A stretch of DNA of 64,000 nucleotides, from the NCBI RefSeq assembly GCF_013340845.1, contig NZ_AP020335.1, positions 372,001 through 436,000 on the forward strand, written 5' to 3'. Source of the stretch: Hydrogenovibrio marinus (GTDB taxonomy: Bacteria > Pseudomonadota > Gammaproteobacteria > Thiomicrospirales > Thiomicrospiraceae). The notes beneath the pieces were generated by a model. That model saw only the letters and a list, made by a program, of their open reading frames with translations, did no database searches and was not told the DNA's origin. Position numbers and translations under genes: made by a program. Shown here piece after piece: positions 1 to 64,000 of the stretch. The first letter of the stretch is position 1. The number at the start of each line of letters is the position of its first letter.

Positions 1-1
1 T

Positions 2-2041
2 ATGATGGCTGATTCCGGGGCTCGTGGTTCCGTAGCTCAGATGCGTCAATTGGGTGGTATGCGTGGATTGATGGCGAAACCTGACGGATCTATCATTGAA
101 ACACCGATTACAGCGAACTTCCGTGAAGGCCTAAACGTACTTCAGTACTTCATTTCTACGCATGGTGCTCGTAAAGGGTTGGCTGATACAGCCTTGAAAA
201 CTGCAAACTCTGGTTACCTGACTCGCCGCTTGGTTGATGTTGCTCAGGATGTAGTGGTAACAGAAAACGATTGCGGTACTGGAGCTGGTATTGTGATGAC
301 TTCACACGTAGAAGGTGGTGAAGTTGTTGAGGAATTGAAAGATCGTATCTTGGGTCGTGTTGTTTCAGAAGATGTTATTTCGCCAAATGGCCAGGTCATT
401 GTTGAAAAGGGAACTTTGTTAACAGAGAGGCTGGTTAATCAGATTGACGAGTCTGGTGTGGATTCAGTTATGGTGCGTTCAACCATTACATGTCAGACCA
501 AATTTGGTATCTGTCAACAGTGCTACGGTCGTGATTTGGCGAGAGGTCACTTGGTGAATTTGGGTGAGGCTGTTGGTGTAATGGCTGCACAATCAATCGG
601 TGAGCCGGGTACTCAGCTAACAATGCGTACCTTCCACATCGGTGGTACGGCATCTGCTGCTGCAGCGCAAAGCCAAATTGATGTGAAGCATAGTGGGAAA
701 GTTAAGTTTGCGAACTTAAAAACAGTTACAAACTCAGAGAAACAGTTGATCGTAACCTCTCGTTCAGGTGAAGTTTCTGTATTGGATGATATGGGAAGAG
801 AGAAAGAACGTTATAAGATTTCTTATGGTTCTGTGTTGAATGTTAAAGATGGTGCTTCAGTTAGCTCTGGCGATGTTTTGGCGACTTGGGATGCACATAC
901 TCACCCGGTTATTACAGAAGCTGAAGGTACTGTTCAGTTTGGTAACTTTGAAGGAACAGTAGAAGAGCATACTGATGAGTTGACAGGTTTAACAACTCAT
1001 GTTGTTAAGGGTGCCAAAGATAGAGCGTTGGCTTCAAAAGAAGCTAGACCATACATTCAGTTGGTGGATAAGAAAGGTGAGCCTGCGTTCTTCCCTGGGA
1101 CGCAAACTCCAGCAATGTATTACCTGCCGGAGAACTCTATCATTGTTGTTTCTCAAGGAGATGAGATTGGTGCCGGTGATACCTTGGCGAGAATTCCACA
1201 AGAGTCATCTAAAACCAAGGACATTACCGGGGGTCTACCTCGAGTTGCTGACTTGTTTGAAGCTCGTCAACCAAAAGAGCCAGCTATTATGGCTGAGGTT
1301 TCTGGTGTGGTTAGCTTTGGTAAGGAAACTAAAGGTAAGCAACGCCTGATAATCACTGAAGATTCTGGTGAACAGCATGAAACCCTGATTCCAAAATGGA
1401 GAACGGTTGATGTATTCGAAGGTGAGCGTGTTGAGCGAGGTGACGTAGTTGCTGATGGTAATCCAAACCCTCATGATATTTTGAGGCTACTTGGAGTAGA
1501 GAAGTTGACTCAATATATTGTTGATGAAGTTCAAGATGTTTACCGTCTGCAAGGTGTGCGTATCAATGATAAGCATATTGAAACAGTGGTTCGTCAAATG
1601 CTTCGTAAGGTTGAGATTTCAACAGCCGGAGATACTAATCTGATTCCTGGTGAACAGGTTGAGTATGCGCGCGTTCTTGAATTAAATGAGCAAGCTAGAG
1701 AAGAAGGCAAGGTTGACGCTACTTTCCAACGTGTGCTGCTTGGTATTACAAAAGCATCCTTGGCAACAGAATCATTTATTTCTGCGGCGTCCTTCCAGGA
1801 AACGACTCGTGTACTAACTGAAGCTGCGGTAAGTGGTAAAGTTGATAAGCTGGTCGGCTTGAAAGAAAACGTCATTGTTGGTCGTTTGATTCCTGCTGGT
1901 ACAGGTTTTGCCTACCACCAAGCAAGAAGATTGGCTAACGAAAAAACACAAAGAGAGTTGTCTGTATTTATGGAGTCTACAACGGAAGAAGAAGTTGTTG
2001 CTGAAGTGGATATGGCGTTAAACGACTCAGAAGAAAGTTGA
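2..2041 (+). CDS. rpoC: DNA-directed RNA polymerase subunit beta' (C-terminal half, 5' truncated by window)
   Basis: Catalytic subunit of RNA polymerase. The 679 visible residues match E. coli RpoC from about residue 730 to the end; the N-terminal half lies upstream of the window. The second zinc site is intact (fragment C91, C164, C171, C174), followed by the trigger loop (about 193-215, containing the motif [18 protein letters not shown]). A lineage insertion separates this from the conserved [17 protein letters not shown] segment. The tail is short and acidic. The reading frame is open from base 2, so the ATG there is internal, not a start. rpoC sits upstream of the str operon as in other Gammaproteobacteria. 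Confidence 0.98.
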
Positions 2042-2085
2042 TAGTTTAAGTTTGTGAATATTTAAAATATTTCATGAACTTATAC

Positions 2086-2114
2086 TTGACAATGAGGGTT
2101 TTGATCTCTAAAAT
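2086..2114 (+). promoter_or_regulatory. str operon promoter (sigma70 type)
   Basis: TTGACA at 2086-2091 and TAAAAT at 2109-2114, separated by exactly 17 bases, in the rpoC-rpsL gap. Predicted transcription start is near 2121, only a few bases before the hairpin at 2128. Confidence 0.7.
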
Positions 2115-2127
2115 CCTCAAACCTTAT

Positions 2128-2155
2128 TTGGGGGTAAATTACCCTCAATTTTTTT
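2128..2155 (+). terminator. Hairpin with U-tract in rpoC-rpsL gap (rpoC terminator or str leader attenuator)
   Basis: Nine-pair stem (2128-2136 with 2140-2148, one G-U) around a 3-base loop, followed by seven T (2149-2155). It would end transcripts reading through from rpoC. It also lies downstream of the predicted rpsL promoter, so it may attenuate str operon transcription. Confidence 0.65.
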
Positions 2156-2192
2156 ATTAAGAGCAAAATCTTATTAAATGGAGTAAGAATTA

Positions 2193-2567
2193 ATGGCTAC
2201 TATTAACCAGTTGGTGCGTAAGCCGCGTAAAGACAAAGTTAAAAAGTCTAACGTCCCTGCGCTTGAAGCATGTCCTCAGCGTCGTGGTGTATGTACGCGT
2301 GTTTATACAACAACACCTAAGAAGCCTAACTCTGCCCTACGTAAAGTTGCACGTGTTCGCTTGACCAATGGATATGAAGTTTCTACTTATATCGGTGGTG
2401 AAGGGCATAACTTGCAAGAGCACTCCGTGATTTTGATTCGCGGTGGTCGTGTAAAAGATTTACCTGGTGTGCGTTATCATACAGTGCGCGGTGCATTAGA
2501 CTGTGCTGGTGTTGATAAACGTAGACAAGGTCGTTCTAAGTACGGTGCGAAACGTCCTAAAGGTTAA
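2193..2567 (+). CDS. rpsL: 30S ribosomal protein S12
   Basis: S12 lines the decoding centre of the 30S subunit and controls translational accuracy. The 124-aa length equals that of E. coli S12 and the sequence is nearly collinear with it. The [12 protein letters not shown] and [11 protein letters not shown] motifs carry Lys at the two positions (43 and 88) where streptomycin-resistance changes arise, so the sequence is wild-type there. The Asp in KDLPG is the usual methylthiolation site. A GGAG ribosome-binding site precedes the ATG. First gene of the str operon, 58 bases before rpsG. Confidence 0.99.
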
Positions 2568-2625
2568 TCGCCTTTAACATACGTTTTGCGACTATTAGTG
2601 TAATATTTATACCGGAAGAGTAAGA

Positions 2626-3099
2626 ATGGCAAGAAGAAGAGAAATACCAAAAAGACAAGTGTTACCTGATCCAAAGTTTGGTGATACTACGTTAACCAAG
2701 TTTGTAAACATGATTATGGTTAGCGGTAAGAAAGCGGTTGCTGAAAAAATCGTTTACGACGCATTGGATGTTGTTGTTGAGCGCAAAAAAGGTGGTGACC
2801 AAGCAGGATTGCTAAAAGAAGCCTTGGAAAATGTAGGGCCAATGGTAGAGGTTAAGTCTCGCCGTGTTGGTGGTGCAACTTATCAAGTGCCTGTAGAAGT
2901 TCGTCCTGAAAGAAAAATGGCTTTGGCTATGAGATGGGTTGTTGAAGCTGCTCGTAAGCGAAGCGAAAAAGGGATGATGTTAAGGCTGGCAGGCGAATTG
3001 TCGGATGCTTTGGATAACAGAGGGTCGGCGATTAAGAAGAAAGAAGATACGCATCGCATGGCAGAGGCAAACAAAGCCTTCTCCCATTTCCGTTGGTAA
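2626..3099 (+). CDS. rpsG: 30S ribosomal protein S7
   Basis: S7 nucleates assembly of the 30S head by binding the 3' major domain of 16S rRNA, and contacts the E-site tRNA. At 157 aa it matches the short form of the family. The basic N-terminus ([11 protein letters not shown]) and conserved [25 protein letters not shown] helix region are present. The ATG follows a GGAAGAG site. In E. coli S7 represses the str operon through the rpsL-rpsG intergenic RNA; the gap here is short (58 bases) and I see no clear counterpart. Confidence 0.99.
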
Positions 3100-3106
3100 A
3101 ATCATT

Positions 3107-3127
3107 GGCTCTATTTATAGAGCCTTT
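3107..3127 (+). terminator. Intra-operon hairpin between rpsG and fusA
   Basis: Perfect 7-bp stem GGCTCTA (3107-3113) and TAGAGCC (3118-3124) with loop TTTA, then TTTATT. It resembles a weak intrinsic terminator and may lower read-through into fusA or stabilise the upstream mRNA end. Confidence 0.45.
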
Positions 3128-3159
3128 ATTGTTTATAGCTAATTAAAAAGGTTAAGAAA

Positions 3160-5259
3160 GTGGCTCGTAAAACCCCTTTAGAACATTACCGTAATATTGG
3201 TATCATGGCGCACATCGATGCCGGTAAGACAACAACTACTGAGCGTATTCTGTACTACACTGGTGTGTCTCACAAGATTGGTGAGGTGCATGATGGTGCA
3301 GCAACAATGGACTGGATGGAGCAAGAGCAAGAACGTGGTATTACCATTACTTCTGCAGCTACAACTTGTTTCTGGAAAGGGATGGCTCAAAACTACCCTG
3401 AGCATCGTATTAACATTATCGATACTCCAGGCCACGTTGATTTCACTATCGAAGTAGAGCGTTCGCTACGTGTTCTTGATGGTGCGGTTACATGTTTCTG
3501 TTCTGTATCAGGTGTTGAGCCACAATCGGAAACTGTATGGCGTCAGGCTGACAAGTATGGCGTTCCACGTATGGGCTTTGTAAACAAAATGGACCGTGCA
3601 GGTGCTAACTTTTTGAACGTGGTTCAAATGGTTGTGGATCGTTTGGGTGCTACCCCTGTTCCTATGCAGTTGCCAATCGGTGCTGAAGAAAGCTTCCGTG
3701 GTATTGTTGACCTTGTGAAAATGCAAGCTATCTATTGGGAAGAAGAAAACATGGGTATGAAGTATACCTATGAAGATATTCCTGCTGACATGGTGGATGA
3801 AGCGCAAGAGTGGCACGAAAAAATGGTTGAAGCTGCAGCTGAAGCTAATGAAGAGCTAATGGAAAAATACCTTGAAGAAGGTGACTTGTCGGAAGAAGAA
3901 ATTAAGGCAGGTATTCGTCAGCGTTGTATCAATGTTGAAATTGTTCCTATGTTCTGTGGTTCAGCTTTCAAAAACAAAGGTGTTCAGACGCTTTTGGATG
4001 CTGTTATTGATTATATGCCAGCTCCAATTGATGTGCCTGCAATCAAAGGTGTTCTTGAAGATGGTGAAGAGGCGTCTCGTAAGTCATCAGATGATGAGCC
4101 ATTTGCTGCGCTTGCATTTAAAATCATGACTGACCCTTATGTTGGTACTTTGACGTTCTTCCGTGTTTATTCAGGTGTTCTTGAGTCAGGCAGTGCTGTT
4201 TACAACTCGGTTAAAGAAAAGCGTGAGCGAGTAGGTCGCCTATTGCAGATGCACTCTAACTCTCGTGAAGAAATTAAAGAAGTTCGCGCTGGAGATATTG
4301 CTTGTGCGGTAGGTCTAAAGGATACGACTACTGGTGATACTCTTTGTGATATGGATAAGAGAATTATCCTTGAACGTATGGAATTCCCAGAGCCTGTAAT
4401 CTCTATTGCAATTGAGCCTAAGACTAAAGCTGACCAAGAAAAAATGGGTATTGCATTGCAGAAGCTTGCAGCAGAAGATCCTTCATTCCGAGTTCATACT
4501 GATGAAGAAACAAACCAAACCATTATTTCTGGTATGGGTGAGTTGCATTTGGATATCATTGTTGATCGTATGAAGCGTGAGTTTAAGGTTGAAGCAAACG
4601 TTGGCGCGCCGCAAGTATCTTACCGTGAGACAATCAAGAAAGCGGTTGAGGCTGAAGGTAAGTTTGTACGTCAGTCCGGTGGTCGTGGTCAGTATGGTCA
4701 TGTAATGGTTCGCATGGAGCCGTTGGAGCCAGGGTCTGGATTTGAGTTTGTTAACTCAACTGTGGGTGGTTCTGTACCTCGTGAATACATTGGTGCTGTT
4801 GAGAAGGGTTGTAAAGCTCAGCTTGAATCAGGTGTTATTGCTGGTTACCCAATTGTTGATGTTAAGGTTGATCTATATGATGGTTCTTACCATGATGTTG
4901 ACTCGAACGAAATGGCCTTTAGCATTGCTGGTGGTATGGCAATCAAAGATGGTGTTCAAAAGGCATCTCCTGTAATTCTTGAGCCGATTATGGCTGTTGA
5001 AGTAACAACTCCAGAAGAGTACATGGGTGATATTATTGGTGACTTGAACCGTCGTCGTGGTATGGTTTCGAGCATGGATGATATTCCTACTGGTAAGTCA
5101 ATTAAGGCTGAAGTACCTCTTTCTGAAATGTTTGGTTATTCAAACCAGATGCGTTCATTGACGCAAGGTCGTGCAAACTATAGTATGACATTCTTGAAGT
5201 ACAATGATGCACCATCAAACATTCAAGAAGAAATTATCGCTAAAGCGAAAAAAGGTTAA
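3160..5259 (+). CDS. fusA: Elongation factor G
   Basis: GTPase that drives tRNA-mRNA translocation on the ribosome and, with RRF, ribosome recycling. Its 699 aa is a typical length. G motifs are visible: AHIDAGKT (17-24), DTPGH (88-92), NKMD (142-145), with the switch I segment [11 protein letters not shown]. Domains II-V follow without gaps. The start is GTG at 3160, preceded only by a modest AAGG; the [25 protein letters not shown]-terminus is the family standard, so this start is secure. It is third in the str operon, 31 bases before tuf. Confidence 0.99.
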
Positions 5260-5290
5260 TTTTTAATTTTTAATTAAAGGACTTTGAGAA

Positions 5291-6475
5291 ATGGCAAAGG
5301 AAAAGTTTGAACGTAGTAAGCCGCACGTAAACGTTGGTACGATTGGTCACGTTGACCATGGTAAGACAACTCTTACAGCGGCGTTGACAATTGTACAAGG
5401 TAAGAAGTTTGGTGGTGACGTAAAAGGTTACGATCAAATCGATAACGCACCAGAAGAGCGTGCACGTGGTATCACTATCTCAACTGCACACGTAGAATAT
5501 GAGTCAGAAACTCGTCACTACGCGCACGTTGACTGCCCAGGCCATGCTGACTATGTTAAAAACATGATCACTGGTGCTGCACAGATGGATGGTGCAATCC
5601 TAGTATGTTCTGCTGCAGATGGCCCGATGCCACAAACGCGTGAGCACATTCTTCTATCTCGTCAGGTAGGTGTACCTTACATCGTTGTTTTCCTAAACAA
5701 AGTTGACATGGTAGATGATGAAGAGCTACTAGAATTGGTAGAAATGGAAGTTCGTGAACTTCTAGATATGTACGAATTCCCTGGTGACGATACACCTGTA
5801 ATCATGGGTTCTGCACTTAAAGCAATCGAAGGTGACCCAGCGTACGAAGCAAAAATCAGTGAGTTGGTTGAAGCACTAGATACTTACATCCCAACACCAG
5901 AGCGTGACACAGACAAGCCATTCCTAATGCCTGTAGAAGATATTTTCTCAATCCAAGGTCGTGGTACGGTAGCAACTGGTCGTGTTGAAACAGGTGTTGT
6001 TAAAGTTGGTGAAGAAATCGAAATCGTTGGTATTCGCCCAACTACAACTACAACTGTAACAGGTGTAGAAATGTTCCGTAAGCTTCTAGATCAAGGTGAA
6101 GCTGGTGATAACGTAGGTATCCTATTGCGTGGTACTAAGCGTGAAGACATCGAACGTGGTCAAGTATTGGCTCACAAAGGAACTGTTAAGCCACATACTA
6201 AGTTTGAAGCTGAAGTATACGTATTGTCAAAAGATGAAGGTGGACGTCACACTCCATTCTTTAACGGTTACCGTCCACAGTTCTACTTCCGTACAACTGA
6301 CGTAACTGGTGCGTGTGAACTACCAGCAGGAACAGAAATGGTAATGCCTGGTGATAACGTACAAATGACAGTTGAATTGATCAACCCGATCGCAATGTCA
6401 GAAGGTCTACGTTTCGCAATCCGTGAAGGTGGACGTACAGTTGGTGCAGGTGTTGTTGCTAAAATTCTTGAATAA
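5291..6475 (+). CDS. tuf: Elongation factor Tu
   Basis: GTPase delivering aminoacyl-tRNA to the ribosomal A site. At 394 aa it equals the E. coli length. Motifs: GHVDHGKT (19-26), DCPGH (81-85), NKVD (about 136-139), switch [14 protein letters not shown]. Domains II and III are complete up to the terminal AKILE. A GGAC/GAG-rich site precedes the ATG. Only this tuf copy is in the window; whether a second lies near rplK or the tRNA cluster cannot be seen. Last gene of the str operon. Confidence 0.99.
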
Positions 6476-6521
6476 GAATTTTTAACGCATCTGTCGAGCG
6501 GATGTTGGTAAAGAAAATTAA

Positions 6522-6550
6522 TTGTAAAATTAATTATTTATTGCTATAAT
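6522..6550 (+). promoter_or_regulatory. S10 operon promoter (sigma70 type)
   Basis: TTGTAA (6522-6527), 17-base spacer, perfect TATAAT (6545-6550) in the tuf-rpsJ gap. Predicted start is near 6557, about 10 bases before the leader hairpin. Confidence 0.7.
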
Positions 6551-6564
6551 CCGCACCCTCTACT

Positions 6565-6603
6565 GAGCAGTGGCTTTTAATAGCCGCTGCTTTTCTTTTT
6601 TTT
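6565..6603 (+). terminator. S10 leader hairpin with long U-tract (candidate attenuator)
   Basis: Nine-pair stem GCAGTGGCT (6567-6575) and AGCCGCTGC (6582-6590), loop TTTAAT, then a T-rich run to about 6603. It has the form of an intrinsic terminator but lies between the promoter and rpsJ. E. coli controls its S10 operon by L4-dependent attenuation in a longer leader; this compact version could be a functional analogue or simply the tuf terminator. Confidence 0.65.
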
Positions 6604-6621
6604 GTTATAAGAGAAATGGTT

Positions 6622-6933
6622 ATGGCGACTCAAAATATTCGTATTCGCTTGAAAGCGTTTGATCATCGTTTAATTGATCAATCTGCGCGTGAAATTACGG
6701 AAACAGCAAAGAGAACTGGTGCGCAAGTTCGTGGTCCAATTCCTATGCCAACTCGTAAAGAGCGTTTTACAGTATTGATTTCTCCACACGTAAACAAAGA
6801 TGCTCGTGATCAGTACGAAATTCGTACGCACAAGCGTTTGCTAGATATTGTTGATCCTACTGATAAGACAGTTGATGCTTTGATGAAGTTGGATTTAGCA
6901 GCTGGTGTGGATGTTCAATTGGAGCTTCGTTAA
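6622..6933 (+). CDS. rpsJ: 30S ribosomal protein S10
   Basis: S10 is a 30S head protein that also pairs with NusB in antitermination complexes. From the ATG at 6622 it is 103 aa, the E. coli length. A further in-frame ATG at 6616 lies 1 base after the AAGAGA site and would be too close; 6622 gives 7 bases of spacing. The FDHRLIDQ and [16 protein letters not shown] motifs are clear. First gene of the S10 operon, separated from rplC by 64 bases containing a perfect inverted repeat. Confidence 0.97.
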
Positions 6934-6949
6934 TTCGAAGGTTTTAAGG

Positions 6950-6973
6950 TTAATCATCAATCGTAATGATTAA
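6950..6973 (+). promoter_or_regulatory. Perfect 8-bp inverted repeat between rpsJ and rplC
   Basis: TTAATCAT (6950-6957) and ATGATTAA (6966-6973) flank an 8-base loop, about 25 bases before the rplC start. There is no U-tract. It could be an mRNA stem affecting rplC translation or a processing site; the function is unknown. Confidence 0.35.
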
Positions 6974-6997
6974 TGGCAATAATAATGAGGTAACGTT

Positions 6998-7636
6998 ATG
7001 AGTATTGGTGTTGTAGGTACCAAAATTGGTATGACTCGCATATTCAATGAAGACGGTGTATCTACTCCTGTAACGGTTGTGGAGGTTTCTCCTAATCGTA
7101 TTACTCAAATCAAGAACGATCAATTGGATGGTTACAATGCCATTCAAGTGACCATGGGCAAAAAGCACGCAGGTCGTGTTTCTAAACCTGAAGCTGGGCA
7201 TTTTGCAAAAGCAGGTGTTGAAGCTGGTCTTGGTTTGTGGGAGTTCCGTTTTGAAAATGATGCAGATATCGAGGGTCTTGAATTGGGATCAGAGATTACT
7301 GTTGAAAAATTTACAGATGTAACAAAAGTAGATGTTACAGGAACAACCAAAGGTAAGGGTTTTGCAGGTGCAGTAAAGCGCCATAATTTTAGAATGCAAG
7401 ACGCTACTCATGGTAACTCATTGTCTCACCGTGCGCCTGGTTCGATTGGTCAAAACCAAACGCCTGGTCGTGTATTTAAAGGCAAGAAGATGGCCGGTCA
7501 TATGGGTGATGTAAAACAAACCACTCTTAACCTTGATTTGGTTAAGGTTGATGTTGAAAATTCATTGCTTTTGATCAAGGGTGCATTGCCTGGTGCGAAA
7601 GGCTGTACTGTAATCGTACGCAAAGCAATTAAGTAA
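6998..7636 (+). CDS. rplC: 50S ribosomal protein L3
   Basis: Early-assembly 50S protein whose loop reaches the peptidyl transferase centre. It has 212 aa against 209 in E. coli. The conserved [14 protein letters not shown] and [18 protein letters not shown] segments are present, including the Gln that PrmB methylates in E. coli. A TGAGGT site precedes the ATG. The stop is 10 bases before the chosen rplD start, so the two are probably translationally coupled. Confidence 0.99.
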
Positions 7637-7646
7637 GGTGGGCATG

Positions 7647-8267
7647 ATGGATTTGAAATTAATTGAATTATCAAGCGGAAAAGAAACAGGTGCATTGAGT
7701 GTGTCTGATTCTGTTTTCGGTGTTGAGTTTAATGAACCTCTTGTGCATCAGGTTGTAACTGCTTATATGGCAGGTGCGCGTTCTGGTACAAAAGGTCAAA
7801 AAAATCGCTCGGCAGTGAGTGGTGGTGGTGCTAAGCCGTGGGCACAGAAGGGTTCTGGTAGAGCTCGTGCTGGTACATCTAGAAGCCCAGTGTGGATTGG
7901 TGGTGGTCGTGCATTCCCTGGCCATAACCGCGATTTTTCTCAGAAAGTTAACAAGAAAATGTATCGTGGAGCAATGCGCGCTATTTTTTCTGAGCTTGCT
8001 AGAAGTGGTCGTTTGGTGGTTGTTGATGACTTTAAGGTTGATGCGCCAAAGACTAAAGAATTTAATGCCAAATTGGCATCGTTGAAAATTAAAGATGCAC
8101 TGGTTGTTACAGAAGGTTTTGATGAGTACTTGTATTTGTCTTGTCGTAACCTTTATAACGCGGATGTTTGTGACGTGAGTTCACTTGATCCTGTTAGTTT
8201 GGTTGGTTTTCAGTCAGTAGTTGTAACACAAGCAGCTGTTAAGCAGATTGAGGAGAATTTGGGATGA
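7647..8267 (+). CDS. rplD: 50S ribosomal protein L4
   Basis: Primary 23S rRNA binder; its extended loop lines the exit tunnel near the macrolide site. In E. coli L4 is also the autoregulator of the S10 operon. The frame opens with GTG at 7638, which overlaps the AAGGTG ribosome-binding site, so translation more likely starts at ATG 7647 (206 aa) or 7644. The loop segment [21 protein letters not shown] is preserved, as is [16 protein letters not shown]. The 3' end overlaps rplW by 4 bases. Confidence 0.97.
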
Positions 8268-8560
8268 GTCAAGAACGTATATTAAAAGTTTTGTTGGCCC
8301 CTCATGTTTCTGAGAAGTCTGCAAGACTTGCTGATGCTTCTGAGCAGTATATTTTTAGAGTGCTACCTAGTGCGACAAAACCTGAAGTAAAAATGGCAGT
8401 AGAGTCATTATTTGATGTAAAAGTTCAATCAGTAAATATGATTAACATCAAAGGTAAAAAGAAAGTCTTCAAGGGTCGTGTTGGTAAGCGTAATGACATC
8501 AAAAAGGCTATTGTTCGCCTAGCTCCAGGTCAAGAAATTGACTTTGTTGGTGCGGAATAA
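8264..8560 (+). CDS. rplW: 50S ribosomal protein L23
   Basis: L23 sits at the exit of the peptide tunnel and docks trigger factor and SRP. It has 98 aa against 100 in E. coli. The [10 protein letters not shown]-terminal motif and [15 protein letters not shown]-terminal motif are recognisable. It starts with ATG inside the last codons of rplD (ATGA overlap), which implies translational coupling. Confidence 0.97.
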
Positions 8561-8573
8561 GAGGGTTAAGTAG

Positions 8574-9404
8574 ATGGCTATTATTAAAAAAGCAAAACCG
8601 ACATCTCCTGGACGTCGTTTCGTTGTCAATATTGTTGAGCCTGACCTGCATAAAGGTAAACCACATTCTGCGCTTTTGGAGAAAAAGTCTAAGAAGGGTG
8701 GTCGTAATGCAAATGGTAGAATCACTGTAAGACATCAAGGTGGTGGGCATAAGCAACATTACCGTTTGGTTGATTTTAAACGTGGAAAAGATGGTATTCC
8801 TGCGACTGTAGAACGTCTGGAGTATGATCCAAACCGTTCTGCGCACATCGCATTGTTGAAATATGCGGATGGTGAACGTGCTTATATTTTGGCACCGAAA
8901 AACATTCAATCAGGTGATGTTGTAGAGTCTGGTGAAACAGTTTCAATCAAAGTTGGTAATGCACTTCCTTTGAGAAATATCCCAGTTGGTACCATTGTTC
9001 ATGCGCTTGAGATGCGTCCTGGAAAAGGCGCTCAAATCGCAAGAAGTGCTGGTGCCTCTGTTCAAATCGCTGGTCGTGACGGTGCATATGTACTTGTTAA
9101 ATTGCGTTCTGGTGAAATGCGTAAAATTCTTGCTGAATGTCGTGCAACTATCGGTGAAGTAGGTAACTCTGAACATGCGCTTAGAAAGCTTGGTAAAGCT
9201 GGTGCAAAACGTTGGAGAGGTGTTCGTCCTACTGTTCGTGGTGTTGCAATGAACCCGGTTGATCACCCGCATGGTGGTGGTGAAGGGCGTACTTCTGGTG
9301 GTCGTAACCCTGTTACGCCATGGGGTGTTCCGACTAAAGGTAAGAAGACACGTAGTAACAAACGTACAAATAACATGATTGTACGTCGTAGAAACAGCAA
9401 ATAA
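8574..9404 (+). CDS. rplB: 50S ribosomal protein L2
   Basis: One of the most conserved ribosomal proteins, needed for subunit joining and peptidyl transfer. It has 276 aa against 273 in E. coli. The N-terminal segment is shorter in contacts than the E. coli form but includes [10 protein letters not shown]; the [17 protein letters not shown] motif and the C-terminal [19 protein letters not shown] loop with its functional His are intact. 13 bases after rplW, 11 before rpsS. Confidence 0.99.
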
Positions 9405-9415
9405 GGAAGGACAGA

Positions 9416-9691
9416 ATGCCACGTTCAGTTAAAAAAGGACCTTTTGTAGATCATCACTTAGCAAAAAAGGTGATGGAGGCGCAAGAATCTGGTAATAAAC
9501 GTCCAATCAAAACTTGGTCAAGAAGATCTGTGATTCTTCCTGACATGATTGGGTTGACCATTGCTGTTCATAATGGGAAAGAGCATATCCCTGTATATGT
9601 TTCTGAGAACATGGTTGGACACAAGTTGGGTGAGTTTTCAATGACTCGTACTTACCGTGGTCATGCGGCCGATAAGAAAGCGAAGAGATAA
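9416..9691 (+). CDS. rpsS: 30S ribosomal protein S19
   Basis: S19 lies in the 30S head with S13 and contacts the A-site finger bridge. It is 91 aa, close to E. coli's 92. It begins [15 protein letters not shown] and holds the [23 protein letters not shown] core. The site AAGGA precedes ATG by 7 bases. Spacing to both neighbours in the S10 operon is about 11 bases. Confidence 0.99.
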
Positions 9692-9702
9692 GGAGAAATT
9701 AA

Positions 9703-10035
9703 ATGCAAGTAAGTGCTACACATAGATTTGCCCGCATCTCTCCGCAGAAAGCGCGTCTGGTTGCAGATCAAATTCGCGGTAAAGATGTAGAAGCAGCTGT
9801 TAATATCCTGGCTTTCAGTGATAAAAAAGCAGCCCAGCTGATGAGTAAAGTTCTGAACTCAGCAATTGCAAATGCCGAAAATAATGAAGGCGCTGATATT
9901 GATGAGTTGAAAGTAACTTCTGCTTACGTTGACGAAGCTCCTGTTATGAAAAGAATGAGAGCTAGAGCTAAAGGGCGTGGAAATCGCATCCTAAAGCGTA
10001 CAAGTCATATTACAGTCACTGTTGGCGATAAGTAA
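9703..10035 (+). CDS. rplV: 50S ribosomal protein L22
   Basis: L22 spans the 50S subunit; its beta hairpin lines the exit tunnel opposite L4. 110 aa, identical in length to E. coli. [20 protein letters not shown] at the N-terminus and the hairpin [24 protein letters not shown] near the C-terminus are typical (macrolide-resistance changes in other species fall in this loop). AAGGAG precedes the ATG. Confidence 0.99.
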
Positions 10036-10046
10036 GGAGAATCAGT

Positions 10047-10733
10047 ATGGGACAAAAAGTACATCCTATTGGGATTCGTTTAGGGATTACCAAAGATTGG
10101 AACGCTCGCTGGTATGCAGATAGTAAAAACTATTCTGATTTTCTTGTCAGTGATGTTGAAATTCGTAAAGAACTTAGCGAGAAGTTGAAACATGCTTCTG
10201 TAAGTAAAATTAATATTGAGCGTGTGGCTAATGGTATTCGTGTTGCGATCCATACGGCTAGACCTGGTGTCGTTATCGGTAAGAAAGGTGAAGACATTGA
10301 AAAATTGAAGGCTTCTTTGATGGCGAAAACTGGTATGCCAGTGAATATTGCTATTGAAGAGATCAAAAAGCCTGAGCTTGATGCGAAATTGGTTGCTGAG
10401 AGTATCGCTCAACAGCTTGAAAAGCGTATTCAATTCCGTCGTGCTATGAAGCGTGCGGTCGGAAATGCAATGCGTCTTGGTGCAGAAGGTATTAAAGTAA
10501 ATGTTTCTGGTCGTTTGAATGGAGCTGAAATTGCTCGTGCAGAATGGTACAGAGAAGGGCGTGTTCCTCTTCACACTTTGCGTGCAGATATCGATTATGC
10601 AACTTTCGAAGCTGACACTACTTACGGAAAGATTGGTGTAAAAGTTTGGATCTTTAAAGGTGAAAAACTTGAAAAAATCTCTATGGTAAGTGATGACAAG
10701 AAGCAGGCGAAAGCCAAGAAAGCTCGTAATTAA
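10047..10733 (+). CDS. rpsC: 30S ribosomal protein S3
   Basis: S3 forms part of the mRNA entry tunnel and ribosomal helicase activity with S4 and S5. It has 228 aa against 233 in E. coli. The N-terminal [13 protein letters not shown] and the KH domain with its [17 protein letters not shown] nucleic-acid loop are visible, and the C-terminal half contains [18 protein letters not shown]. It ends in a Lys/Ala-rich tail. AAGGAG precedes the ATG. Confidence 0.99.
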
Positions 10734-10747
10734 GGGGATAGCTTGTT

Positions 10748-11161
10748 ATGTTAATGCCAAAACGTACAAAATTTAGAAAAATGCATAAAGGCCGTAACCG
10801 TGGTCTAGCAAACGTTGGTAACAAGGTTAGCTTTGGTCAGTTCGGTTTGAAAGCTGTTGAGCGTGGTCGTATGACATCTCGCCAAATTGAGGCAGGTCGT
10901 CGTGTTATGACTCGTAAAGTTCGCCGTGGTGCGAAAATCTGGATTCGTGTTTTCCCTGATAAGCCGATTACCAATAAGCCACTAGAGGTTCGTATGGGTA
11001 AAGGTAAGGGGTCTGTTGAATACTGGGTTGCTCAAATTCAACCAGGTCGTGTCCTTTATGAAATGCAAGGTGTTGATGAAACGGTTGCTCGTGAAGCATT
11101 TGAGCTTGCAGCAGCTAAGCTACCTTTCAAAACACAATTTGTAACTAGAACGGTGATGTAA
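10748..11161 (+). CDS. rplP: 50S ribosomal protein L16
   Basis: Late-assembly 50S protein near the A-site tRNA elbow. It is 137 aa against 136 in E. coli. The start at 10748 (MLMPKRTKF) aligns with MLQPKRTKF of E. coli, so the second ATG at 10754 is not preferred. [11 protein letters not shown] and [13 protein letters not shown] are conserved. Its stop codon is immediately followed by the rpmC ATG. Confidence 0.98.
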
Positions 11162-11350
11162 ATGACTGCAGAATTGAAAACTAAATCTGTTGAAGAGCTT
11201 AAAGAAGAGCTGTTGGCTCTTCTTCAAGAGCAATTTAACTTGAGAATGCAACATGCGACTGGTCAGTTGAAAAACACTGCTCAATTGAAAACAGTTCGCC
11301 GTTCTGTTGCAAGAGTTAAAACCATCATTCGTGAAAAAGTGAGTAAATAA
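11162..11350 (+). CDS. rpmC: 50S ribosomal protein L29
   Basis: Small helical protein beside L23 at the tunnel exit. It is 62 aa against 63 in E. coli, with the usual two-helix pattern ([21 protein letters not shown], then a basic C-terminal helix). The ATG abuts the rplP stop codon with no gap, which implies coupled translation. Confidence 0.97.
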
Positions 11351-11352
11351 GA

Positions 11353-11616
11353 ATGGCTGGTCAAGAAAATAAAGCACGTACAATGCAGGGTGTTGTTGTA
11401 AGCAACGGGATGGAAAAATCAATTGTTGTTTCTATCGAACGTTTTATCAAACACTCTAAATACAAGAAGTTCGTTAAGAAGTCTACAAAACTAATGGCAC
11501 ATGATGCAGATAATACTGCAGGTGTTGGCGATAAGGTAACGATTGCAGAATGCAAGCCTTTATCAAAAAACAAATCATGGACACTAGTAAGTGTGGATGA
11601 GAAAGCAGCTCTTTAA
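11353..11616 (+). CDS. rpsQ: 30S ribosomal protein S17
   Basis: OB-fold primary binder of 16S rRNA in the 30S body. It has 87 aa against 84 in E. coli. The [17 protein letters not shown] and [18 protein letters not shown] motifs are typical. Two bases after rpmC. Last gene of the S10 operon; the spc promoter lies just downstream and no clear terminator intervenes. Confidence 0.98.
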
Positions 11617-11622
11617 TAAGGG

Positions 11623-11650
11623 TTGCATAAGATAAAAATTTTGATATAAT
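11623..11650 (+). promoter_or_regulatory. spc operon promoter (sigma70 type)
   Basis: TTGCAT (11623-11628), 16-base spacer, perfect TATAAT (11645-11650), just after the rpsQ stop codon. Predicted start is near 11657, a few bases before the large leader hairpin. Confidence 0.65.
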
Positions 11651-11663
11651 ACGCAAAATTTTT

Positions 11664-11722
11664 AAAACCGCCATTGTGGCCAAGCCTATTTTGATAGGGA
11701 CTAGCTACTTTGGTGGTTTTTG
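11664..11722 (+). terminator. Branched leader hairpin upstream of rplN (candidate attenuator)
   Basis: Ten-pair outer stem (11664-11673 with 11711-11720, one G-U) encloses an inner perfect 5-bp stem CCTAT/ATAGG (11685-11689, 11694-11698). The outer stem ends in a T run. The structure lies between the spc promoter and rplN, so it may attenuate the spc operon or bind a ribosomal protein. Confidence 0.6.
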
Positions 11723-11758
11723 TGTTGTTTATAAAATAATTTTGGATGGAGTTCCATC

Positions 11759-12127
11759 ATGATTCAAATGCAAACTGTGCTTGATGTTGCTGATAACAGT
11801 GGCGCGCGTAGAGTCCAATGTATCAAAGTATTGGGTGGTTCAAAGCGTCGCTATGCAAGTGTTGGTGACATTATTAAAGTTGCTGTAAAAGAAGCAACTC
11901 CACGCGGAAAAGTGAAAAAAGGTGATGTTTATAATGCAGTTGTTGTAAGAACAGCTTCTGGTGTTAGACGTCAAGATGGTTCAAAAATTAAATTTGATGG
12001 CAATGCTGCTGTTATTTTGAATGCAAAGCTGGAGCCAATCGGAACCCGTATTTTTGGCCCTGTTACTCGTGAGCTTCGTAACGATCGTTTCATGAAGATT
12101 GTTTCATTGGCTCCAGAAGTTTTATAA
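11759..12127 (+). CDS. rplN: 50S ribosomal protein L14
   Basis: L14 sits at the subunit interface and is the binding site of the silencing factor RsfS. 122 aa (123 in E. coli). Typical [28 protein letters not shown]-terminus and the C-terminal [13 protein letters not shown] segment. The ATG follows GGATGGAG. First gene of the spc operon, behind a long structured leader. Confidence 0.99.
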
Positions 12128-12137
12128 GGAATTAATG

Positions 12138-12452
12138 ATGAATCGTCTAAGAAAAGGTGATGAGGTTATCGTTATTGCAGGTAAAGATAAGGGAAAACGT
12201 GGATCGGTTTCTCACGTAATGCAGAACGGTAAATTACTTGTAGATGGGATTAATTTAGCAAAAAAACACGTTAAGCCAAATCCTATGACAGGAGAGCAGG
12301 GTGGTATCGTTTCTAAGGAAATGCCAATCGATGCTTCAAATGTTGCTTTGTATAACCCTGAGACAAAGAAAGCTGACCGTGTTGGGATTAAGGTTGAGGA
12401 CGATAAGAAAGTTCGCTTCTTTAAATCTAATGGTAAAGCGGTTGACGCTTAA
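12138..12452 (+). CDS. rplX: 50S ribosomal protein L24
   Basis: Assembly-initiating 50S protein. From ATG 12138 it is 104 aa, equal to E. coli. The frame stays open upstream into rplN, but those residues are not L24-like; the AAGGA at 12126-12130 supports 12138 (7-base spacing) over the tandem ATG at 12135. KOW motif region [18 protein letters not shown] is at the N-terminus, and [21 protein letters not shown] near the end. Confidence 0.97.
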
Positions 12453-12466
12453 GAGTAGGTTTAGAT

Positions 12467-13006
12467 ATGGCAAGATTACAAAAAGTATATAAGGATCAAG
12501 TTCTTCCACAATTGATGGAGAAGTTTGGTTACAAGTCTCCAATGCAGGCGCCAAAACTGTCTAAAATTACAGTAAACATGGGTGTCGGTGAAGCTATTGG
12601 TGATAAAAAATTCCTTGATAATGCAGTTGCTGATATGGAAGCGATTACTGGTCAAAAAGCATTGAGAACAGTTGCTCGTAAATCTGTTGCAAGCTTTAAA
12701 GTTCGTGATGGTTATCCACTTGGATGTAAAGTTACTCTCCGTGGCGAGAAAATGTATGAGTTTCTTGATCGTTTGATCAATATTGCTCTACCTCGTGTGC
12801 GTGACTTCCAAGGTGTTAAAGCAAATGCATTTGATGGTCGCGGAAACTATAACCTAGGTGTTAAAGAGCAAATTATCTTCCCAGAGATTGAATTCGAAAA
12901 GGTTGACAAAATTCGTGGTATGGACATTAACTTCACTACTACTGCGTCAACTAACGAAGAAGCTAAAGCTCTTTTAGAAGCCTTTAATTTCCCATTTAAA
13001 AAGTAA
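12467..13006 (+). CDS. rplE: 50S ribosomal protein L5
   Basis: L5 binds 5S rRNA and forms an intersubunit bridge with S13. 179 aa, the E. coli length. The conserved [11 protein letters not shown] segment, the P-site loop around [17 protein letters not shown] and the C-terminal [13 protein letters not shown] are present. In E. coli S8 represses the spc operon at the start of this gene; no clear S8-type helix was identified here by eye. Confidence 0.99.
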
Positions 13007-13018
13007 TAGAGGTTTCTT

Positions 13019-13324
13019 ATGGCTAAACAATCAATGATTGCAAGAGAAAAGAAACGCGCAAAAACGGTTTCTAAATATGCTGCAAAACGCGCTGAGCTTA
13101 AAAAAGTATCTGTTGATCTGACTTTGAGCTTTGAAGAGCGAATGGATGCAATTGAGAAGTTGAATAAGCTTCCTAGAAATGCTTCACCTGTTCGTCAACA
13201 AAATCGTTGTCGTTTGACAGGACGTCCTCATGGTGTGTATAGAAAGTTCGGGTTATCACGTAATATGCTAAGACAGTTGGCTATGCAGGGTGATGTACCT
13301 GGTTTAAGAAAAGCAAGTTGGTAA
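13019..13324 (+). CDS. rpsN: 30S ribosomal protein S14 (zinc-independent form)
   Basis: 30S head protein. The 101-aa length and absence of the CxxC...CxxC zinc ribbon place it in the long, zinc-free class of E. coli. [26 protein letters not shown] at the C-terminus is diagnostic. 12 bases after rplE and 12 before rpsH, each with a purine-rich ribosome-binding site. Confidence 0.98.
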
Positions 13325-13336
13325 GGATAAAATAAT

Positions 13337-13732
13337 ATGAGTATGTCTGACCCAATAGCGGATATGTTAACTCGCATTCGAAATGGCCAGATGGCTGGGC
13401 ATTCGAGTGTTATTATGCCGTCATCTAAAGTAAAAGTTGCAGTTGCAAAAGTGCTTGCAGATGAAGGTTATGTGAATGCATATAGCGTGAATGAAAAAGA
13501 TGGTAAGTCTGAGTTGGCTTTGGATTTGAAATATTATGACGGTAAGCCTGTAATCGAAATGATCAAGCGCGTTAGTCGTCCTGGTCTTCGTGTTTACAAA
13601 AACAAAGATGAATTACCAAAAGTAATCGGTGGCCTTGGAGTTGCAATTGTTTCAACTTCTAAGGGTGTAATGTCTGACCGCGCAGCGAGAAGTGCTGGAG
13701 TTGGCGGTGAGATCATTTGTTACATAGCATAA
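13337..13732 (+). CDS. rpsH: 30S ribosomal protein S8
   Basis: Primary 16S rRNA binder of the central domain and, in E. coli, translational repressor of the spc operon. 131 aa against 130. The start [18 protein letters not shown] aligns with the family, supporting the first of two ATGs. The C-terminal [13 protein letters not shown] motif is intact. Confidence 0.99.
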
Positions 13733-13744
13733 GGAGAAGTTGCA

Positions 13745-14278
13745 ATGTCAAGAATCGCTAAGTCTCCTATTGCTGTCCCAGCAGGTGTGGAAATTAAAGT
13801 TAATGGTACTGAAGTAGCTGTAAAAGGCTCAAAAGGTGCATTAACAAAAGTGTTCAATGATGCTGTTGTTGTTGATGTTAACGATGGAGTTGTTAATGTT
13901 TCTCCTAAAACTGAAACAAAAACAGGATGGGCGCAAGCTGGTACTGCAAGATCAATTATCAGCAACATGGTTGTTGGTGTAACAGAAGGTTTTGAAAAGC
14001 GTCTAAATTTGGTCGGTGTTGGTTACCGTGCGCAAGCACAAGGTAAAGTTCTTAACTTGACCCTAGGTTTTTCTCATCCAGTTAATCACGAGCTTCCAGA
14101 AGGAATTACAGTAGAAACTCCTTCTCAAACAGAAATCGTAGTTAAGGGTGCTGATAAGCAAGTTGTTGGTCAAGTAGCCGCAGAAATTAGAGGTTATCGT
14201 CCGCCTGAGCCTTATAAAGGTAAAGGTGTTAAGTACTCTGATGAGTGGATCCTTCGTAAAGAAGCTAAGAAGAAGTAA
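13745..14278 (+). CDS. rplF: 50S ribosomal protein L6
   Basis: L6 lies near the sarcin-ricin loop and the factor-binding site; 177 aa, the E. coli length, made of two related domains. [21 protein letters not shown] at the N-terminus and [26 protein letters not shown] at the C-terminus are typical. AAGGAG precedes the ATG. Confidence 0.99.
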
Positions 14279-14293
14279 AGGTTGGGAAAAGAT

Positions 14294-14647
14294 ATGGATA
14301 AGAAAACTACCCGACTACGTAGAGCTAAAAAGATTAGAGCAAAAGTGTCTGCACAGAAAGTGGCTCGTTTGTGCGTACATCGCACACCTAAGCACATTTA
14401 TGCTCAAATTATTTCTGCAGACGGTACTACCGTTATTGCTGCTAGCTCAACAGTACAAGCGGATATTAAAAAAGAAGTTGGTTTTGGTGGAAATAAAGAT
14501 GCTGCCAAAATCGTTGGTAAGTCTATTGCTGAAAAAGCAAAAGCGGCAGGTATTGAGTCTGTTGCATTTGATAGATCTGGATTTAAATACCACGGTCGTA
14601 TTCAGGAACTAGCAGATTCAGCCCGTGAAAACGGTCTTCAATTTTAA
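14294..14647 (+). CDS. rplR: 50S ribosomal protein L18
   Basis: L18 delivers 5S rRNA to the 50S subunit with L5. From ATG 14294 it is 117 aa, exactly the E. coli length, beginning [17 protein letters not shown]. The frame opens four codons earlier at a TTG (14282), which I reject because of the length match and the weak codon. The C-terminal [25 protein letters not shown] segment is diagnostic. Confidence 0.97.
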
Positions 14648-14661
14648 GAGAAGGGATAACG

Positions 14662-15171
14662 ATGTCTTCAAAAGAAATGCAAGAAGGTCAAGACGGTCTT
14701 ATCGAAAAATTGGTATCTGTTCGCCGAGTTGCTAAAGTAGTAAAAGGTGGGCGTGTATTCGGTTTTTCTGCACTTACTGTTGTAGGTGACGGAGAAGGTC
14801 GTGTTGGTTACGGAAGTGGTAAAGCGAGCGAAGTTCCTGTTGCAATTAAAAAAGCAATGGAAAAAGCGCGTCGTAACATGAAAGATGTTCATCTAAACGG
14901 AGCAACTCTTCAATACCCAATCAACTTTAAACAAGGTGCTGCAAACATTGTATTGCTTCCTGCTTCTGATGGTACAGGTATCATCGCAGGTGGTGCGATG
15001 CGTGCGGTGTTGGAAGCTGCTGGTGTAAAAGACGTATTAGCAAAATGTGTTGGTACTACGCGTCCAGTTAACGTTGTTCGTTCAACTGTAAATGCACTAA
15101 CAAGCATGAGTAGCCCAGACATGATTGCTGCAAAGCGCGGCAAATCTGTTGAAGAAATTTTAGGTGAGTAA
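14662..15171 (+). CDS. rpsE: 30S ribosomal protein S5
   Basis: S5 takes part in mRNA unwinding and decoding fidelity. 169 aa against 167 in E. coli. The double-stranded-RNA-binding-like N-terminal domain contains [18 protein letters not shown] and the second domain [14 protein letters not shown]. The spectinomycin-site loop looks wild-type. Its stop overlaps the rpmD ribosome-binding region. Confidence 0.99.
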
Positions 15172-15172
15172 T

Positions 15173-15361
15173 ATGTCAGATAAGAAAACGTTGAATGTTA
15201 CTTTGGTTAAAAGCACTATTGGGCGTTTGCCAGCACACAAGGCTTGTGTATCTGGCTTGGGTCTAAGAAGAATGCACCAAACTGTAACAGTTATTGATAC
15301 GCCAGAAAATCGTGGCATGATCAATAAAGTTTCCTATCTGCTAAAAGTAGAGGAAGCTTAA
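15173..15361 (+). CDS. rpmD: 50S ribosomal protein L30
   Basis: Small 50S protein. From ATG 15173 it is 62 aa against 59 in E. coli. The frame opens at GTG 15164 inside rpsE, but AGGTGAG at 15162-15168 is better read as the ribosome-binding site for ATG 15173. The signature [19 protein letters not shown] is present. One base separates the rpsE stop from this start. Confidence 0.96.
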
Positions 15362-15362
15362 G

Positions 15363-15797
15363 ATGTATTTGAATAGTTTAAAACCTGCTGAGGGTGCAAA
15401 GACTGACGCTAAGCGTAAAGGTCGCGGTCAAGGTTCCGGTAACGGGAAAATGGCTGGACGTGGTCATAAAGGTCAGAAGTCTCGTTCAGGTGGGATGCCA
15501 AAAATCGGGTTTGAAGGTGGACAAATGCCTTTGCAACGTCGTTTGCCAAAGATTGGGTTTACTTCAAGAAAATCCCGTTTTGTTGCGGAGCTTCGTTTAG
15601 ATGATTTAACTAAAGTTAATGCTGATGTAATTGACTTGGCTGCAATCAAAGCGGCTGACTTAGTTGCTGATAACATTAAATCGGTAAAAGTTGTAAACAC
15701 TGGTGAAATCACTAAGGCAGTTAAGTTATCTGGCATTAGAACGACTGCTGGAGCTAAAGCTGCAATTGAAGCTGCAGGCGGAACAGTAGAAGCTTAA
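15363..15797 (+). CDS. rplO: 50S ribosomal protein L15
   Basis: Late 50S assembly protein, 144 aa as in E. coli. A long Gly/Arg/Lys-rich N-terminal extension ([22 protein letters not shown]) is followed by the globular domain; [21 protein letters not shown] is diagnostic. Two bases separate it from secY. Confidence 0.98.
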
Positions 15798-15799
15798 TT

Positions 15800-17116
15800 A
15801 TGAAAACGAGATCAATTGATAATTCTGGCGCCAACGAGCTAAGTCGAAAAATATTTTTCGTTTTGGGAGCGTTGATTGTATACAGATTGGGAACGCATGT
15901 TCCTGTTCCATTAATTGATCCCGTTGCACTAGCTGCAATGTTCGAGCAACAAAAGGGCACTATTCTAGACATGTTTAACATGTTTTCTGGAGGTGCCCTT
16001 CAGCGTTTATCAATCCTAGCTTTGGGAATTATGCCTTATATTTCTGCATCCATTATTATGCAGTTATTGACGGTAGTATCGCCTTCTTTGGAACAGTTAA
16101 AGAAAGAAGGTGGTGAGGCTGGGCGTCGCAAAATTACACAATATACTCGTTATGGTACTGTGGTGTTGGCAACGTTCCAGGCTCTAGGTGTTTCCATTGC
16201 ATTGGAATCTCAAAACATCAACGGTATGGCGGTTGTGCTTGAACCAGGAATTTGGTTTAAGGTGATTGCAGTTACGACATTGGTGAGTGGGACGATTTTC
16301 TTGATGTGGCTTGGAGAGCAAATCACTGAAAGAGGGATTGGAAATGGTATTTCGCTGATCATTTTTGCAGGTATTGTTGCGGGGCTTCCTAAAGCACTAG
16401 GTGGAACTTTTGAGCAGGTTAATACAGGTGCGATGCATGCAATTACTGCATTTGTTCTGTTGATTCTTGTATTTCTTGTTATCGCATTTGTTGTTTTTGT
16501 GGAAAGGGGTCAAAGAAGATTACCTATCCATTATGCCCAACAGATGAGAGGCAGAAAACTTTATGGTGGTCAGCAAAGCCATTTGCCTTTAAAGCTAAAT
16601 ATGGCGGGTGTTATTCCTCCAATTTTTGCATCAAGCATTATTCTGTTCCCGGCGACCCTTGGTGGTTGGTTTGGATCAGCTGAAAATATGGGATGGTTGA
16701 AAGACATTGCAACAACGATGTCTCCAGGTCAGCCTTTATATATTCTGGCTTATGCCGCGGCAATTATTTTCTTTTGTTTCTTTTATACAGCGATCGTATT
16801 TGATCCAAAAGAAATAGCAAATAATCTAGCAAAATCAGGGGCGTTCTTGAAGGGTATCCCTCCTTACAAGGCTACCGAAAAAAGGCTAGATTCAGTCATG
16901 AGTAGATTGACTCTTGCTGGGGCGATTTACATTACTTTGGTGTGTTTGTTGCCAGAGTTCTTGATTTTGTATTGGAATGTACCGTTCTATTTTGGCGGCA
17001 CATCCCTGTTGATTATCGTTGTGGTTGTTATGGACTTTATGACAAATGTCCAAGCTCATATGCAATCAGGACAATATGAAAACATGATGAAGAAAGCAAA
17101 TTTAAAAGGAAGGTAA
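15800..17116 (+). CDS. secY: Preprotein translocase subunit SecY
   Basis: Channel subunit of the SecYEG inner-membrane translocon. It has 438 aa with about ten hydrophobic segments. The plug-region [27 protein letters not shown], the cytosolic loop [18 protein letters not shown] that contacts SecA and ribosomes, and the [19 protein letters not shown] segment are conserved. It follows rplO by 2 bases. In most Gammaproteobacteria rpmJ comes next; here it does not. Confidence 0.98.
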
Positions 17117-17177
17117 TTTGATTTAAGTGTCAAACATTTACTTCAAATTATCGCTAGTAATTTAAAGTGAAAGTGAG

Positions 17178-17183
17178 TATAAT
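17178..17183 (+). promoter_or_regulatory. Possible -10 element of the alpha operon
   Basis: A perfect TATAAT at 17178-17183 in the secY-rpsM gap, 40 bases before rpsM. No good -35 is visible at 16-18 bases upstream, so the alpha operon may also be read from the spc promoter. Confidence 0.35.
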
Positions 17184-17222
17184 TGCTCGTTTTTCGGTAG
17201 ATGGATAGTTAAGGAGCGCAAA

Positions 17223-17579
17223 ATGGCTCGTATTGCCGGCGTAAATATTCCACAAAACAAGCATATTGTTATTGGATTAAGATCGATCTACGGTGTTGGT
17301 CAAACAACAGCTCAAAAAATTTGTGATGCTGTAAAGTTGGATCCAACTACTAAGGTTCGAGATCTAACTGAAGATCAGTTAGAAGCTCTGCGTGCAGAAG
17401 TAACGAATTACAAAATTGAAGGTGACTTGAGACGTGATGTTTCTATGAACATCAAGCGTCTTATGGATATGGGTTGTTACCGTGGTATTCGTCATCGTCG
17501 TAGTCTTCCATTAAGAGGACAGCGTACTAAGACAAATGCACGTACCCGTAAAGGTCCTAAGAAGCCTATTAAGCGTTAA
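17223..17579 (+). CDS. rpsM: 30S ribosomal protein S13
   Basis: S13 forms intersubunit bridges with L5 and touches P-site tRNA. 118 aa, the E. coli length. [14 protein letters not shown], the helix-hairpin-helix [12 protein letters not shown], and the basic tail [21 protein letters not shown] are typical. AAGGAG precedes ATG. First gene of the alpha operon. Confidence 0.99.
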
Positions 17580-17600
17580 GCACTAATTTAGAGAATAGAT

Positions 17601-17990
17601 ATGGCAAAAGCAAAAACTCGTGTTAAAAAGAAGGCCAAACAAGTCGTAACTGATGCAGTTGCGCATGTTCATGCTACTTTTAATAACACCATTGTGACGA
17701 TTACCGACCGTCAAGGTAATGCTCTTTGTTGGGCTACTGCTGGTGGTAGTGGTTTCCGTGGTTCGCGTAAAAGCACTCCTTTTGCAGCGCAGGTTGCTGC
17801 AGAGAAAGCGGGTCAGCTAGCGACAGAGTATGGTGTTAAAAATATGGACGTTATGGTTAAAGGCCCAGGGCCAGGACGTGATTCTGCCGTTAGAGGATTG
17901 AACAGCGTTGGTTTCAAAATTACATCTATTGCTGATGTAACACCAATCCCTCATAACGGATGTCGTCCACCTAAGAAACGTCGCGTTTAA
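17601..17990 (+). CDS. rpsK: 30S ribosomal protein S11
   Basis: S11 forms the 30S platform and touches the mRNA near the Shine-Dalgarno helix. 129 aa, the E. coli length. [21 protein letters not shown] and the C-terminal [16 protein letters not shown] are diagnostic. 21 bases after rpsM. Confidence 0.99.
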
Positions 17991-18007
17991 TTAGAGGTAG
18001 TAGATAG

Positions 18008-18628
18008 ATGGCTAGATATATTGGTCCAAAGTGTAAACTGTCTCGCCGTGAAGGTACTGATCTGTTTTTGAAGAGCGGTGTTCGTAGCATCGAATCAAAA
18101 TGTAAGATCGATCAGCTTCCTGGTCAGCATGGTGCTGGTCGTAAGCGTGTTACCGAATATGGTTTACAGTTAAGAGAAAAACAAAAAGTTCGTAGAATCT
18201 ATGGAGTTCTTGAGAAGAAGTTCCGTCTTTACTATAAAGAAGCGGATCGTCGCAAAGGTTCAACTGGTGTTAACCTTCTACAAATTCTAGAATCAAGACT
18301 TGATAACGTTGTCTACAGAATGGGATTCGCTTCTACAAGAGCTGAAGCTCGTCAGTTGGTTTCTCATAAGGCAATCCAAGTAAACGGACAGGCTGTTAAC
18401 ATCCCTTCTTTTGAAGTTTCTGCAGGTGATGTTGTCAGCATAAGAGAAAAATCACGCAATCAGTCTCGTATTGCAACTGCACTAGAATTGAGTGCACAAG
18501 CAGGTAACGTTAGCTGGGTAGAAGTTGATACCTCTAAGTTTGAAGGTGTTTTCAAATCTGTACCAGATCGTACTGATTTATCTTCAGATATTTCTGAAAA
18601 CTTGATTGTAGAGCTTTACTCTAAGTAA
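18008..18628 (+). CDS. rpsD: 30S ribosomal protein S4
   Basis: Primary 16S rRNA binder and mRNA-entry helicase component; in E. coli it represses the alpha operon by binding the rpsM leader pseudoknot. 206 aa, the E. coli length. [23 protein letters not shown] is typical, as is the S4 RNA-binding domain (about residues 95-155) with [14 protein letters not shown]. The zinc-free class applies, since only one N-terminal Cys remains. Confidence 0.99.
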
Positions 18629-18653
18629 CCCTTTGAAACGGAGATAACTTCTC

Positions 18654-19634
18654 ATGCAAGAAATGCTAGAGCAGCTACTGACTCCACGTTTAGTAGATAT
18701 CAAAAAAGTAAATGGTTTTCATAGCCGTGTGACTTTAGAGCCATTAGAACGTGGTTTTGGGCATACGCTTGGAAATGCTCTAAGAAGAATTCTTTTATCA
18801 TCAATGCCAGGTGCTGCGATTGTAGAAGCACAAATTGATGGTGTACTACATGAGTACTCATCAATTGAAGGTGTACGTGAAGATGTTTTAGAGATTCTTC
18901 TTAATTTAAAAGAGGTTTCTATTAAATTAAACGAAAGCTCTGAGGCTGAATTAACTCTAAGCAAGAAAGGTCCAGCTGTTGTTACTGCTGGCGATATTCA
19001 GCTAAATCATGATACTGAAGTTATGAATCCAGACTTGGTTATTGCTCACTTAAGCGAAGGCGCTGAGTTGTCAATGACTTTAAAAGTGGAAAAGGGAATT
19101 GGTTATCGTGCATCGGTACAGTCTGATGATACCTCTATTGGTTCATTGAAACTGGATGCAAGTTTCAGCCCTGTTCAAACTGTAAGCTATGAAGTGCAAA
19201 ATGCACGTGTAGAACAGAGAACAGACTTAGACAAATTAATTCTTGATGTTGTAACTGATGGAACTCTAGATCCTGAAGATGCAATCAAACAAGCAGCGAC
19301 TGTATTACATTACCAGTTGATTGCGTTTGTTGATCTGAAGCATAAAGAGATCGTTGTACAGGAAGAAGAAGAAAACGAATTTGATCCTATTTATCTACAA
19401 CCAGTAGATGATTTGGAATTGACTGTTCGTTCAGCGAACTGCTTGAAAGCTGAGCAGATTTACTATATCGGTGATCTTGTACAAAGAGCAGAATCAAGCT
19501 TATTGAAAACGCCTAATTTAGGTAAAAAATCTTTGCAGGAAATCAAAGACGTGCTTGCACAAAGAGGTCTTGGTTTAGGAACAAAACTCGAAAACTGGCC
19601 ACCTTCAAGCTTGGTCAGCAAAGAGTCAGCATAA
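18654..19634 (+). CDS. rpoA: DNA-directed RNA polymerase subunit alpha
   Basis: Dimer platform for RNA polymerase assembly, plus a C-terminal domain that binds UP elements and activators. 326 aa against 329 in E. coli. The N-terminal domain has [22 protein letters not shown]; the linker is acidic ([10 protein letters not shown]); the C-terminal domain has [13 protein letters not shown] with the DNA-contacting Arg and [12 protein letters not shown]. 25 bases after rpsD. Confidence 0.99.
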
Positions 19635-19650
19635 TTTAAAGGAAACACTC

Positions 19651-20034
19651 ATGCGTCATCGTAAAAGTGGTCGTAAATTAAATCGCAATAGTTCACATCG
19701 CAAGGCAATGTTTAGAAACATGTCGGCTTCTTTGATTGAGCACGAAGTGATTAAAACAACTGTTGCGAAAGCAAAAGAGTTGCGCACCATTGCTGAGCCA
19801 TTAATTACTCTGGCTAAGCAGGATAGTGTGCATAACAGAAGAGTTGCTTTTTCACGTTTGCGTGATAAAGCTGCGGTAGGTAAATTGTTCACTGATTTGG
19901 GACCTCGTTATGAGTCTCGTCCAGGCGGATATATTCGCATTTTGAAATGCGGCTACCGTGATGGTGATAATGCACCTATGGCTTATGTTGAATTGGTTGA
20001 TCGTCCAGTAGTGGAATCAGCTGAAGAAGCTTAA
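19651..20034 (+). CDS. rplQ: 50S ribosomal protein L17
   Basis: 50S protein at the tunnel-exit side. 127 aa, the E. coli length. [24 protein letters not shown] and [22 protein letters not shown] are diagnostic. Last gene of the alpha operon, followed 8 bases later by an intrinsic terminator. Confidence 0.99.
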
Positions 20035-20042
20035 GCTTTAAG

Positions 20043-20064
20043 GCCAGCGCAAGCTGGCTTTTTT
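20043..20064 (+). terminator. Alpha operon terminator
   Basis: Perfect 6-bp stem GCCAGC (20043-20048) and GCTGGC (20053-20058) with a GCAA tetraloop, then six T. The next gene starts only two bases after the T run, so the hairpin occupies the place of its ribosome-binding site. Confidence 0.85.
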
Positions 20065-20066
20065 AT

Positions 20067-20837
20067 ATGTCAAAGTTATTTGATACACATTGCCATTTCA
20101 TCGATTTCGACATCGATACCATAACCAGTCTCATCCCCTTACTTTCCCATATAGAGCTCTTGTCAGTTTCAAAGTCACCAGAAGATTGGTTGCCGAATAT
20201 TGATATTTCTTCTAATTATCAGAATATTTACCCTGCATTGGGTATTCATCCTTGGTTTGTTCGGAACAGTCATTCGCTTGAAGATGATTTGATTAGGCTT
20301 GATGAACTCGTTAGTTCAGAACACATAAAAGTGCTTGGTGAAATAGGCCTGGATTTTGCAGAGGAATATCTTTCAACGCAGTCAATACAGGAACGCTATT
20401 TTGCTGCTCAAGTTGAGCTTTCAGCCAAGCGGGGATTGTCGTTATCAATACACTGCAGAAAGGCATTTGATGCGGTTTTATCTGAACTAAAGGAAAATAA
20501 TATTGAACGTGCTGTTATGCATGGCTTTTCTGGTTCACATGAGCAAGCGAAGCCATTCATTGAAATGGGATATAAGTTAGGAGTTGGGCCTCAGGTGTTA
20601 AATCTTCAGTCGACTAAATACGAAAAACTGGTAAAGTATGCGCCACTCGATTCTCTTGTGCTTGAAACCGACGCTCCATATTCAAAATTTGGTTCCGAAA
20701 TGAATTTACCACAACGTCTGCAAGCTATTTCAGAGCGGATTGCAGCAATAAAAATGGTTTCATTGGAAGAAGTTGTGAGCACAAGTTACAACTCTGCTCG
20801 GCTAATTTTAGGATTGAATAATCATGATGCTGAATAA
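20067..20837 (+). CDS. TatD-family metal-dependent hydrolase
   Basis: TIM-barrel metal-dependent nuclease/hydrolase of the TatD family, 256 aa. The metal ligands are all in place: H8 and H10 (DTHCHF), E92 (GEIGLDF), H129 (SIHCRK), H152 (MHGFSG) and D202 (ETDAPY). E. coli TatD and YcfH have 3'-5' exonuclease or DNase activity; the substrate here is unknown. The ATG at 20067 is the only start that keeps the HxH motif, yet it has no Shine-Dalgarno sequence because the rplQ terminator lies directly in front. Its last 14 bases overlap tcdA. Confidence 0.88.
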   Translation: MSKLFDTHCHFIDFDIDTITSLIPLLSHIELLSVSKSPEDWLPNIDISSNYQNIYPALGIHPWFVRNSHSLEDDLIRLDELVSSEHIKVLGEIGLDFAEEYLSTQSIQERYFAAQVELSAKRGLSLSIHCRKAFDAVLSELKENNIERAVMHGFSGSHEQAKPFIEMGYKLGVGPQVLNLQSTKYEKLVKYAPLDSLVLETDAPYSKFGSEMNLPQRLQAISERIAAIKMVSLEEVVSTSYNSARLILGLNNHDAE

Positions 20838-21546
20838 TCCACTATTTGAACGTAGCTTGCTAGTATTTGGTGAAGATGGAATTAATTCACTAGTTCATTC
20901 GCATGTACTTGTCGCGGGTGTTGGTGGAGTCGGAGGCTTTGTTATCGAAGCATTAGCCCGAGCTGGTGTAGGCAAATTGACTATTGTTGACCATGATAAA
21001 GTTTCCCCATCAAATATGAACCGGCAGATTATTGCCTTAAGCTCTACATTGGGACAAAACAAAGCTGCAGTGATGAAACAGCGTATTTTGGACATTAATC
21101 CAACTTGCGATATTGAGGTGATTCAGAGCTTTTTAAAACCAGAAGATATGGATGGTTTACTTAGTCAACCCTATGATTACGTGGTGGATGCTATTGATAG
21201 CTTGAATTGTAAAGTTAACCTGGTATCCACTGCTCTCGAAAAGGGCTATAAAGTGATTGCTAGCATGGGCGCGGGGCGAAGGGTTGATCCGACAAAGATA
21301 CTGATGACGGATCTAAACAAAACTCATACTTGTGGACTAGCACGCCAAGTAAGGCAGCGTTTGAGAAAGCAGGGCTATAGAAAAGGACTGACAGTTGTGT
21401 TTTCTACTGAGCTACCCAAAGCACCTGGCCCTATGGAGTCAATAGAAGGGGCAAGAGGGCGCGTTGTCAATGGTACCGCCAGCTATATGCCGGGTATGTT
21501 TGGTTTGATGATCGCTGGTAAGGTTATTCAGGATTTGGCGGAGTAA
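20824..21546 (+). CDS. tcdA: tRNA threonylcarbamoyladenosine dehydratase
   Basis: E1-like ATP-dependent enzyme that cyclises t6A37 of ANN-decoding tRNAs to ct6A (CsdL/YgdL family). 240 aa. The nucleotide-binding GVGGVGG is at 32-38, the adenylation Arg in NMNRQI follows, and the family-specific HTCGLARQVRQRLRKQG and ASYMPGMFG segments are present; the CxxC zinc pair of MoeB is lacking. It overlaps the TatD-like gene by 14 bases, so the two are probably co-translated. A TTAGGA site precedes the tandem ATGs. Confidence 0.93.
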   Translation: MMLNNPLFERSLLVFGEDGINSLVHSHVLVAGVGGVGGFVIEALARAGVGKLTIVDHDKVSPSNMNRQIIALSSTLGQNKAAVMKQRILDINPTCDIEVIQSFLKPEDMDGLLSQPYDYVVDAIDSLNCKVNLVSTALEKGYKVIASMGAGRRVDPTKILMTDLNKTHTCGLARQVRQRLRKQGYRKGLTVVFSTELPKAPGPMESIEGARGRVVNGTASYMPGMFGLMIAGKVIQDLAE

Positions 21547-21562
21547 AGACCGTCTGTCATAT

Positions 21563-22330
21563 CTAGTAGAGAAGCTGATAAAGTCCTTCTTGGCGAACTT
21601 TCATATTCGCTCTCTTTATAACGCCGTGTTTCTGGAATTCATTGATTAGTGCTTTGATGTTTCGCCTAGTGTCAGGCAAATTCATGCCAGGTTTCAGTTC
21701 AGGTGAATAAAGTAATTTTAGAAACATATAGTCTAGTCCTGATAATAACTCTATCTTACTGACATCATTAGCAATCGATGGGTAAACCCAATCCGAGTCA
21801 TTAGGTAACCCCATGATTTGTGTAAGTTCTTCAACAACACAAGCCGGTAGCAGCCCTTTAGTCATAGCATAGTCAATAGGGATGACTACCACAGCGCCAT
21901 CAATTTCGTGACGTTTATTTTTGTGAATTGTTGCCATGCAGTTACTCTCAGTTGATAGGTTCGGCTGCTTGCTCTCGGTGTATTTCTTGATAACGTCTTT
22001 GTAATATTTATCTTTGGTAATGTAGATTTTTAGATTGGCAGGGTGGTTGTTGTTTGCGGCCGAGATGTCATGGCGAGTAATATGCTTCAATTGCCTCATG
22101 TGAACATCAATCATTTGTTTGGCAGGGGCATAGGGCTTCAGATGAAGAAAAATTGTCTGGTAGCGAATGGGGGTAACCCATTTATTGACTCTCATGTCTG
22201 AAGGTTGATATTCATTTTTTAAGGCAATCTCTATAAACGCTTTTTCAATATAGGCTGGCTTTTGCCAGCTATTAGGATCAGTGCTTCCCATTAAGATTAG
22301 GGAAAAAGCGATGATATAGAGATTTTTCAT
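21563..22330 (-). CDS. Secreted protein of the DUF2927 type
   Basis: Unknown function. 255 aa with a probable N-terminal signal peptide (hydrophobic stretch IIAFSLILMG within the first 17 residues). The C-terminal part matches what I recall of DUF2927: a Cys followed by VVEELTQIMGLPNDSD, then SIANDVSKIELLSGLDYMFLKLLYSPELKPGM. The conserved E-E and N-D pairs hint at metal binding but there is no HExxH. It lies 11 bases downstream of uvrA on the same strand, and may be co-transcribed. The family call is from memory of the motif. Confidence 0.65.
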   Translation of the reverse strand: MKNLYIIAFSLILMGSTDPNSWQKPAYIEKAFIEIALKNEYQPSDMRVNKWVTPIRYQTIFLHLKPYAPAKQMIDVHMRQLKHITRHDISAANNNHPANLKIYITKDKYYKDVIKKYTESKQPNLSTESNCMATIHKNKRHEIDGAVVVIPIDYAMTKGLLPACVVEELTQIMGLPNDSDWVYPSIANDVSKIELLSGLDYMFLKLLYSPELKPGMNLPDTRRNIKALINEFQKHGVIKRANMKVRQEGLYQLLY

Positions 22331-22341
22331 GGTGAAAGTTG

Positions 22342-25155
22342 TCAGGTCATATTTAATAGCGGCTTTAAGTAATGTCCTGTATGTGAGCGCTCTGTCCCTG
22401 CAATTTCTTCCGGCGTGCCAGTGGCAATGATTTCACCGCCGCCTGAACCGCCCTCTGGGCCAAGGTCCACAATCCAATCAGCCGTTTTAATGACATCTAG
22501 ATTATGCTCGATAATGACAATGGTATTACCTTGGTCGCGCAAGTTTCTAATGACTTGGAGCAGCAGTTCAATATCGTGAAAGTGCAGGCCTGTTGTTGGT
22601 TCATCGAGAATGTAGAGCGTATTGCCGGTATCACGTTTAGAGAGTTCCTTGGCAAGCTTGACGCGTTGAGCCTCGCCTCCAGAAAGCGTTGTAGCACTCT
22701 GCCCAAGTTTGATATACCCAAGACCAACTTCCATTAACATTTGCAGTTTACGAGCAATGACTGGGATAGCATCGAAGAATGCACGGGCATCCTCAACAGT
22801 CATGTCCAAGATTTCATGAATGTTTTTGCCTTTGTATTCGATCTGTAAGGTTTCTCTGTTGTAGCGAGCGCCATTACAAGTGTCGCAGGCGACATAAACA
22901 TCGGGCAGAAAGTGCATTTCCACTTTGAGCACGCCGTCACCTTGGCATGCCTCACAGCGCCCTCCCTTAACGTTGAAGCTGAATCTACCTGGCGTGTAGC
23001 CGCGCGTGCGAGCTTCTGGAGTGGCAGACATCAGTTCTCGAATAGGGGTGAAGAGTCCAGTATAGGTAGCAGGATTTGAGCGAGGTGTTCTTCCAATTGG
23101 GCTTTGATCAATATTGACGACTTTATCAAAGTGCTCAAGCCCCATGACTTTCTTATAGGGTGCAGCTTCCAGTTGAGCATTATTAAGCTTGGTTGCCGTA
23201 ATTTTGTAGAGCGTCTCGTTGATGAGTGTTGATTTTCCAGACCCTGAAACGCCCGTGATACAGGTGAGTAATCCTGCTGGTATTTCCAGGGTAACATCCT
23301 GCAAATTGTTGCCAGAGGCACCCTCAATGGTTAAAACTTTTTTAGGGTAGGGTAGGCGGTCGCTAGGCACTTCTATTTTGCGTGTGCCGCATAGGTATTG
23401 TCCCGTTAATGAAGCAGGCGTTGCCATGACTTCTTCTGGTGTACCCTGAGCCATAATTCGGCCGCCATGAATACCGGCGCCAGGGCCAATGTCTAGCACA
23501 TAGTCAGCCGCGCGAATAGCATCTTCATCATGTTCAACAACGATGACAGTGTTTCCTAAGTCTCTTAGGTGTGTCAGGGTGTTGAGAAGTCGATCATTGT
23601 CACGCTGGTGTAGCCCAATCGAGGGTTCATCCAAAACATACATGACGCCGACAAGCCCCGCTCCGATTTGGGATGCTAAGCGGATGCGTTGTGCCTCACC
23701 ACCGGACAGGGTGTCAGCACTTCTGCCGAGCGTTAAATAATTCAAACCGACATTCACAAGAAACGATAAGCGGTCATGTACTTCTTTAATGATTTTTTGC
23801 GCAATTTGTCCTTTGGTGCCTTCTAGGGTAAGGCTTGAAAAGAAGTCGTGTAATTGCCCAACTGGAAGCTCTGTTAAGCTAGGTAGCGAATGGTCTTGTA
23901 CAAAGACATTGCGTGCCGCTTCATTTAGTCTTGTGCCATGGCAGCTGCTACAAGGTTGGGAGATGCGATACTTGTCTAGTTCGTCTCTAACGCTTTTGCT
24001 TTCAGTTTCAGTAAAGCGTCGTTCCATGTTAGGAATGACACCCTCAAAACGACGGGTGTCTGAATAGCGGCCATGCGGCAGTGGAAGCTTTTCCCTACCT
24101 GAGCCAAAGAGAATGACTTGCTGATGTTTTTCGGAAAGCTCATTCCAAGGTGTTTCAATATCGAATTTGTAATGATCCGCAACCGCTTTCAGAATGTCAT
24201 AGTAATATTTGTGTCTTCTGTCCCATCCTCGAATAGCGCCCCCCGCTAAACTAAGGTCAGGGTGGATAATAACTTTGTTTGGATCAAAGCTTTCTTTGAT
24301 TCCCAAACCATCACAAGTTGGGCAGGCACCGTGCGGATTGTTGAATGAAAAAATTCTGGGCTCCAACTCTGGAACGGAATAACCACAATGTGGGCATGAG
24401 AAACGTTCGGAGAACAATAACTCAAAATCATCACTCTCATCCATAGGCACCACCTGGGCAATGCCGTCTGCAAGGTGTAACGCTGTTTCAAAAGACTCTG
24501 CCAGACGTTGCTTAATGTCGTCACGAATCTTGAAGCGGTCGACAACGACTTCAATATTGTGTTTGATGTTTTTGTCCAGCTCTATCGAACCGTCTAGTTC
24601 CATCAGCGTGCCATTGATTCTGGCACGAATATACCCCTGAGCTTGCAGTTCATTGAGGAGGTTGATATGTGTACCTTTCTTGCCTCTTACAACAGGCGCG
24701 ATAAGCAAGCACTTAGTTCCCTCAGGCAGCTCAAGTGTGTGATCAACCATTTGGCTAACCGTTTGCGCTTCCAGGTCGCAACCATGTGTTGGGCAGCGAG
24801 GTGTTCCTGCGCGGGCAAATAACAGCCTTAAATAGTCATAGACTTCGGTTACGGTTCCCACTGTAGAGCGGGGGTTGTGAGAGGTCGATTTCTGTTCAAT
24901 AGAAATTGCAGGAGAAAGCCCTTCGATATGGTCTATATCAGGTTTGTCCATCATGGATAAGAACTGGCGCGCATAGGCTGATAGTGACTCAACATAGCGC
25001 CGCTGACCTTCCGCATAAATAGTATCAAATGCTAGAGAAGACTTGCCAGAGCCGGATAATCCAGTGATGACAATCAACTTATCTCTAGGAAGTATGACGT
25101 CAATGTTTTTAAGGTTATGGGTTCTGGCTCCACGGACGATAATTTCTTCTAGCAT
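22342..25155 (-). CDS. uvrA: Excinuclease ABC subunit A
   Basis: Damage-recognition ATPase of nucleotide excision repair, working with UvrB. From ATG 25155 it is 937 aa (E. coli 940), starting [17 protein letters not shown]; the frame is open 12 codons further up but those residues are not family-like. Two ABC modules: Walker A GLSGSGKS (32-39) and GVSGSGKS in the second half, each with LSGGEAQR. Zinc modules CPHC...CPTC and CEAC...CDTC are intact. No SOS box (CTG-N10-CAG) was seen in the upstream gap, unlike E. coli. Confidence 0.98.
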
Positions 25156-25340
25156 AAAAGGGGACTCAAAACGATTAATCAAAACAATCATTATAGCAAA
25201 AAGCAGGGTTCTTCAATCCTTTAAACCTCGGCCTTTGTTATAATTCGACGCGTATTCGTCTTGTGCTGTGGCGGCTGAGAAAGCGATTTCAGTAAACGGA
25301 TTTAACAAACGAATTTCAATGGAACAGATTAGGAAAAGAC

Positions 25341-26729
25341 ATGACCTCAGAGAATCAGACAATGCAACCTATGGAAAAACGCGCAGCCCTTTCAGTGTCC
25401 GGTATTTTTGCGACGCGAATGTTGGGTTTGTTCATGATTTTCCCGGTGTTTGCTATTTTTGCTCAGCAAGAGTTTAAAGATGTTACCGGTACTCAGATCG
25501 GTATTGCGATGGGTATTTATGGCTTAACACAGGCATTTTTACAAATTCCTTATGGGGTGCTGTCTGATCGCTTTGGACGTAAACCACTGATTATTGCCGG
25601 TATGCTGGTGTTTATGTTTGGTTCCATTGTCTGTGCCATGGCGGATTCGATTGAAATGATGATTGTGGGTCGAGCGATTCAGGGTATGGGCGCGGTAGCA
25701 GCTGTTTTGATGGCGACTGTTGCGGATTTGGTGACGGAGCAATTTCGTTTAAGGGCCATGTCGATCGTTGGGATGACCATTGGTTTTTCATTTACCTTGT
25801 CGCTGATTATTGGGCCGATTTTGGGTGAGCTGTTCGGTGTTCGAGGTATTTTCTGGGTGATTGCCCTGTTGGCTTTGGCGGGTATCTTTTTGGTTATTTT
25901 CGCGGTGCCGAAAATTGAACATCAGTCTTTCCAGCGTGAAGCGGAGGTTGACCCGAGCCAATTTAAAGATGTATTGAAAAACACACAGCTACTTCGACTG
26001 GATATGGGTGTGTTTGTTCTTCATTCCATTTTGACGGCGATGTTTGTGGTGGTGCCATTGATGATCCGAGATACTGCGCATTTGGATTCAATACATGATT
26101 GGGAGTTGTATTTGCCAGTGATGTTGCTGTCTTTTGTGTTGATGGTGCCGTTTATTATCATGGCGGAATCCAAAGGCAAGATGAAAGAGATTTTTGTCGG
26201 ATCAATCGTTACCATCGGGTTGGTACAGGTTGCACTGTTAAGTTTCTCCGGGGGGTATTGGCCAATTTTCCTAATCTTGATGGTTTTCTTCACGGCATTT
26301 AACTTGTTAGAAGCATCTTTGCCATCACTGGTGGTAAAACTGTCACCCGCTGACAAAAAAGGGACGGCAAGCGGCGTGTTCTCCAGTAGTCAGTTTTTTG
26401 GTGCTGCACTAGGTGGTTTTGTCGGTGGTTGGATGTATCAGCATCATGGCATTGAAGGGGTCTTCCTGTTTACATCTGCTATTGCGTTGTTGTGGGCAGC
26501 GGTTGCTGCGACCATGCAAAAACCATTGCCATTGAGTATTGCTTCTGTGCCAATTCAAGGTATTGTGATGCAAGGCGATGTACCTGCCCTTACTCAGCAG
26601 CTGCTGGCCTATGACGGTGTTCACGAAGTGGTATTTGTTCTGTCTGAAAATCGCGTGTTTTTCAAGATAGATCGCAAGAAAATTGATGAAGTTGGACTGA
26701 TCAATTACCTTGAACGAGGATTGGCTTGA
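25341..26729 (+). CDS. MFS transporter with C-terminal YAM-like domain (YajR-like)
   Basis: Inner-membrane transporter of the major facilitator superfamily, 462 aa, about 12 membrane segments. The motif GVLSDRFGRKPLIIAG between segments 2 and 3 is the MFS motif A. The last ~70 residues after segment 12 (from QGIVMQGD to the end) form a soluble ferredoxin-like domain like the YAM domain of E. coli YajR, and the overall sequence aligns well with YajR. The substrate is unknown. Divergent from uvrA across a 185-base gap with a TATAAT at 25239-25244. Upstream of ssb. Confidence 0.85.
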   Translation: MTSENQTMQPMEKRAALSVSGIFATRMLGLFMIFPVFAIFAQQEFKDVTGTQIGIAMGIYGLTQAFLQIPYGVLSDRFGRKPLIIAGMLVFMFGSIVCAMADSIEMMIVGRAIQGMGAVAAVLMATVADLVTEQFRLRAMSIVGMTIGFSFTLSLIIGPILGELFGVRGIFWVIALLALAGIFLVIFAVPKIEHQSFQREAEVDPSQFKDVLKNTQLLRLDMGVFVLHSILTAMFVVVPLMIRDTAHLDSIHDWELYLPVMLLSFVLMVPFIIMAESKGKMKEIFVGSIVTIGLVQVALLSFSGGYWPIFLILMVFFTAFNLLEASLPSLVVKLSPADKKGTASGVFSSSQFFGAALGGFVGGWMYQHHGIEGVFLFTSAIALLWAAVAATMQKPLPLSIASVPIQGIVMQGDVPALTQQLLAYDGVHEVVFVLSENRVFFKIDRKKIDEVGLINYLERGLA

Positions 26730-26805
26730 AAATTCCAAACATGGTGAAACACCCTTCGCTATAATAAATGGCTAAATGATCGAGAAAAGATAATTCGATA
26801 GTGAC

Positions 26806-26820
26806 AATCTGCCAGGTTGG
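26806..26820 (-). repeat. Dispersed repeat copy 1 (CCAACCTGGCAGAT), upstream of ssb
   Basis: The minus strand reads the full 14-bp consensus CCAACCTGGCAGAT. It lies in the gap between the YajR-like gene and ssb. See the finding on this repeat. Confidence 0.7.
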
Positions 26821-26864
26821 CTGCATCAATCAAGCTGGAATGAACATAAGACGGAGTGTAAATC

Positions 26865-27434
26865 GTGAGAGGAGTGAATAAAGTCATTTTGGTTGGAACC
26901 CTTGGACGGGATCCAGAAATGAAATATGCGGCGAATGGCAACGCGATTGCCAATTTAAGCATTGCGACATCTGAAAACTGGACAGATAAAAACTCCGGGC
27001 AGAAGCAAGAGAAAACCGAATGGCACAGGGTTGTTATTTTTGGAAAGCTTGCTGAAATCGCAGGACAGTATCTCACGAAGGGTTCTCAAGTTTATCTTGA
27101 AGGCAAGTTGCAGACCCGTAAATGGCAAGATCAAAACTCTGGGCAAGATCGTTACTCAACGGAAGTTGTGGTTGATTTTAGTGGACAAATGCAAATGCTT
27201 GGTGGTGGTAATCGTCAAGGAGATGCAGCATTTGGACAAGCTCCAGGCGGTATGTCACCAGGAATGGGTGGGCAACCTTCTTCTATGCCACCAGCAGGAC
27301 AAGGGTTTGCGCCACAACAAGCTACGCCTAACTATGGGCAAGCACCGCAGCCGATGCAACATCAAGCCCCGCCGATGCAACAAGCACCAGCCTATCCTGA
27401 AAATGACTTTGGTGACGATGACGTTCCGTTCTGA
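26865..27434 (+). CDS. ssb: Single-stranded DNA-binding protein
   Basis: Tetrameric OB-fold protein that coats single-stranded DNA in replication, repair and recombination. 189 aa: OB fold at about 1-110 ([31 protein letters not shown]), a Gly/Gln/Pro/Met-rich linker, and the acidic tip DDDVPF that binds partner proteins. The start is GTG 26865, behind a GGAGTG site. A TATAAT at 26760-26765 may drive it, but I see no matching -35 and no SOS box. Divergently organised with uvrA as in many Gammaproteobacteria, but with the transporter in between. Confidence 0.98.
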
Positions 27435-27470
27435 AAAATACAATAGTTCATTTTGTTGATTAAAAATATT

Positions 27471-27497
27471 AAAACCCCTTTTTGAAGGGGTTTTTTT
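27471..27497 (+). terminator. ssb terminator
   Basis: Perfect 10-bp stem AAAACCCCTT (27471-27480) and AAGGGGTTTT (27485-27494), loop TTTG, with the T run continuing to 27497. Confidence 0.9.
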
Positions 27498-27538
27498 ATG
27501 GATATTGAAAATTTATTCGAAAAATTAATGTTGATAGG

Positions 27539-27564
27539 AAAGCCTCGTTAATCGAGGTTTTTTT
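27539..27564 (+). terminator. Second hairpin terminator downstream of ssb
   Basis: CCTCG (27543-27547) and CGAGG (27553-27557) around TTAAT, extended by A/T pairs, then seven T. Forms a tandem terminator with the one 45 bases upstream. Confidence 0.8.
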
Positions 27565-27642
27565 GTAAGTGAAAATTCTTTTTGTTTTGCTTAAGTAAGC
27601 TTGTTCTCTGCCGATAAGTTTTTACAGAGGGAGATTGAGTTT

Positions 27643-28263
27643 ATGAAGAAGCAAGACATTACCAAGGGATTAAAATATTTCTTCAAAAAATTGGAGAAAA
27701 AATCCGCTGAGCTTGACGAGGAAAGGGCTTCCTTTGTTGCCTCAAGCCGTGATGTGCCTTTTGATCAGGTAGAGACTTTTTCTCGTGCTTTGATGACGCA
27801 GAACATCTTTATTCATACGGTTGGGGTGAATGGTAAGCATGAGTCAACGATTTTATCGAAAGCCATGTTCAGTATCAATAAGGTGGTTCGATTGTATTAT
27901 TCCACGAGTTTTGATGAGTCGGTTCAAGGTTATATTCGTTTGAGACCATGTTATAAGCAGCAATTAATTGTGGTTGAGCGTATGCATGGCTACAGGCCAA
28001 AACCTGAACTATTGTATGCGAGCATTGATGAGTGTCATGTCATTCGTTTTTTCTCGAATTGGATTGCAAAACGCATTGATTGGAATAAAACCAAAATCGG
28101 TAATCTTGATTTGTATAAGCGTTTTAAAGAAGTTGAGCGTCAGGAATACGAAGAGAGAGTTGCAGAAGAAATCGCGCAGTTGGAAGCGATGGAGTTACAA
28201 AAGACCCTTGATAAGCATTTTGGCAAAGAAAGCCGTTTGCCAATTAGGAACATGGCACCTTGA
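27643..28263 (+). CDS. Hypothetical protein, 206 aa
   Basis: I do not recognise this gene. Translation most likely starts at ATG 27643 with a GAGGGAG site 9 bases upstream; an earlier TTG (27601) has no such support. The product is soluble, without signal peptide or membrane segment. Both ends are charged and probably helical (KYFFKKLEKKSAELDEER near the start; VERQEYEERVAEEIAQLEAMELQ near the end, likely coiled coil). The middle (about 60-150) has alternating hydrophobic strands. Preceded by a tandem terminator and followed, 15 bases later, by the convergent ispB end, so it is probably monocistronic. Confidence 0.8.
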   Translation: MKKQDITKGLKYFFKKLEKKSAELDEERASFVASSRDVPFDQVETFSRALMTQNIFIHTVGVNGKHESTILSKAMFSINKVVRLYYSTSFDESVQGYIRLRPCYKQQLIVVERMHGYRPKPELLYASIDECHVIRFFSNWIAKRIDWNKTKIGNLDLYKRFKEVERQEYEERVAEEIAQLEAMELQKTLDKHFGKESRLPIRNMAP

Positions 28264-28278
28264 TTGGATGACATGGAT

Positions 28279-29244
28279 TTAGTGGTTACGATTGACTGCT
28301 AAGTCCGCCAAACTGGTTAAGGCTGTTTTAAATGCAGATTCTGGTAGTGATCCGATTGCTTGCTTAGCTTTTTCAGCTTCTTCCTTTGCAAAGCGGACGG
28401 TGTAGTCGATTGCACCACTGTTTTGAATGATTTCCGTCACTTCCTTGAGTAGCTTTAGCCCTTCAGTTTCGATTGCTCTACGGATAATCTGTTTTTGGTC
28501 TTCCGATCCATTTTCCAGAACATAAATCAAAGGCAGGGTCGGCTTCCCTTCGGCTAGGTCGTCACCGATGTTTTTGCCGAGTTCTTCTTCATCCGCCATA
28601 TAGTCCAACGCATCGTCAATTAGCTGGAAAGCTGCTCCCAGGTGTTTGCCGTATAGAGTGAAAGCCGTTTCGTACTCTGGGGTGTTCGCCAGTACTGGTC
28701 CTAAAAGAGCAGCGGCTTCGAATAGTTTTGCTGTTTTTCGATGGATGACTTCCAGGTAGCGTTCCGCGGTCGTGTCGGCATCATGACAATTCAATAACTG
28801 AAGTACTTCTCCCTCTGCTATGACATTGGTGGTCTCTGAGAGGATTTCCATGATGCGCATCGAACCCGGTTCAACCATCATTTCAAAGGATCGGGAATAA
28901 AGGAAGTCACCAACCAGCACGCTTGCTGCATTGCCCCAAACTTCATTAGCGGTCTTGTTGCCTCGACGAGTGGAGGACTCATCAACAACATCGTCATGCA
29001 AAAGTGTTGATGTGTGGATAAACTCGATGACCGCAGCCATATTGTGATGTTGGCTGCCTTGATATCCACAAGTTCTGGCGGATAAAAGAACCAGCAAGGG
29101 TCTAAGGCGTTTACCACCACTATTGATGATGTAGTGTCCGATTTGATTAATCAAAACAACATCTGAGGCCAAACGGTTTAGAATCAAATCATCCATTTGT
29201 TTGATGTCATCAATAATCAGTGCGCGAATATCGTTAAGAGTCAT
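28279..29244 (-). CDS. ispB: Octaprenyl diphosphate synthase (trans-polyprenyl synthase)
   Basis: Condenses isopentenyl diphosphate units onto farnesyl diphosphate to make the side chain of ubiquinone. 321 aa. Both Asp-rich motifs are present: DDVVD (84-88) with the following RRG, and DDALDYMADEEELGKNIGDD around 211-230; GGKRLRPLLV is at 43-52. The chain length (C40) is inferred from the orthologue next to rplU in E. coli. Divergent from rplU across a 337-base gap. Confidence 0.93.
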   Translation of the reverse strand: MTLNDIRALIIDDIKQMDDLILNRLASDVVLINQIGHYIINSGGKRLRPLLVLLSARTCGYQGSQHHNMAAVIEFIHTSTLLHDDVVDESSTRRGNKTANEVWGNAASVLVGDFLYSRSFEMMVEPGSMRIMEILSETTNVIAEGEVLQLLNCHDADTTAERYLEVIHRKTAKLFEAAALLGPVLANTPEYETAFTLYGKHLGAAFQLIDDALDYMADEEELGKNIGDDLAEGKPTLPLIYVLENGSEDQKQIIRRAIETEGLKLLKEVTEIIQNSGAIDYTVRFAKEEAEKAKQAIGSLPESAFKTALTSLADLAVNRNH

Positions 29245-29581
29245 AGAGTTTTATTAGAATATAAATAAGTTTGCAAAGTTTATTATGAATGAGGGTCGGA
29301 TTCAAAGCTTTCATATGGAAAAGGGTATAATTAATGAAGAAATGATGAGGGGATTTATCATTCGTATTAATTAGTTAGATTTTTTTTGAAATTCAATTGA
29401 CCTAAGTTTAAAAACTCATTATAATCCCGCCTTTGCCGTAATTTGGCGTGAAATACAGAATTTAAAAAAATTTCTGAAAAGTAGTCCTTTGAGCCATTGT
29501 AGCAGTAGGTCGGGAAAAACGACTGGATGAGTTGGCTATTTGGGATGTTTCAGGTAACTATGAAACCGGGAGTTTCCAAGA
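29245..29581. other. ispB-rplU divergent intergenic region with rplU leader
   Basis: 337 bases without a gene. The left part must hold the ispB promoter (minus strand), though I cannot place it convincingly. The right part holds the rplU promoter at 29397-29425 and a leader of about 150 bases. That leader can fold locally: an A/T-rich hairpin around 29457-29478 and a perfect 6-bp stem GTTTCA/TGAAAC at 29547-29552 and 29561-29566, just before the GGGAG ribosome-binding site. Confidence 0.5.
29397..29425 (+). promoter_or_regulatory. rplU-rpmA promoter (sigma70 type)
   Basis: TTGACC (29397-29402), 17-base spacer, perfect TATAAT (29420-29425). Predicted start near 29432 gives a leader of about 150 bases before rplU. 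Confidence 0.75.
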
Positions 29582-29896
29582 ATGTATGCGGTAATTAAAA
29601 CCGGTGGTAAGCAATATAGAGTCCGTGAAGGTCAAGTATTGAAAGTTGAATCCCTAAACGCAAGTGAAGGTGATGCAATTGAATTTGACCAGGTTATGAT
29701 GGTTGGTGAAGGTGCTGATGTTAAAGTTGGTGCTCCACTTGTTGAAGGCGCTAAAGTTGCTGCAACTGTTAAGTCTAACGGTCGTGGTAAAAAAGTGACG
29801 ATCATCAAATTCCGTCGTCGTAAGAACAAATCACGTTCTAAGCAAGGCCATCGTCAAAACTATACTGAAGTAGTAATCGGTAAGATTTCTGCTTAA
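29582..29896 (+). CDS. rplU: 50S ribosomal protein L21
   Basis: 23S rRNA-binding protein of the 50S subunit, 104 aa (103 in E. coli). [18 protein letters not shown] and the basic [23 protein letters not shown] segment are diagnostic. GGGAG precedes the ATG by 8-9 bases. Operon with rpmA. Confidence 0.98.
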
Positions 29897-29984
29897 TACT
29901 CTGAGTTAGATACTTAGATTTCGATTAATAGAACTTGAGCTACTTCTGAGTAGGGGGTAGACAGGTTAACAGGAGATTGTCACC

Positions 29985-30245
29985 ATGGCTCATAAGAAGG
30001 CTGCAGGTAGTACAAAAAACGGTCGCGATTCTAATGCTCAGCGATTAGGCGTAAAACGCTTTGGTGGTGAGCTAGTTTCTGCTGGTAGCATCATCGTTCG
30101 TCAACGTGGTACTAAGTTCCACGCGGGTGATAATGTTGGTCGCGGTAAGGATGACACTTTGTTTGCAACAGCTGACGGTAAAGTCGCTTTTGTAACAAAA
30201 GGTAAGCCAGTACGTACTTATGTAACCATTGAAGCGTCTGCGTAA
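29985..30245 (+). CDS. rpmA: 50S ribosomal protein L27
   Basis: L27's flexible N-terminus reaches the peptidyl transferase centre. 86 aa. [25 protein letters not shown] is the full-length N-terminus without the cleaved extension seen in Firmicutes. AGGAG precedes ATG. Ends the rplU-rpmA operon. Confidence 0.98.
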
Positions 30246-30270
30246 GCTCAGCTTTAATTGTTACTAAGAA

Positions 30271-30297
30271 AACGCCCCGCATTGACGGGGCGTTTTT
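30271..30297 (+). terminator. rplU-rpmA terminator
   Basis: Perfect 9-bp GC-rich stem AACGCCCCG (30271-30279) and CGGGGCGTT (30286-30294), loop CATTGA, then T run to 30297. Confidence 0.9.
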
Positions 30298-30334
30298 GTT
30301 TCCAAAGAAAGAAAATTTCACCAACTATATTTGA

Positions 30335-31468
<1,134 letters not shown>

Positions 31469-31498
31469 TTGCATTGGATTTTAGCGAGAAAAATTAGC

Positions 31499-32626
31499 GT
31501 GCAAAGTCGAGAAGCAGTCAAAAAATCTAAGCGTTGGGTCGTAAAAATCGGCAGTGCCTTGCTGACGGATGATGGCAAAGGGTTGAATCTGTCCGCAATG
31601 AACCAATGGGTTGAGCAGATGGTAGCCTTGAGAAATCAGGGAGTTGAAGTGGTGATTGTCTCGTCCGGCTCAGTTGCAGAAGGGATCAAGCGTTTAGGTT
31701 GGGCAAAGCGTCCAACGGAAATCAATCAACTTCAAGCGGCCGCTGCTGTAGGACAGATGGGTTTGATTCAAGCCTATGAATCAGCTTTTTCAAAGCATCA
31801 AATTTTAACGGCACAAATTCTCATGACACATGACGATTTGTCAAATCGTGCTCGGTATTTGAATGCTTCAAATACCATTCAGACACTACTTCAGCAAGGC
31901 GTGATCCCTATCATTAATGAAAATGACACGGTCGTAACCGATGAAATTCGTTTTGGGGATAATGACACTTTAGCAGCGTTAACCGCCAATTTGGTGTCGG
32001 CGGATATTTTGGTAATTTTGACCGATCAACAAGGGTTGTATGACGATAATCCGCGTACCAATCCGAATGCGAAACTCATCTCCGAAGCGCATGTGAGTCG
32101 CAAAGACATTGAAGCCATGGCGAGCCCAGAAGGTGGTTTGTTAGGTAAGGGCGGCATGTACACCAAAGTTATGGCTGCAAAGCGTGCAGCTCGTTCCGGC
32201 ACGGCAACCTTTATAGCTTCGGGTAGAGAGGCGAATATTTTGCCAAGGTTGCAGTCCGGTGAGCAAATCGGCACCTTGTTGATTCCTGATTTGGAGCCAA
32301 TGACAGCGCGTAAGCAATGGTTAGCAGGCCACCTGCAGGCAAAAGGCCAGTTGGTGCTGGACGATGGTGCGGTACAGGCGCTAAAACGTACAGGCAGAAG
32401 TTTGTTGCCGATAGGTGTGTTGGAAGCTTCGGGGCAATTCCGTCGTGGTGAAATGGTGGTGTGTGTCAATCAGCAGAATCAAGAAGTGGGCCGAGGTCTG
32501 GTGAATTATGATTTTGACGATGCACAAAGAATTATCGGCAAGCCGTCATTAGAAATAGAATCCTTGCTTGGGTATAACGAAGGCGAGTTCTTGATTCATT
32601 GCGATAACTTTGTATTGTCTGAATAA
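31499..32626 (+). CDS. proB: Glutamate 5-kinase
   Basis: First step of proline synthesis: phosphorylates glutamate to glutamyl-5-phosphate. The amino-acid-kinase domain (about 1-260) contains [17 protein letters not shown], the NENDTV and FGDNDTLAA motifs; a C-terminal PUA domain (about 285-375) follows. I prefer the GTG start at 31499 (375 aa) over the TTG at 31469 because a purine-rich GCGAGAA lies upstream of it. No proA is adjacent. 30 bases after obgE. Confidence 0.94.
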
Positions 32627-32658
32627 TCTCTTTTCTTTCCCGTCTGAGTTCTGCTTAC

Positions 32659-32698
32659 CCCAACCTGGCAGATCTTGATTAAAATCTACCAGGTTGGG
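32659..32698. repeat. Dispersed repeat copies 2 and 3 as an inverted pair (hairpin), downstream of proB
   Basis: Left arm CCCAACCTGGCAGAT (32659-32673) and right arm ATCTACCAGGTTGGG (32684-32698) pair over 15 positions with one G-T, around a 10-base loop. It probably also terminates proB transcription, although the following T run is interrupted. Confidence 0.75.
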
Positions 32699-32753
32699 TG
32701 CTCAATATTTTTCCTTTCTTATCCTTGAAAAACAGAAAAGCGTCACTATATTC

Positions 32754-32781
32754 TTGACAGCTTTAAATGATTGTCTAAAAT
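32754..32781 (+). promoter_or_regulatory. groES: groESL promoter (sigma70 type)
   Basis: TTGACA (32754-32759), 16-base spacer, TAAAAT (32776-32781), immediately upstream of the CIRCE operator. No convincing sigma32 promoter was seen. Confidence 0.75.
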
Positions 32782-32783
32782 GT

Positions 32784-32810
32784 TTAGCACTCTCATAGAT
32801 AGAGTGCTAA
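32784..32810. promoter_or_regulatory. CIRCE operator (HrcA binding site)
   Basis: Perfect TTAGCACTC-N9-GAGTGCTAA (arms 32784-32792 and 32802-32810), covering the predicted transcription start of groES. CIRCE binds the HrcA repressor and links groESL to heat shock; hrcA itself is not in the window. Confidence 0.96.
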
Positions 32811-32859
32811 TTGAAAGCGATATATTTATGAAATCAAATCATTTTTTTAGGAGTAATGT

Positions 32860-33150
32860 ATGAATATCAAACCTTTGCATGATCGCGTTGTAGTTCGCCA
32901 AGTTGAAGAGCAGAAAGAATCTGCTGGTGGTATTTTGCTACCAGGTTCTGCACAAGAAAAAGAAAATCGTGGTGAAGTTGTTGCGGTTGGTCCAGGTAAG
33001 GCTGCGGATAACGGTTCTATTATCCCTATGACTGTGAAGGTAGGCGACAAAGTGCTTTTTGGCCAATACTCTGGTCAAGAAGTAAAAGATGACAACGGTC
33101 AAGCGCTGAAAGTAATGCGTGAAGACGACATCATCGCCATCATTGATTAA
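32860..33150 (+). CDS. groES: Co-chaperonin GroES
   Basis: Heptameric lid of the GroEL chamber. 96 aa (97 in E. coli). [18 protein letters not shown], the mobile loop with [15 protein letters not shown], and [11 protein letters not shown] are characteristic. AGGAG precedes ATG by 6-7 bases. Under the CIRCE operator, 72 bases before groEL. Confidence 0.99.
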
Positions 33151-33210
33151 TGATTGGATAGTGCATTTTTTAGAATTGTCTAAAATATTTGAACAAATAG
33201 ATTTAAGTAA

Positions 33211-34857
<1,647 letters not shown>

Positions 34858-34881
34858 TATCTACCGAGCATCGCTCTTTCT

Positions 34882-34908
34882 AAAAAGCCGGCTTATGCCG
34901 GCTTTTTT
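34882..34908 (+). terminator. groESL terminator
   Basis: Perfect 11-bp stem AAAAAGCCGGC (34882-34892) and GCCGGCTTTTT (34897-34907), loop TTAT, T run to 34908. Confidence 0.92.
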
Positions 34909-35009
34909 GTCCTTAAAAGAAAGGTTGCTGAATAAACTAACGCTGATTTTTTTGCTGTTTTCTGGCAAAATTACAGGTCTGTCTAAAAGAATTTTGAAGG
35001 TCGTAAATA

Positions 35010-36053
35010 ATGAAACAAATTAAGGTTGGAATCGTCGGTGGAACAGGTTATACCGGTGTGGAATTGCTGAGAATTCTGGCAAACCACCCGAATGCCGAAG
35101 TTGCGATGATTACTTCTCGTAGTGAAGAAGGGGTTGCTGTCGCTGATATGTATCCCAACCTAAGAGGGTTTTACGACCTGTGTTTTTCGGTGCCTGATGT
35201 CGAGCAACTACAAACTTGCGATGTGGTGTTTTTTGCGACACCACATGGCGTAGCGATGAGCATGGCGGAATCGCTAGTGAAAAAAGGCGTCAAAGTTATC
35301 GACTTGGCGGCTGACTTCCGTCTTGAAGACTTGGATGTCTGGCAAAAATGGTACAAGCACGAGCATACAGGAAAGCACTTGTTTCCAAAGGTCGCTTATG
35401 GCTTGCCTGAATATTACCGTGATGCGATTCAAAAGGCTGACATTATTGGAAATCCGGGATGCTATCCAACCAGCATTATGCTCGGATTGTTACCGCTGGT
35501 GAAGGCAGGCTGGATTGATTTGAACTCAATCATAGCTGATGGTAAGTCAGGCGTAAGCGGTGCGGGTAGAGGTGCTAGTGTGGCGATGCTGGGCGCAGAA
35601 ATGAGCGAGAGCTTTAAAGCATATGGCGTTGCCGGACATCGTCACTTGCCAGAGATGAAAGAAAAGCTTGCACAACAAGCTGGAAAAGACGTTGGGCTTA
35701 CTTTTGTTCCTCATCTAGTGCCAATGATTCGTGGGATGGAAAACTCGATTTATGCCACGATGGCAGTTGAAAAATCTCAGGCTGAAATCCAGGCTTTGTA
35801 TGAGTCTGCTTATCAATATGAACCTTTTGTCGATGTAATGCCGGCGGGAAGTTTGCCTGAAACACGCATGGTGAAAGGTTCCAATATGTGTCGTTTGGCG
35901 ATTTATCGTCCAGAAGACAGTCCATTGGTTGTGGTAACTTCTGTTATCGATAACTTGGTCAAAGGCGCTTCCGGTCAGGCAGTGCAAAATATGAATATTT
36001 TATTTGGCTTGCCGGAAACAACGGGGCTACAACAAGTAGCGCTATTGCCATAA
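35010..36053 (+). CDS. argC: N-acetyl-gamma-glutamyl-phosphate reductase
   Basis: Third step of arginine synthesis: NADPH-dependent reduction of N-acetylglutamyl phosphate. 347 aa. Dinucleotide motif [12 protein letters not shown] (10-21), catalytic Cys in GNPGCYPTS (about C152), [11 protein letters not shown] loop and the HRHLPEM segment with a conserved His. Likely monocistronic between the groEL terminator and erpA's own -10. Confidence 0.97.
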
Positions 36054-36090
36054 TTAACCTATTAGTTTCTAGGACAAAGCTGTCCTTACA

Positions 36091-36119
36091 TTCTTAAAAG
36101 AAGGGTTTTGGGTTATAAT
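36091..36119 (+). promoter_or_regulatory. Possible erpA promoter
   Basis: Perfect TATAAT at 36114-36119 with a weak TTCTTA 17 bases upstream (36091-36096), between argC and erpA. Confidence 0.45.
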
Positions 36120-36158
36120 ACCTTTCTTAGAATTGATAACGCTCTGAAGGAGGTCGTT

Positions 36159-36500
36159 ATGTCAGAAATCCCAACTCCAGTAAATTTTACGGATGCCGCC
36201 GCTTCAAAAGTCAGTGGTTTGATTGAAGATGAAGGTAATCCTGAACTTAAACTGCGCGTGTACATTACCGGTGGAGGTTGTTCTGGCTTCCAATACGGTT
36301 TCACTTTTGATGAAAACCAAGCGGAAGACGATACTGTTGTAGAAAAAAGTGGCGTCAAACTAATGATTGATCCAATGAGTTTTCAATACTTGATGGGCGC
36401 TAAGATTGATTATCTTGAAGACTTGCAAGGCGCACGCTTTGTGATTGAAAACCCGAATGCAACGACTACGTGTGGTTGCGGGTCATCTTTTAGTGTTTAA
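36159..36500 (+). CDS. erpA: Iron-sulfur cluster insertion protein ErpA
   Basis: A-type carrier that delivers 4Fe-4S clusters to apo-enzymes, among them the isoprenoid enzymes IspG/IspH in E. coli. From ATG 36159 it is 113 aa (114 in E. coli), behind a strong GAAGGAGG site; the upstream TTG start is rejected. Cluster ligands C41 ([11 protein letters not shown]) and C105, C107 (CGCGSSF) are all present. 15 bases before the citrate synthase gene, so the two may be co-transcribed. Confidence 0.97.
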
Positions 36501-36515
36501 TTTGTAAATAGGCTT

Positions 36516-37694
36516 ATGGAATATATCCCAGGATTGGCAGGTGTCCCTGCTACCAAATCAGAAATTTCTTTCATTGATGGTCAGAAAGGCATTTTGTCAT
36601 ACCGGGGCTACGATATTATGGAGCTGGCGGAGAAATCTTCGTTTGAAGAAACGACGTTGTTGCTACTCTTCGGTCGCTTGCCAACCAAAGAAGAGTTGGG
36701 AGCGTTTGATCAGTCTCTACGTCAATCTCGTCGCGCTAAATTCAATATTCGTGAAATGATGCGCAATCTACCGTCAACAACACATCCAATGCACATGTTG
36801 CAGGTGGTTGTTGCGAGCTTGGCGAGCTTCTATCCAAGTACCGAATATATGAAAGGTGGTACTGAAAACCAAGCCTATATCAATGACGTAACCGTAAAAA
36901 TCATCGCTCACATGGGGACCTTGGTTGCTATGTGGGAACACATGCGTAATGGTTATGATCCAATCGAACCGCGTACCGATTTAAGCTATGCCGAAAATTT
37001 CTTGTATATGGTGACGGGTGAAGAGCCGGATAAAGACTGGGCGCGTTTGTTGGACGCTTGCTTGATCTTGCATGCGGAGCACACCATCAATGCATCAACG
37101 TTCACCACAATGGTGACAGGTTCGACTTTGGCAAACCCTTGTTCGGTTATTGCTTCTGCCATCGCTTCTTTGTCAGGTCCTTTACATGGCGGTGCCAACC
37201 AAATGGTTATCGAAATGCTGGACGAGATCGGGCGCCCTGAAAATGCACGAGCTTATATCGAAGACCGTCTTGCCAAGAAGAAAGTGATTTGGGGGATGGG
37301 GCATCGTGAGTACAAAACCAAGGACCCTCGCGCTACGATTCTGCAAAAGCTATCCAGTGATATCTTGAAAAGTAAATCTGGCAGTCTAAGTATCGCGTTT
37401 GATACTGCGCAAGAAGTTGAAAGAGTCTGTGAAGAGCTGCTGGGGCACAAAGGGGTTTATCCAAACGTCGATTTCTATTCTGGTATTCTTTATAAAGAAA
37501 TGGGGTTTGACGCTGGTTTGTTTACACCTATTTTTGCGGTAGCGCGTTCTGCTGGTTGGATGGCGCATTGGCGTGAACAGTTACAAGACAACAAGATTTT
37601 TAGACCAACTCAGATTTACACAGGTGTTGGAAGTGCTTGTTATATTCCATTGGAGCAGCGTGGTCACGGTGACCCAGACTTTATGGATAAATAG
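36516..37694 (+). CDS. Citrate synthase (short, non-GltA type)
   Basis: Condenses oxaloacetate and acetyl-CoA. 392 aa, clearly shorter than the 427-aa NADH-regulated hexameric GltA usual in Gammaproteobacteria and closer to the dimeric CitZ/PrpC group. Catalytic segments are present: LHAEHTINAST, SGPLHGGANQMV (first catalytic His), GMGHREYKTKDPRA (second His) and PNVDFYSG (Asp). Because 2-methylcitrate synthases share these motifs, that activity cannot be excluded, but no prp genes are nearby. Followed by a terminator. Confidence 0.88.
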   Translation: MEYIPGLAGVPATKSEISFIDGQKGILSYRGYDIMELAEKSSFEETTLLLLFGRLPTKEELGAFDQSLRQSRRAKFNIREMMRNLPSTTHPMHMLQVVVASLASFYPSTEYMKGGTENQAYINDVTVKIIAHMGTLVAMWEHMRNGYDPIEPRTDLSYAENFLYMVTGEEPDKDWARLLDACLILHAEHTINASTFTTMVTGSTLANPCSVIASAIASLSGPLHGGANQMVIEMLDEIGRPENARAYIEDRLAKKKVIWGMGHREYKTKDPRATILQKLSSDILKSKSGSLSIAFDTAQEVERVCEELLGHKGVYPNVDFYSGILYKEMGFDAGLFTPIFAVARSAGWMAHWREQLQDNKIFRPTQIYTGVGSACYIPLEQRGHGDPDFMDK

Positions 37695-37720
37695 CCACCT
37701 GCTGAACAAGCTTGAATTTT

Positions 37721-37748
37721 AAATGCCCGACTTTTGTTGGGCATTTTT
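37721..37748 (+). terminator. Citrate synthase terminator
   Basis: Eleven-pair stem (37721-37731 with 37736-37746, one G-U) around TTTT, then T run to 37748. The A-rich left side could let it serve anmK on the other strand as well. Confidence 0.85.
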
Positions 37749-37767
37749 ATTTGTTGCGAAAGGCATG

Positions 37768-37783
37768 ACCCAACCTGGCAGAT
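37768..37783 (+). repeat. Dispersed repeat copy 4, citrate synthase-anmK gap
   Basis: ACCCAACCTGGCAGAT, full consensus on the + strand, unpaired, between the two convergent genes. Confidence 0.7.
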
Positions 37784-37816
37784 TTTTGCAAAGAGTCGGT
37801 GTGTAATACTCTGGGG

Positions 37817-38908
37817 TTAAGGTAGCCAGACGCCGCCGAGAATGGAAGCTTTAGAAGCACCGGTGATTGATTGTAATTCGACAGGTTTTTTGTTCAATCT
37901 TTGATCGGCTAGCCAAGCCATCATCATGGCTTCTATGGCGTGCGGGTTGACGCCATAATCAAAAGCAGTCTGTACTTCAACGTTCAAAGCAGTCTGTAAT
38001 CTGCTTTTTAAAGTGCTGTTCTCAGCGCCTCCACCCGATAAGATTACTTTTTCAACATCAAAGCCACGTATTGCATTCGCAAGCGTTTCAACCGTTAGTT
38101 GGTTGAGCGTTGATATTAGAACCTCGGTTGACAGGTGTTTGGTGTCGAATTGGTTTAGCCAATTCAGATTGAATAAATCTCTTCCTGTGCTTTTAGGAAA
38201 GGCTTTTGCAAAGTAAGGCTCTGCCAGCATTTTCATTAGCAGCGTTTGGTCGGGGTTGTGAGAGGCAGCAATAGCACCGTTTGCATCATAATTTATGCCC
38301 AGATGCCGTTGGCAAATTTCATCCATTAAACCGTTTGCAGGGCCTGTGTCCGCGCCAATGACATTCCCGTTTTCCGACAGTAAAGAGACATTGGCGATGC
38401 CGCCTAGGTTGATAATAGCCAAGCGTTCATTGTTTTCTTGGAATAGTGTTTTGTGGAATGCCGGTGCCAGCGGGGCACCCTGACCGCCATTGGCCATGTC
38501 GTCAATGCGAAAGTCGGCCACAGTTTTGATGCCGGTTTGTTTGGCGATAAAGGCCGGGTGACCGATTTGTATTGACATTGAAACGTTTGGGTCATGAAAA
38601 ATAGTCTGCCCGTGTGAACCAACGGCCTTAATGTGGCGATTAGTGAGGTCATTTTTTTTCAGGAAGCGGTTGATGTTATCGCTATAGAGTTGACCGAGTT
38701 CTGATTGTAGCTTGGCAAGCGAGTGTAGTGATACGTCACTACTTAAGTTTAGTGCATGTAACTCGTCTTTCAGTTCAGTCGGGTAGGGAATGGTGTCAAA
38801 TACTAGGCATCTAATAGTGCGAGAGTCATCAGAAATTTCAGTCAGCGCAATGTCGACACCATCTAAGCTGGTACCTGACATTAACCCTAAGTAGAGAAAG
38901 CTACTCAA
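37817..38908 (-). CDS. anmK: Anhydro-N-acetylmuramic acid kinase
   Basis: Converts anhydroMurNAc to MurNAc-6-phosphate in peptidoglycan recycling. 363 aa. The N-terminal phosphate loop GLMSGTSLDGVD (8-19), the GSHGQTIFHDP segment, GGIANVS and the adenosine motif SGGGAEN are present. The start is a TTG at 38908; no better start keeps the phosphate loop. It overlaps the M23 peptidase gene by 8 bases, so the two are translationally coupled, as in Pseudomonas. Confidence 0.95.
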   Translation of the reverse strand: MSSFLYLGLMSGTSLDGVDIALTEISDDSRTIRCLVFDTIPYPTELKDELHALNLSSDVSLHSLAKLQSELGQLYSDNINRFLKKNDLTNRHIKAVGSHGQTIFHDPNVSMSIQIGHPAFIAKQTGIKTVADFRIDDMANGGQGAPLAPAFHKTLFQENNERLAIINLGGIANVSLLSENGNVIGADTGPANGLMDEICQRHLGINYDANGAIAASHNPDQTLLMKMLAEPYFAKAFPKSTGRDLFNLNWLNQFDTKHLSTEVLISTLNQLTVETLANAIRGFDVEKVILSGGGAENSTLKSRLQTALNVEVQTAFDYGVNPHAIEAMMMAWLADQRLNKKPVELQSITGASKASILGGVWLP

Positions 38909-40193
38909 AGCGACTCGCTAGTTGCGTGTTTTGAGGGGTTAATCTGTCCAGTTGGCTATGCATCAAGGCAGCATACTCGACAAATTGCGTGCGGTACTTT
39001 TTCGGAACCGGCGCAGCGTCTGGGAATTTGACCTTCATGGGATCGACAAATCGACCATTAATGCGGAATTCATAGTGTAGATGAGGGCCAGTTGCTAACC
39101 CTGATTGCCCGATGTAACCAATGACTTGCCCTTGTTTTACCCATTGCCCTTGTTTGAATTTTCCAAAACGCGACATGTGAGCATAGACCGTGGTGTATTT
39201 CCCAGCATGTTTGATATAGATGACTCTACCGTAGCTATTGCTCCAGCCACGCTTGACGATCTGACCTTCACCCACTGCGTGAATTGGGGTGCCAACAGGT
39301 CCGCCATAGTCAACGCCACGGTGCGCGCGCCATTTTTTGAGTACTGGGTGGAATCTCATTGGTTTGTAAGTGGAGGTGATGCGCACATAGTCTACCGGGT
39401 TGCGCAGGAAGGCTTTCTTCAAGTTGTGTTTGTGGATATCGTAGTATCCGATGTTTTTACCCTTAGCGCTTCTAAGGAGGAATGCGGTGTGTTTGTCATC
39501 GCCCGCTGTTGTTACTTCTGCCGCTAAGATGTCACCATCGCCGACATATTGGCCGTCAATAAAACGTTGTTCGTAAATAACTTTGAATGGGTCGCCAGGG
39601 CGAAGCTGGCGGATAAAGTCAATTTCCCAATTGAAGATGTCGGCAAGATTCATAATGGTGTTTGCACTTAACCCTGCATCCTGGCCGCTTAAGTAAAAAG
39701 AGTGCTTGATCACGCCGGCGGTTGAGACTATTTTGGTTTCGACAGGGTGCTCAACGGCTTGAATTTTGAACCCTTCGTCAGAGCGTGTTAATTGATAGTG
39801 AAGCCCGCGAGTTCTTGGGTAGTCAATCTTTTGTAGTTCTCTGCTTTGATCAACCCAGATGTGTAAGGTGTCTCCAACACGGAGTTGGGTCAAGTAACGG
39901 CTATTCTTCAGTTTTTTGATTTCAAAGGCTGTAGCTGCGCTGATGCCTAGGCTATCCAGCGCCTCGGATAAAGAACCGTTTTTTGGAATCTTGACCGAGT
40001 ATTTAGCCCATTTAGCTGAGCTAGTTTTGTTTGAGATATCAAGACCTAAAGAAGGGTCTAGTTGTGAGTGAAGTGGTGGTAGCGGTAAGGTTTGTTTCTC
40101 AAAGGGCTGGCTCGCATCAGAATTAAATGCATAGAGACTCACCAATAGGAGCGATGTGACGATAAACCCCAATTTTTTAATGAAAGCCTGCAC
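38901..40193 (-). CDS. M23-family murein DD-endopeptidase (MepM/YebA-like)
   Basis: Secreted zinc peptidase that cleaves peptidoglycan cross-links during growth. 430 aa. N-terminal signal (FIVTSLLLVSLYAF, about 11-24), an OapA/LysM-like region (about 65-130), then the M23 domain (about 285-385) with HRGVDYGG (zinc ligands H291, D295) and GPHLHYEF (H370, H372). The start is GTG 40193 without a clear ribosome-binding site, so the N-terminus is uncertain by a few residues. Upstream of anmK in an operon. Confidence 0.92.
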   Translation of the reverse strand: MQAFIKKLGFIVTSLLLVSLYAFNSDASQPFEKQTLPLPPLHSQLDPSLGLDISNKTSSAKWAKYSVKIPKNGSLSEALDSLGISAATAFEIKKLKNSRYLTQLRVGDTLHIWVDQSRELQKIDYPRTRGLHYQLTRSDEGFKIQAVEHPVETKIVSTAGVIKHSFYLSGQDAGLSANTIMNLADIFNWEIDFIRQLRPGDPFKVIYEQRFIDGQYVGDGDILAAEVTTAGDDKHTAFLLRSAKGKNIGYYDIHKHNLKKAFLRNPVDYVRITSTYKPMRFHPVLKKWRAHRGVDYGGPVGTPIHAVGEGQIVKRGWSNSYGRVIYIKHAGKYTTVYAHMSRFGKFKQGQWVKQGQVIGYIGQSGLATGPHLHYEFRINGRFVDPMKVKFPDAAPVPKKYRTQFVEYAALMHSQLDRLTPQNTQLASRFE

Positions 40194-40298
40194 GAGAGTG
40201 TTCTTACCTAACTGAAATTTTTGAATGTATGGTTTCTGATTATACTGAAAACCGGAATAGAATCTAGCGGAGTCAATTGTCAGATTGGCAAATTGATG

Positions 40299-40550
40299 CT
40301 ATCTGACAGCAACTGTAATGAATAGTACGGATGTTGTTTGGCCTTTAAATTCCCCTTCTTTTTTTGAGCAGTCTGTCATTTGGTGCTTGTTCACTTTGCA
40401 CCAGCTGCGAATATCCTTTTCGGCTCCCATATCTGTGCATTCAATAGTGATGGTATCACCCGACGCTGCATTGCGAATGGCTTGCTGCAGTTTGATCACC
40501 GGCATTGGACATCTAAGTCCTTTAGCGTCTATTGCGTAGTTTTCAGGCAT
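40299..40550 (-). CDS. tusA: TusA-family sulfurtransferase
   Basis: Small sulfur-carrier protein, 83 aa. The active-site Cys is C14 in GLRCPMPVIKL (CPxP motif). In E. coli TusA passes sulfur from IscS to TusBCD for tRNA thiolation; in sulfur-oxidising bacteria relatives move sulfane sulfur in the cytoplasm. Here it stands alone, with no rhodanese, dsr or hdr genes beside it, so the tRNA role is the default reading. About 120 bases from divergent glyQ. Confidence 0.93.
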   Translation of the reverse strand: MPENYAIDAKGLRCPMPVIKLQQAIRNAASGDTITIECTDMGAEKDIRSWCKVNKHQMTDCSKKEGEFKGQTTSVLFITVAVR

Positions 40551-40670
40551 TTTCTTCCTAATTTTGTGACTTTAAATTGGTATAATTATCAGAATTTTAC
40601 GTGTCGAACACGAATAGAAACATTTTAAACGAAAAAACATCCCGAAACACTCAGATAGGAAACAATTCAA

Positions 40671-41591
40671 GTGTCTTCAAACGCAGCAACCGATATTTTA
40701 ACTTTTCAAGGGTTAATCCAAACATTGCAAGCCTATTGGGCTGAACAAGGGTGCGTTATCATGCAGCCTTATGATAACGAAATGGGTGCAGGAACTTTTC
40801 ACCCATCCACATTCCTAAGATCAATCGGGCCAGAGCCGTGGAGAGCGGCTTATGTGCAGCCTTGTCGCCGCCCGACAGATGGACGTTATGGTGAAAATCC
40901 TAACCGTTTGCAGCACTATTATCAATTTCAGGTCATGCTGAAGCCGTCGCCAGACAATATTCAAGAGTTGTATTTGGATTCTTTGCGCAATCTAGGGATT
41001 GATCCGTTAGAACACGATATTCGTTTTGTGGAAGATAACTGGGAGTCACCAACATTGGGCGCTTGGGGGCTTGGTTGGGAAGTCTGGATGAATGGCATGG
41101 AAGTGACTCAGTTTACCTATTTCCAACAAGTTGGTGGTTTGGAGTGTCGTCCGGTGACAGGTGAGATTACCTACGGTTTGGAACGTATCGCCATGTATCT
41201 GCAAGGGGTGAATAGCGTTTACGATTTGACTTGGGTAAATGGGCCAGAAGGCAAAGTCACCTATGGAGATGTTTTCCATCAAAATGAAGTCGAAATGTCG
41301 GCATACAACTTTGAAAAGGCGGATACGGATATTTTGTTCCGTACGTTTGATGAGTGTGAAACGATTTTTGCCAAGTTGGTAGAAGACAAGTTGCCTTTAC
41401 CAGCTTATGAACAAGTATTGAAAGCCTCTCATGCATTTAACTTACTGGATGCGCGTCATGCCATCAGTGTGACCGAGAGAGCGAGATTTATCGGAAGAGT
41501 AAGAGCAATGGCTAGACAAATTGCTGAAGCCTATTATGAGGGGCGTGAAGCCTTAGGGTTCCCATTAGTGAAAGATGGAGGTGCCCAATAA
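40671..41591 (+). CDS. glyQ: Glycyl-tRNA synthetase subunit alpha
   Basis: Catalytic subunit of the alpha2-beta2 glycyl-tRNA synthetase, class II. 306 aa. Start is GTG 40671 behind [39 protein letters not shown]-type N-terminus and the class II motifs [17 protein letters not shown] and [11 protein letters not shown] are clear. A TATAAT at 40581-40586 may belong to its promoter. The stop overlaps the glyS start by one base (TAATG). Confidence 0.98.
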
Positions 41592-43669
41592 TGACGATGA
41601 CGACAGCAGATTTTTTGGTCGAAATCGGGACGGAAGAGCTTCCACCGAAAGCATTGAAAAAATTATCTGAAGCCTTCGCTTCAGGTATTCAAGCAGGTTT
41701 GGATGAGGCTGAGTTGTCTTATGGCACAGTCAGTATCTATGCCTCTCCTCGTCGTTTGGCGGTGAGAGTTGAACAACTTCAGCGTGTTCAAGCAGATAAA
41801 ACCGTCGAGAAAAAAGGGCCCGCGAAAAAAGCGGCTTTTGACGACCAAGGTCGGCCTACCAAAGCCTTGCTTGGGTTTGCTCGTGGTTGTGGCGCAGAGG
41901 TCAGTGAACTTTCTGAGGTTGAAACCGATAAGGGTACTTGGATGGTTTACTATCAGGCGCAACAAGGGCAAGCTGCCGAAGTATTGTTGCCTGAAATCGT
42001 CAATCAATCCTTGGCTAAACTGCCGATACCGAAGCGTATGAGATGGGGGGCGTCTGATGTTGAGTTTGTTCGTCCAGTGCATTGGGCGTTGATGTTGTTG
42101 GATGGTGTCGTTGTTCCTGCCGAAATTCTAGGGTTGAAAACAGGCAACACCACGCGTGGTCACCGATTCCATGCGCCACAAGAAATTCAAATTACTTCTC
42201 CTTCTGTTTACTTGAATACACTGGAAACAGAAGGGAAAGTGAAAGCTGACTTTGCTTCACGTTCTGACATGATTCGTGAGCAGGTTGAAGCGGCTGCACA
42301 GTCGTTGGGCGGTATTGCCGACATTGATGAAGATCTGTTGGAAGAAGTCACAGCATTGAATGAATGGCCGCAGGCTGTGGTGGGTGATTTCGATGAAGTA
42401 TTTTTATCGGTACCGTCTGAAGCGCTGATTTCTGCAATGAAAGGGCATCAAAAGTATTTCCACTTGCTAAACCAAGACGGTAGTTTGATGGCGAAGTTCA
42501 TTACTTTCTCAAATATTGAAAGTAATAACCCGGATTCAGTGAAGAAGGGGAATGAACGCGTTATTCGACCAAGATTGTCGGATGCCAAGTTTTTCTGGGA
42601 TCAAGATCGTAAGCAATCGCTTGACGACTTTTTACCACGTCTGAAAACGGTTGTTTTCCAACAAAAGCTGGGAACTCTGTTCAATAAGATTGAACGCCTT
42701 GAAACCTTGGCGGTCAAAATCGGCAAGCCATTAGGTGAAGAACCACAGCTTTTGGAAAGGGCTGCACGTTTATCCAAGTGTGATCTGATGTCTGAAATGG
42801 TTGGTGAGTTTCCTGAATTGCAAGGCATTATGGGGCGTTACTATGCTCTGGAGCAAGGCGAGAATGCCGCAGTTGCAGATGCGTTAGACGCACAATATCA
42901 GCCGAGATTTGCGGGTGATGATTTACCAAATTCCGGCGTTGCGCAGGCTTTGGCGATCGCTGACAAACTGGATACCATTACCGGTATCTTTGGTTTGGGT
43001 CAGGTGCCTACTGGAGATAAAGATCCTTTTGCGTTGCGTCGTTCAGCATTAGGCTTGCTAAGAATCATGATTGAAAAGCAGTTGAATCTGGATTTGATGT
43101 TACTGATTCGCGAAAGCTTGAAACTTCATGATGAGGTTGAAGCATCGGATGCATTGGCAGCAGATATCTACGATTTTATTGTCAGTCGCTTGAAAGCTTA
43201 CTATGCTGATAAAGGTATTTCAGCTGAAGAGTTTGAGGCGGTTAGGGTTTGTGAACCAAGTCATCCGATAGATTTTGACAAGCGTATTGCTGCGGTTCAG
43301 CAGTTCAGTGCGATGGACGAAGCGGAAAGTTTGAGTGCAGCAAATAAGCGTATCTCGAACATATTGAAAAAGTTGGATGAGCCTTTTGCAGAAACGGTTG
43401 ATACTAATTTGTTCGAAACAGATGCAGAAAAGAACCTGTTTGCTACTTTAGATGAGCTGAGAGAAGAAGTCAGTCGTTTGATTGCGGATAGAGACTACGC
43501 GCAAGCGATGCAGACATTGGCGAAAATCCGTCAGCCTGTCGATGTATTCTTTGATGACGTCATGGTTATGGCAGATGATTTGAACGTTCGCAACAATCGT
43601 TTGGCTTTGTTAAACCAGATTTATCAACTCTTTTTGCAGATTGCTGATATTTCACGCTTGTCAGCTTAA
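41591..43669 (+). CDS. glyS: Glycyl-tRNA synthetase subunit beta
   Basis: tRNA-recognising beta subunit, 692 aa (689 in E. coli). LVEIGTEELPPKALKKL at the N-terminus, EWPQAVVGDFDEVFLSVPSEALISAMKGHQKYF and the HD-like region with LPNSGVAQALAIADKLDTI are typical; the C-terminal anticodon-binding domain is complete. Starts at the glyQ stop (1-base overlap). Followed by a hairpin. Confidence 0.98.
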   Translation: MTMTTADFLVEIGTEELPPKALKKLSEAFASGIQAGLDEAELSYGTVSIYASPRRLAVRVEQLQRVQADKTVEKKGPAKKAAFDDQGRPTKALLGFARGCGAEVSELSEVETDKGTWMVYYQAQQGQAAEVLLPEIVNQSLAKLPIPKRMRWGASDVEFVRPVHWALMLLDGVVVPAEILGLKTGNTTRGHRFHAPQEIQITSPSVYLNTLETEGKVKADFASRSDMIREQVEAAAQSLGGIADIDEDLLEEVTALNEWPQAVVGDFDEVFLSVPSEALISAMKGHQKYFHLLNQDGSLMAKFITFSNIESNNPDSVKKGNERVIRPRLSDAKFFWDQDRKQSLDDFLPRLKTVVFQQKLGTLFNKIERLETLAVKIGKPLGEEPQLLERAARLSKCDLMSEMVGEFPELQGIMGRYYALEQGENAAVADALDAQYQPRFAGDDLPNSGVAQALAIADKLDTITGIFGLGQVPTGDKDPFALRRSALGLLRIMIEKQLNLDLMLLIRESLKLHDEVEASDALAADIYDFIVSRLKAYYADKGISAEEFEAVRVCEPSHPIDFDKRIAAVQQFSAMDEAESLSAANKRISNILKKLDEPFAETVDTNLFETDAEKNLFATLDELREEVSRLIADRDYAQAMQTLAKIRQPVDVFFDDVMVMADDLNVRNNRLALLNQIYQLFLQIADISRLSA

Positions 43670-43677
43670 TTCAACCA

Positions 43678-43708
43678 AACGGGCGATGTCATTCGCCCGT
43701 TCTCTTTT
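43678..43708 (+). terminator. glyQS terminator
   Basis: Perfect 9-bp stem AACGGGCGA (43678-43686) and TCGCCCGTT (43693-43701), loop TGTCAT, then CTCTTTT. Confidence 0.75.
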
Positions 43709-43725
43709 GTGTATATTGTTGTCTT

Positions 43726-44262
43726 ATGAATAAAATCATTGTTTTGGATCGTGATGGTGTTATCAATCAGGATTCGGACGCCTATATCAAACACCCGAAT
43801 GAATGGATTCCCGAATCAGGTAGTGTTGAAGCCATTGCAAAGCTGAAAAAAGCAGGGTGGACAGTTGCTATTGCCACCAACCAATCCGGTGTACGACGAG
43901 GATATTATTCCCGTCAGACGTTGCATGCAATGCATCAAAAATTCGTTGGACTGCTAGCCGAGCATGGTGTTGCAGTTGATTGGATTAGCTACTCGCCTTA
44001 TGTGTCTGAAGATAACTCTCCTTGTCGAAAGCCTGGTACAGGAATGCTACAAGCCATACAAAATCGCTTCGATGTGTCTTTGGCCGGATGCCCGATGATT
44101 GGCGATTCAATTGCCGATATTCAAGTCGCTCAGGCAATGAACATGCAACCACTATTGGTTAAAACCGGCAAGGGCGAACGAACGATGGCAAAAAATGCGT
44201 CTGAATTGTCTGATGTACCGGTTTACGACAATCTTTTGACGGCTGTGGAGAGTTTGTTATGA
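43726..44262 (+). CDS. gmhB: GmhB-type HAD phosphatase (heptose 1,7-bisphosphate phosphatase) lacking the zinc motif
   Basis: HAD-family phosphatase expected to remove the 7-phosphate of manno-heptose 1,7-bisphosphate in LPS core synthesis. 178 aa. Catalytic Asp pair D8, D10 (VLDRDGVIN), second motif TNQSG and C-terminal MIGDSIADIQ are intact. The structural zinc ligands C-x-H...C-x-C of E. coli and Pseudomonas GmhB are replaced here by S90, Y92, S98 and C100. Neighbours glyQS and plsC match the Pseudomonas PA0005-PA0009 order, supporting orthology. Overlaps the acyltransferase by 4 bases. Confidence 0.88.
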   Translation: MNKIIVLDRDGVINQDSDAYIKHPNEWIPESGSVEAIAKLKKAGWTVAIATNQSGVRRGYYSRQTLHAMHQKFVGLLAEHGVAVDWISYSPYVSEDNSPCRKPGTGMLQAIQNRFDVSLAGCPMIGDSIADIQVAQAMNMQPLLVKTGKGERTMAKNASELSDVPVYDNLLTAVESLL

Positions 44263-44993
44263 AGTTTTTGACAGCAATAAGATCGATCATATTTTTTACA
44301 GGACAAATTATTACACTGATTTTTTTTGTGACGACTGCTCAGGTTTTATGGGTTGCATCACCCTCTGCACGCTATGCGTACATTCACCTATGGGCGCGTT
44401 TTACGATTCGTTGGTTGAAGTGGACTTGTGGGGTGAAGTATCAGGTCTACGGGCGCGAAAATCTGGATGTATCCCAACCTGGCGTAATCCTTGCTAAACA
44501 TGAGTCGGCATGGGAGACTTTTGCGTTTCAGGAGTTTTTTCCTCGCCAAACCTTTGTATTAAAACAAGAATTATTGAAAATTCCTTTTTTTGGATGGGGT
44601 TTAAGGATGATGGGGCCGATTGCGATTGATCGTAAAGCTGGCCGAAAATCGATGATGCAAGTCATTAATCAAGGGAATGAAAAGCTTGCAGAGGGTGTTT
44701 GGGTCGTAATTTTTCCGGAAGGTACCCGAACATCATATGGAAAGATAGGCAAAATCAATACGGGCGGGGCAATCCTTGCCAATCGATCAAAAGCCAAAAC
44801 CTATTTTGTTTCGCATAATGCAGGACAATGTTGGCCTTCAGGCAGTTTGCTTATCCATCCGGGGATGATAGATGTTTACATCAGTCCATCGATTGATCCA
44901 ACGGCATTTTCAGTTGAAGAAATCAACCAACAACTAGAGGATTGGTTTAGAACGCACCTACCGTCCCCTCCCGAAGAGAGTGGAGGTGCTTAA
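44259..44993 (+). CDS. Lysophospholipid (1-acyl-glycerol-3-phosphate) acyltransferase family protein
   Basis: PlsC-family membrane acyltransferase, 244 aa, with an N-terminal membrane segment (about 8-33). The active-site box is HESAWE (H81...E86), the HX4E variant seen in the Pseudomonas PA0005-type branch rather than HX4D; the second motif FPEGTR is at 152-157. It likely acylates lysophosphatidic acid or remodels lipids. ATGA overlap with gmhB. A copy of the dispersed repeat lies inside the coding sequence (44473-44483). The next gene begins 12 bases later. Confidence 0.88.
   Translation: MKFLTAIRSIIFFTGQIITLIFFVTTAQVLWVASPSARYAYIHLWARFTIRWLKWTCGVKYQVYGRENLDVSQPGVILAKHESAWETFAFQEFFPRQTFVLKQELLKIPFFGWGLRMMGPIAIDRKAGRKSMMQVINQGNEKLAEGVWVVIFPEGTRTSYGKIGKINTGGAILANRSKAKTYFVSHNAGQCWPSGSLLIHPGMIDVYISPSIDPTAFSVEEINQQLEDWFRTHLPSPPEESGGA
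44473..44483 (+). repeat. Dispersed repeat core (copy 5) inside the acyltransferase gene
   Basis: CCCAACCTGGC, the 11-bp core on the + strand, here coding part of the Val-Ser-Gln-Pro-Gly stretch before the HX4E motif. Confidence 0.55.
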
Positions 44994-45005
44994 AACCTAC
45001 AATAA

Positions 45006-45833
45006 ATGAGCAAATTAGCGAGCATCATCGGATTAATTCTGGGTTTAGTTGTCGTCCTGTTCAATATGGTCGATTTTAAATCAGGTCAATTGCTATCCGC
45101 GTTCTTTAATTTGCAGGCTTTATTGGTGGTTTTGGGCGGTACATTCGCTGCCGCTTTCATAAATTATCCTTTGAATCAGATAGCCTGTTTCTTCAAAGGT
45201 ATCGGTAAAGTGCTTGTTGCCGAGCCGGAGTCGGAATCAAAAATCATCGAACAACTCATGTATCTATCTCATCTAGCCTATACCAAGGGAGAATTGGCCT
45301 TGGAAAAAGAGATAGAGAATCAGTCAGACCGATTCCTGACGTTTGCTTTGACAGAAATGATGATTTATCGTGATGAAGAACATCTACGATTAAGTCTTGA
45401 GAATCACCTTAACTCCATGCGCATGCGCCATTTGAATTGCCAGGATGTCTTTAACAATATGGCTTCCTATGCGCCAGCATTCGGTATGATGGGGACGGTA
45501 ATGGGGTTGATTATGATGATGACTTCACAGGTCGGTGGAGGCGATGCTGCCAATGTGGTTGGGCAGTCTGAAAACATGTTGAACTCGCTGTTGACCGGGA
45601 TGGGGTTGGCGTTGGTGACAACTTTCTATGGGGTGCTGTTCGCAAATTTTATTTTCATTCCAATGGCAGGGAAGCTAAAAGTGCTCTCCGATGCAGAAGT
45701 GGTAAAAGATGAAATCATTATCTACGGTGTGATGGGGCTGAAACAGAAACTGCCACCATTGATGATGAAAGAAAGTCTACTTTCCTACGTTAATCACAAA
45801 ACCAAGCAGAAGCTAGATTTAGAGCTTCATTAG
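45006..45833 (+). CDS. MotA/PomA-like proton-channel subunit of an accessory stator
   Basis: Inner-membrane stator-type channel protein, 275 aa with four membrane segments (about 5-24, 36-55, 158-180, 192-215). The pore region SYAPAFGMMGTVMGLIMMM and the following FIPMAGKL keep the two Pro positions of MotA/PomA, and charged residues lie in the cytoplasmic loop (RDEEHLRLSLE). It differs from the canonical MotA at 56276, so it is a paralogue. No close ribosome-binding site: the only GGAGGT is 18 bases upstream, inside the preceding gene. Likely operon with the next two genes. Confidence 0.88.
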   Translation: MSKLASIIGLILGLVVVLFNMVDFKSGQLLSAFFNLQALLVVLGGTFAAAFINYPLNQIACFFKGIGKVLVAEPESESKIIEQLMYLSHLAYTKGELALEKEIENQSDRFLTFALTEMMIYRDEEHLRLSLENHLNSMRMRHLNCQDVFNNMASYAPAFGMMGTVMGLIMMMTSQVGGGDAANVVGQSENMLNSLLTGMGLALVTTFYGVLFANFIFIPMAGKLKVLSDAEVVKDEIIIYGVMGLKQKLPPLMMKESLLSYVNHKTKQKLDLELH

Positions 45834-45849
45834 AGGCCAAGGAGAAACC

Positions 45850-46596
45850 ATGAAGCGTATGCTCCTTAATCAGTCCAAACAAGAAGCGGAAGTCGAAGCG
45901 AGCGGCTTTTTACAGCTTAAGCGCTATCGTTCGTCTCAAATTATTTTCATCGCGCTGTTTACCTCTCTATTAGCATTGTTTGTCATTATTATCGCCATAG
46001 TCGGTATCGAAACCAGTCAGGAAAAACGCAGCTATCAAAAAGTCATCAATGCACTCTACCGAGATGTAAAAACGCAAGCTCAGAAAGATGGAATGAGCTG
46101 GTTGGAGGTTGATAATACGGTTGCAAAAGGTGTCAAACTTACCTTCAAACCTGAGCTCTTTGAGAAGAATCAGCTTTTCGCAGCTGCTCGTGCAAAAATA
46201 AACCCTTTATATTTACCCTATTTGAACCAATTGATTCAATTGCTGAAACAAGTGGGTTTTGAAAATTACGCTCAAACGCATAAATCTTTGGTTAAGGCTA
46301 TTCAGATTGAGAATGGCGATGAGTTGATCATGACGCTTCGTGTAGAAGGCCATACTGATGCAGGCACTTTGGCAAAAACCGCTTTATATCAGAGCAATAT
46401 TGAGCTTAGTGGCTTCAGGGCTTACGCCATTATGAATTACATTCAGCTCTATAGTCAGATTCCCGGAGATCGATTTGGTATTGCCGGTTACGGCAGCTTG
46501 CGACCTATTTCCAGTAATTCTATGGATCCCATTAATCGTCGTGTTGAAATCTATCTGTTGCCTCAAATCATCACCAGGCCAGAGGAGCAGTCATGA
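45850..46596 (+). CDS. OmpA-domain membrane protein, MotB-like but without the channel Asp
   Basis: 248 aa: short cytoplasmic tail (1-30), one membrane segment (31-53), then a periplasmic region ending in an OmpA-like peptidoglycan-binding domain (about 150-240; EGHTDAG, NIELSGFRAYAI, GYGSLRP, NRRVEIY). The membrane segment has no acidic residue, so it cannot carry protons like MotB. It follows the MotA-like gene by 16 bases and overlaps the next OmpA/MotB-like gene by 4 (ATGA). Role inferred: partner or anchor in a stator-like complex. Confidence 0.82.
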   Translation: MKRMLLNQSKQEAEVEASGFLQLKRYRSSQIIFIALFTSLLALFVIIIAIVGIETSQEKRSYQKVINALYRDVKTQAQKDGMSWLEVDNTVAKGVKLTFKPELFEKNQLFAAARAKINPLYLPYLNQLIQLLKQVGFENYAQTHKSLVKAIQIENGDELIMTLRVEGHTDAGTLAKTALYQSNIELSGFRAYAIMNYIQLYSQIPGDRFGIAGYGSLRPISSNSMDPINRRVEIYLLPQIITRPEEQS

Positions 46597-47279
46597 GTGT
46601 TAAATCCGAAAAGATCAAGTCAGGTTGGCTTTTGTCTTTTGGCGATATGGTCACGCTTTTGATTACGTTTTTTATTTTGATGATTGTGTTGAACAAAGGT
46701 GAAATTTCAAAAGTTCAGAAATGGCTGGAAGATGACTTAGATCAGATATCTATTGAGTTGACGGATAGATTGAAAGATGCCATTTTCATCAAGGTAAAAA
46801 GAACTTCGCTGGGGGTGGAGATTAATATTAATAACGACCAAGCTTTTGTAGAAGGAGGATTTAAACCATCCGAGAGACTGGCAAAAGAGTTAACAGAAGT
46901 GGGAGAAGAATTGAAAAAAGTTCCATTGTTGACTGAAGAGCAATCGAAAGTCCTGCCTGCTGGTATTGCTTATGATGCAGGAAAACAAGGGTTGCATTTA
47001 CGGCGGGAAATCTCCATTGCCGGTTATACTGATAATGCAAAAATCAATCCGGAATCAAGTCTAAGAAATAACTGGTTCTTAAGTACCATGAGGGCGGAAA
47101 GTGTAATGCAGCTTCTGTCCACTTCGAGTGGGTTGCCGCAGGATTTATTCGGGATTGCAGGTTATGGTATGTATCGTCCGATTGCCTCAAATGACACCTT
47201 GAACGGTCGTGCCAAAAACCGCCGGGTGAAAATTGTCATCACGGCTAACTTCACACATCAAGAGAAGTTGGAAAAGTAA
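46593..47279 (+). CDS. MotB-like stator subunit with conserved channel Asp
   Basis: 228 aa. Membrane segment at about 12-33 contains D18 in SFGDMVTLLITFFILM, equivalent to the proton-binding Asp of MotB. The periplasmic part ends in an OmpA-like domain (about 115-220; AGYTDNAKINPESSLRNNW, STMRAESVMQLL, GYGMYRP, NRRVKIVI). Together with the two preceding genes it forms a three-gene stator-like cassette. It overlaps the previous gene by 4 bases and converges on the chemoreceptor gene with a 13-base gap. Confidence 0.87.
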   Translation: MSVKSEKIKSGWLLSFGDMVTLLITFFILMIVLNKGEISKVQKWLEDDLDQISIELTDRLKDAIFIKVKRTSLGVEININNDQAFVEGGFKPSERLAKELTEVGEELKKVPLLTEEQSKVLPAGIAYDAGKQGLHLRREISIAGYTDNAKINPESSLRNNWFLSTMRAESVMQLLSTSSGLPQDLFGIAGYGMYRPIASNDTLNGRAKNRRVKIVITANFTHQEKLEK

Positions 47280-47292
47280 CTGCTATGCTAAT

Positions 47293-49122
47293 TTAGTCTT
47301 TGTGCGGTAGCGCATAATTGCCTTTGTGAGAGGTTACTCCCTTTACTTGAAACCCAGACACATCCTGTTGAAGTTTTATAGCCTGCTCTGTCAGATGAGA
47401 CGCGTTGGCGGCAGTTTCTTCAACCAATGCTGCATTTTGTTGAACAGCACTGTCTAATTGCGAAATAGCTTGGTTTACTTGACCGATACCTGTTGCCTGC
47501 TCTCTAGCGCTGACGGTGATTTCAGCTACAATTTCGGTTACAGTTTGCACACCGTGATTGATTTTGTCGAAAGCTTCGTTGGTTTCATTAAGTTGCGAAG
47601 CCCCTTGATTTACTTTTGCGACAACTTCATCTATGAGCTTTCTAATGTCATTGGCGGCATCCGAAGATTTTCCGGCGAGGCTTCGGACTTCACCGGCAAC
47701 AACCGCAAAGCCTCGACCATGCTCTCCGGCACGAGCAGCTTCAACCGCCGCGTTAAGTGCCAATAGGTTTGTTTGGAAAGCTATGCTGTCAATCAGTGCA
47801 ATGATGTCACTGATGCGTTCACTGGACTCTTGAATGCGAGACATCGACTCAACGGAATTTTGCATAACCTGACGACCATCATTGGCAAGTTTCATGGTTT
47901 CCGTAGCCAATTGGTGTGCGCGTTGGGCGTGATCGGAAGTCTGTTGTACCGTAGAAGTGATTTGCTCGACAGCCGATGCAGTTTCCTCTAAAGAGGCTGC
48001 TTGCGATTGTGTTCTTTCCGATAGGTTGTCGTTGCCTTGAGAGATTTCAAATGTCCCTTGCGCGACTTCTGACGAGGTACTGATGACCTGTGTCATAGAG
48101 TCATTCAGTTGACTCACTGCATGCTGCAGGTTGTCCTGCAAAGCTTTCAAGTCACCACTGAATGTTCTGGTCATACTGTAGGCAAGATCACCTTGGCTCA
48201 GGTGTTTGGTTGCAGTGTTCAGTTCCTGAATACTTTGGGATATTTCGGAAACCGCTTCATTGATGAAGGACTTGAGTTCTGCCATTTGTCCTTTTGCTTC
48301 GCCTGTAACACGTTCACTAAAGTCTGAGACCATTACCTTTTGCATCACGCCGTTGATTTGTTGAATGATGGTATCCATGTTCTGCATGGCAGTGTCGATT
48401 TTAATGCGGATATTGCCTTTGACTTCAGGGTTCATGCGTATGGAGAAGTCACCATTAGAAATCGCATCTCCAATATCTTCCAAAGAATTCATGGTGACAT
48501 GTACACTATCAACAGATGCGTTTACTCGGTTTTTCAAGGTTTCAAGATCCCCGTGAACATTCACTGTACAGCGTTGTTCAAAGTTACCATTTGCTACTTG
48601 TTCTAGATTACTGTTGATGCGATCGAATACGTTTTTTAGGTCGCCTGTCAGTCCATTGAAACAGCGAATGACCTGTCCAACTTCGTCCTGATATTTGGCA
48701 TTCAAAACCTTTGAGAAGTCATTGGTGGAGGTGATTTCCAAAATGCCTTTTTCCATTTCTTTGATTGGTCTGACGATTTTTCCAATAAGCGTGTTATACA
48801 TCAAAATGAAAAAAGCACCGACAGCAACGAGCACAGCAATGATGAAGTAAATGGTCATAGACTTTACGCCCTCAATGCTATGAGAAAGTTGGTCACTGTG
48901 TGCTTGAAGGTTCGATGTCTTTAATGCACCAGTGTCAGACAGAATTTTCTGGATGGTCAACCAGTCCTTTAATGCTCGATCTAGTTGAATGTGGAGAACA
49001 CTAAAGGCGGTGGTGAAAAAGACACCTGCACCGGCCATCATGACAAGTAAGATGATACTCAAGGTTGATATTTTTGCCCGGCTCCATAAGCCAGCTTTTT
49101 GGATTTCGATGTTGTTGTCCAT
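47293..49122 (-). CDS. Methyl-accepting chemotaxis protein
   Basis: Chemoreceptor, 609 aa. Two membrane segments (about 19-40 and 90-110) enclose a periplasmic part of only ~50 residues, too short for a standard ligand-binding domain. A HAMP domain (about 111-165) and further HAMP-like repeats (to about 330) lead to the signalling domain with the hairpin tip around [20 protein letters not shown]. No NWETF-type CheR-binding tail is present. Downstream of it on the opposite strand is the accessory stator cassette. Confidence 0.94.
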
Positions 49123-49296
49123 AATATTAAAGCTCGTTTGGTCACAAGAGTGCTGGTTTTAATATTTACAGTCTAGCATAAAACCTATGGATTCTTACCT
49201 AGGTGAAAAGTGGAGAAACCCACGGTTTTATAGGGGGTAATTGCCTAAAAAACGGGTTTTAACAACGGGGTATATAGATGTGGAAATTCTGGATTT

Positions 49297-50001
49297 TTAA
49301 GATGAAGCAACTGGAAGTTGCCAGTTTATCGGTGTTTGGCCATGCTGTTGCAAATAACTGTTGGTCTTAGAAAAGGGTTGGCTACCAAAAAAACCACGGT
49401 AAGCAGAAAGGGGTGATGGGTGTGGAGACTCAATCACAAAATGTTTTTTTCGGTCGATAAATTTTCCTTTTTTCTGAGCGTAAGCGCCCCACAAAATGAA
49501 CACCAAATGCTCATTATTTTCGGCCAATAGATGTACGATTTTATCGGTAAACTGCTCCCAGCCTTTGTTTTGGTGTGCGTTGGGCTTACCCGCTTCCACG
49601 GTTAGAACGGCATTTAGTAGCAAGACACCTTGATCTGCCCAGGGCTGCAAGTAGCCTGTATGGGCATTGTTCACGCCTACATCGGTTAAGAGCTCCTGAT
49701 TGATATTAAGTAGGGATTTTGGCAAGGGAGAGACGCCCGGTAGTACAGAAAAACTTAACCCATGGGCGTGTCCGGGTGTGGGGTAAGGGTCCTGCCCGAG
49801 TACAACTACCTTAACTTGATCGAATGGCGTAGAGTTAAGCGCGTTAAACCAAAGGCTTCCTTTCGGTAAGATGGTTTTGCCTTGTTGTTTTTCCGCGAGT
49901 AAAAAAGCCTTCAACTGCTGCATATAGGGCATATCGAATTCTTGTTTGAGTTTTGATAGCCAGGATGCTTCTAAGTCAATCATGTGGTTGGTATTTGTCA
50001 T
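49297..50001 (-). CDS. ung: Uracil-DNA glycosylase (family 1)
   Basis: Removes uracil from DNA to start base excision repair. From ATG 50001 it is 234 aa; an upstream TTG (50034) overlaps pdxH and is rejected. The catalytic Asp is D71 in GQDPYP, and the C-terminal HPSPLSAYRGFFG holds the catalytic His and the DNA-intercalation loop. The residue after DPY is Pro rather than the usual His. LNAVLTVEAGKPNAHQNKGWEQFTD matches the family. Directly downstream of pdxH on the same strand. Confidence 0.94.
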   Translation of the reverse strand: MTNTNHMIDLEASWLSKLKQEFDMPYMQQLKAFLLAEKQQGKTILPKGSLWFNALNSTPFDQVKVVVLGQDPYPTPGHAHGLSFSVLPGVSPLPKSLLNINQELLTDVGVNNAHTGYLQPWADQGVLLLNAVLTVEAGKPNAHQNKGWEQFTDKIVHLLAENNEHLVFILWGAYAQKKGKFIDRKKHFVIESPHPSPLSAYRGFFGSQPFSKTNSYLQQHGQTPINWQLPVASS

Positions 50002-50024
50002 AGCTTTTAGTTGGTCACGCGTGT

Positions 50025-50672
50025 TTAAGGGCAAAGGCGATCTATTTGCCAGTCCTCGCCTTCTTTTAGGTAGCGAAAACGATCATGTAAGCGGTTTGGT
50101 CTACCTTGCCAAAACTCAAAAAGATTGGCTTTCAATTGATAGCCACCCCAGTTAGACGGGGCAGGAATTTCCTGGTCTTGGTAAGTCGTTTCAGCTTGTT
50201 GTAGTCGCTGCTCAAGTGTCGCACGATCTGTGACCACTTCACTTTGTTCGGAAATTAATGCAGCTAGCTGGCTGCCTCTTGGGCGGCTGTGAAAATAAGC
50301 CTTGGATTTTTCGGGGTCAATTTTAGAAATTGTTCCCTCAATGCGAATTTGTCGGTCAAGCTCTGGCCAGAAAAACAAGAGTGCAGCTTTGGCATTATTT
50401 GCAAGTTCATGAGCTTTCGCACTGTTGTAGTTGGTGTAGAACACAAAACCTGAAGAGGAAAATTCCTTTAAGAGTACGACTCGACTGTGGGGTTGTCCTT
50501 CAGCATCGACCGTGGTGACTGACATGGCGGTCGGATCTTTAATCTCTGTTTCTTGGTGAGCGAAAGTCATCCATTTCGTGAACTGCTCAAAAGGATTGGT
50601 GTCAATCTGGTCTCTATCAAGTGAAGCGAAGTTGTACTCGCGTCTCTCAGAGTGATAATCACGATTCGGCAT
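50025..50672 (-). CDS. pdxH: Pyridoxamine 5'-phosphate oxidase
   Basis: FMN enzyme that makes pyridoxal 5'-phosphate. From ATG 50672 it is 215 aa (218 in E. coli), beginning MPNRDYHSERREYNF; the frame is open 17 codons upstream. VVLLKEFSSSGFVFYTNYNSAKAHEL, SRPRGSQLAALISEQS and the C-terminal FWQGRPNRLHDRFRY motifs are diagnostic for FMN and PLP binding. Divergent from parE across 185 bases. Confidence 0.96.
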   Translation of the reverse strand: MPNRDYHSERREYNFASLDRDQIDTNPFEQFTKWMTFAHQETEIKDPTAMSVTTVDAEGQPHSRVVLLKEFSSSGFVFYTNYNSAKAHELANNAKAALLFFWPELDRQIRIEGTISKIDPEKSKAYFHSRPRGSQLAALISEQSEVVTDRATLEQRLQQAETTYQDQEIPAPSNWGGYQLKANLFEFWQGRPNRLHDRFRYLKEGEDWQIDRLCP

Positions 50673-50706
50673 TGATATGTCTCTATTTTGAGTTAATTTG
50701 ATGTCA

Positions 50707-50723
50707 GTGAACCTATTGTTCAC
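50707..50723. promoter_or_regulatory. Perfect inverted repeat GTGAAC-N5-GTTCAC in the pdxH-parE gap
   Basis: Six-base arms 50707-50712 and 50718-50723 with spacer CTATT, centred between two divergent genes. It has the size of a dimeric repressor site, but the regulator is unknown and chance is possible. Confidence 0.3.
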
Positions 50724-50744
50724 AGATATGATTTGGGTTGAATC

Positions 50745-50773
50745 TTGGTGTTGTCTCTTTTTTTATGTAATAT
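50745..50773 (+). promoter_or_regulatory. Possible parE promoter
   Basis: TTGGTG (50745-50750), 17-base spacer, TAATAT (50768-50773), about 85 bases before the parE start. Confidence 0.4.
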
Positions 50774-50857
50774 AGCGGAGACTCGTTTGTAACTCAACAT
50801 ACGAGCATTACCGAAAAGCTAAAATCGTCATTAAATTGTTTGCAGGAGTTGTTGCTA

Positions 50858-52744
50858 GTGAGCGGAAACTATAATGCCTCAGAAATCGAAGTTCTAACAG
50901 GGCTGGATCCAGTTCGAAAACGCCCTGGGATGTATACCGATACCACTCGACCTAACCATTTGGCACAAGAGGTTATCGACAACTCTGTGGATGAAGCGCT
51001 AGCAGGTTATGCCAGTGAAATTATCGTCACTCACTATAAAGATGGCGGTATGTCGATTGAAGATAATGGGCGAGGAATGCCGGTAGATATCCACCCTGAA
51101 GAGGGCGTGCCTGGTGTTGAAGTTATTCTCACTAAGTTGCATGCAGGTGGAAAGTTTTCCAATAAGGCCTATCAGTTTTCAGGTGGTTTGCACGGTGTGG
51201 GCGTTTCTGTTGTCAATGCCTTGTCAAAACGTGTTGAGGTTGAGATTAGACGTGATGGTGTTAAATACCAGATTGCTTTTGAAAACGGCAACCTTGTTGA
51301 ACCATTGACGGAAATAGGCAAAGTCGGCAAAAAAAATACAGGAACCAAAGTTACCTTTTGGCCAGATGCCAGCTTTTTCGATACGCCTAAATATGCGCTG
51401 TCGAAGCTAAAGCATTTGCTCCGTGCAAAAGCGGTGTTGAGTCCCGGGTTGCAGGTAACTTTCTTTGATGAAATCAGCGACGAAAAATGCGAATGGTACT
51501 ATGAAGATGGTTTGAGAGACTATTTGAATCATGCGCTGGATGGTATTGAGCGTTTCCCGGTTGAAGGATTTGTTGGGGATGTGAATGGGGAACATGAAGG
51601 TGTTTCCTGGGCGATCGCTTGGTTAGCAGAACCTGCGGAAGCGCTTTTAGAAAGTTATGTTAACTTGATTCCTACCCCACAGGGCGGGACACATGTCAAC
51701 GGTTTACGCTCGGGAGCGACTGATGCCATTCGTGAGTTTTGTGAATTCCGTAATTTATTGCCGCGTGGCATAAAGCTGACGCCTGAAGACGTTTGGCAAA
51801 ATGTCGCATTTGTTTTGTCAGCCAAAGTGCGAGAACCTCAGTTTGCTGGTCAGACCAAAGAGCGTTTGTCTTCGCGTGAGTGTGTGCCATTTATTTCCGG
51901 TGTGGTTAAAGATGCTTTTAGTTTGTGGCTGAACCAACACACTGAGATTGCCGAGAAAATTGCTGAAATCGTTATCAATAACGCACAAAGCCGTAATAAG
52001 AAAGCCAAGAAAGTTACCCGTAAAAAGATTACTTCCGGTCCTGCATTGCCAGGGAAGTTGGCGGATTGTACTGAGTCGGACATTAATATGACCGAGCTAT
52101 TCCTGGTGGAAGGAGATTCGGCCGGCGGTTCCGCAAAACAGGCACGAGATAAAAACTATCAGGCGATTATGCCGCTACGTGGAAAAATTTTGAATACTTG
52201 GGAGGTAGATTCCTCTCAGGTTCTTGCATCACAGGAAATTCACGACATCAGTGTGGCTGTGGGGGTTGATCCAGGTTCCAGAGATTTGTCCGGTTTGCGC
52301 TACGGTAAGGTTTGTATTTTGGCGGATGCGGATTCTGATGGTGCACATATCGCTACCTTGATTTGTGCGCTGTTTGTTAAGCATTTCCCTGCGCTTATTG
52401 AAAATGGACATATCTATGTCGCGATGCCACCGTTGTATCGTGTCGATGTCGGTAAGCAGGTGTTCTATGCCTTGGATGAAGCTGAAAGAGAAGGGATTAT
52501 TGATCGCATAGAGACCGAAAAATTACCGGGTAAGATACAGGTAACGCGATTCAAAGGTCTAGGGGAAATGAACCCTTCGCAATTACGTGAAACTACAATG
52601 TTGCCGGCAACTCGTCGTTTAGTTCAACTGAGCATGGACGAAGCGGAATCAATTCCCATTATGGATATGATGTTGGCGAAGAAGCGTTCAGCTGATCGTA
52701 AAGAGTGGCTGGAAGAAAAAGGCGACTTGGCTGCGGTGATTTAA
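50858..52744 (+). CDS. parE: DNA topoisomerase IV subunit B
   Basis: ATPase subunit of topoisomerase IV, which unlinks daughter chromosomes. From GTG 50858 it is 628 aa (630 in E. coli), with CAGGAG 9 bases upstream; the TTG at 50840 is rejected. GHKL ATPase motifs (EVIDNSVDEAL, DNGRGMP, GGLHGVG), then the Toprim domain with LVEGDSAGGSAKQARD and DADSDGAHI. parC follows 1.2 kb downstream with three small genes in between. Confidence 0.98.
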   Translation: MSGNYNASEIEVLTGLDPVRKRPGMYTDTTRPNHLAQEVIDNSVDEALAGYASEIIVTHYKDGGMSIEDNGRGMPVDIHPEEGVPGVEVILTKLHAGGKFSNKAYQFSGGLHGVGVSVVNALSKRVEVEIRRDGVKYQIAFENGNLVEPLTEIGKVGKKNTGTKVTFWPDASFFDTPKYALSKLKHLLRAKAVLSPGLQVTFFDEISDEKCEWYYEDGLRDYLNHALDGIERFPVEGFVGDVNGEHEGVSWAIAWLAEPAEALLESYVNLIPTPQGGTHVNGLRSGATDAIREFCEFRNLLPRGIKLTPEDVWQNVAFVLSAKVREPQFAGQTKERLSSRECVPFISGVVKDAFSLWLNQHTEIAEKIAEIVINNAQSRNKKAKKVTRKKITSGPALPGKLADCTESDINMTELFLVEGDSAGGSAKQARDKNYQAIMPLRGKILNTWEVDSSQVLASQEIHDISVAVGVDPGSRDLSGLRYGKVCILADADSDGAHIATLICALFVKHFPALIENGHIYVAMPPLYRVDVGKQVFYALDEAEREGIIDRIETEKLPGKIQVTRFKGLGEMNPSQLRETTMLPATRRLVQLSMDEAESIPIMDMMLAKKRSADRKEWLEEKGDLAAVI

Positions 52745-52750
52745 GATTTG

Positions 52751-52791
52751 ACCTAGGCAGAGAAAGTTAATAAAAATCTGCCAGGTTGGGG
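52751..52791. repeat. Dispersed repeat copy 6 with degenerate inverted partner, downstream of parE
   Basis: Right arm ATCTGCCAGGTTGGGG (52776-52791) is a full copy on the minus strand. Left arm ACCTAGGCAGA (52751-52761) can pair with it with one bulged base. The hairpin sits between convergent parE and a PilZ gene and may act as a terminator. Confidence 0.65.
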
Positions 52792-53157
52792 TTAGCTGTT
52801 GTCGGGTTTGTGGTGAGTCTTTTTGCCAAGCTGATGTAGGCGTTCTTTATAGTCGATAAAGTCTTGAATGTAGTCTTTGATCTCGTCAGGAACGTCTTCA
52901 AAACGGATGCCTAATAGAAATCCATTGTCCGCACTGTGAAAGTGCTCGACAAATCCTGTTGTGCTCAGCTCTCTAAAATAGCCTTTTGCAGGAATCTCAA
53001 AGAACACTTCAACACGTGTGCCGATACTGGCTCTTTTCGGGCTGATAACTACCACGCCACTGATGGATATCTCTGTTAAGACAGCGTCAACAGTAACGGT
53101 TTGGCCTCTGACCCTTGCAGCACGTTCGGTATGTACAGATGGATTGTTGAAGAGCAT
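52792..53157 (-). CDS. PilZ-domain-like protein
   Basis: 121 aa, soluble. A single beta-rich domain ending in a C-terminal helix (EIKDYIQDFIDYKERLHQ). An N-terminal RAARVRG segment and EISISGVVV approximate the PilZ motifs (RxxxR and [D/N]xSxxG), with Asp/Asn replaced by Glu. Cyclic-di-GMP binding is therefore plausible but less certain than for its neighbour. 45 bases downstream of the second PilZ gene on the same strand, so probably one operon. Confidence 0.7.
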   Translation of the reverse strand: MLFNNPSVHTERAARVRGQTVTVDAVLTEISISGVVVISPKRASIGTRVEVFFEIPAKGYFRELSTTGFVEHFHSADNGFLLGIRFEDVPDEIKDYIQDFIDYKERLHQLGKKTHHKPDNS

Positions 53158-53202
53158 GTGGTGTCTCTGAAACTCTTAGTTATTATCGTTTTGAAAGTTA
53201 TT

Positions 53203-53547
53203 TTAATCCAATCGATGATGAAATCGAATAAATTCGTGGATTGCCGATTCGTAGTTCTTTAGAATCCCGACGAATTCTAGCCCTAAAAAACAGTCTCCTC
53301 TAATTGAGCTGTTATGCGTGATGACTGCTGAAAGGGTAAGTGGCGTTCCGCCGTTGGTCGGTAAATTGAACATGATTTGCACTTCTTTGCAAGTGATGTA
53401 CTCTGAATAGACGATAATCCCTGCACCGTGAATGGAAAGGTCGACCATTTTGCCTTGTAATGTATTGTTTTCAGGCGTTAATAAGGTAACGGGTCTTTCG
53501 GTCGAAACCCGTTCGTAGTGGCGTCTGTTAGGTATTATTGATTTCAT
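53203..53547 (-). CDS. PilZ-domain protein
   Basis: 114 aa. Both c-di-GMP motifs are canonical: RRHYERVS near residues 8-15 (RxxxR) and DLSIHGAG near 37-44 ([D/N]xSxxG), followed by beta strands and a C-terminal helix (YESAIHEFIRFHHRL). A stand-alone PilZ receptor of this kind usually modulates motility or surface behaviour. First gene of a two-gene PilZ operon; divergent from the HMA gene. Confidence 0.88.
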   Translation of the reverse strand: MKSIIPNRRHYERVSTERPVTLLTPENNTLQGKMVDLSIHGAGIIVYSEYITCKEVQIMFNLPTNGGTPLTLSAVITHNSSIRGDCFLGLEFVGILKNYESAIHEFIRFHHRLD

Positions 53548-53648
53548 GTGTTTAGAGATTGCGCATTTATTCGAATAGATTTCTATGATAAATTAACTTG
53601 ATAATCATGGACAAGATTCATCATACCGGATTTAGAGGAAATAACATA

Positions 53649-53930
53649 ATGTATAGCCTTCAGGTAGAGAATATTAAATGTGGTGGTTGCGCCAATAGCA
53701 TCACCAAAAAACTTTTATCGTTGGAAGGTGTCGCTGATGTTCAGGTCGATATTGAAAACGGTGAAGTCCGCTTTGAGGCCGACAACGAAAATCAAGTTGA
53801 GCAGGTTAAAGCACAATTGGCCGGCATGGGATATCCTGAAGCCGGTACGATTCAGGGAATGGCTTCGGTGGGCGCAAAAGCGAAATCTTTTATTTCCTGT
53901 GCCGTTGGTAGCATGTCTGACAAAGCATAA
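53649..53930 (+). CDS. Heavy-metal-associated (HMA/CopZ-like) protein
   Basis: Small metal carrier, 93 aa from ATG 53649 (GAGGAAAT upstream); an earlier ATG at 53598 has no support. HMA fold at about 1-68 with the metal-binding pair C11 and C14 (NIKCGGCANS) and typical LLSLEGVADVQVDIENGEV strand-turn. About 25 extra residues follow (GAKAKSFISCAVGSMSDKA) with a further Cys. No copper ATPase is adjacent; the gene lies between the PilZ pair and parC. Confidence 0.85.
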   Translation: MYSLQVENIKCGGCANSITKKLLSLEGVADVQVDIENGEVRFEADNENQVEQVKAQLAGMGYPEAGTIQGMASVGAKAKSFISCAVGSMSDKA

Positions 53931-53971
53931 TCGAACGAACCTAATTTAAACCTTTAGAGAAAAGACGACGC

Positions 53972-56203
53972 ATGAGCCAGCAATCAATCAACTACGAAGG
54001 CATCGAACATCAAACCATAGCTCAATTTACCGAAAAGGCCTACTTAGATTATGCGATGTACGTTATTTTGGATCGTGCACTTCCGCATATCGGAGATGGT
54101 CTGAAGCCTGTTCAAAGACGGATCATTTATGCGATGTCAGAGCTGGGGTTGAAGGCTTCTTCAAAGCACAAAAAATCTGCGCGTACCGTTGGGGATGTGT
54201 TAGGTAAATTCCATCCACATGGTGACTCTGCCTGTTACGAAGCCATGGTGTTGATGGCACAGGATTTCTCTTTCCGCTATCCATTGGTTGACGGGCAAGG
54301 CAACTGGGGGTCTGTCGATGATCCGAAATCGTTTGCTGCCATGCGTTATACCGAGGCCAAACTGTCAAAATTCAGTCAGTTGTTGCTGGAAGAGATTGGG
54401 CAAGGTACGGTGGATTGGGTACCGAACTTCGATGGCTCTCTAAATGAACCCAGTGTGTTGCCGTCTCGTGTGCCTCACGTTCTATTGAATGGTACTTCTG
54501 GTATTGCCGTAGGGATGGCGACGGATATCCCGCCTCATAACCTCAAAGAAATCGTCGGCGCCTGCGTTGCCATTCTGGAAAACAAAAACATTACCGATGA
54601 AGAAATTTTTGAACACGTTCCGGGGCCGGATTATCCAAACCGTGCGTTGGTGATCACACCAAAAAGCGAAATGCAGCGTTTGTATCAGACTGGAAATGGA
54701 ACCATTCGTCAGCGTGCGCGTTACGAAGTGGAAGATGGTGTGAATGTGGTGGTTGATGCCTTGCCGTTTCAAGTTTCCGGTTCCAAAGTATTGGAGCAAA
54801 TCGCCGCGCAAATGCGTGCGAAGAAATTGCCGATGGTTGTAGATTTACGAGATGAGTCTGACCATGAAAATCCAGTCAGAATTGTTATCGAACTACGTTC
54901 ACGCCGCATTGATGTCGAGGCAGCCATGCTTCACTTGTTTGCCACCACTGACTTGGAAAGAAGTTATCGCGTTAACCTGAATGTGATTGGATTGAACGGG
55001 CGCCCTCAAGTCAAAAGCTTAAAAGATATTTTGACCGAGTGGTTGATGTTCCGTCTTGAGACCGTTAGAAAACGTTTGCAATACCGCTTGGATAAAGTGC
55101 TGGCAAGGCTGCATATTTTGGATGGTTTGCTAATTGCCTACCTCAATATTGATGAGGTGATTGCCATTATCCGAGAAGAAGATAAGCCTAAGCCGGTTTT
55201 GATGGAGCGTTTTAACCTAACGGAAACACAGGCAGAAGCCATTCTTGAGTTGAAATTACGTCACTTGGCGCGCTTGGAAGAGATGAAAATCCGTACCGAG
55301 CAGAACGAGTTGGACAAAGAGCGTCAAATGCTGGAAAAAACGCTTGGCAGCGAAACCAGAATGAGAACCTTGGTGAAAAAAGAATTGATTGCCGATGCTG
55401 AGCTTTATGGTGACGAGCGTCGTTCTCCAATTGTTAGCGCTGAAATGGCTCGAGCTATGAGCGAACAAGATCTTTTGCCGTCTGAAGCGGTTACAGTTGT
55501 ACTGTCAGAAACAGGATGGGTGCGTGCGGCAAAAGGTCATGATATTGACGGTCGTGCTCTGAGTTATAAGTCAGGAGATTCCTTCAAGCATCAAGCGCAA
55601 GGGCAAAGCCGACAAACGGCAATCTTTTTGGATTCGACTGGGCGGGCTTATGCATTGGCAGCCCATAGTTTACCTTCGGCAAGAAGCCATGGTGAGCCGT
55701 TAACCGGTCGCTTGAGCTTGCCGACAGGAGCCAGTATTGAAAGTGTAATTTTAGGGCAGGATCAAGATCGCTTTATCCTTGCCAGTTCTGCTGGGTATGG
55801 TTTTATTGCCCAGTTAGAGAACTTATCTTCGAAGAACAAGTCCGGAAAAGCGGCACTAAGTGTCGATAAGAGCGCAAAAGTGCTTCCGCCTTCTATCGTG
55901 AAAGAAGGAGATTGGGTCATTGTGACGACTAGCGAGCCAAGAATGCTTGTTTTTGAACAATCCGAGTTGCCGGAAATCGCAAAAGGGAAAGGTAATAAAT
56001 TGATTCAAATGCCCAAGGGGGAAGCGGTGACGGCAGTATTTGCCTTTAGTCCTGGCGCTAAATTAGAGTTGGTTGCCGGTGATTATGCGAAGCCTTTCGG
56101 CCCTACGGCAATAGAAGAAGCCTTCTCCGCTAGGGCTAAGAAAGGAGTCACTTTGCCAAGAACCCTGAAACAGGTCACTGAAATTCGTTTGGTTAAGGAA
56201 TAG
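53972..56203 (+). CDS. parC: DNA topoisomerase IV subunit A
   Basis: DNA-cleaving subunit of topoisomerase IV, 743 aa. The catalytic Tyr is Y126 ([10 protein letters not shown]). The quinolone region [10 protein letters not shown] has Ser86 and Glu90, the susceptible-type residues. The N-terminal breakage-reunion domain is followed by a shortened beta-pinwheel (about 500-740), typical of ParC not GyrA. 41 bases after the HMA gene, which may be co-transcribed. Confidence 0.98.
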
Positions 56204-56275
56204 AGTCTAAAAAAATAAAGTTGGTCTTAAAGTTGCTTAAGCGACTGTAGAGATTTTTAGGCTTGTAGAAACATT

Positions 56276-57121
56276 ATGAATATTATTTCAAAACCTTTAG
56301 CCATACTGATTATTATCGGAAGTTTCATTGGCGGTTTCCTCATGGAAGGGGGCGTGCTTTCTTCGTTATGGCACCCTTCTGAGTTGGTCATTATCCTTGG
56401 GATTGCATTTGGTGTGTTCCTTGCAGCGACACCTGTCTATGTCTGGGGTAAGACGATGGTTTACTTGGGGCGCTTTTTCAAAGGTGGCCGCGTCAATAAA
56501 AAGATATATGTTGAGCTATTGGGCTTACTGGATGAATTGTCCCGTTTGGCTCGTGCGCAAGGGGTTCTTGCGTTGGAGGCTCACATCACTTCACCTGAGG
56601 ACAGTTCAATCTTTATGAACTATCCACTGATTCTTAAGCATAGAGAGCTTAAGAAATTTATCGTCGATAACTTTTCTTACCTATTGTTGAACCCACCACA
56701 AGCGTTGGATTTCAAACATTATTTAGAAGATCAGATTCACGATATCATTCATTCTATGATGGAAGTGCCGCGCGCGACCGGTAAGATTTCCGGGTTACTG
56801 CCTGGTTTCGGGATCGTGGCTGCGGTAATGGGCGTTATCCTGACAATGAATTTGTTGGGTGGTGACATGGATGTGGCAAAAATTGGTAGCTCAATCGGTG
56901 CCGCTCTTGTAGGGACTTTGACGGGTATCTTTTTCTCATTTGCTGTTGTTGCGCCCTTTACGCATGCAACAGAAGTGATGATTCGTCAGGATCAGGCAAT
57001 TTTTGAAGTGGCGGCGGCTTTCCTTTATGCGTTCTCTCATGGGGTATCGCCTAGTATGGCCGCAGAGATTGGTAGACAACGTATTCCGCCAGATTTTGAA
57101 ATTAAGCGCGATGGTCCTTAA
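56276..57121 (+). CDS. motA: Flagellar motor stator protein MotA
   Basis: Proton-channel subunit of the flagellar stator, 281 aa, four membrane segments. The pore region KISGLLPGFGIVAAVMGVILTM and the downstream VVAPFTHATE contain the two functional Pro residues; the cytoplasmic loop carries the charged residues that touch FliG. Its upstream gap holds two TAAAGTTG sequences reminiscent of the sigma28 -35 box but no good -10. Operon with motB (22 bases). Confidence 0.95.
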   Translation: MNIISKPLAILIIIGSFIGGFLMEGGVLSSLWHPSELVIILGIAFGVFLAATPVYVWGKTMVYLGRFFKGGRVNKKIYVELLGLLDELSRLARAQGVLALEAHITSPEDSSIFMNYPLILKHRELKKFIVDNFSYLLLNPPQALDFKHYLEDQIHDIIHSMMEVPRATGKISGLLPGFGIVAAVMGVILTMNLLGGDMDVAKIGSSIGAALVGTLTGIFFSFAVVAPFTHATEVMIRQDQAIFEVAAAFLYAFSHGVSPSMAAEIGRQRIPPDFEIKRDGP

Positions 57122-57143
57122 ATTGTGATTATGAGGCGTCGAG

Positions 57144-57896
57144 ATGAGTGGATCCAGAATGTCAAAAGGTAGAGGCAATCATTGCGAACAAGAAGACAGT
57201 GCATGGGAAATTGCACTTGCCGACTTGATGACCGTTTTAATGGTGTTCTTTTTGGTCATGTGGCTGACCTCTATTATTGATCCTGAAAAACGAAAAGCCT
57301 TTGTTGAGAACCTTGTTGGTGAAAGTGGCGGGGGAGATAAGGTTTTAAAACAGGATGTCACTGCACAGACAGCGCCTATCAAACCACCAATTGAGCAAGA
57401 AAAGCCCGTCACAGAACAAGAAGTTAAGAATGCAGTTGCCAAAGTCAATCCAAAAGATATCGACATTGAGCAAACGCCAGAAGGTATCAAAATTACTTTG
57501 AGATCGGATAGCTTCTTTGAAAGTGGGCGTGCCAATATTACTGACAAAACTAGAGAACAGTTGGAAAATCTGGGTGAAACCCTTGCAGGGCGCAAACAGG
57601 ATATGACCATCACCGGTTATACCGATAATGTACCGATTTCTAACTTCCAATTCCCTTCAAACTGGGAATTGTCGGCAGCTAGGGCGGCAACTGTTGCCAG
57701 AACCTTTATCTATATGGGAGTAGAGCAAAAATACATCACCATTGAAGGTAAAGCGGATAATGAACCTGTTGCGCCGAATAACAGTTCTTATGGACGTTCG
57801 TTGAACCGCCGAGTGGTTATCATGATCAAGAACAAGAAAGTGGCTCAGCCTCCTCGACCGGTAGCCGGACAAGTAGCACCGCCAACTTCACGCTAA
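57144..57896 (+). CDS. motB: Flagellar motor stator protein MotB
   Basis: Peptidoglycan-anchoring stator subunit, 250 aa. The proton-binding Asp is D27 in ALADLMTVLMVFFLVMWL. A plug/linker region follows, then the OmpA-like domain (about 95-235) with TGYTDNVPISN, NWELSAARAATVAR and NRRVVIMI. Start ATG 57144 has GAGG 7 bases upstream; ATG 57159 is an alternative. Its stop lies 1 base from the convergent moeB stop. Confidence 0.96.
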   Translation: MSGSRMSKGRGNHCEQEDSAWEIALADLMTVLMVFFLVMWLTSIIDPEKRKAFVENLVGESGGGDKVLKQDVTAQTAPIKPPIEQEKPVTEQEVKNAVAKVNPKDIDIEQTPEGIKITLRSDSFFESGRANITDKTREQLENLGETLAGRKQDMTITGYTDNVPISNFQFPSNWELSAARAATVARTFIYMGVEQKYITIEGKADNEPVAPNNSSYGRSLNRRVVIMIKNKKVAQPPRPVAGQVAPPTSR

Positions 57897-57897
57897 G

Positions 57898-58650
57898 TTA
57901 GTTGCTCGAGCAGATCGGGCAGTGTGGATCTTTCTTCAAGTTAAGGGTGCGTATATTCATCGTATAGGCATCCAAAATCATCAATTTTCCTGTCAGTGTA
58001 GGCTTGTCTAATAAAGCTTTAATGGCTTCAATTGCTTGTATCGAACCAACCATACCCACTACGGGTGCCAGTACACCGTTTTCGCTACAAGTCAGCTCCT
58101 GACCTGAATCTTCTTTATACAAGCACTGATAACATGGGGAAGTGTCTTTTCTAAAGTCAAAAGTCGACAGTTGCCCCTCCCAACGAATGGCTGCGCCAGA
58201 GATTAAAGGTTTTTTCTGAGCATAACAAAGGCGATTCAACATAAATCGTGTCGAAAAATTGTCAGTACAATCAATCACGACATCCGCTTTTTCGATAATG
58301 GCTTCAAACTCTTGTTCGGATAAATTGTAGTCATAGGCAAAGATGTCAACAAAGTGATTCAGTGCTTTGAGGTTTTCTTCGGCAGACCTGACTTTTGCCA
58401 TGCCAATATTGTTCTCACGATGAACAATTTGGCGTTGCAGGTTGGAGTCATCAACATTGTCAAAATCAATAAGGCTCAAAGTACCTACGCCGGCAGCAGC
58501 TAAATAGAGCGATACCGGTGAACCTAGGCCACCGAGGCCGACAATTACGGCATGGGACTGAGTGAGTTTCAATTGACCATCATAATCTACTTCCGAGAGT
58601 AGGATTTGGCGGCTATAACGGCTCAGTTCGTCATCGTTCAATGATTTCAT
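57898..58650 (-). CDS. moeB: MoeB/ThiF-family adenylyltransferase
   Basis: E1-like enzyme that adenylates the C-terminus of a small sulfur-carrier protein (MoaD in molybdopterin synthesis, or ThiS). 250 aa. GLGGLGSP nucleotide loop (38-45), SNLQRQ Arg, and zinc ligands C173, C176 (CYQC) and C244, C247 (CPIC), plus C188 near the active site. MoeB is preferred over ThiF by length and by its position next to prmC/prfA, as in E. coli relatives. Overlaps prmC by 4 bases. Confidence 0.88.
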   Translation of the reverse strand: MKSLNDDELSRYSRQILLSEVDYDGQLKLTQSHAVIVGLGGLGSPVSLYLAAAGVGTLSLIDFDNVDDSNLQRQIVHRENNIGMAKVRSAEENLKALNHFVDIFAYDYNLSEQEFEAIIEKADVVIDCTDNFSTRFMLNRLCYAQKKPLISGAAIRWEGQLSTFDFRKDTSPCYQCLYKEDSGQELTCSENGVLAPVVGMVGSIQAIEAIKALLDKPTLTGKLMILDAYTMNIRTLNLKKDPHCPICSSN

Positions 58651-59504
58651 CTTGAATCCTTTTTGTTCTTATATTGCCCTAGGGTCACTCTTGGGTTGTG
58701 TCCGTAATCGTAAATGGTTTCCACTTGTTCAAAACTGTTGTCGGCAAAGAGCTTTTGTAGGGCAACTTCTTGATCAAATCCATGTTCTATCAACAGCCAT
58801 CCGCCTTCAACTAAATGGTTTCTGCTTTCTGATATCAAAGTGCGTATGTCTTCCAATCCATCCTGCCCAGAGGTTAATGCTGTGAGTGGTTCAAAGCGAA
58901 CATCTCCCTGAGATAAATGAGGGTCGTTTTCAACAATATACGGTGGATTGGAAACAATTACTTCAAAACGAGCATTTACCATGGGTTCAAACCAGCTACC
59001 AGTGCGAAAATCAATGGACAAGCCATGTTGCTCGGCATTTTGTTTGGCAACTGTCAACGCCGCTGGTTGTAGATCCACCGCGAGAGCTTCTATGTAGGGT
59101 GCTTCATGCTTGAGTGCACAAATAATGGCGCCTGATCCAGTGCCTAAGTCCAGCACTCGGGCATTAAGCCCATCTTGATGGAGTTGCTTAATTTTTAGCA
59201 ATGCTTGCTCTACCAGTATTTCTGTATCAGGGCGTGGGATTAGCGTGTCAGAAGTGACTTTGAAATCCAATCCCCAGAATTCCTTGTTACCGGTGAGGTG
59301 GGCGACAGGTACCCCAACCTGGCGTTTTTTCAGCAATTCAGAAAAGTGTTCTGCCTGCTGGGCGGAAAGCTCATGTTCCGGCCAGGTAAAAAGGTAGGTA
59401 CGGTCTTTGTCTAGAGTGTAGGCAAGCAGGATTTCCGCGTCCAGTAATGGCGATTCAGAGGTTAGGGTATTTCGCCCCAGATTGAGTGCCTCGGCAATCG
59501 TCAT
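58647..59504 (-). CDS. prmC: Release factor glutamine methyltransferase
   Basis: Methylates the Gln of the GGQ motif in RF1 and RF2. 285 aa. SAM motif DLGTGSGA (119-126) and substrate-Gln motif NPPY (186-189) are intact, after a helical N-terminal domain. AAGG 6 bases before ATG. Lies 10 bases downstream of its substrate's gene prfA; a repeat core falls in the coding sequence at 59313-59323. Confidence 0.97.
   Translation of the reverse strand: MTIAEALNLGRNTLTSESPLLDAEILLAYTLDKDRTYLFTWPEHELSAQQAEHFSELLKKRQVGVPVAHLTGNKEFWGLDFKVTSDTLIPRPDTEILVEQALLKIKQLHQDGLNARVLDLGTGSGAIICALKHEAPYIEALAVDLQPAALTVAKQNAEQHGLSIDFRTGSWFEPMVNARFEVIVSNPPYIVENDPHLSQGDVRFEPLTALTSGQDGLEDIRTLISESRNHLVEGGWLLIEHGFDQEVALQKLFADNSFEQVETIYDYGHNPRVTLGQYKNKKDSR
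59313..59323 (+). repeat. Dispersed repeat core (copy 7) inside prmC
   Basis: CCCAACCTGGC on the + strand (antisense to prmC), preceded by one more C. It codes part of the Arg-Gln-Val-Gly-Val stretch of PrmC. Confidence 0.55.
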
Positions 59505-59514
59505 GTTGACCTTG

Positions 59515-60600
59515 TTATTGCTCGCTCAAGGAGGCAAGTTGTTCCGCTTGATATTCATTGATTAATGGATCAATGACTTGTTGTAAGCCGCCTTGCATAA
59601 CATCGTCAAGCTTGTAAAGCGTGAGGTTGATGCGGTGGTCAGTAACGCGCCCTTGCGGATAGTTGTAGGTACGGATACGTTCGGAGCGGTCTCCGGAACC
59701 GACCAAGCTCTTACGTTCCTGTGCGATTTCCTGATCGTGCTTACGTTGCTTTTCATCCATGATGCGCGCCGCCAATAGTGACATGGCACGGGCACGGTTT
59801 TTGTGCTGAGAACGTTCATCCTGACATTCAACGACCGTTCCAGTCGGAATATGGGTGATACGAATTGCCGAGTCGGTTTTGTTGACGTGCTGTCCCCCTG
59901 CGCCGGAGGCGCGAAAGGTGTCTACTTTCAAGTCAGCAGGGTTCAGTTCAACCGCTTCAACATCAGGCGCTTCCGGCATGATAACAACGGTTGCTGCGGA
60001 GGTGTGAACACGCCCTTGCGTTTCCGTTGCAGGAACGCGTTGTACGCGATGAGCACCGGACTCAAATTTCAAGCGAGAATAAGCGCCATCACCAATGATT
60101 CGGGTGATGATTTCTTTATAACCACCATGCTCACCTTCCTGAGCGTTAAGCACTTCAATCTGCCATTTCATGTTTTCCGCGTAGCGGCTGTACATGCGGA
60201 ACAAGTCTCCAGCAAAAATAGCGGCTTCGTCCCCACCTGTTCCCGCACGAATTTCCAAAAAGATGTTGGAATCATCGTTAGGGTCTTTTGGAAGCAGCAT
60301 TTTTTGTAGCGCCAACTCAAGTTCTTCAAGTTTCTTGGATAGGATTGGAAGCTCTTCTTGCCCCATTTCTTTCAAGTCAGGGTCGCCAGAGGCAATCATA
60401 TCCTTGGCTTCGTCCAGATCACTTTCAGCTTGTAGAAACTGTGTATAGGCTTCCACCACGGAACTGATTTGCGAATGCTCTTTGTTGAGGTTCATGAACT
60501 TGGTCTGATTGCTGATGATTTCAGGATCAGACATCAGGTGGTTCACTTCATCCAAGCGTTCTACGAGCAGGTCGAGTTTTTTACGAATAGAGTCTTTCAT
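59515..60600 (-). CDS. prfA: Peptide chain release factor 1
   Basis: Reads UAA and UAG and triggers peptide release. 361 aa (360 in E. coli). GGQ motif in [13 protein letters not shown] (about residue 235), the codon-recognition PAT tripeptide in [13 protein letters not shown], and [19 protein letters not shown] are present. Second gene of the hemA-prfA-prmC-moeB operon, 29 bases after hemA. Confidence 0.98.
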
Positions 60601-60629
60601 TACGAGTTGTCTTTATAAAGTGTGGCGTA

Positions 60630-61910
60630 CTAAGAAGTATGCGTGTTGTTTGGTTTGTCAGCTTCAAATAACAGTTGTTTTGCAGCATCAATGATGTGTT
60701 GCTCACCTTTAAGTCCCGCATGATGTAGGTTTGCCGTTGGCGTGTGCAGAATTTTGTTGGTGAGCTGATTAGCCAGCTTTTTGATGACCTGTTCTGGATG
60801 TTCACCTTTTTGCAGAAGGGCTAAGGCATCTTCAATCGCATGGTCTTTGACTTGATAGGCTTGCTGACGGTAATGCTGTATCAACGGGCTTGCCTGTAGC
60901 GATGCATGGTATTGCATCATGAAGTTTTCAGCTTGAGAACTGACGATTTCTTCCGCTTCCAAAGAAGCGTCTTTGCGAGATTGTTTGTTTTCTTCGATGA
61001 TGGCGGTGAGATCATCTACCGTATAAAGGTAGACGTTATCCAGTTGCCCAACTTCCGGCGCAATATCTCTAGGCACAGCAATGTCGACGATAAACATAGG
61101 CTTGTGTCTGCGAGTCTTAAGTGCTGCCTTGATATCATTTTGATTTAGAATAGGTGTCGGGCTTGCAGTTGATGCAATAATCATATCTGCTTCATGAAGG
61201 TGGTCACCGATTTCGTTCAAGCCAATCGCATAGCCACCAAGTGCTTCGGTGATCTGGTGAGCTTTCGCCAACGTACGGTTGGCAATAATCAACTTGCCGA
61301 TATGGTGCTCTTTCAAATGGCGGGCAACCAGCTCAATGGTTTCTCCGGCGCCAAGCAACAAAGCCGTTTGATCGGACAGGTCACCAAAAAACTGTTTAGA
61401 AAGTGCTACAGCAGAAAAAGCGACAGAAACTGGGCTTGAACCTATTGCCGTATCGGTGCGTATTTGCTTGACCGTTTTGAAAATATGTTGGAACAAAGCG
61501 TCCATGCGTTGGTGGATGCTGTCCGACTTTTGCGCCAGCGCGTAGGCATCTTTAATCTGTCCGAAAATCTGAGGCTCGCCAAGAATCAATGAGTTCAATC
61601 CACTAGAAACACGCATGATATGTTTGATGGCATCGAGGTTGGTTTTCTTGTAGAGATAATCCTGCAGGCTTTCTGGCGGAAGATTGAAGTAGTCATGTAG
61701 CCATTGCTCAATGACACCTTCTTCTAAGGATTTCAGGTTGCAATAGATTTCCGTGCGGTTACATGTCGAAAGGATCATGTATTCATCACTAGGACATTTC
61801 TCTTTCAGTTCTCCGAGTGCATGCTGCACCTGTTCCTGTGAAAAAGACACCTTTTCACGGACATCCACAGGGGCTGTTTTATGATTCACGCCCAACACAA
61901 ATAATTTCAT
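60630..61910 (-). CDS. hemA: Glutamyl-tRNA reductase
   Basis: First step of C5-pathway tetrapyrrole synthesis: reduces glutamyl-tRNA to glutamate semialdehyde. 426 aa. Nucleophile C50 in STCNRTEIY, NADPH loop LLGAGETIELVARHL and IANRTLAKA are typical; a C-terminal dimerisation helix follows. Head of the hemA-prfA-prmC-moeB operon and divergent from the TPR lipoprotein gene, an order shared with Pseudomonas. Confidence 0.97.
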   Translation of the reverse strand: MKLFVLGVNHKTAPVDVREKVSFSQEQVQHALGELKEKCPSDEYMILSTCNRTEIYCNLKSLEEGVIEQWLHDYFNLPPESLQDYLYKKTNLDAIKHIMRVSSGLNSLILGEPQIFGQIKDAYALAQKSDSIHQRMDALFQHIFKTVKQIRTDTAIGSSPVSVAFSAVALSKQFFGDLSDQTALLLGAGETIELVARHLKEHHIGKLIIANRTLAKAHQITEALGGYAIGLNEIGDHLHEADMIIASTASPTPILNQNDIKAALKTRRHKPMFIVDIAVPRDIAPEVGQLDNVYLYTVDDLTAIIEENKQSRKDASLEAEEIVSSQAENFMMQYHASLQASPLIQHYRQQAYQVKDHAIEDALALLQKGEHPEQVIKKLANQLTNKILHTPTANLHHAGLKGEQHIIDAAKQLLFEADKPNNTHTS

Positions 61911-62009
61911 TGAAGAACCGATTTTTAATAAAAAAGAAAAAATACTGCGCTAAAGAGGCGTAATTTTGCTAAATTATGCATCTAATTGCAAGTTTATGGA
62001 TAGATTTCT

Positions 62010-63818
62010 GTGCAGAATTTCCCTTCAAATTTCAAGACGATTTTATCCTTTTTCTCCATCACCTCTCTCATCGTTTTGATGTCTGCCTGCAGTCAAAACG
62101 TTAAACCAGATGGGCAAACAGGGAAGACGCCTACAAAATCCGCCACGCCAAAAGTGACTAAACCTGAGCCAAAAGTGGTTTATCGACACTTTCCGCCGGA
62201 TGTTATGTATAAAGTGATGGTTGCTGAATTGTTAATCAAGCGCGACCAAGCTTCTGCTGCCTATCCATTGATGTATTCAGCCGCACAGGAGTCGAAAGAT
62301 CCTGGGTTGGCCGAGCGCGCATTCCAATTGTCGATGACGACTTTTAATTTACAAGCCATTGAAGATGCCACCAATTTGTGGCGAGAAGTTGAACCAAACA
62401 AAGCTTTGCCTTGGAAAGCATCTTATTTGATGTCGGTTCGCGCCGGTGACATCAATACTGCCATGGCGCAGTGGGACCACTACAAGACCTTATCTGGCGC
62501 GCCGATTGAGTCCGTTTTGATTGAAACCGGGCTAAAAGTCAGTCAGTCGGCTGACCGTGCGAAAGGGTTAGAGTTTTTAACTAAGCTAAAAGACACCTAT
62601 CCAAAAGAACCTGCGTCTTATTTTGCATTAGGGTTGGCGTCTGTTAACTACGGCGCTTACCGCAAAGCGATTCCAGTGTTGGAAAAGTCTGCTGATTTGT
62701 ATCAAAAGGGCAGTGGCAGTACGAGTTCAGAAGACTCAATTGATCCTGAAAAAATTAACAGAGAAATTTATTTGTTGCTGGCAACAGCCTATTTGAAGTC
62801 AGACCAACCAGAGTTGGGGATGGAAAAAGTTCATCCTTACCTTGACGATCATGAAGAAGATTGGGAGCTGCAAGAAAAATTTGCGCGCTTAGAAGTGAAG
62901 GCAGGGCGCTTTGCTGATGCGGAAAAACGCTACCTAAAGGTTTTGGAACACGAACCTAAAGCATTTACTTCGAGATTATCTGTAGCATTGTTGCAGCTAG
63001 AACGCAAAGATTACAAAGATGCCATTAGCAATCTGAAGCAATTGCGCCAATTGCCTGAGTATCGCTCAACCGCAAACTATTATTTAGGTTTGGCCAGCCA
63101 AGGGCAGGGCGATTTCAAGCAGGCCGTTAAATACTATCAGTCAGTCAAGACAACGGACTATTACTTGGATGCGCAGCTACATATTGCCGAAATCCGTTTT
63201 CCGGAAGTTGGGCTGGAGCGTACGCTGGAAATCCTGAACAGCCTGCAAGCAAGAAACGATGATCAACGCGTTAAGTTGTATCGTGCACAAGCCATTTTCT
63301 ATAAGTTAGCGGGCGAAAAGCAAAAAGCCGTCAATATGTATTCTGCCGCGCTGCAGTTGCAACCAGAAAATGTCACGGTGCTGTTGTCTCAGGCGATGAT
63401 TTATTATGACTTGAAGCAATATAATTCTTATGTCTCGAATATTAAACGTTCATTGAAGGTTGAACCAGACAATGTTGAAGCCTTGAATGCTTTGGCGTAT
63501 TTCTATGTTGAGCGCAATGAACATTTAGATGACGCTGAGAAGTTGCTGAAAAAAGCACTAGCGCTTGCACCGGATGAATACTACATACTGGATAGTCGCG
63601 GTTGGTTGTATTACCAACAGGGTAAATACGACCAAGCGGAAGCGGATTTAAAACGTGCTTTCAGTATGCAGAAAGATGACGAAGTTTTGATTCATCTGAT
63701 TAAGGTGAAATGGAAGCTAGGTAAGCAAGATGATGCCAAAAACCTTTGGAATCAATATCATCGAAACTTTCCTGAAAATACAGAGTTACAGGGTTTGATA
63801 ATTCAATTGGAGAAGTAG
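62010..63818 (+). CDS. TPR-repeat lipoprotein
   Basis: 602 aa. The N-terminus is a lipoprotein signal: hydrophobic stretch, then the lipobox LMSAC with the lipidated Cys at about residue 27. From about 60 to the end the protein is made of tetratricopeptide repeats, clearest in NVEALNALAYFYVERNEHL and GWLYYQQGKYDQAEADLKRAF. Start is GTG 62010. In Pseudomonas the equivalent (PA4667) lies between hemA and lolB and is thought to act in the envelope; the partner here is unknown. Confidence 0.88.
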   Translation: MQNFPSNFKTILSFFSITSLIVLMSACSQNVKPDGQTGKTPTKSATPKVTKPEPKVVYRHFPPDVMYKVMVAELLIKRDQASAAYPLMYSAAQESKDPGLAERAFQLSMTTFNLQAIEDATNLWREVEPNKALPWKASYLMSVRAGDINTAMAQWDHYKTLSGAPIESVLIETGLKVSQSADRAKGLEFLTKLKDTYPKEPASYFALGLASVNYGAYRKAIPVLEKSADLYQKGSGSTSSEDSIDPEKINREIYLLLATAYLKSDQPELGMEKVHPYLDDHEEDWELQEKFARLEVKAGRFADAEKRYLKVLEHEPKAFTSRLSVALLQLERKDYKDAISNLKQLRQLPEYRSTANYYLGLASQGQGDFKQAVKYYQSVKTTDYYLDAQLHIAEIRFPEVGLERTLEILNSLQARNDDQRVKLYRAQAIFYKLAGEKQKAVNMYSAALQLQPENVTVLLSQAMIYYDLKQYNSYVSNIKRSLKVEPDNVEALNALAYFYVERNEHLDDAEKLLKKALALAPDEYYILDSRGWLYYQQGKYDQAEADLKRAFSMQKDDEVLIHLIKVKWKLGKQDDAKNLWNQYHRNFPENTELQGLIIQLEK

Positions 63819-63874
63819 GTTCCAATTTTGCTATCATTCCTTCATCGTTTAGGATTTATTTTTTTAAAATCCTC

Positions 63875-63902
63875 TTGATTTGAATTCCATAAAGTGGATA
63901 AT
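63875..63902 (+). promoter_or_regulatory. tRNA-Gln promoter
   Basis: TTGATT (63875-63880), 16-base spacer, GATAAT (63897-63902), 30 bases before the tRNA 5' end. An AGGATTT/AAATCCT hairpin lies just upstream (around 63851-63873) but lacks a downstream T run. Confidence 0.55.
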
Positions 63903-63931
63903 ACGCTCCTGTCTTCGATGACACATATAGT

Positions 63932-64000
63932 TGGGCTATCGCCAAGCGGTAAGGCAACGGGTTTTGATCCCGTCATGCGCAGGTTCGAATCCTGCTAGCC
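63932..64000 (+). tRNA. tRNA-Gln(UUG), 3' end cut by window
   Basis: Acceptor strand TGGGCTA starts at 63932 and would pair with the TAGCC at 63996-64000 plus two bases beyond the window. Anticodon stem ACGGG/CCCGT encloses TTTTGAT with anticodon TTG at 63964-63966. T-arm GCAGG-TTCGAAT-CCTGC is perfect. The last acceptor bases and CCA lie outside. Confidence 0.95.

Follow-up and report, generated by a model that had tools for sequence, protein, structure and literature searches.

The three-gene cassette A–B1–B2 combines one MotA-type subunit with two unlike MotB-like proteins, and, as judged from the sequences, the chances stand about even that it encodes a MotAB-type rotary stator with a B1:B2 heterodimer carrying one ion-binding Asp; the pairing of the two B proteins and the flagellar role are what we infer. 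The cassette lies in the window—the whole stretch of DNA analysed, 64,000 nucleotides long—and its host is a sulfur-oxidising bacterium. It is no local accident: strong matches to the A profile (at least 309 bits) and to the B1 profile (at least 222 bits) are confined to one and the same set of 45 among the 62 family genomes, and the combination of a B2 with Asp and a B1 without it is kept in 43 of these 45, which together goes beyond chance.

Gene A (45006..45833, + strand) encodes a protein of 275 aa, a four-helix stator protein of the MotA/PomA/MotP type that matches PF01618 at 4.1e-21 (75.5 bits against a cut-off of 22.9). The NCBIfam MotP, MotA, and PomA models score 126–147 bits on it, each under its equivalog cut-off, the best being MotP at 147 bits (cut-off 394), and MotA and PomA chains of the PDB are matched with E values down to 1e-33. 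In the PDB alignments, the periplasmic loop TM3–TM4 of A is approximately 14 residues longer than that of PomA; the B plugs of known stators sit where this loop faces. B1 (45850..46596, + strand; 248 aa) follows after a gap of 16 bases and is a MotB-like protein in which Ala35 replaces the channel Asp; its membrane helix, residues 29–51 as taken from the conservation tables, is encoded at 45934..46002 on the + strand. B2 (46593..47279, + strand; 228 aa) is MotB-like and keeps the channel Asp, D18. The stop of B1 and the start of B2 share the bases ATGA at 46593..46596 (+ strand), as given by the ORF coordinates, and because of this overlap translational coupling of B1 and B2 is likely. The layout of the preliminary description, with its 16-base gap and its overlap, is thus borne out by the coordinates.

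Both B proteins are single-pass and feature an OmpA domain: PF00691 is matched at 1.6e-8 by B1 (35.2 bits) and at 8.4e-10 by B2 (39.3 bits), the cut-off being 27.2. OmpA is the sole family above cut-off in B1, while B2 also matches MotB_plug (3.3e-9); B1 yields no MotB_plug match at E≤1. OmpA-type domains are, hence, present in both proteins, and peptidoglycan binding is predicted for both from sequence. With A in PF01618 and an OmpA domain on each B, the earlier reading as a stator-type cassette with two unlike B proteins stands. The monomer models have a mean pLDDT of 85.6 (B1) and 85.2 (B2), and their best PDB matches include the periplasmic domains of MotS, MotB, and PomB. In both models, a near-continuous helix leads out of the membrane and forms a short stalk in the periplasm, with the first strand at residue 85 in B1 and at residue 66 in B2.

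The window holds a second stator-type locus, a motA1–motB pair at 56276..57896 (+ strand) that is separate from the cassette and serves for comparison. It had been described as an ordinary motA–motB pair and proves to be MotA1-type: the best NCBIfam model is TIGR03818 MotA1 at 246 bits, below the cut-off of 304. The source genome of 2.49 Mb, in which the window spans G000:C1:372001-436000, encodes six MotA_ExbB proteins: the A of the cassette, three from other stator-type pairs (at 56276 of the window and at 1.56 Mb and 1.88 Mb of the genome), and two whose length and neighbours suggest the TolQ/ExbB type. The pair at 1.56 Mb (L005), again a motA–motB pair of the MotA1 type, immediately follows a chemoreceptor-like gene, identified by sequence, and lies approximately 6 kb from fliG.

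The two B proteins differ at the channel site. D18 of B2 lies within WLLSFGDMVTLLITFF and is part of the motif W12-x3-F16-G-D18-x2-T21-x4-F26-F27, whereas the membrane segment of B1, SQIIFIALFTSLLALFVIIIAIVG, contains no acidic residue. The helices align without gaps, with A35 of B1 opposite D18 of B2, in agreement with what had first been noticed about the channel Asp. The helix of B1 nevertheless keeps the MotB register, W-x3-F-x-(site)-x2-T-x4-F-F, from which the copy in the window deviates with S29 and L43; the Trp is kept in 41 of the 45 family genomes. A comparison of the B1 and B2 profiles gives an E value of 9.5e-36 over 220 columns. Across the 45 genomes, the channel site of B2 is Asp without exception (45/45), and that of B1 is Ala in 17, Ser in 15, Gly in 10, Thr in one, and Asp in two, a count that includes a 210-residue piece from a genome with an interrupted frame (G045). 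In that genome (L131), the B1 frame is broken, leaving the 210-residue ORF and, apart from it, a fragment of the C-terminus, with A and B2 adjoining. Since the channel Asp occurs in two of 45 sequences only, B1 on its own is not classed as a MotB.

The site in B1 is a small residue in 43 of 45 genomes, and small residues recur at 38/39, 42, and 49. This stripe through 35, 38/39, 42, and 49 is what a packed helix would be expected to show, more so than a helix that only anchors the protein. Residues 33–44 are the most conserved stretch of B1 measured, with an entropy of 0.67 bits compared with 1.38 for the OmpA domain; over the full helix, B1 is less conserved than B2 (1.10 vs 0.60 bits). The signature of the OmpA domain is also retained: N183, L186, S187, R190, N229, R230, and R231 are invariant in 30 of 30 sequences. 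Loss of the ion site with retention of these residues would suit a B1 that acts as a separate accessory wall anchor outside the pore, similar in role to MotX/MotY or MotE/MotK. Such a role is very improbable: a hydrophobic helix would suffice for it, yet the MotB helix pattern is strongly conserved instead, the Asp site stays small, and the Asp has returned once.

If the cassette is a rotary stator with paired B1 and B2, it would form an additional unit of the 5:2 type, in which five copies of A surround a B1:B2 axle. Asp18 of B2 would be the sole ion-binding site, and B1 would fill the second axle position by contributing a small residue at the site and a second peptidoglycan anchor. One turn of the A ring would be expected to cost about 5 ions instead of 10, and the rotor driven would be the flagellar one. 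In the 5:2 motor models, the B dimer is taken to be symmetric, with two equivalent ion sites; if real, a one-site dimer conserved in nature would put to the test whether both ion sites are needed and would bear on step size and ion cost. The heterodimer is favoured because of the joint inheritance of A and B1, the gene order and overlap, the conservation of residues 33–44, the small-residue stripe, and the regained Asp; the invariant E100 of A and the flagellar neighbours of comparable trios outside the family also count in favour of a stator. The reading as a heteromeric stator is weakened because the contact between B1 and B2 is one that we infer, because the family loci tested have none of FliL, FliM, and FlgE nearby and no evident sigma-28-like box upstream of A, and because the genome has three other stator-type pairs; it is weakened further since Lys94 of A is kept in 28 of 44 sequences only and since the whole helix of B1 is less conserved than that of B2. 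The stricter version—an obligate B1:B2 stator with a single ion site, conserved throughout the family and needing roughly half as many ions per turn, with comparable trios elsewhere and one two-site lineage—is held more tentatively and falls somewhat short of an even chance.

The same helix register and wall-binding domain in a protein without an ion site would also fit a brake. B2 homodimers would then build an ordinary A5(B2)2 motor, Asp-less A5(B1)2 or mixed units would take up motor or wall positions as non-driving units, and the dosage of B1 would act as brake or throttle. E. coli MotB mutants with Asp changed to Asn act as dominant negatives, which lends this arrangement a precedent. It is nonetheless rather unlikely, as the ATGA coupling suggests nearly equal dosage of B1 and B2 and as the Asp regained in one lineage would convert the brake into a drive.

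This regain concerns two genomes, G019 and G026, the only ones of the 45 with an Asp in B1. Their B1 proteins are 92% identical to each other, and their motif, FADVFTALLTFF, resembles the canonical MotB helix. Both nest within Asp-less relatives: their sister G038 lacks the Asp, as does genus g2, the deepest B1 branch in both trees. The Asp was, as read from this nesting, probably regained once. Such a regain makes most sense if the B1 site would lie in the ion path, and the lineage offers a natural two-site control for the idea of a one-site dimer. In both genomes (L030 and L029), the residues around the B1 Asp are also shifted toward the standard MotB motif. Gene conversion from B2 was considered as the source of the Asp and is not claimed, since the B1 codons differ enough from those of B2.

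Within the family, the order A–B1–B2 is found in 29 of the first 30 loci, the exception being a contig that ends after B1 (L020), and the 4-base overlap of B1 and B2 in 23 of 29 measured loci, that of the window included. Each of the 45 family genomes with B1 also has A (45/45); B1 homologues that are widespread in the absence of a MotA partner, which had been named as an observation that would count against the cassette, are thus not what the family presents. The B1 of the window is 94% identical to that of Hydrogenovibrio sp. JE_KL2. Full-length B1 occurs in three of the 369 genomes of the class sample, all three from the window's family. In the other 17 of the 62 family genomes, the profile search finds no B1, B2-profile matches above 60 bits are absent, and the A profile reaches at most 131 bits, similar to PomA-like proteins elsewhere in the family. 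Eleven of these 17 genomes reach 90% completeness or more with no more than 5% contamination; since several of the rest are drafts with a completeness of 79–86%, some absences may be assembly gaps. The gene plsC is found in 14 of the 17, and in seven of the 14 it is directly followed by ung (L153–L156) or by a chemoreceptor (L147, L149, and L152); the cassette, therefore, came or went there as one unit. The remaining seven plsC loci are cut off, have other genes downstream, or contain different acyltransferases.

In the window, the cassette directly follows the co-directional genes gmhB (from 43726) and a plsC-type acyltransferase (from 44259), which together span 43726..44993 on the + strand, and a chemoreceptor gene at 47293-49122, named by sequence alone, converges on it downstream of B2. 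Among the neighbours identified by sequence and family matches across the loci are glyQS, gmhB, plsC, the chemoreceptor, ung, and pdxH. In every family locus outside genus g2 that reaches that far, plsC is directly upstream of A, mostly in the order glyQ–glyS–gmhB–plsC, and in many loci ung is downstream of the cassette. The gmhB–plsC neighbourhood is not seen around the cassette in g2 (G017 and G024), where the cassette sits elsewhere, and a chemoreceptor adjoins the cassette in 15 of 45 genomes, a count in which some contigs end before that point. Both neighbours, hence, say little on function. The layout first described is correct, but its weight as a sign of function is reduced, and linkage to the chemoreceptor is dropped as functional evidence.

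The position behind gmhB–plsC leads to a further reading, in which the cassette is a non-flagellar envelope motor of the Tol/Ton/Agl kind and its location is functional. The regular presence of plsC upstream of A outside g2 points this way, as does the absence of FliL, FliM, and FlgE near the cassette in all 46 family loci tested (0/46; the window lies outside that set). The cassette is also not required for having flagella, because 16 of the 17 cassette-less family genomes keep FliG and because the source genome has three other stator pairs. An envelope motor is, however, on the unlikely side: A groups with MotA/PomA/MotP, B1 and B2 have MotB-type OmpA domains and not TolR/ExbD folds, the cassette of g2 is at a different place, and comparable trios outside the family adjoin flagellar genes. 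The two readings partly overlap, as an envelope motor could itself be heteromeric.

A FliG search has a match in 61 of the 62 family genomes, and the sole genome without one, G015, also lacks the cassette, which speaks for a flagellar rather than an envelope role; four cassette genomes (G020, G027, G076, and G087), all drafts, however, show weak FliG matches only, and co-occurrence is a test of low power here. Outside the window, at G000:C1:479581-480349, two tandem frames of approximately 160 aa give weak FliG_C matches, and similar weak matches occur in many family genomes. A sigma-28 promoter upstream of A was tried as a sign of flagellar control and rejected: the best scores against the consensus lie at 9–12 among 43 relatives and at 11 for the window, at the level of a background with a mean of 10.4, a 95% point of 12, and a maximum of 13. 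In the rotor-facing loop of A, E100 is Glu in 44 of 44 sequences and K94 is Lys in 28 of 44; by alignment with PomA, these correspond to E96 and K89, its charged residues that face the rotor. Thr164 and Thr206 of A are present in 44 of 44 sequences, and since both are largely common to other MotA chains aligned, they give no indication of H+ or Na+ as the coupling ion.

Compared with MotAB, PomAB, and MotPS, the cassette shares the A family, the single-pass B with an OmpA domain, the Asp (in B2), and the periplasmic folds of B. It differs by its two unlike B genes, one of them Asp-less, by the longer TM3–TM4 loop of A, and by its position in the family away from FliL, FliM, and FlgE. The nearest known arrangements are motA–motB1–motB2 of Aquifex aeolicus (PMC4525482) and AglR–AglQ–AglS of Myxococcus (PMC9389320). 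Like the cassette, the Aquifex operon places two motB genes behind a single motA. The membrane and N-terminal regions of MotB1 and MotB2 are 97% identical there, and each MotB, when joined to the periplasmic portion of its E. coli counterpart, gives some motility with MotA (PMC4525482); in the cassette, the membrane helices are unlike and B1 has lost the Asp. AglRQS likewise has one A and two B-type subunits. In the stator review, two MotB Asp residues are described, AglQ and AglS are both said to have the conserved Asp along with wall-binding domains resembling TolR, and their pairing as hetero- or homodimers is given as not yet settled (PMC9389320). The B proteins of the cassette differ from AglRQS, ExbBD, and TolQR in being OmpA-type with MotS/MotB/PomB folds and in having no TolR/ExbD-type domain. 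The two-B arrangement as such is known from Aquifex and AglRQS; among the open-licence PMC papers searched, none was found to describe an Asp-less second MotB.

Zorya ZorAB shares the MotAB-derived fold. A defence role had been called less likely, and it is rejected here: no PADLOC model matches A at E≤1, the NCBIfam ZorA models reach 18 and 14 bits on A (cut-offs 500 and 100), A with its 275 aa has no long tail, and the neighbours are housekeeping genes. PADLOC ZorB models score 41 and 63 bits on the two B proteins of the cassette, matches that are not specific, as the ordinary MotB of the window scores 68 bits. No effector of the ZorC/D/E type is found among the neighbours identified by sequence and family matches.

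Beyond the family, samples of the class (369 genomes) and of the phylum were screened with the A profile. One of the 27 nearest class loci (L164–L190) is an A–B′–B trio; three of the 27 (L166, L183, and L185) and L215 of the phylum set are not cleanly readable. The trio belongs to another family of the same class (L165, G181), its first B has Ser at the Asp site (MFVSLFMILLAFF), and its second B has Asp. This first B occurs in one of the three genomes of that family, and no other of the 369 class genomes has it within a trio in a single-sequence query at E≤1e-12, a query that could miss distant forms and whose other matches were not each inspected in context. In the phylum sample, 19 of the best 27 new loci are trios; altogether, trios are present in at least 29 genomes that belong to the phylum but not to the class (families f207, f227, and f240), including one whose contig ends before the second B (G585). 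In the 12 outside-class trios placed in the tree, the site of the first B is occupied by Glu in nine and by Gln in three, and the second B has Asp in all (12/12). These first B proteins are Asp-replaced but not necessarily without an ion site: since Glu can carry a proton, those with Glu may still carry an ion, and such trios are no clean parallels.

Flagellar genes adjoin the trio in all 20 loci fetched with flanks (19 from outside the class and that of G181): FliL and FliM are downstream in 17, and a FlgE-like gene is upstream in three whose contigs end early, where Pfam bears out FliL and FliM at L256 and L265 and FlgE is named by sequence only. None of the 16 non-trio loci of the same set has FliL, FliM, or FlgE as a neighbour. 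The three-gene order is present within the family and in trios outside the class, and of the unusual motor design first proposed, the Asp-less B is real, but the architecture is not unique to the genus, given the replaced-Asp trios beside flagellar genes outside the class. In trios, the gene right after motA is the Asp-less or Asp-replaced B, which calls for caution in taking that gene as the B partner; a recent stator phylogeny treated whichever gene immediately follows A as B, with a manual check afterwards (PMC12505986).

In a quick tree, B1 and B2 of the family are sisters, with the pairs of other lineages elsewhere. The independent origin of trios hinted at by this tree is not upheld: a tree constrained to unite all first B proteins passes the AU test (p-AU 0.61) and even has a better likelihood than the unconstrained search. 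The A subunits of the trios as one group are not rejected either (p-AU 0.33), and because both joined groupings survive, the trees do not separate one origin from several.

The phylum set also contains loci of other composition. Two of them (L239 of G459, f215, and L241 of G476, f211) consist of a MotA-like protein, a single MotB-like OmpA protein, and then a gene of approximately 198 aa; by eye, this B has Thr (L239) or Gly (L241) at the channel site, and no Asp-bearing B is beside it. A third (L243 of G566, f234) features a MotA-like protein with two OmpA-like single-pass proteins of 190 and 242 aa in which no channel Asp is evident by eye. A fourth (L268 of G434, f208) has motA and two motB genes, both with the Asp and with identical helix motifs, and resembles the Aquifex arrangement.
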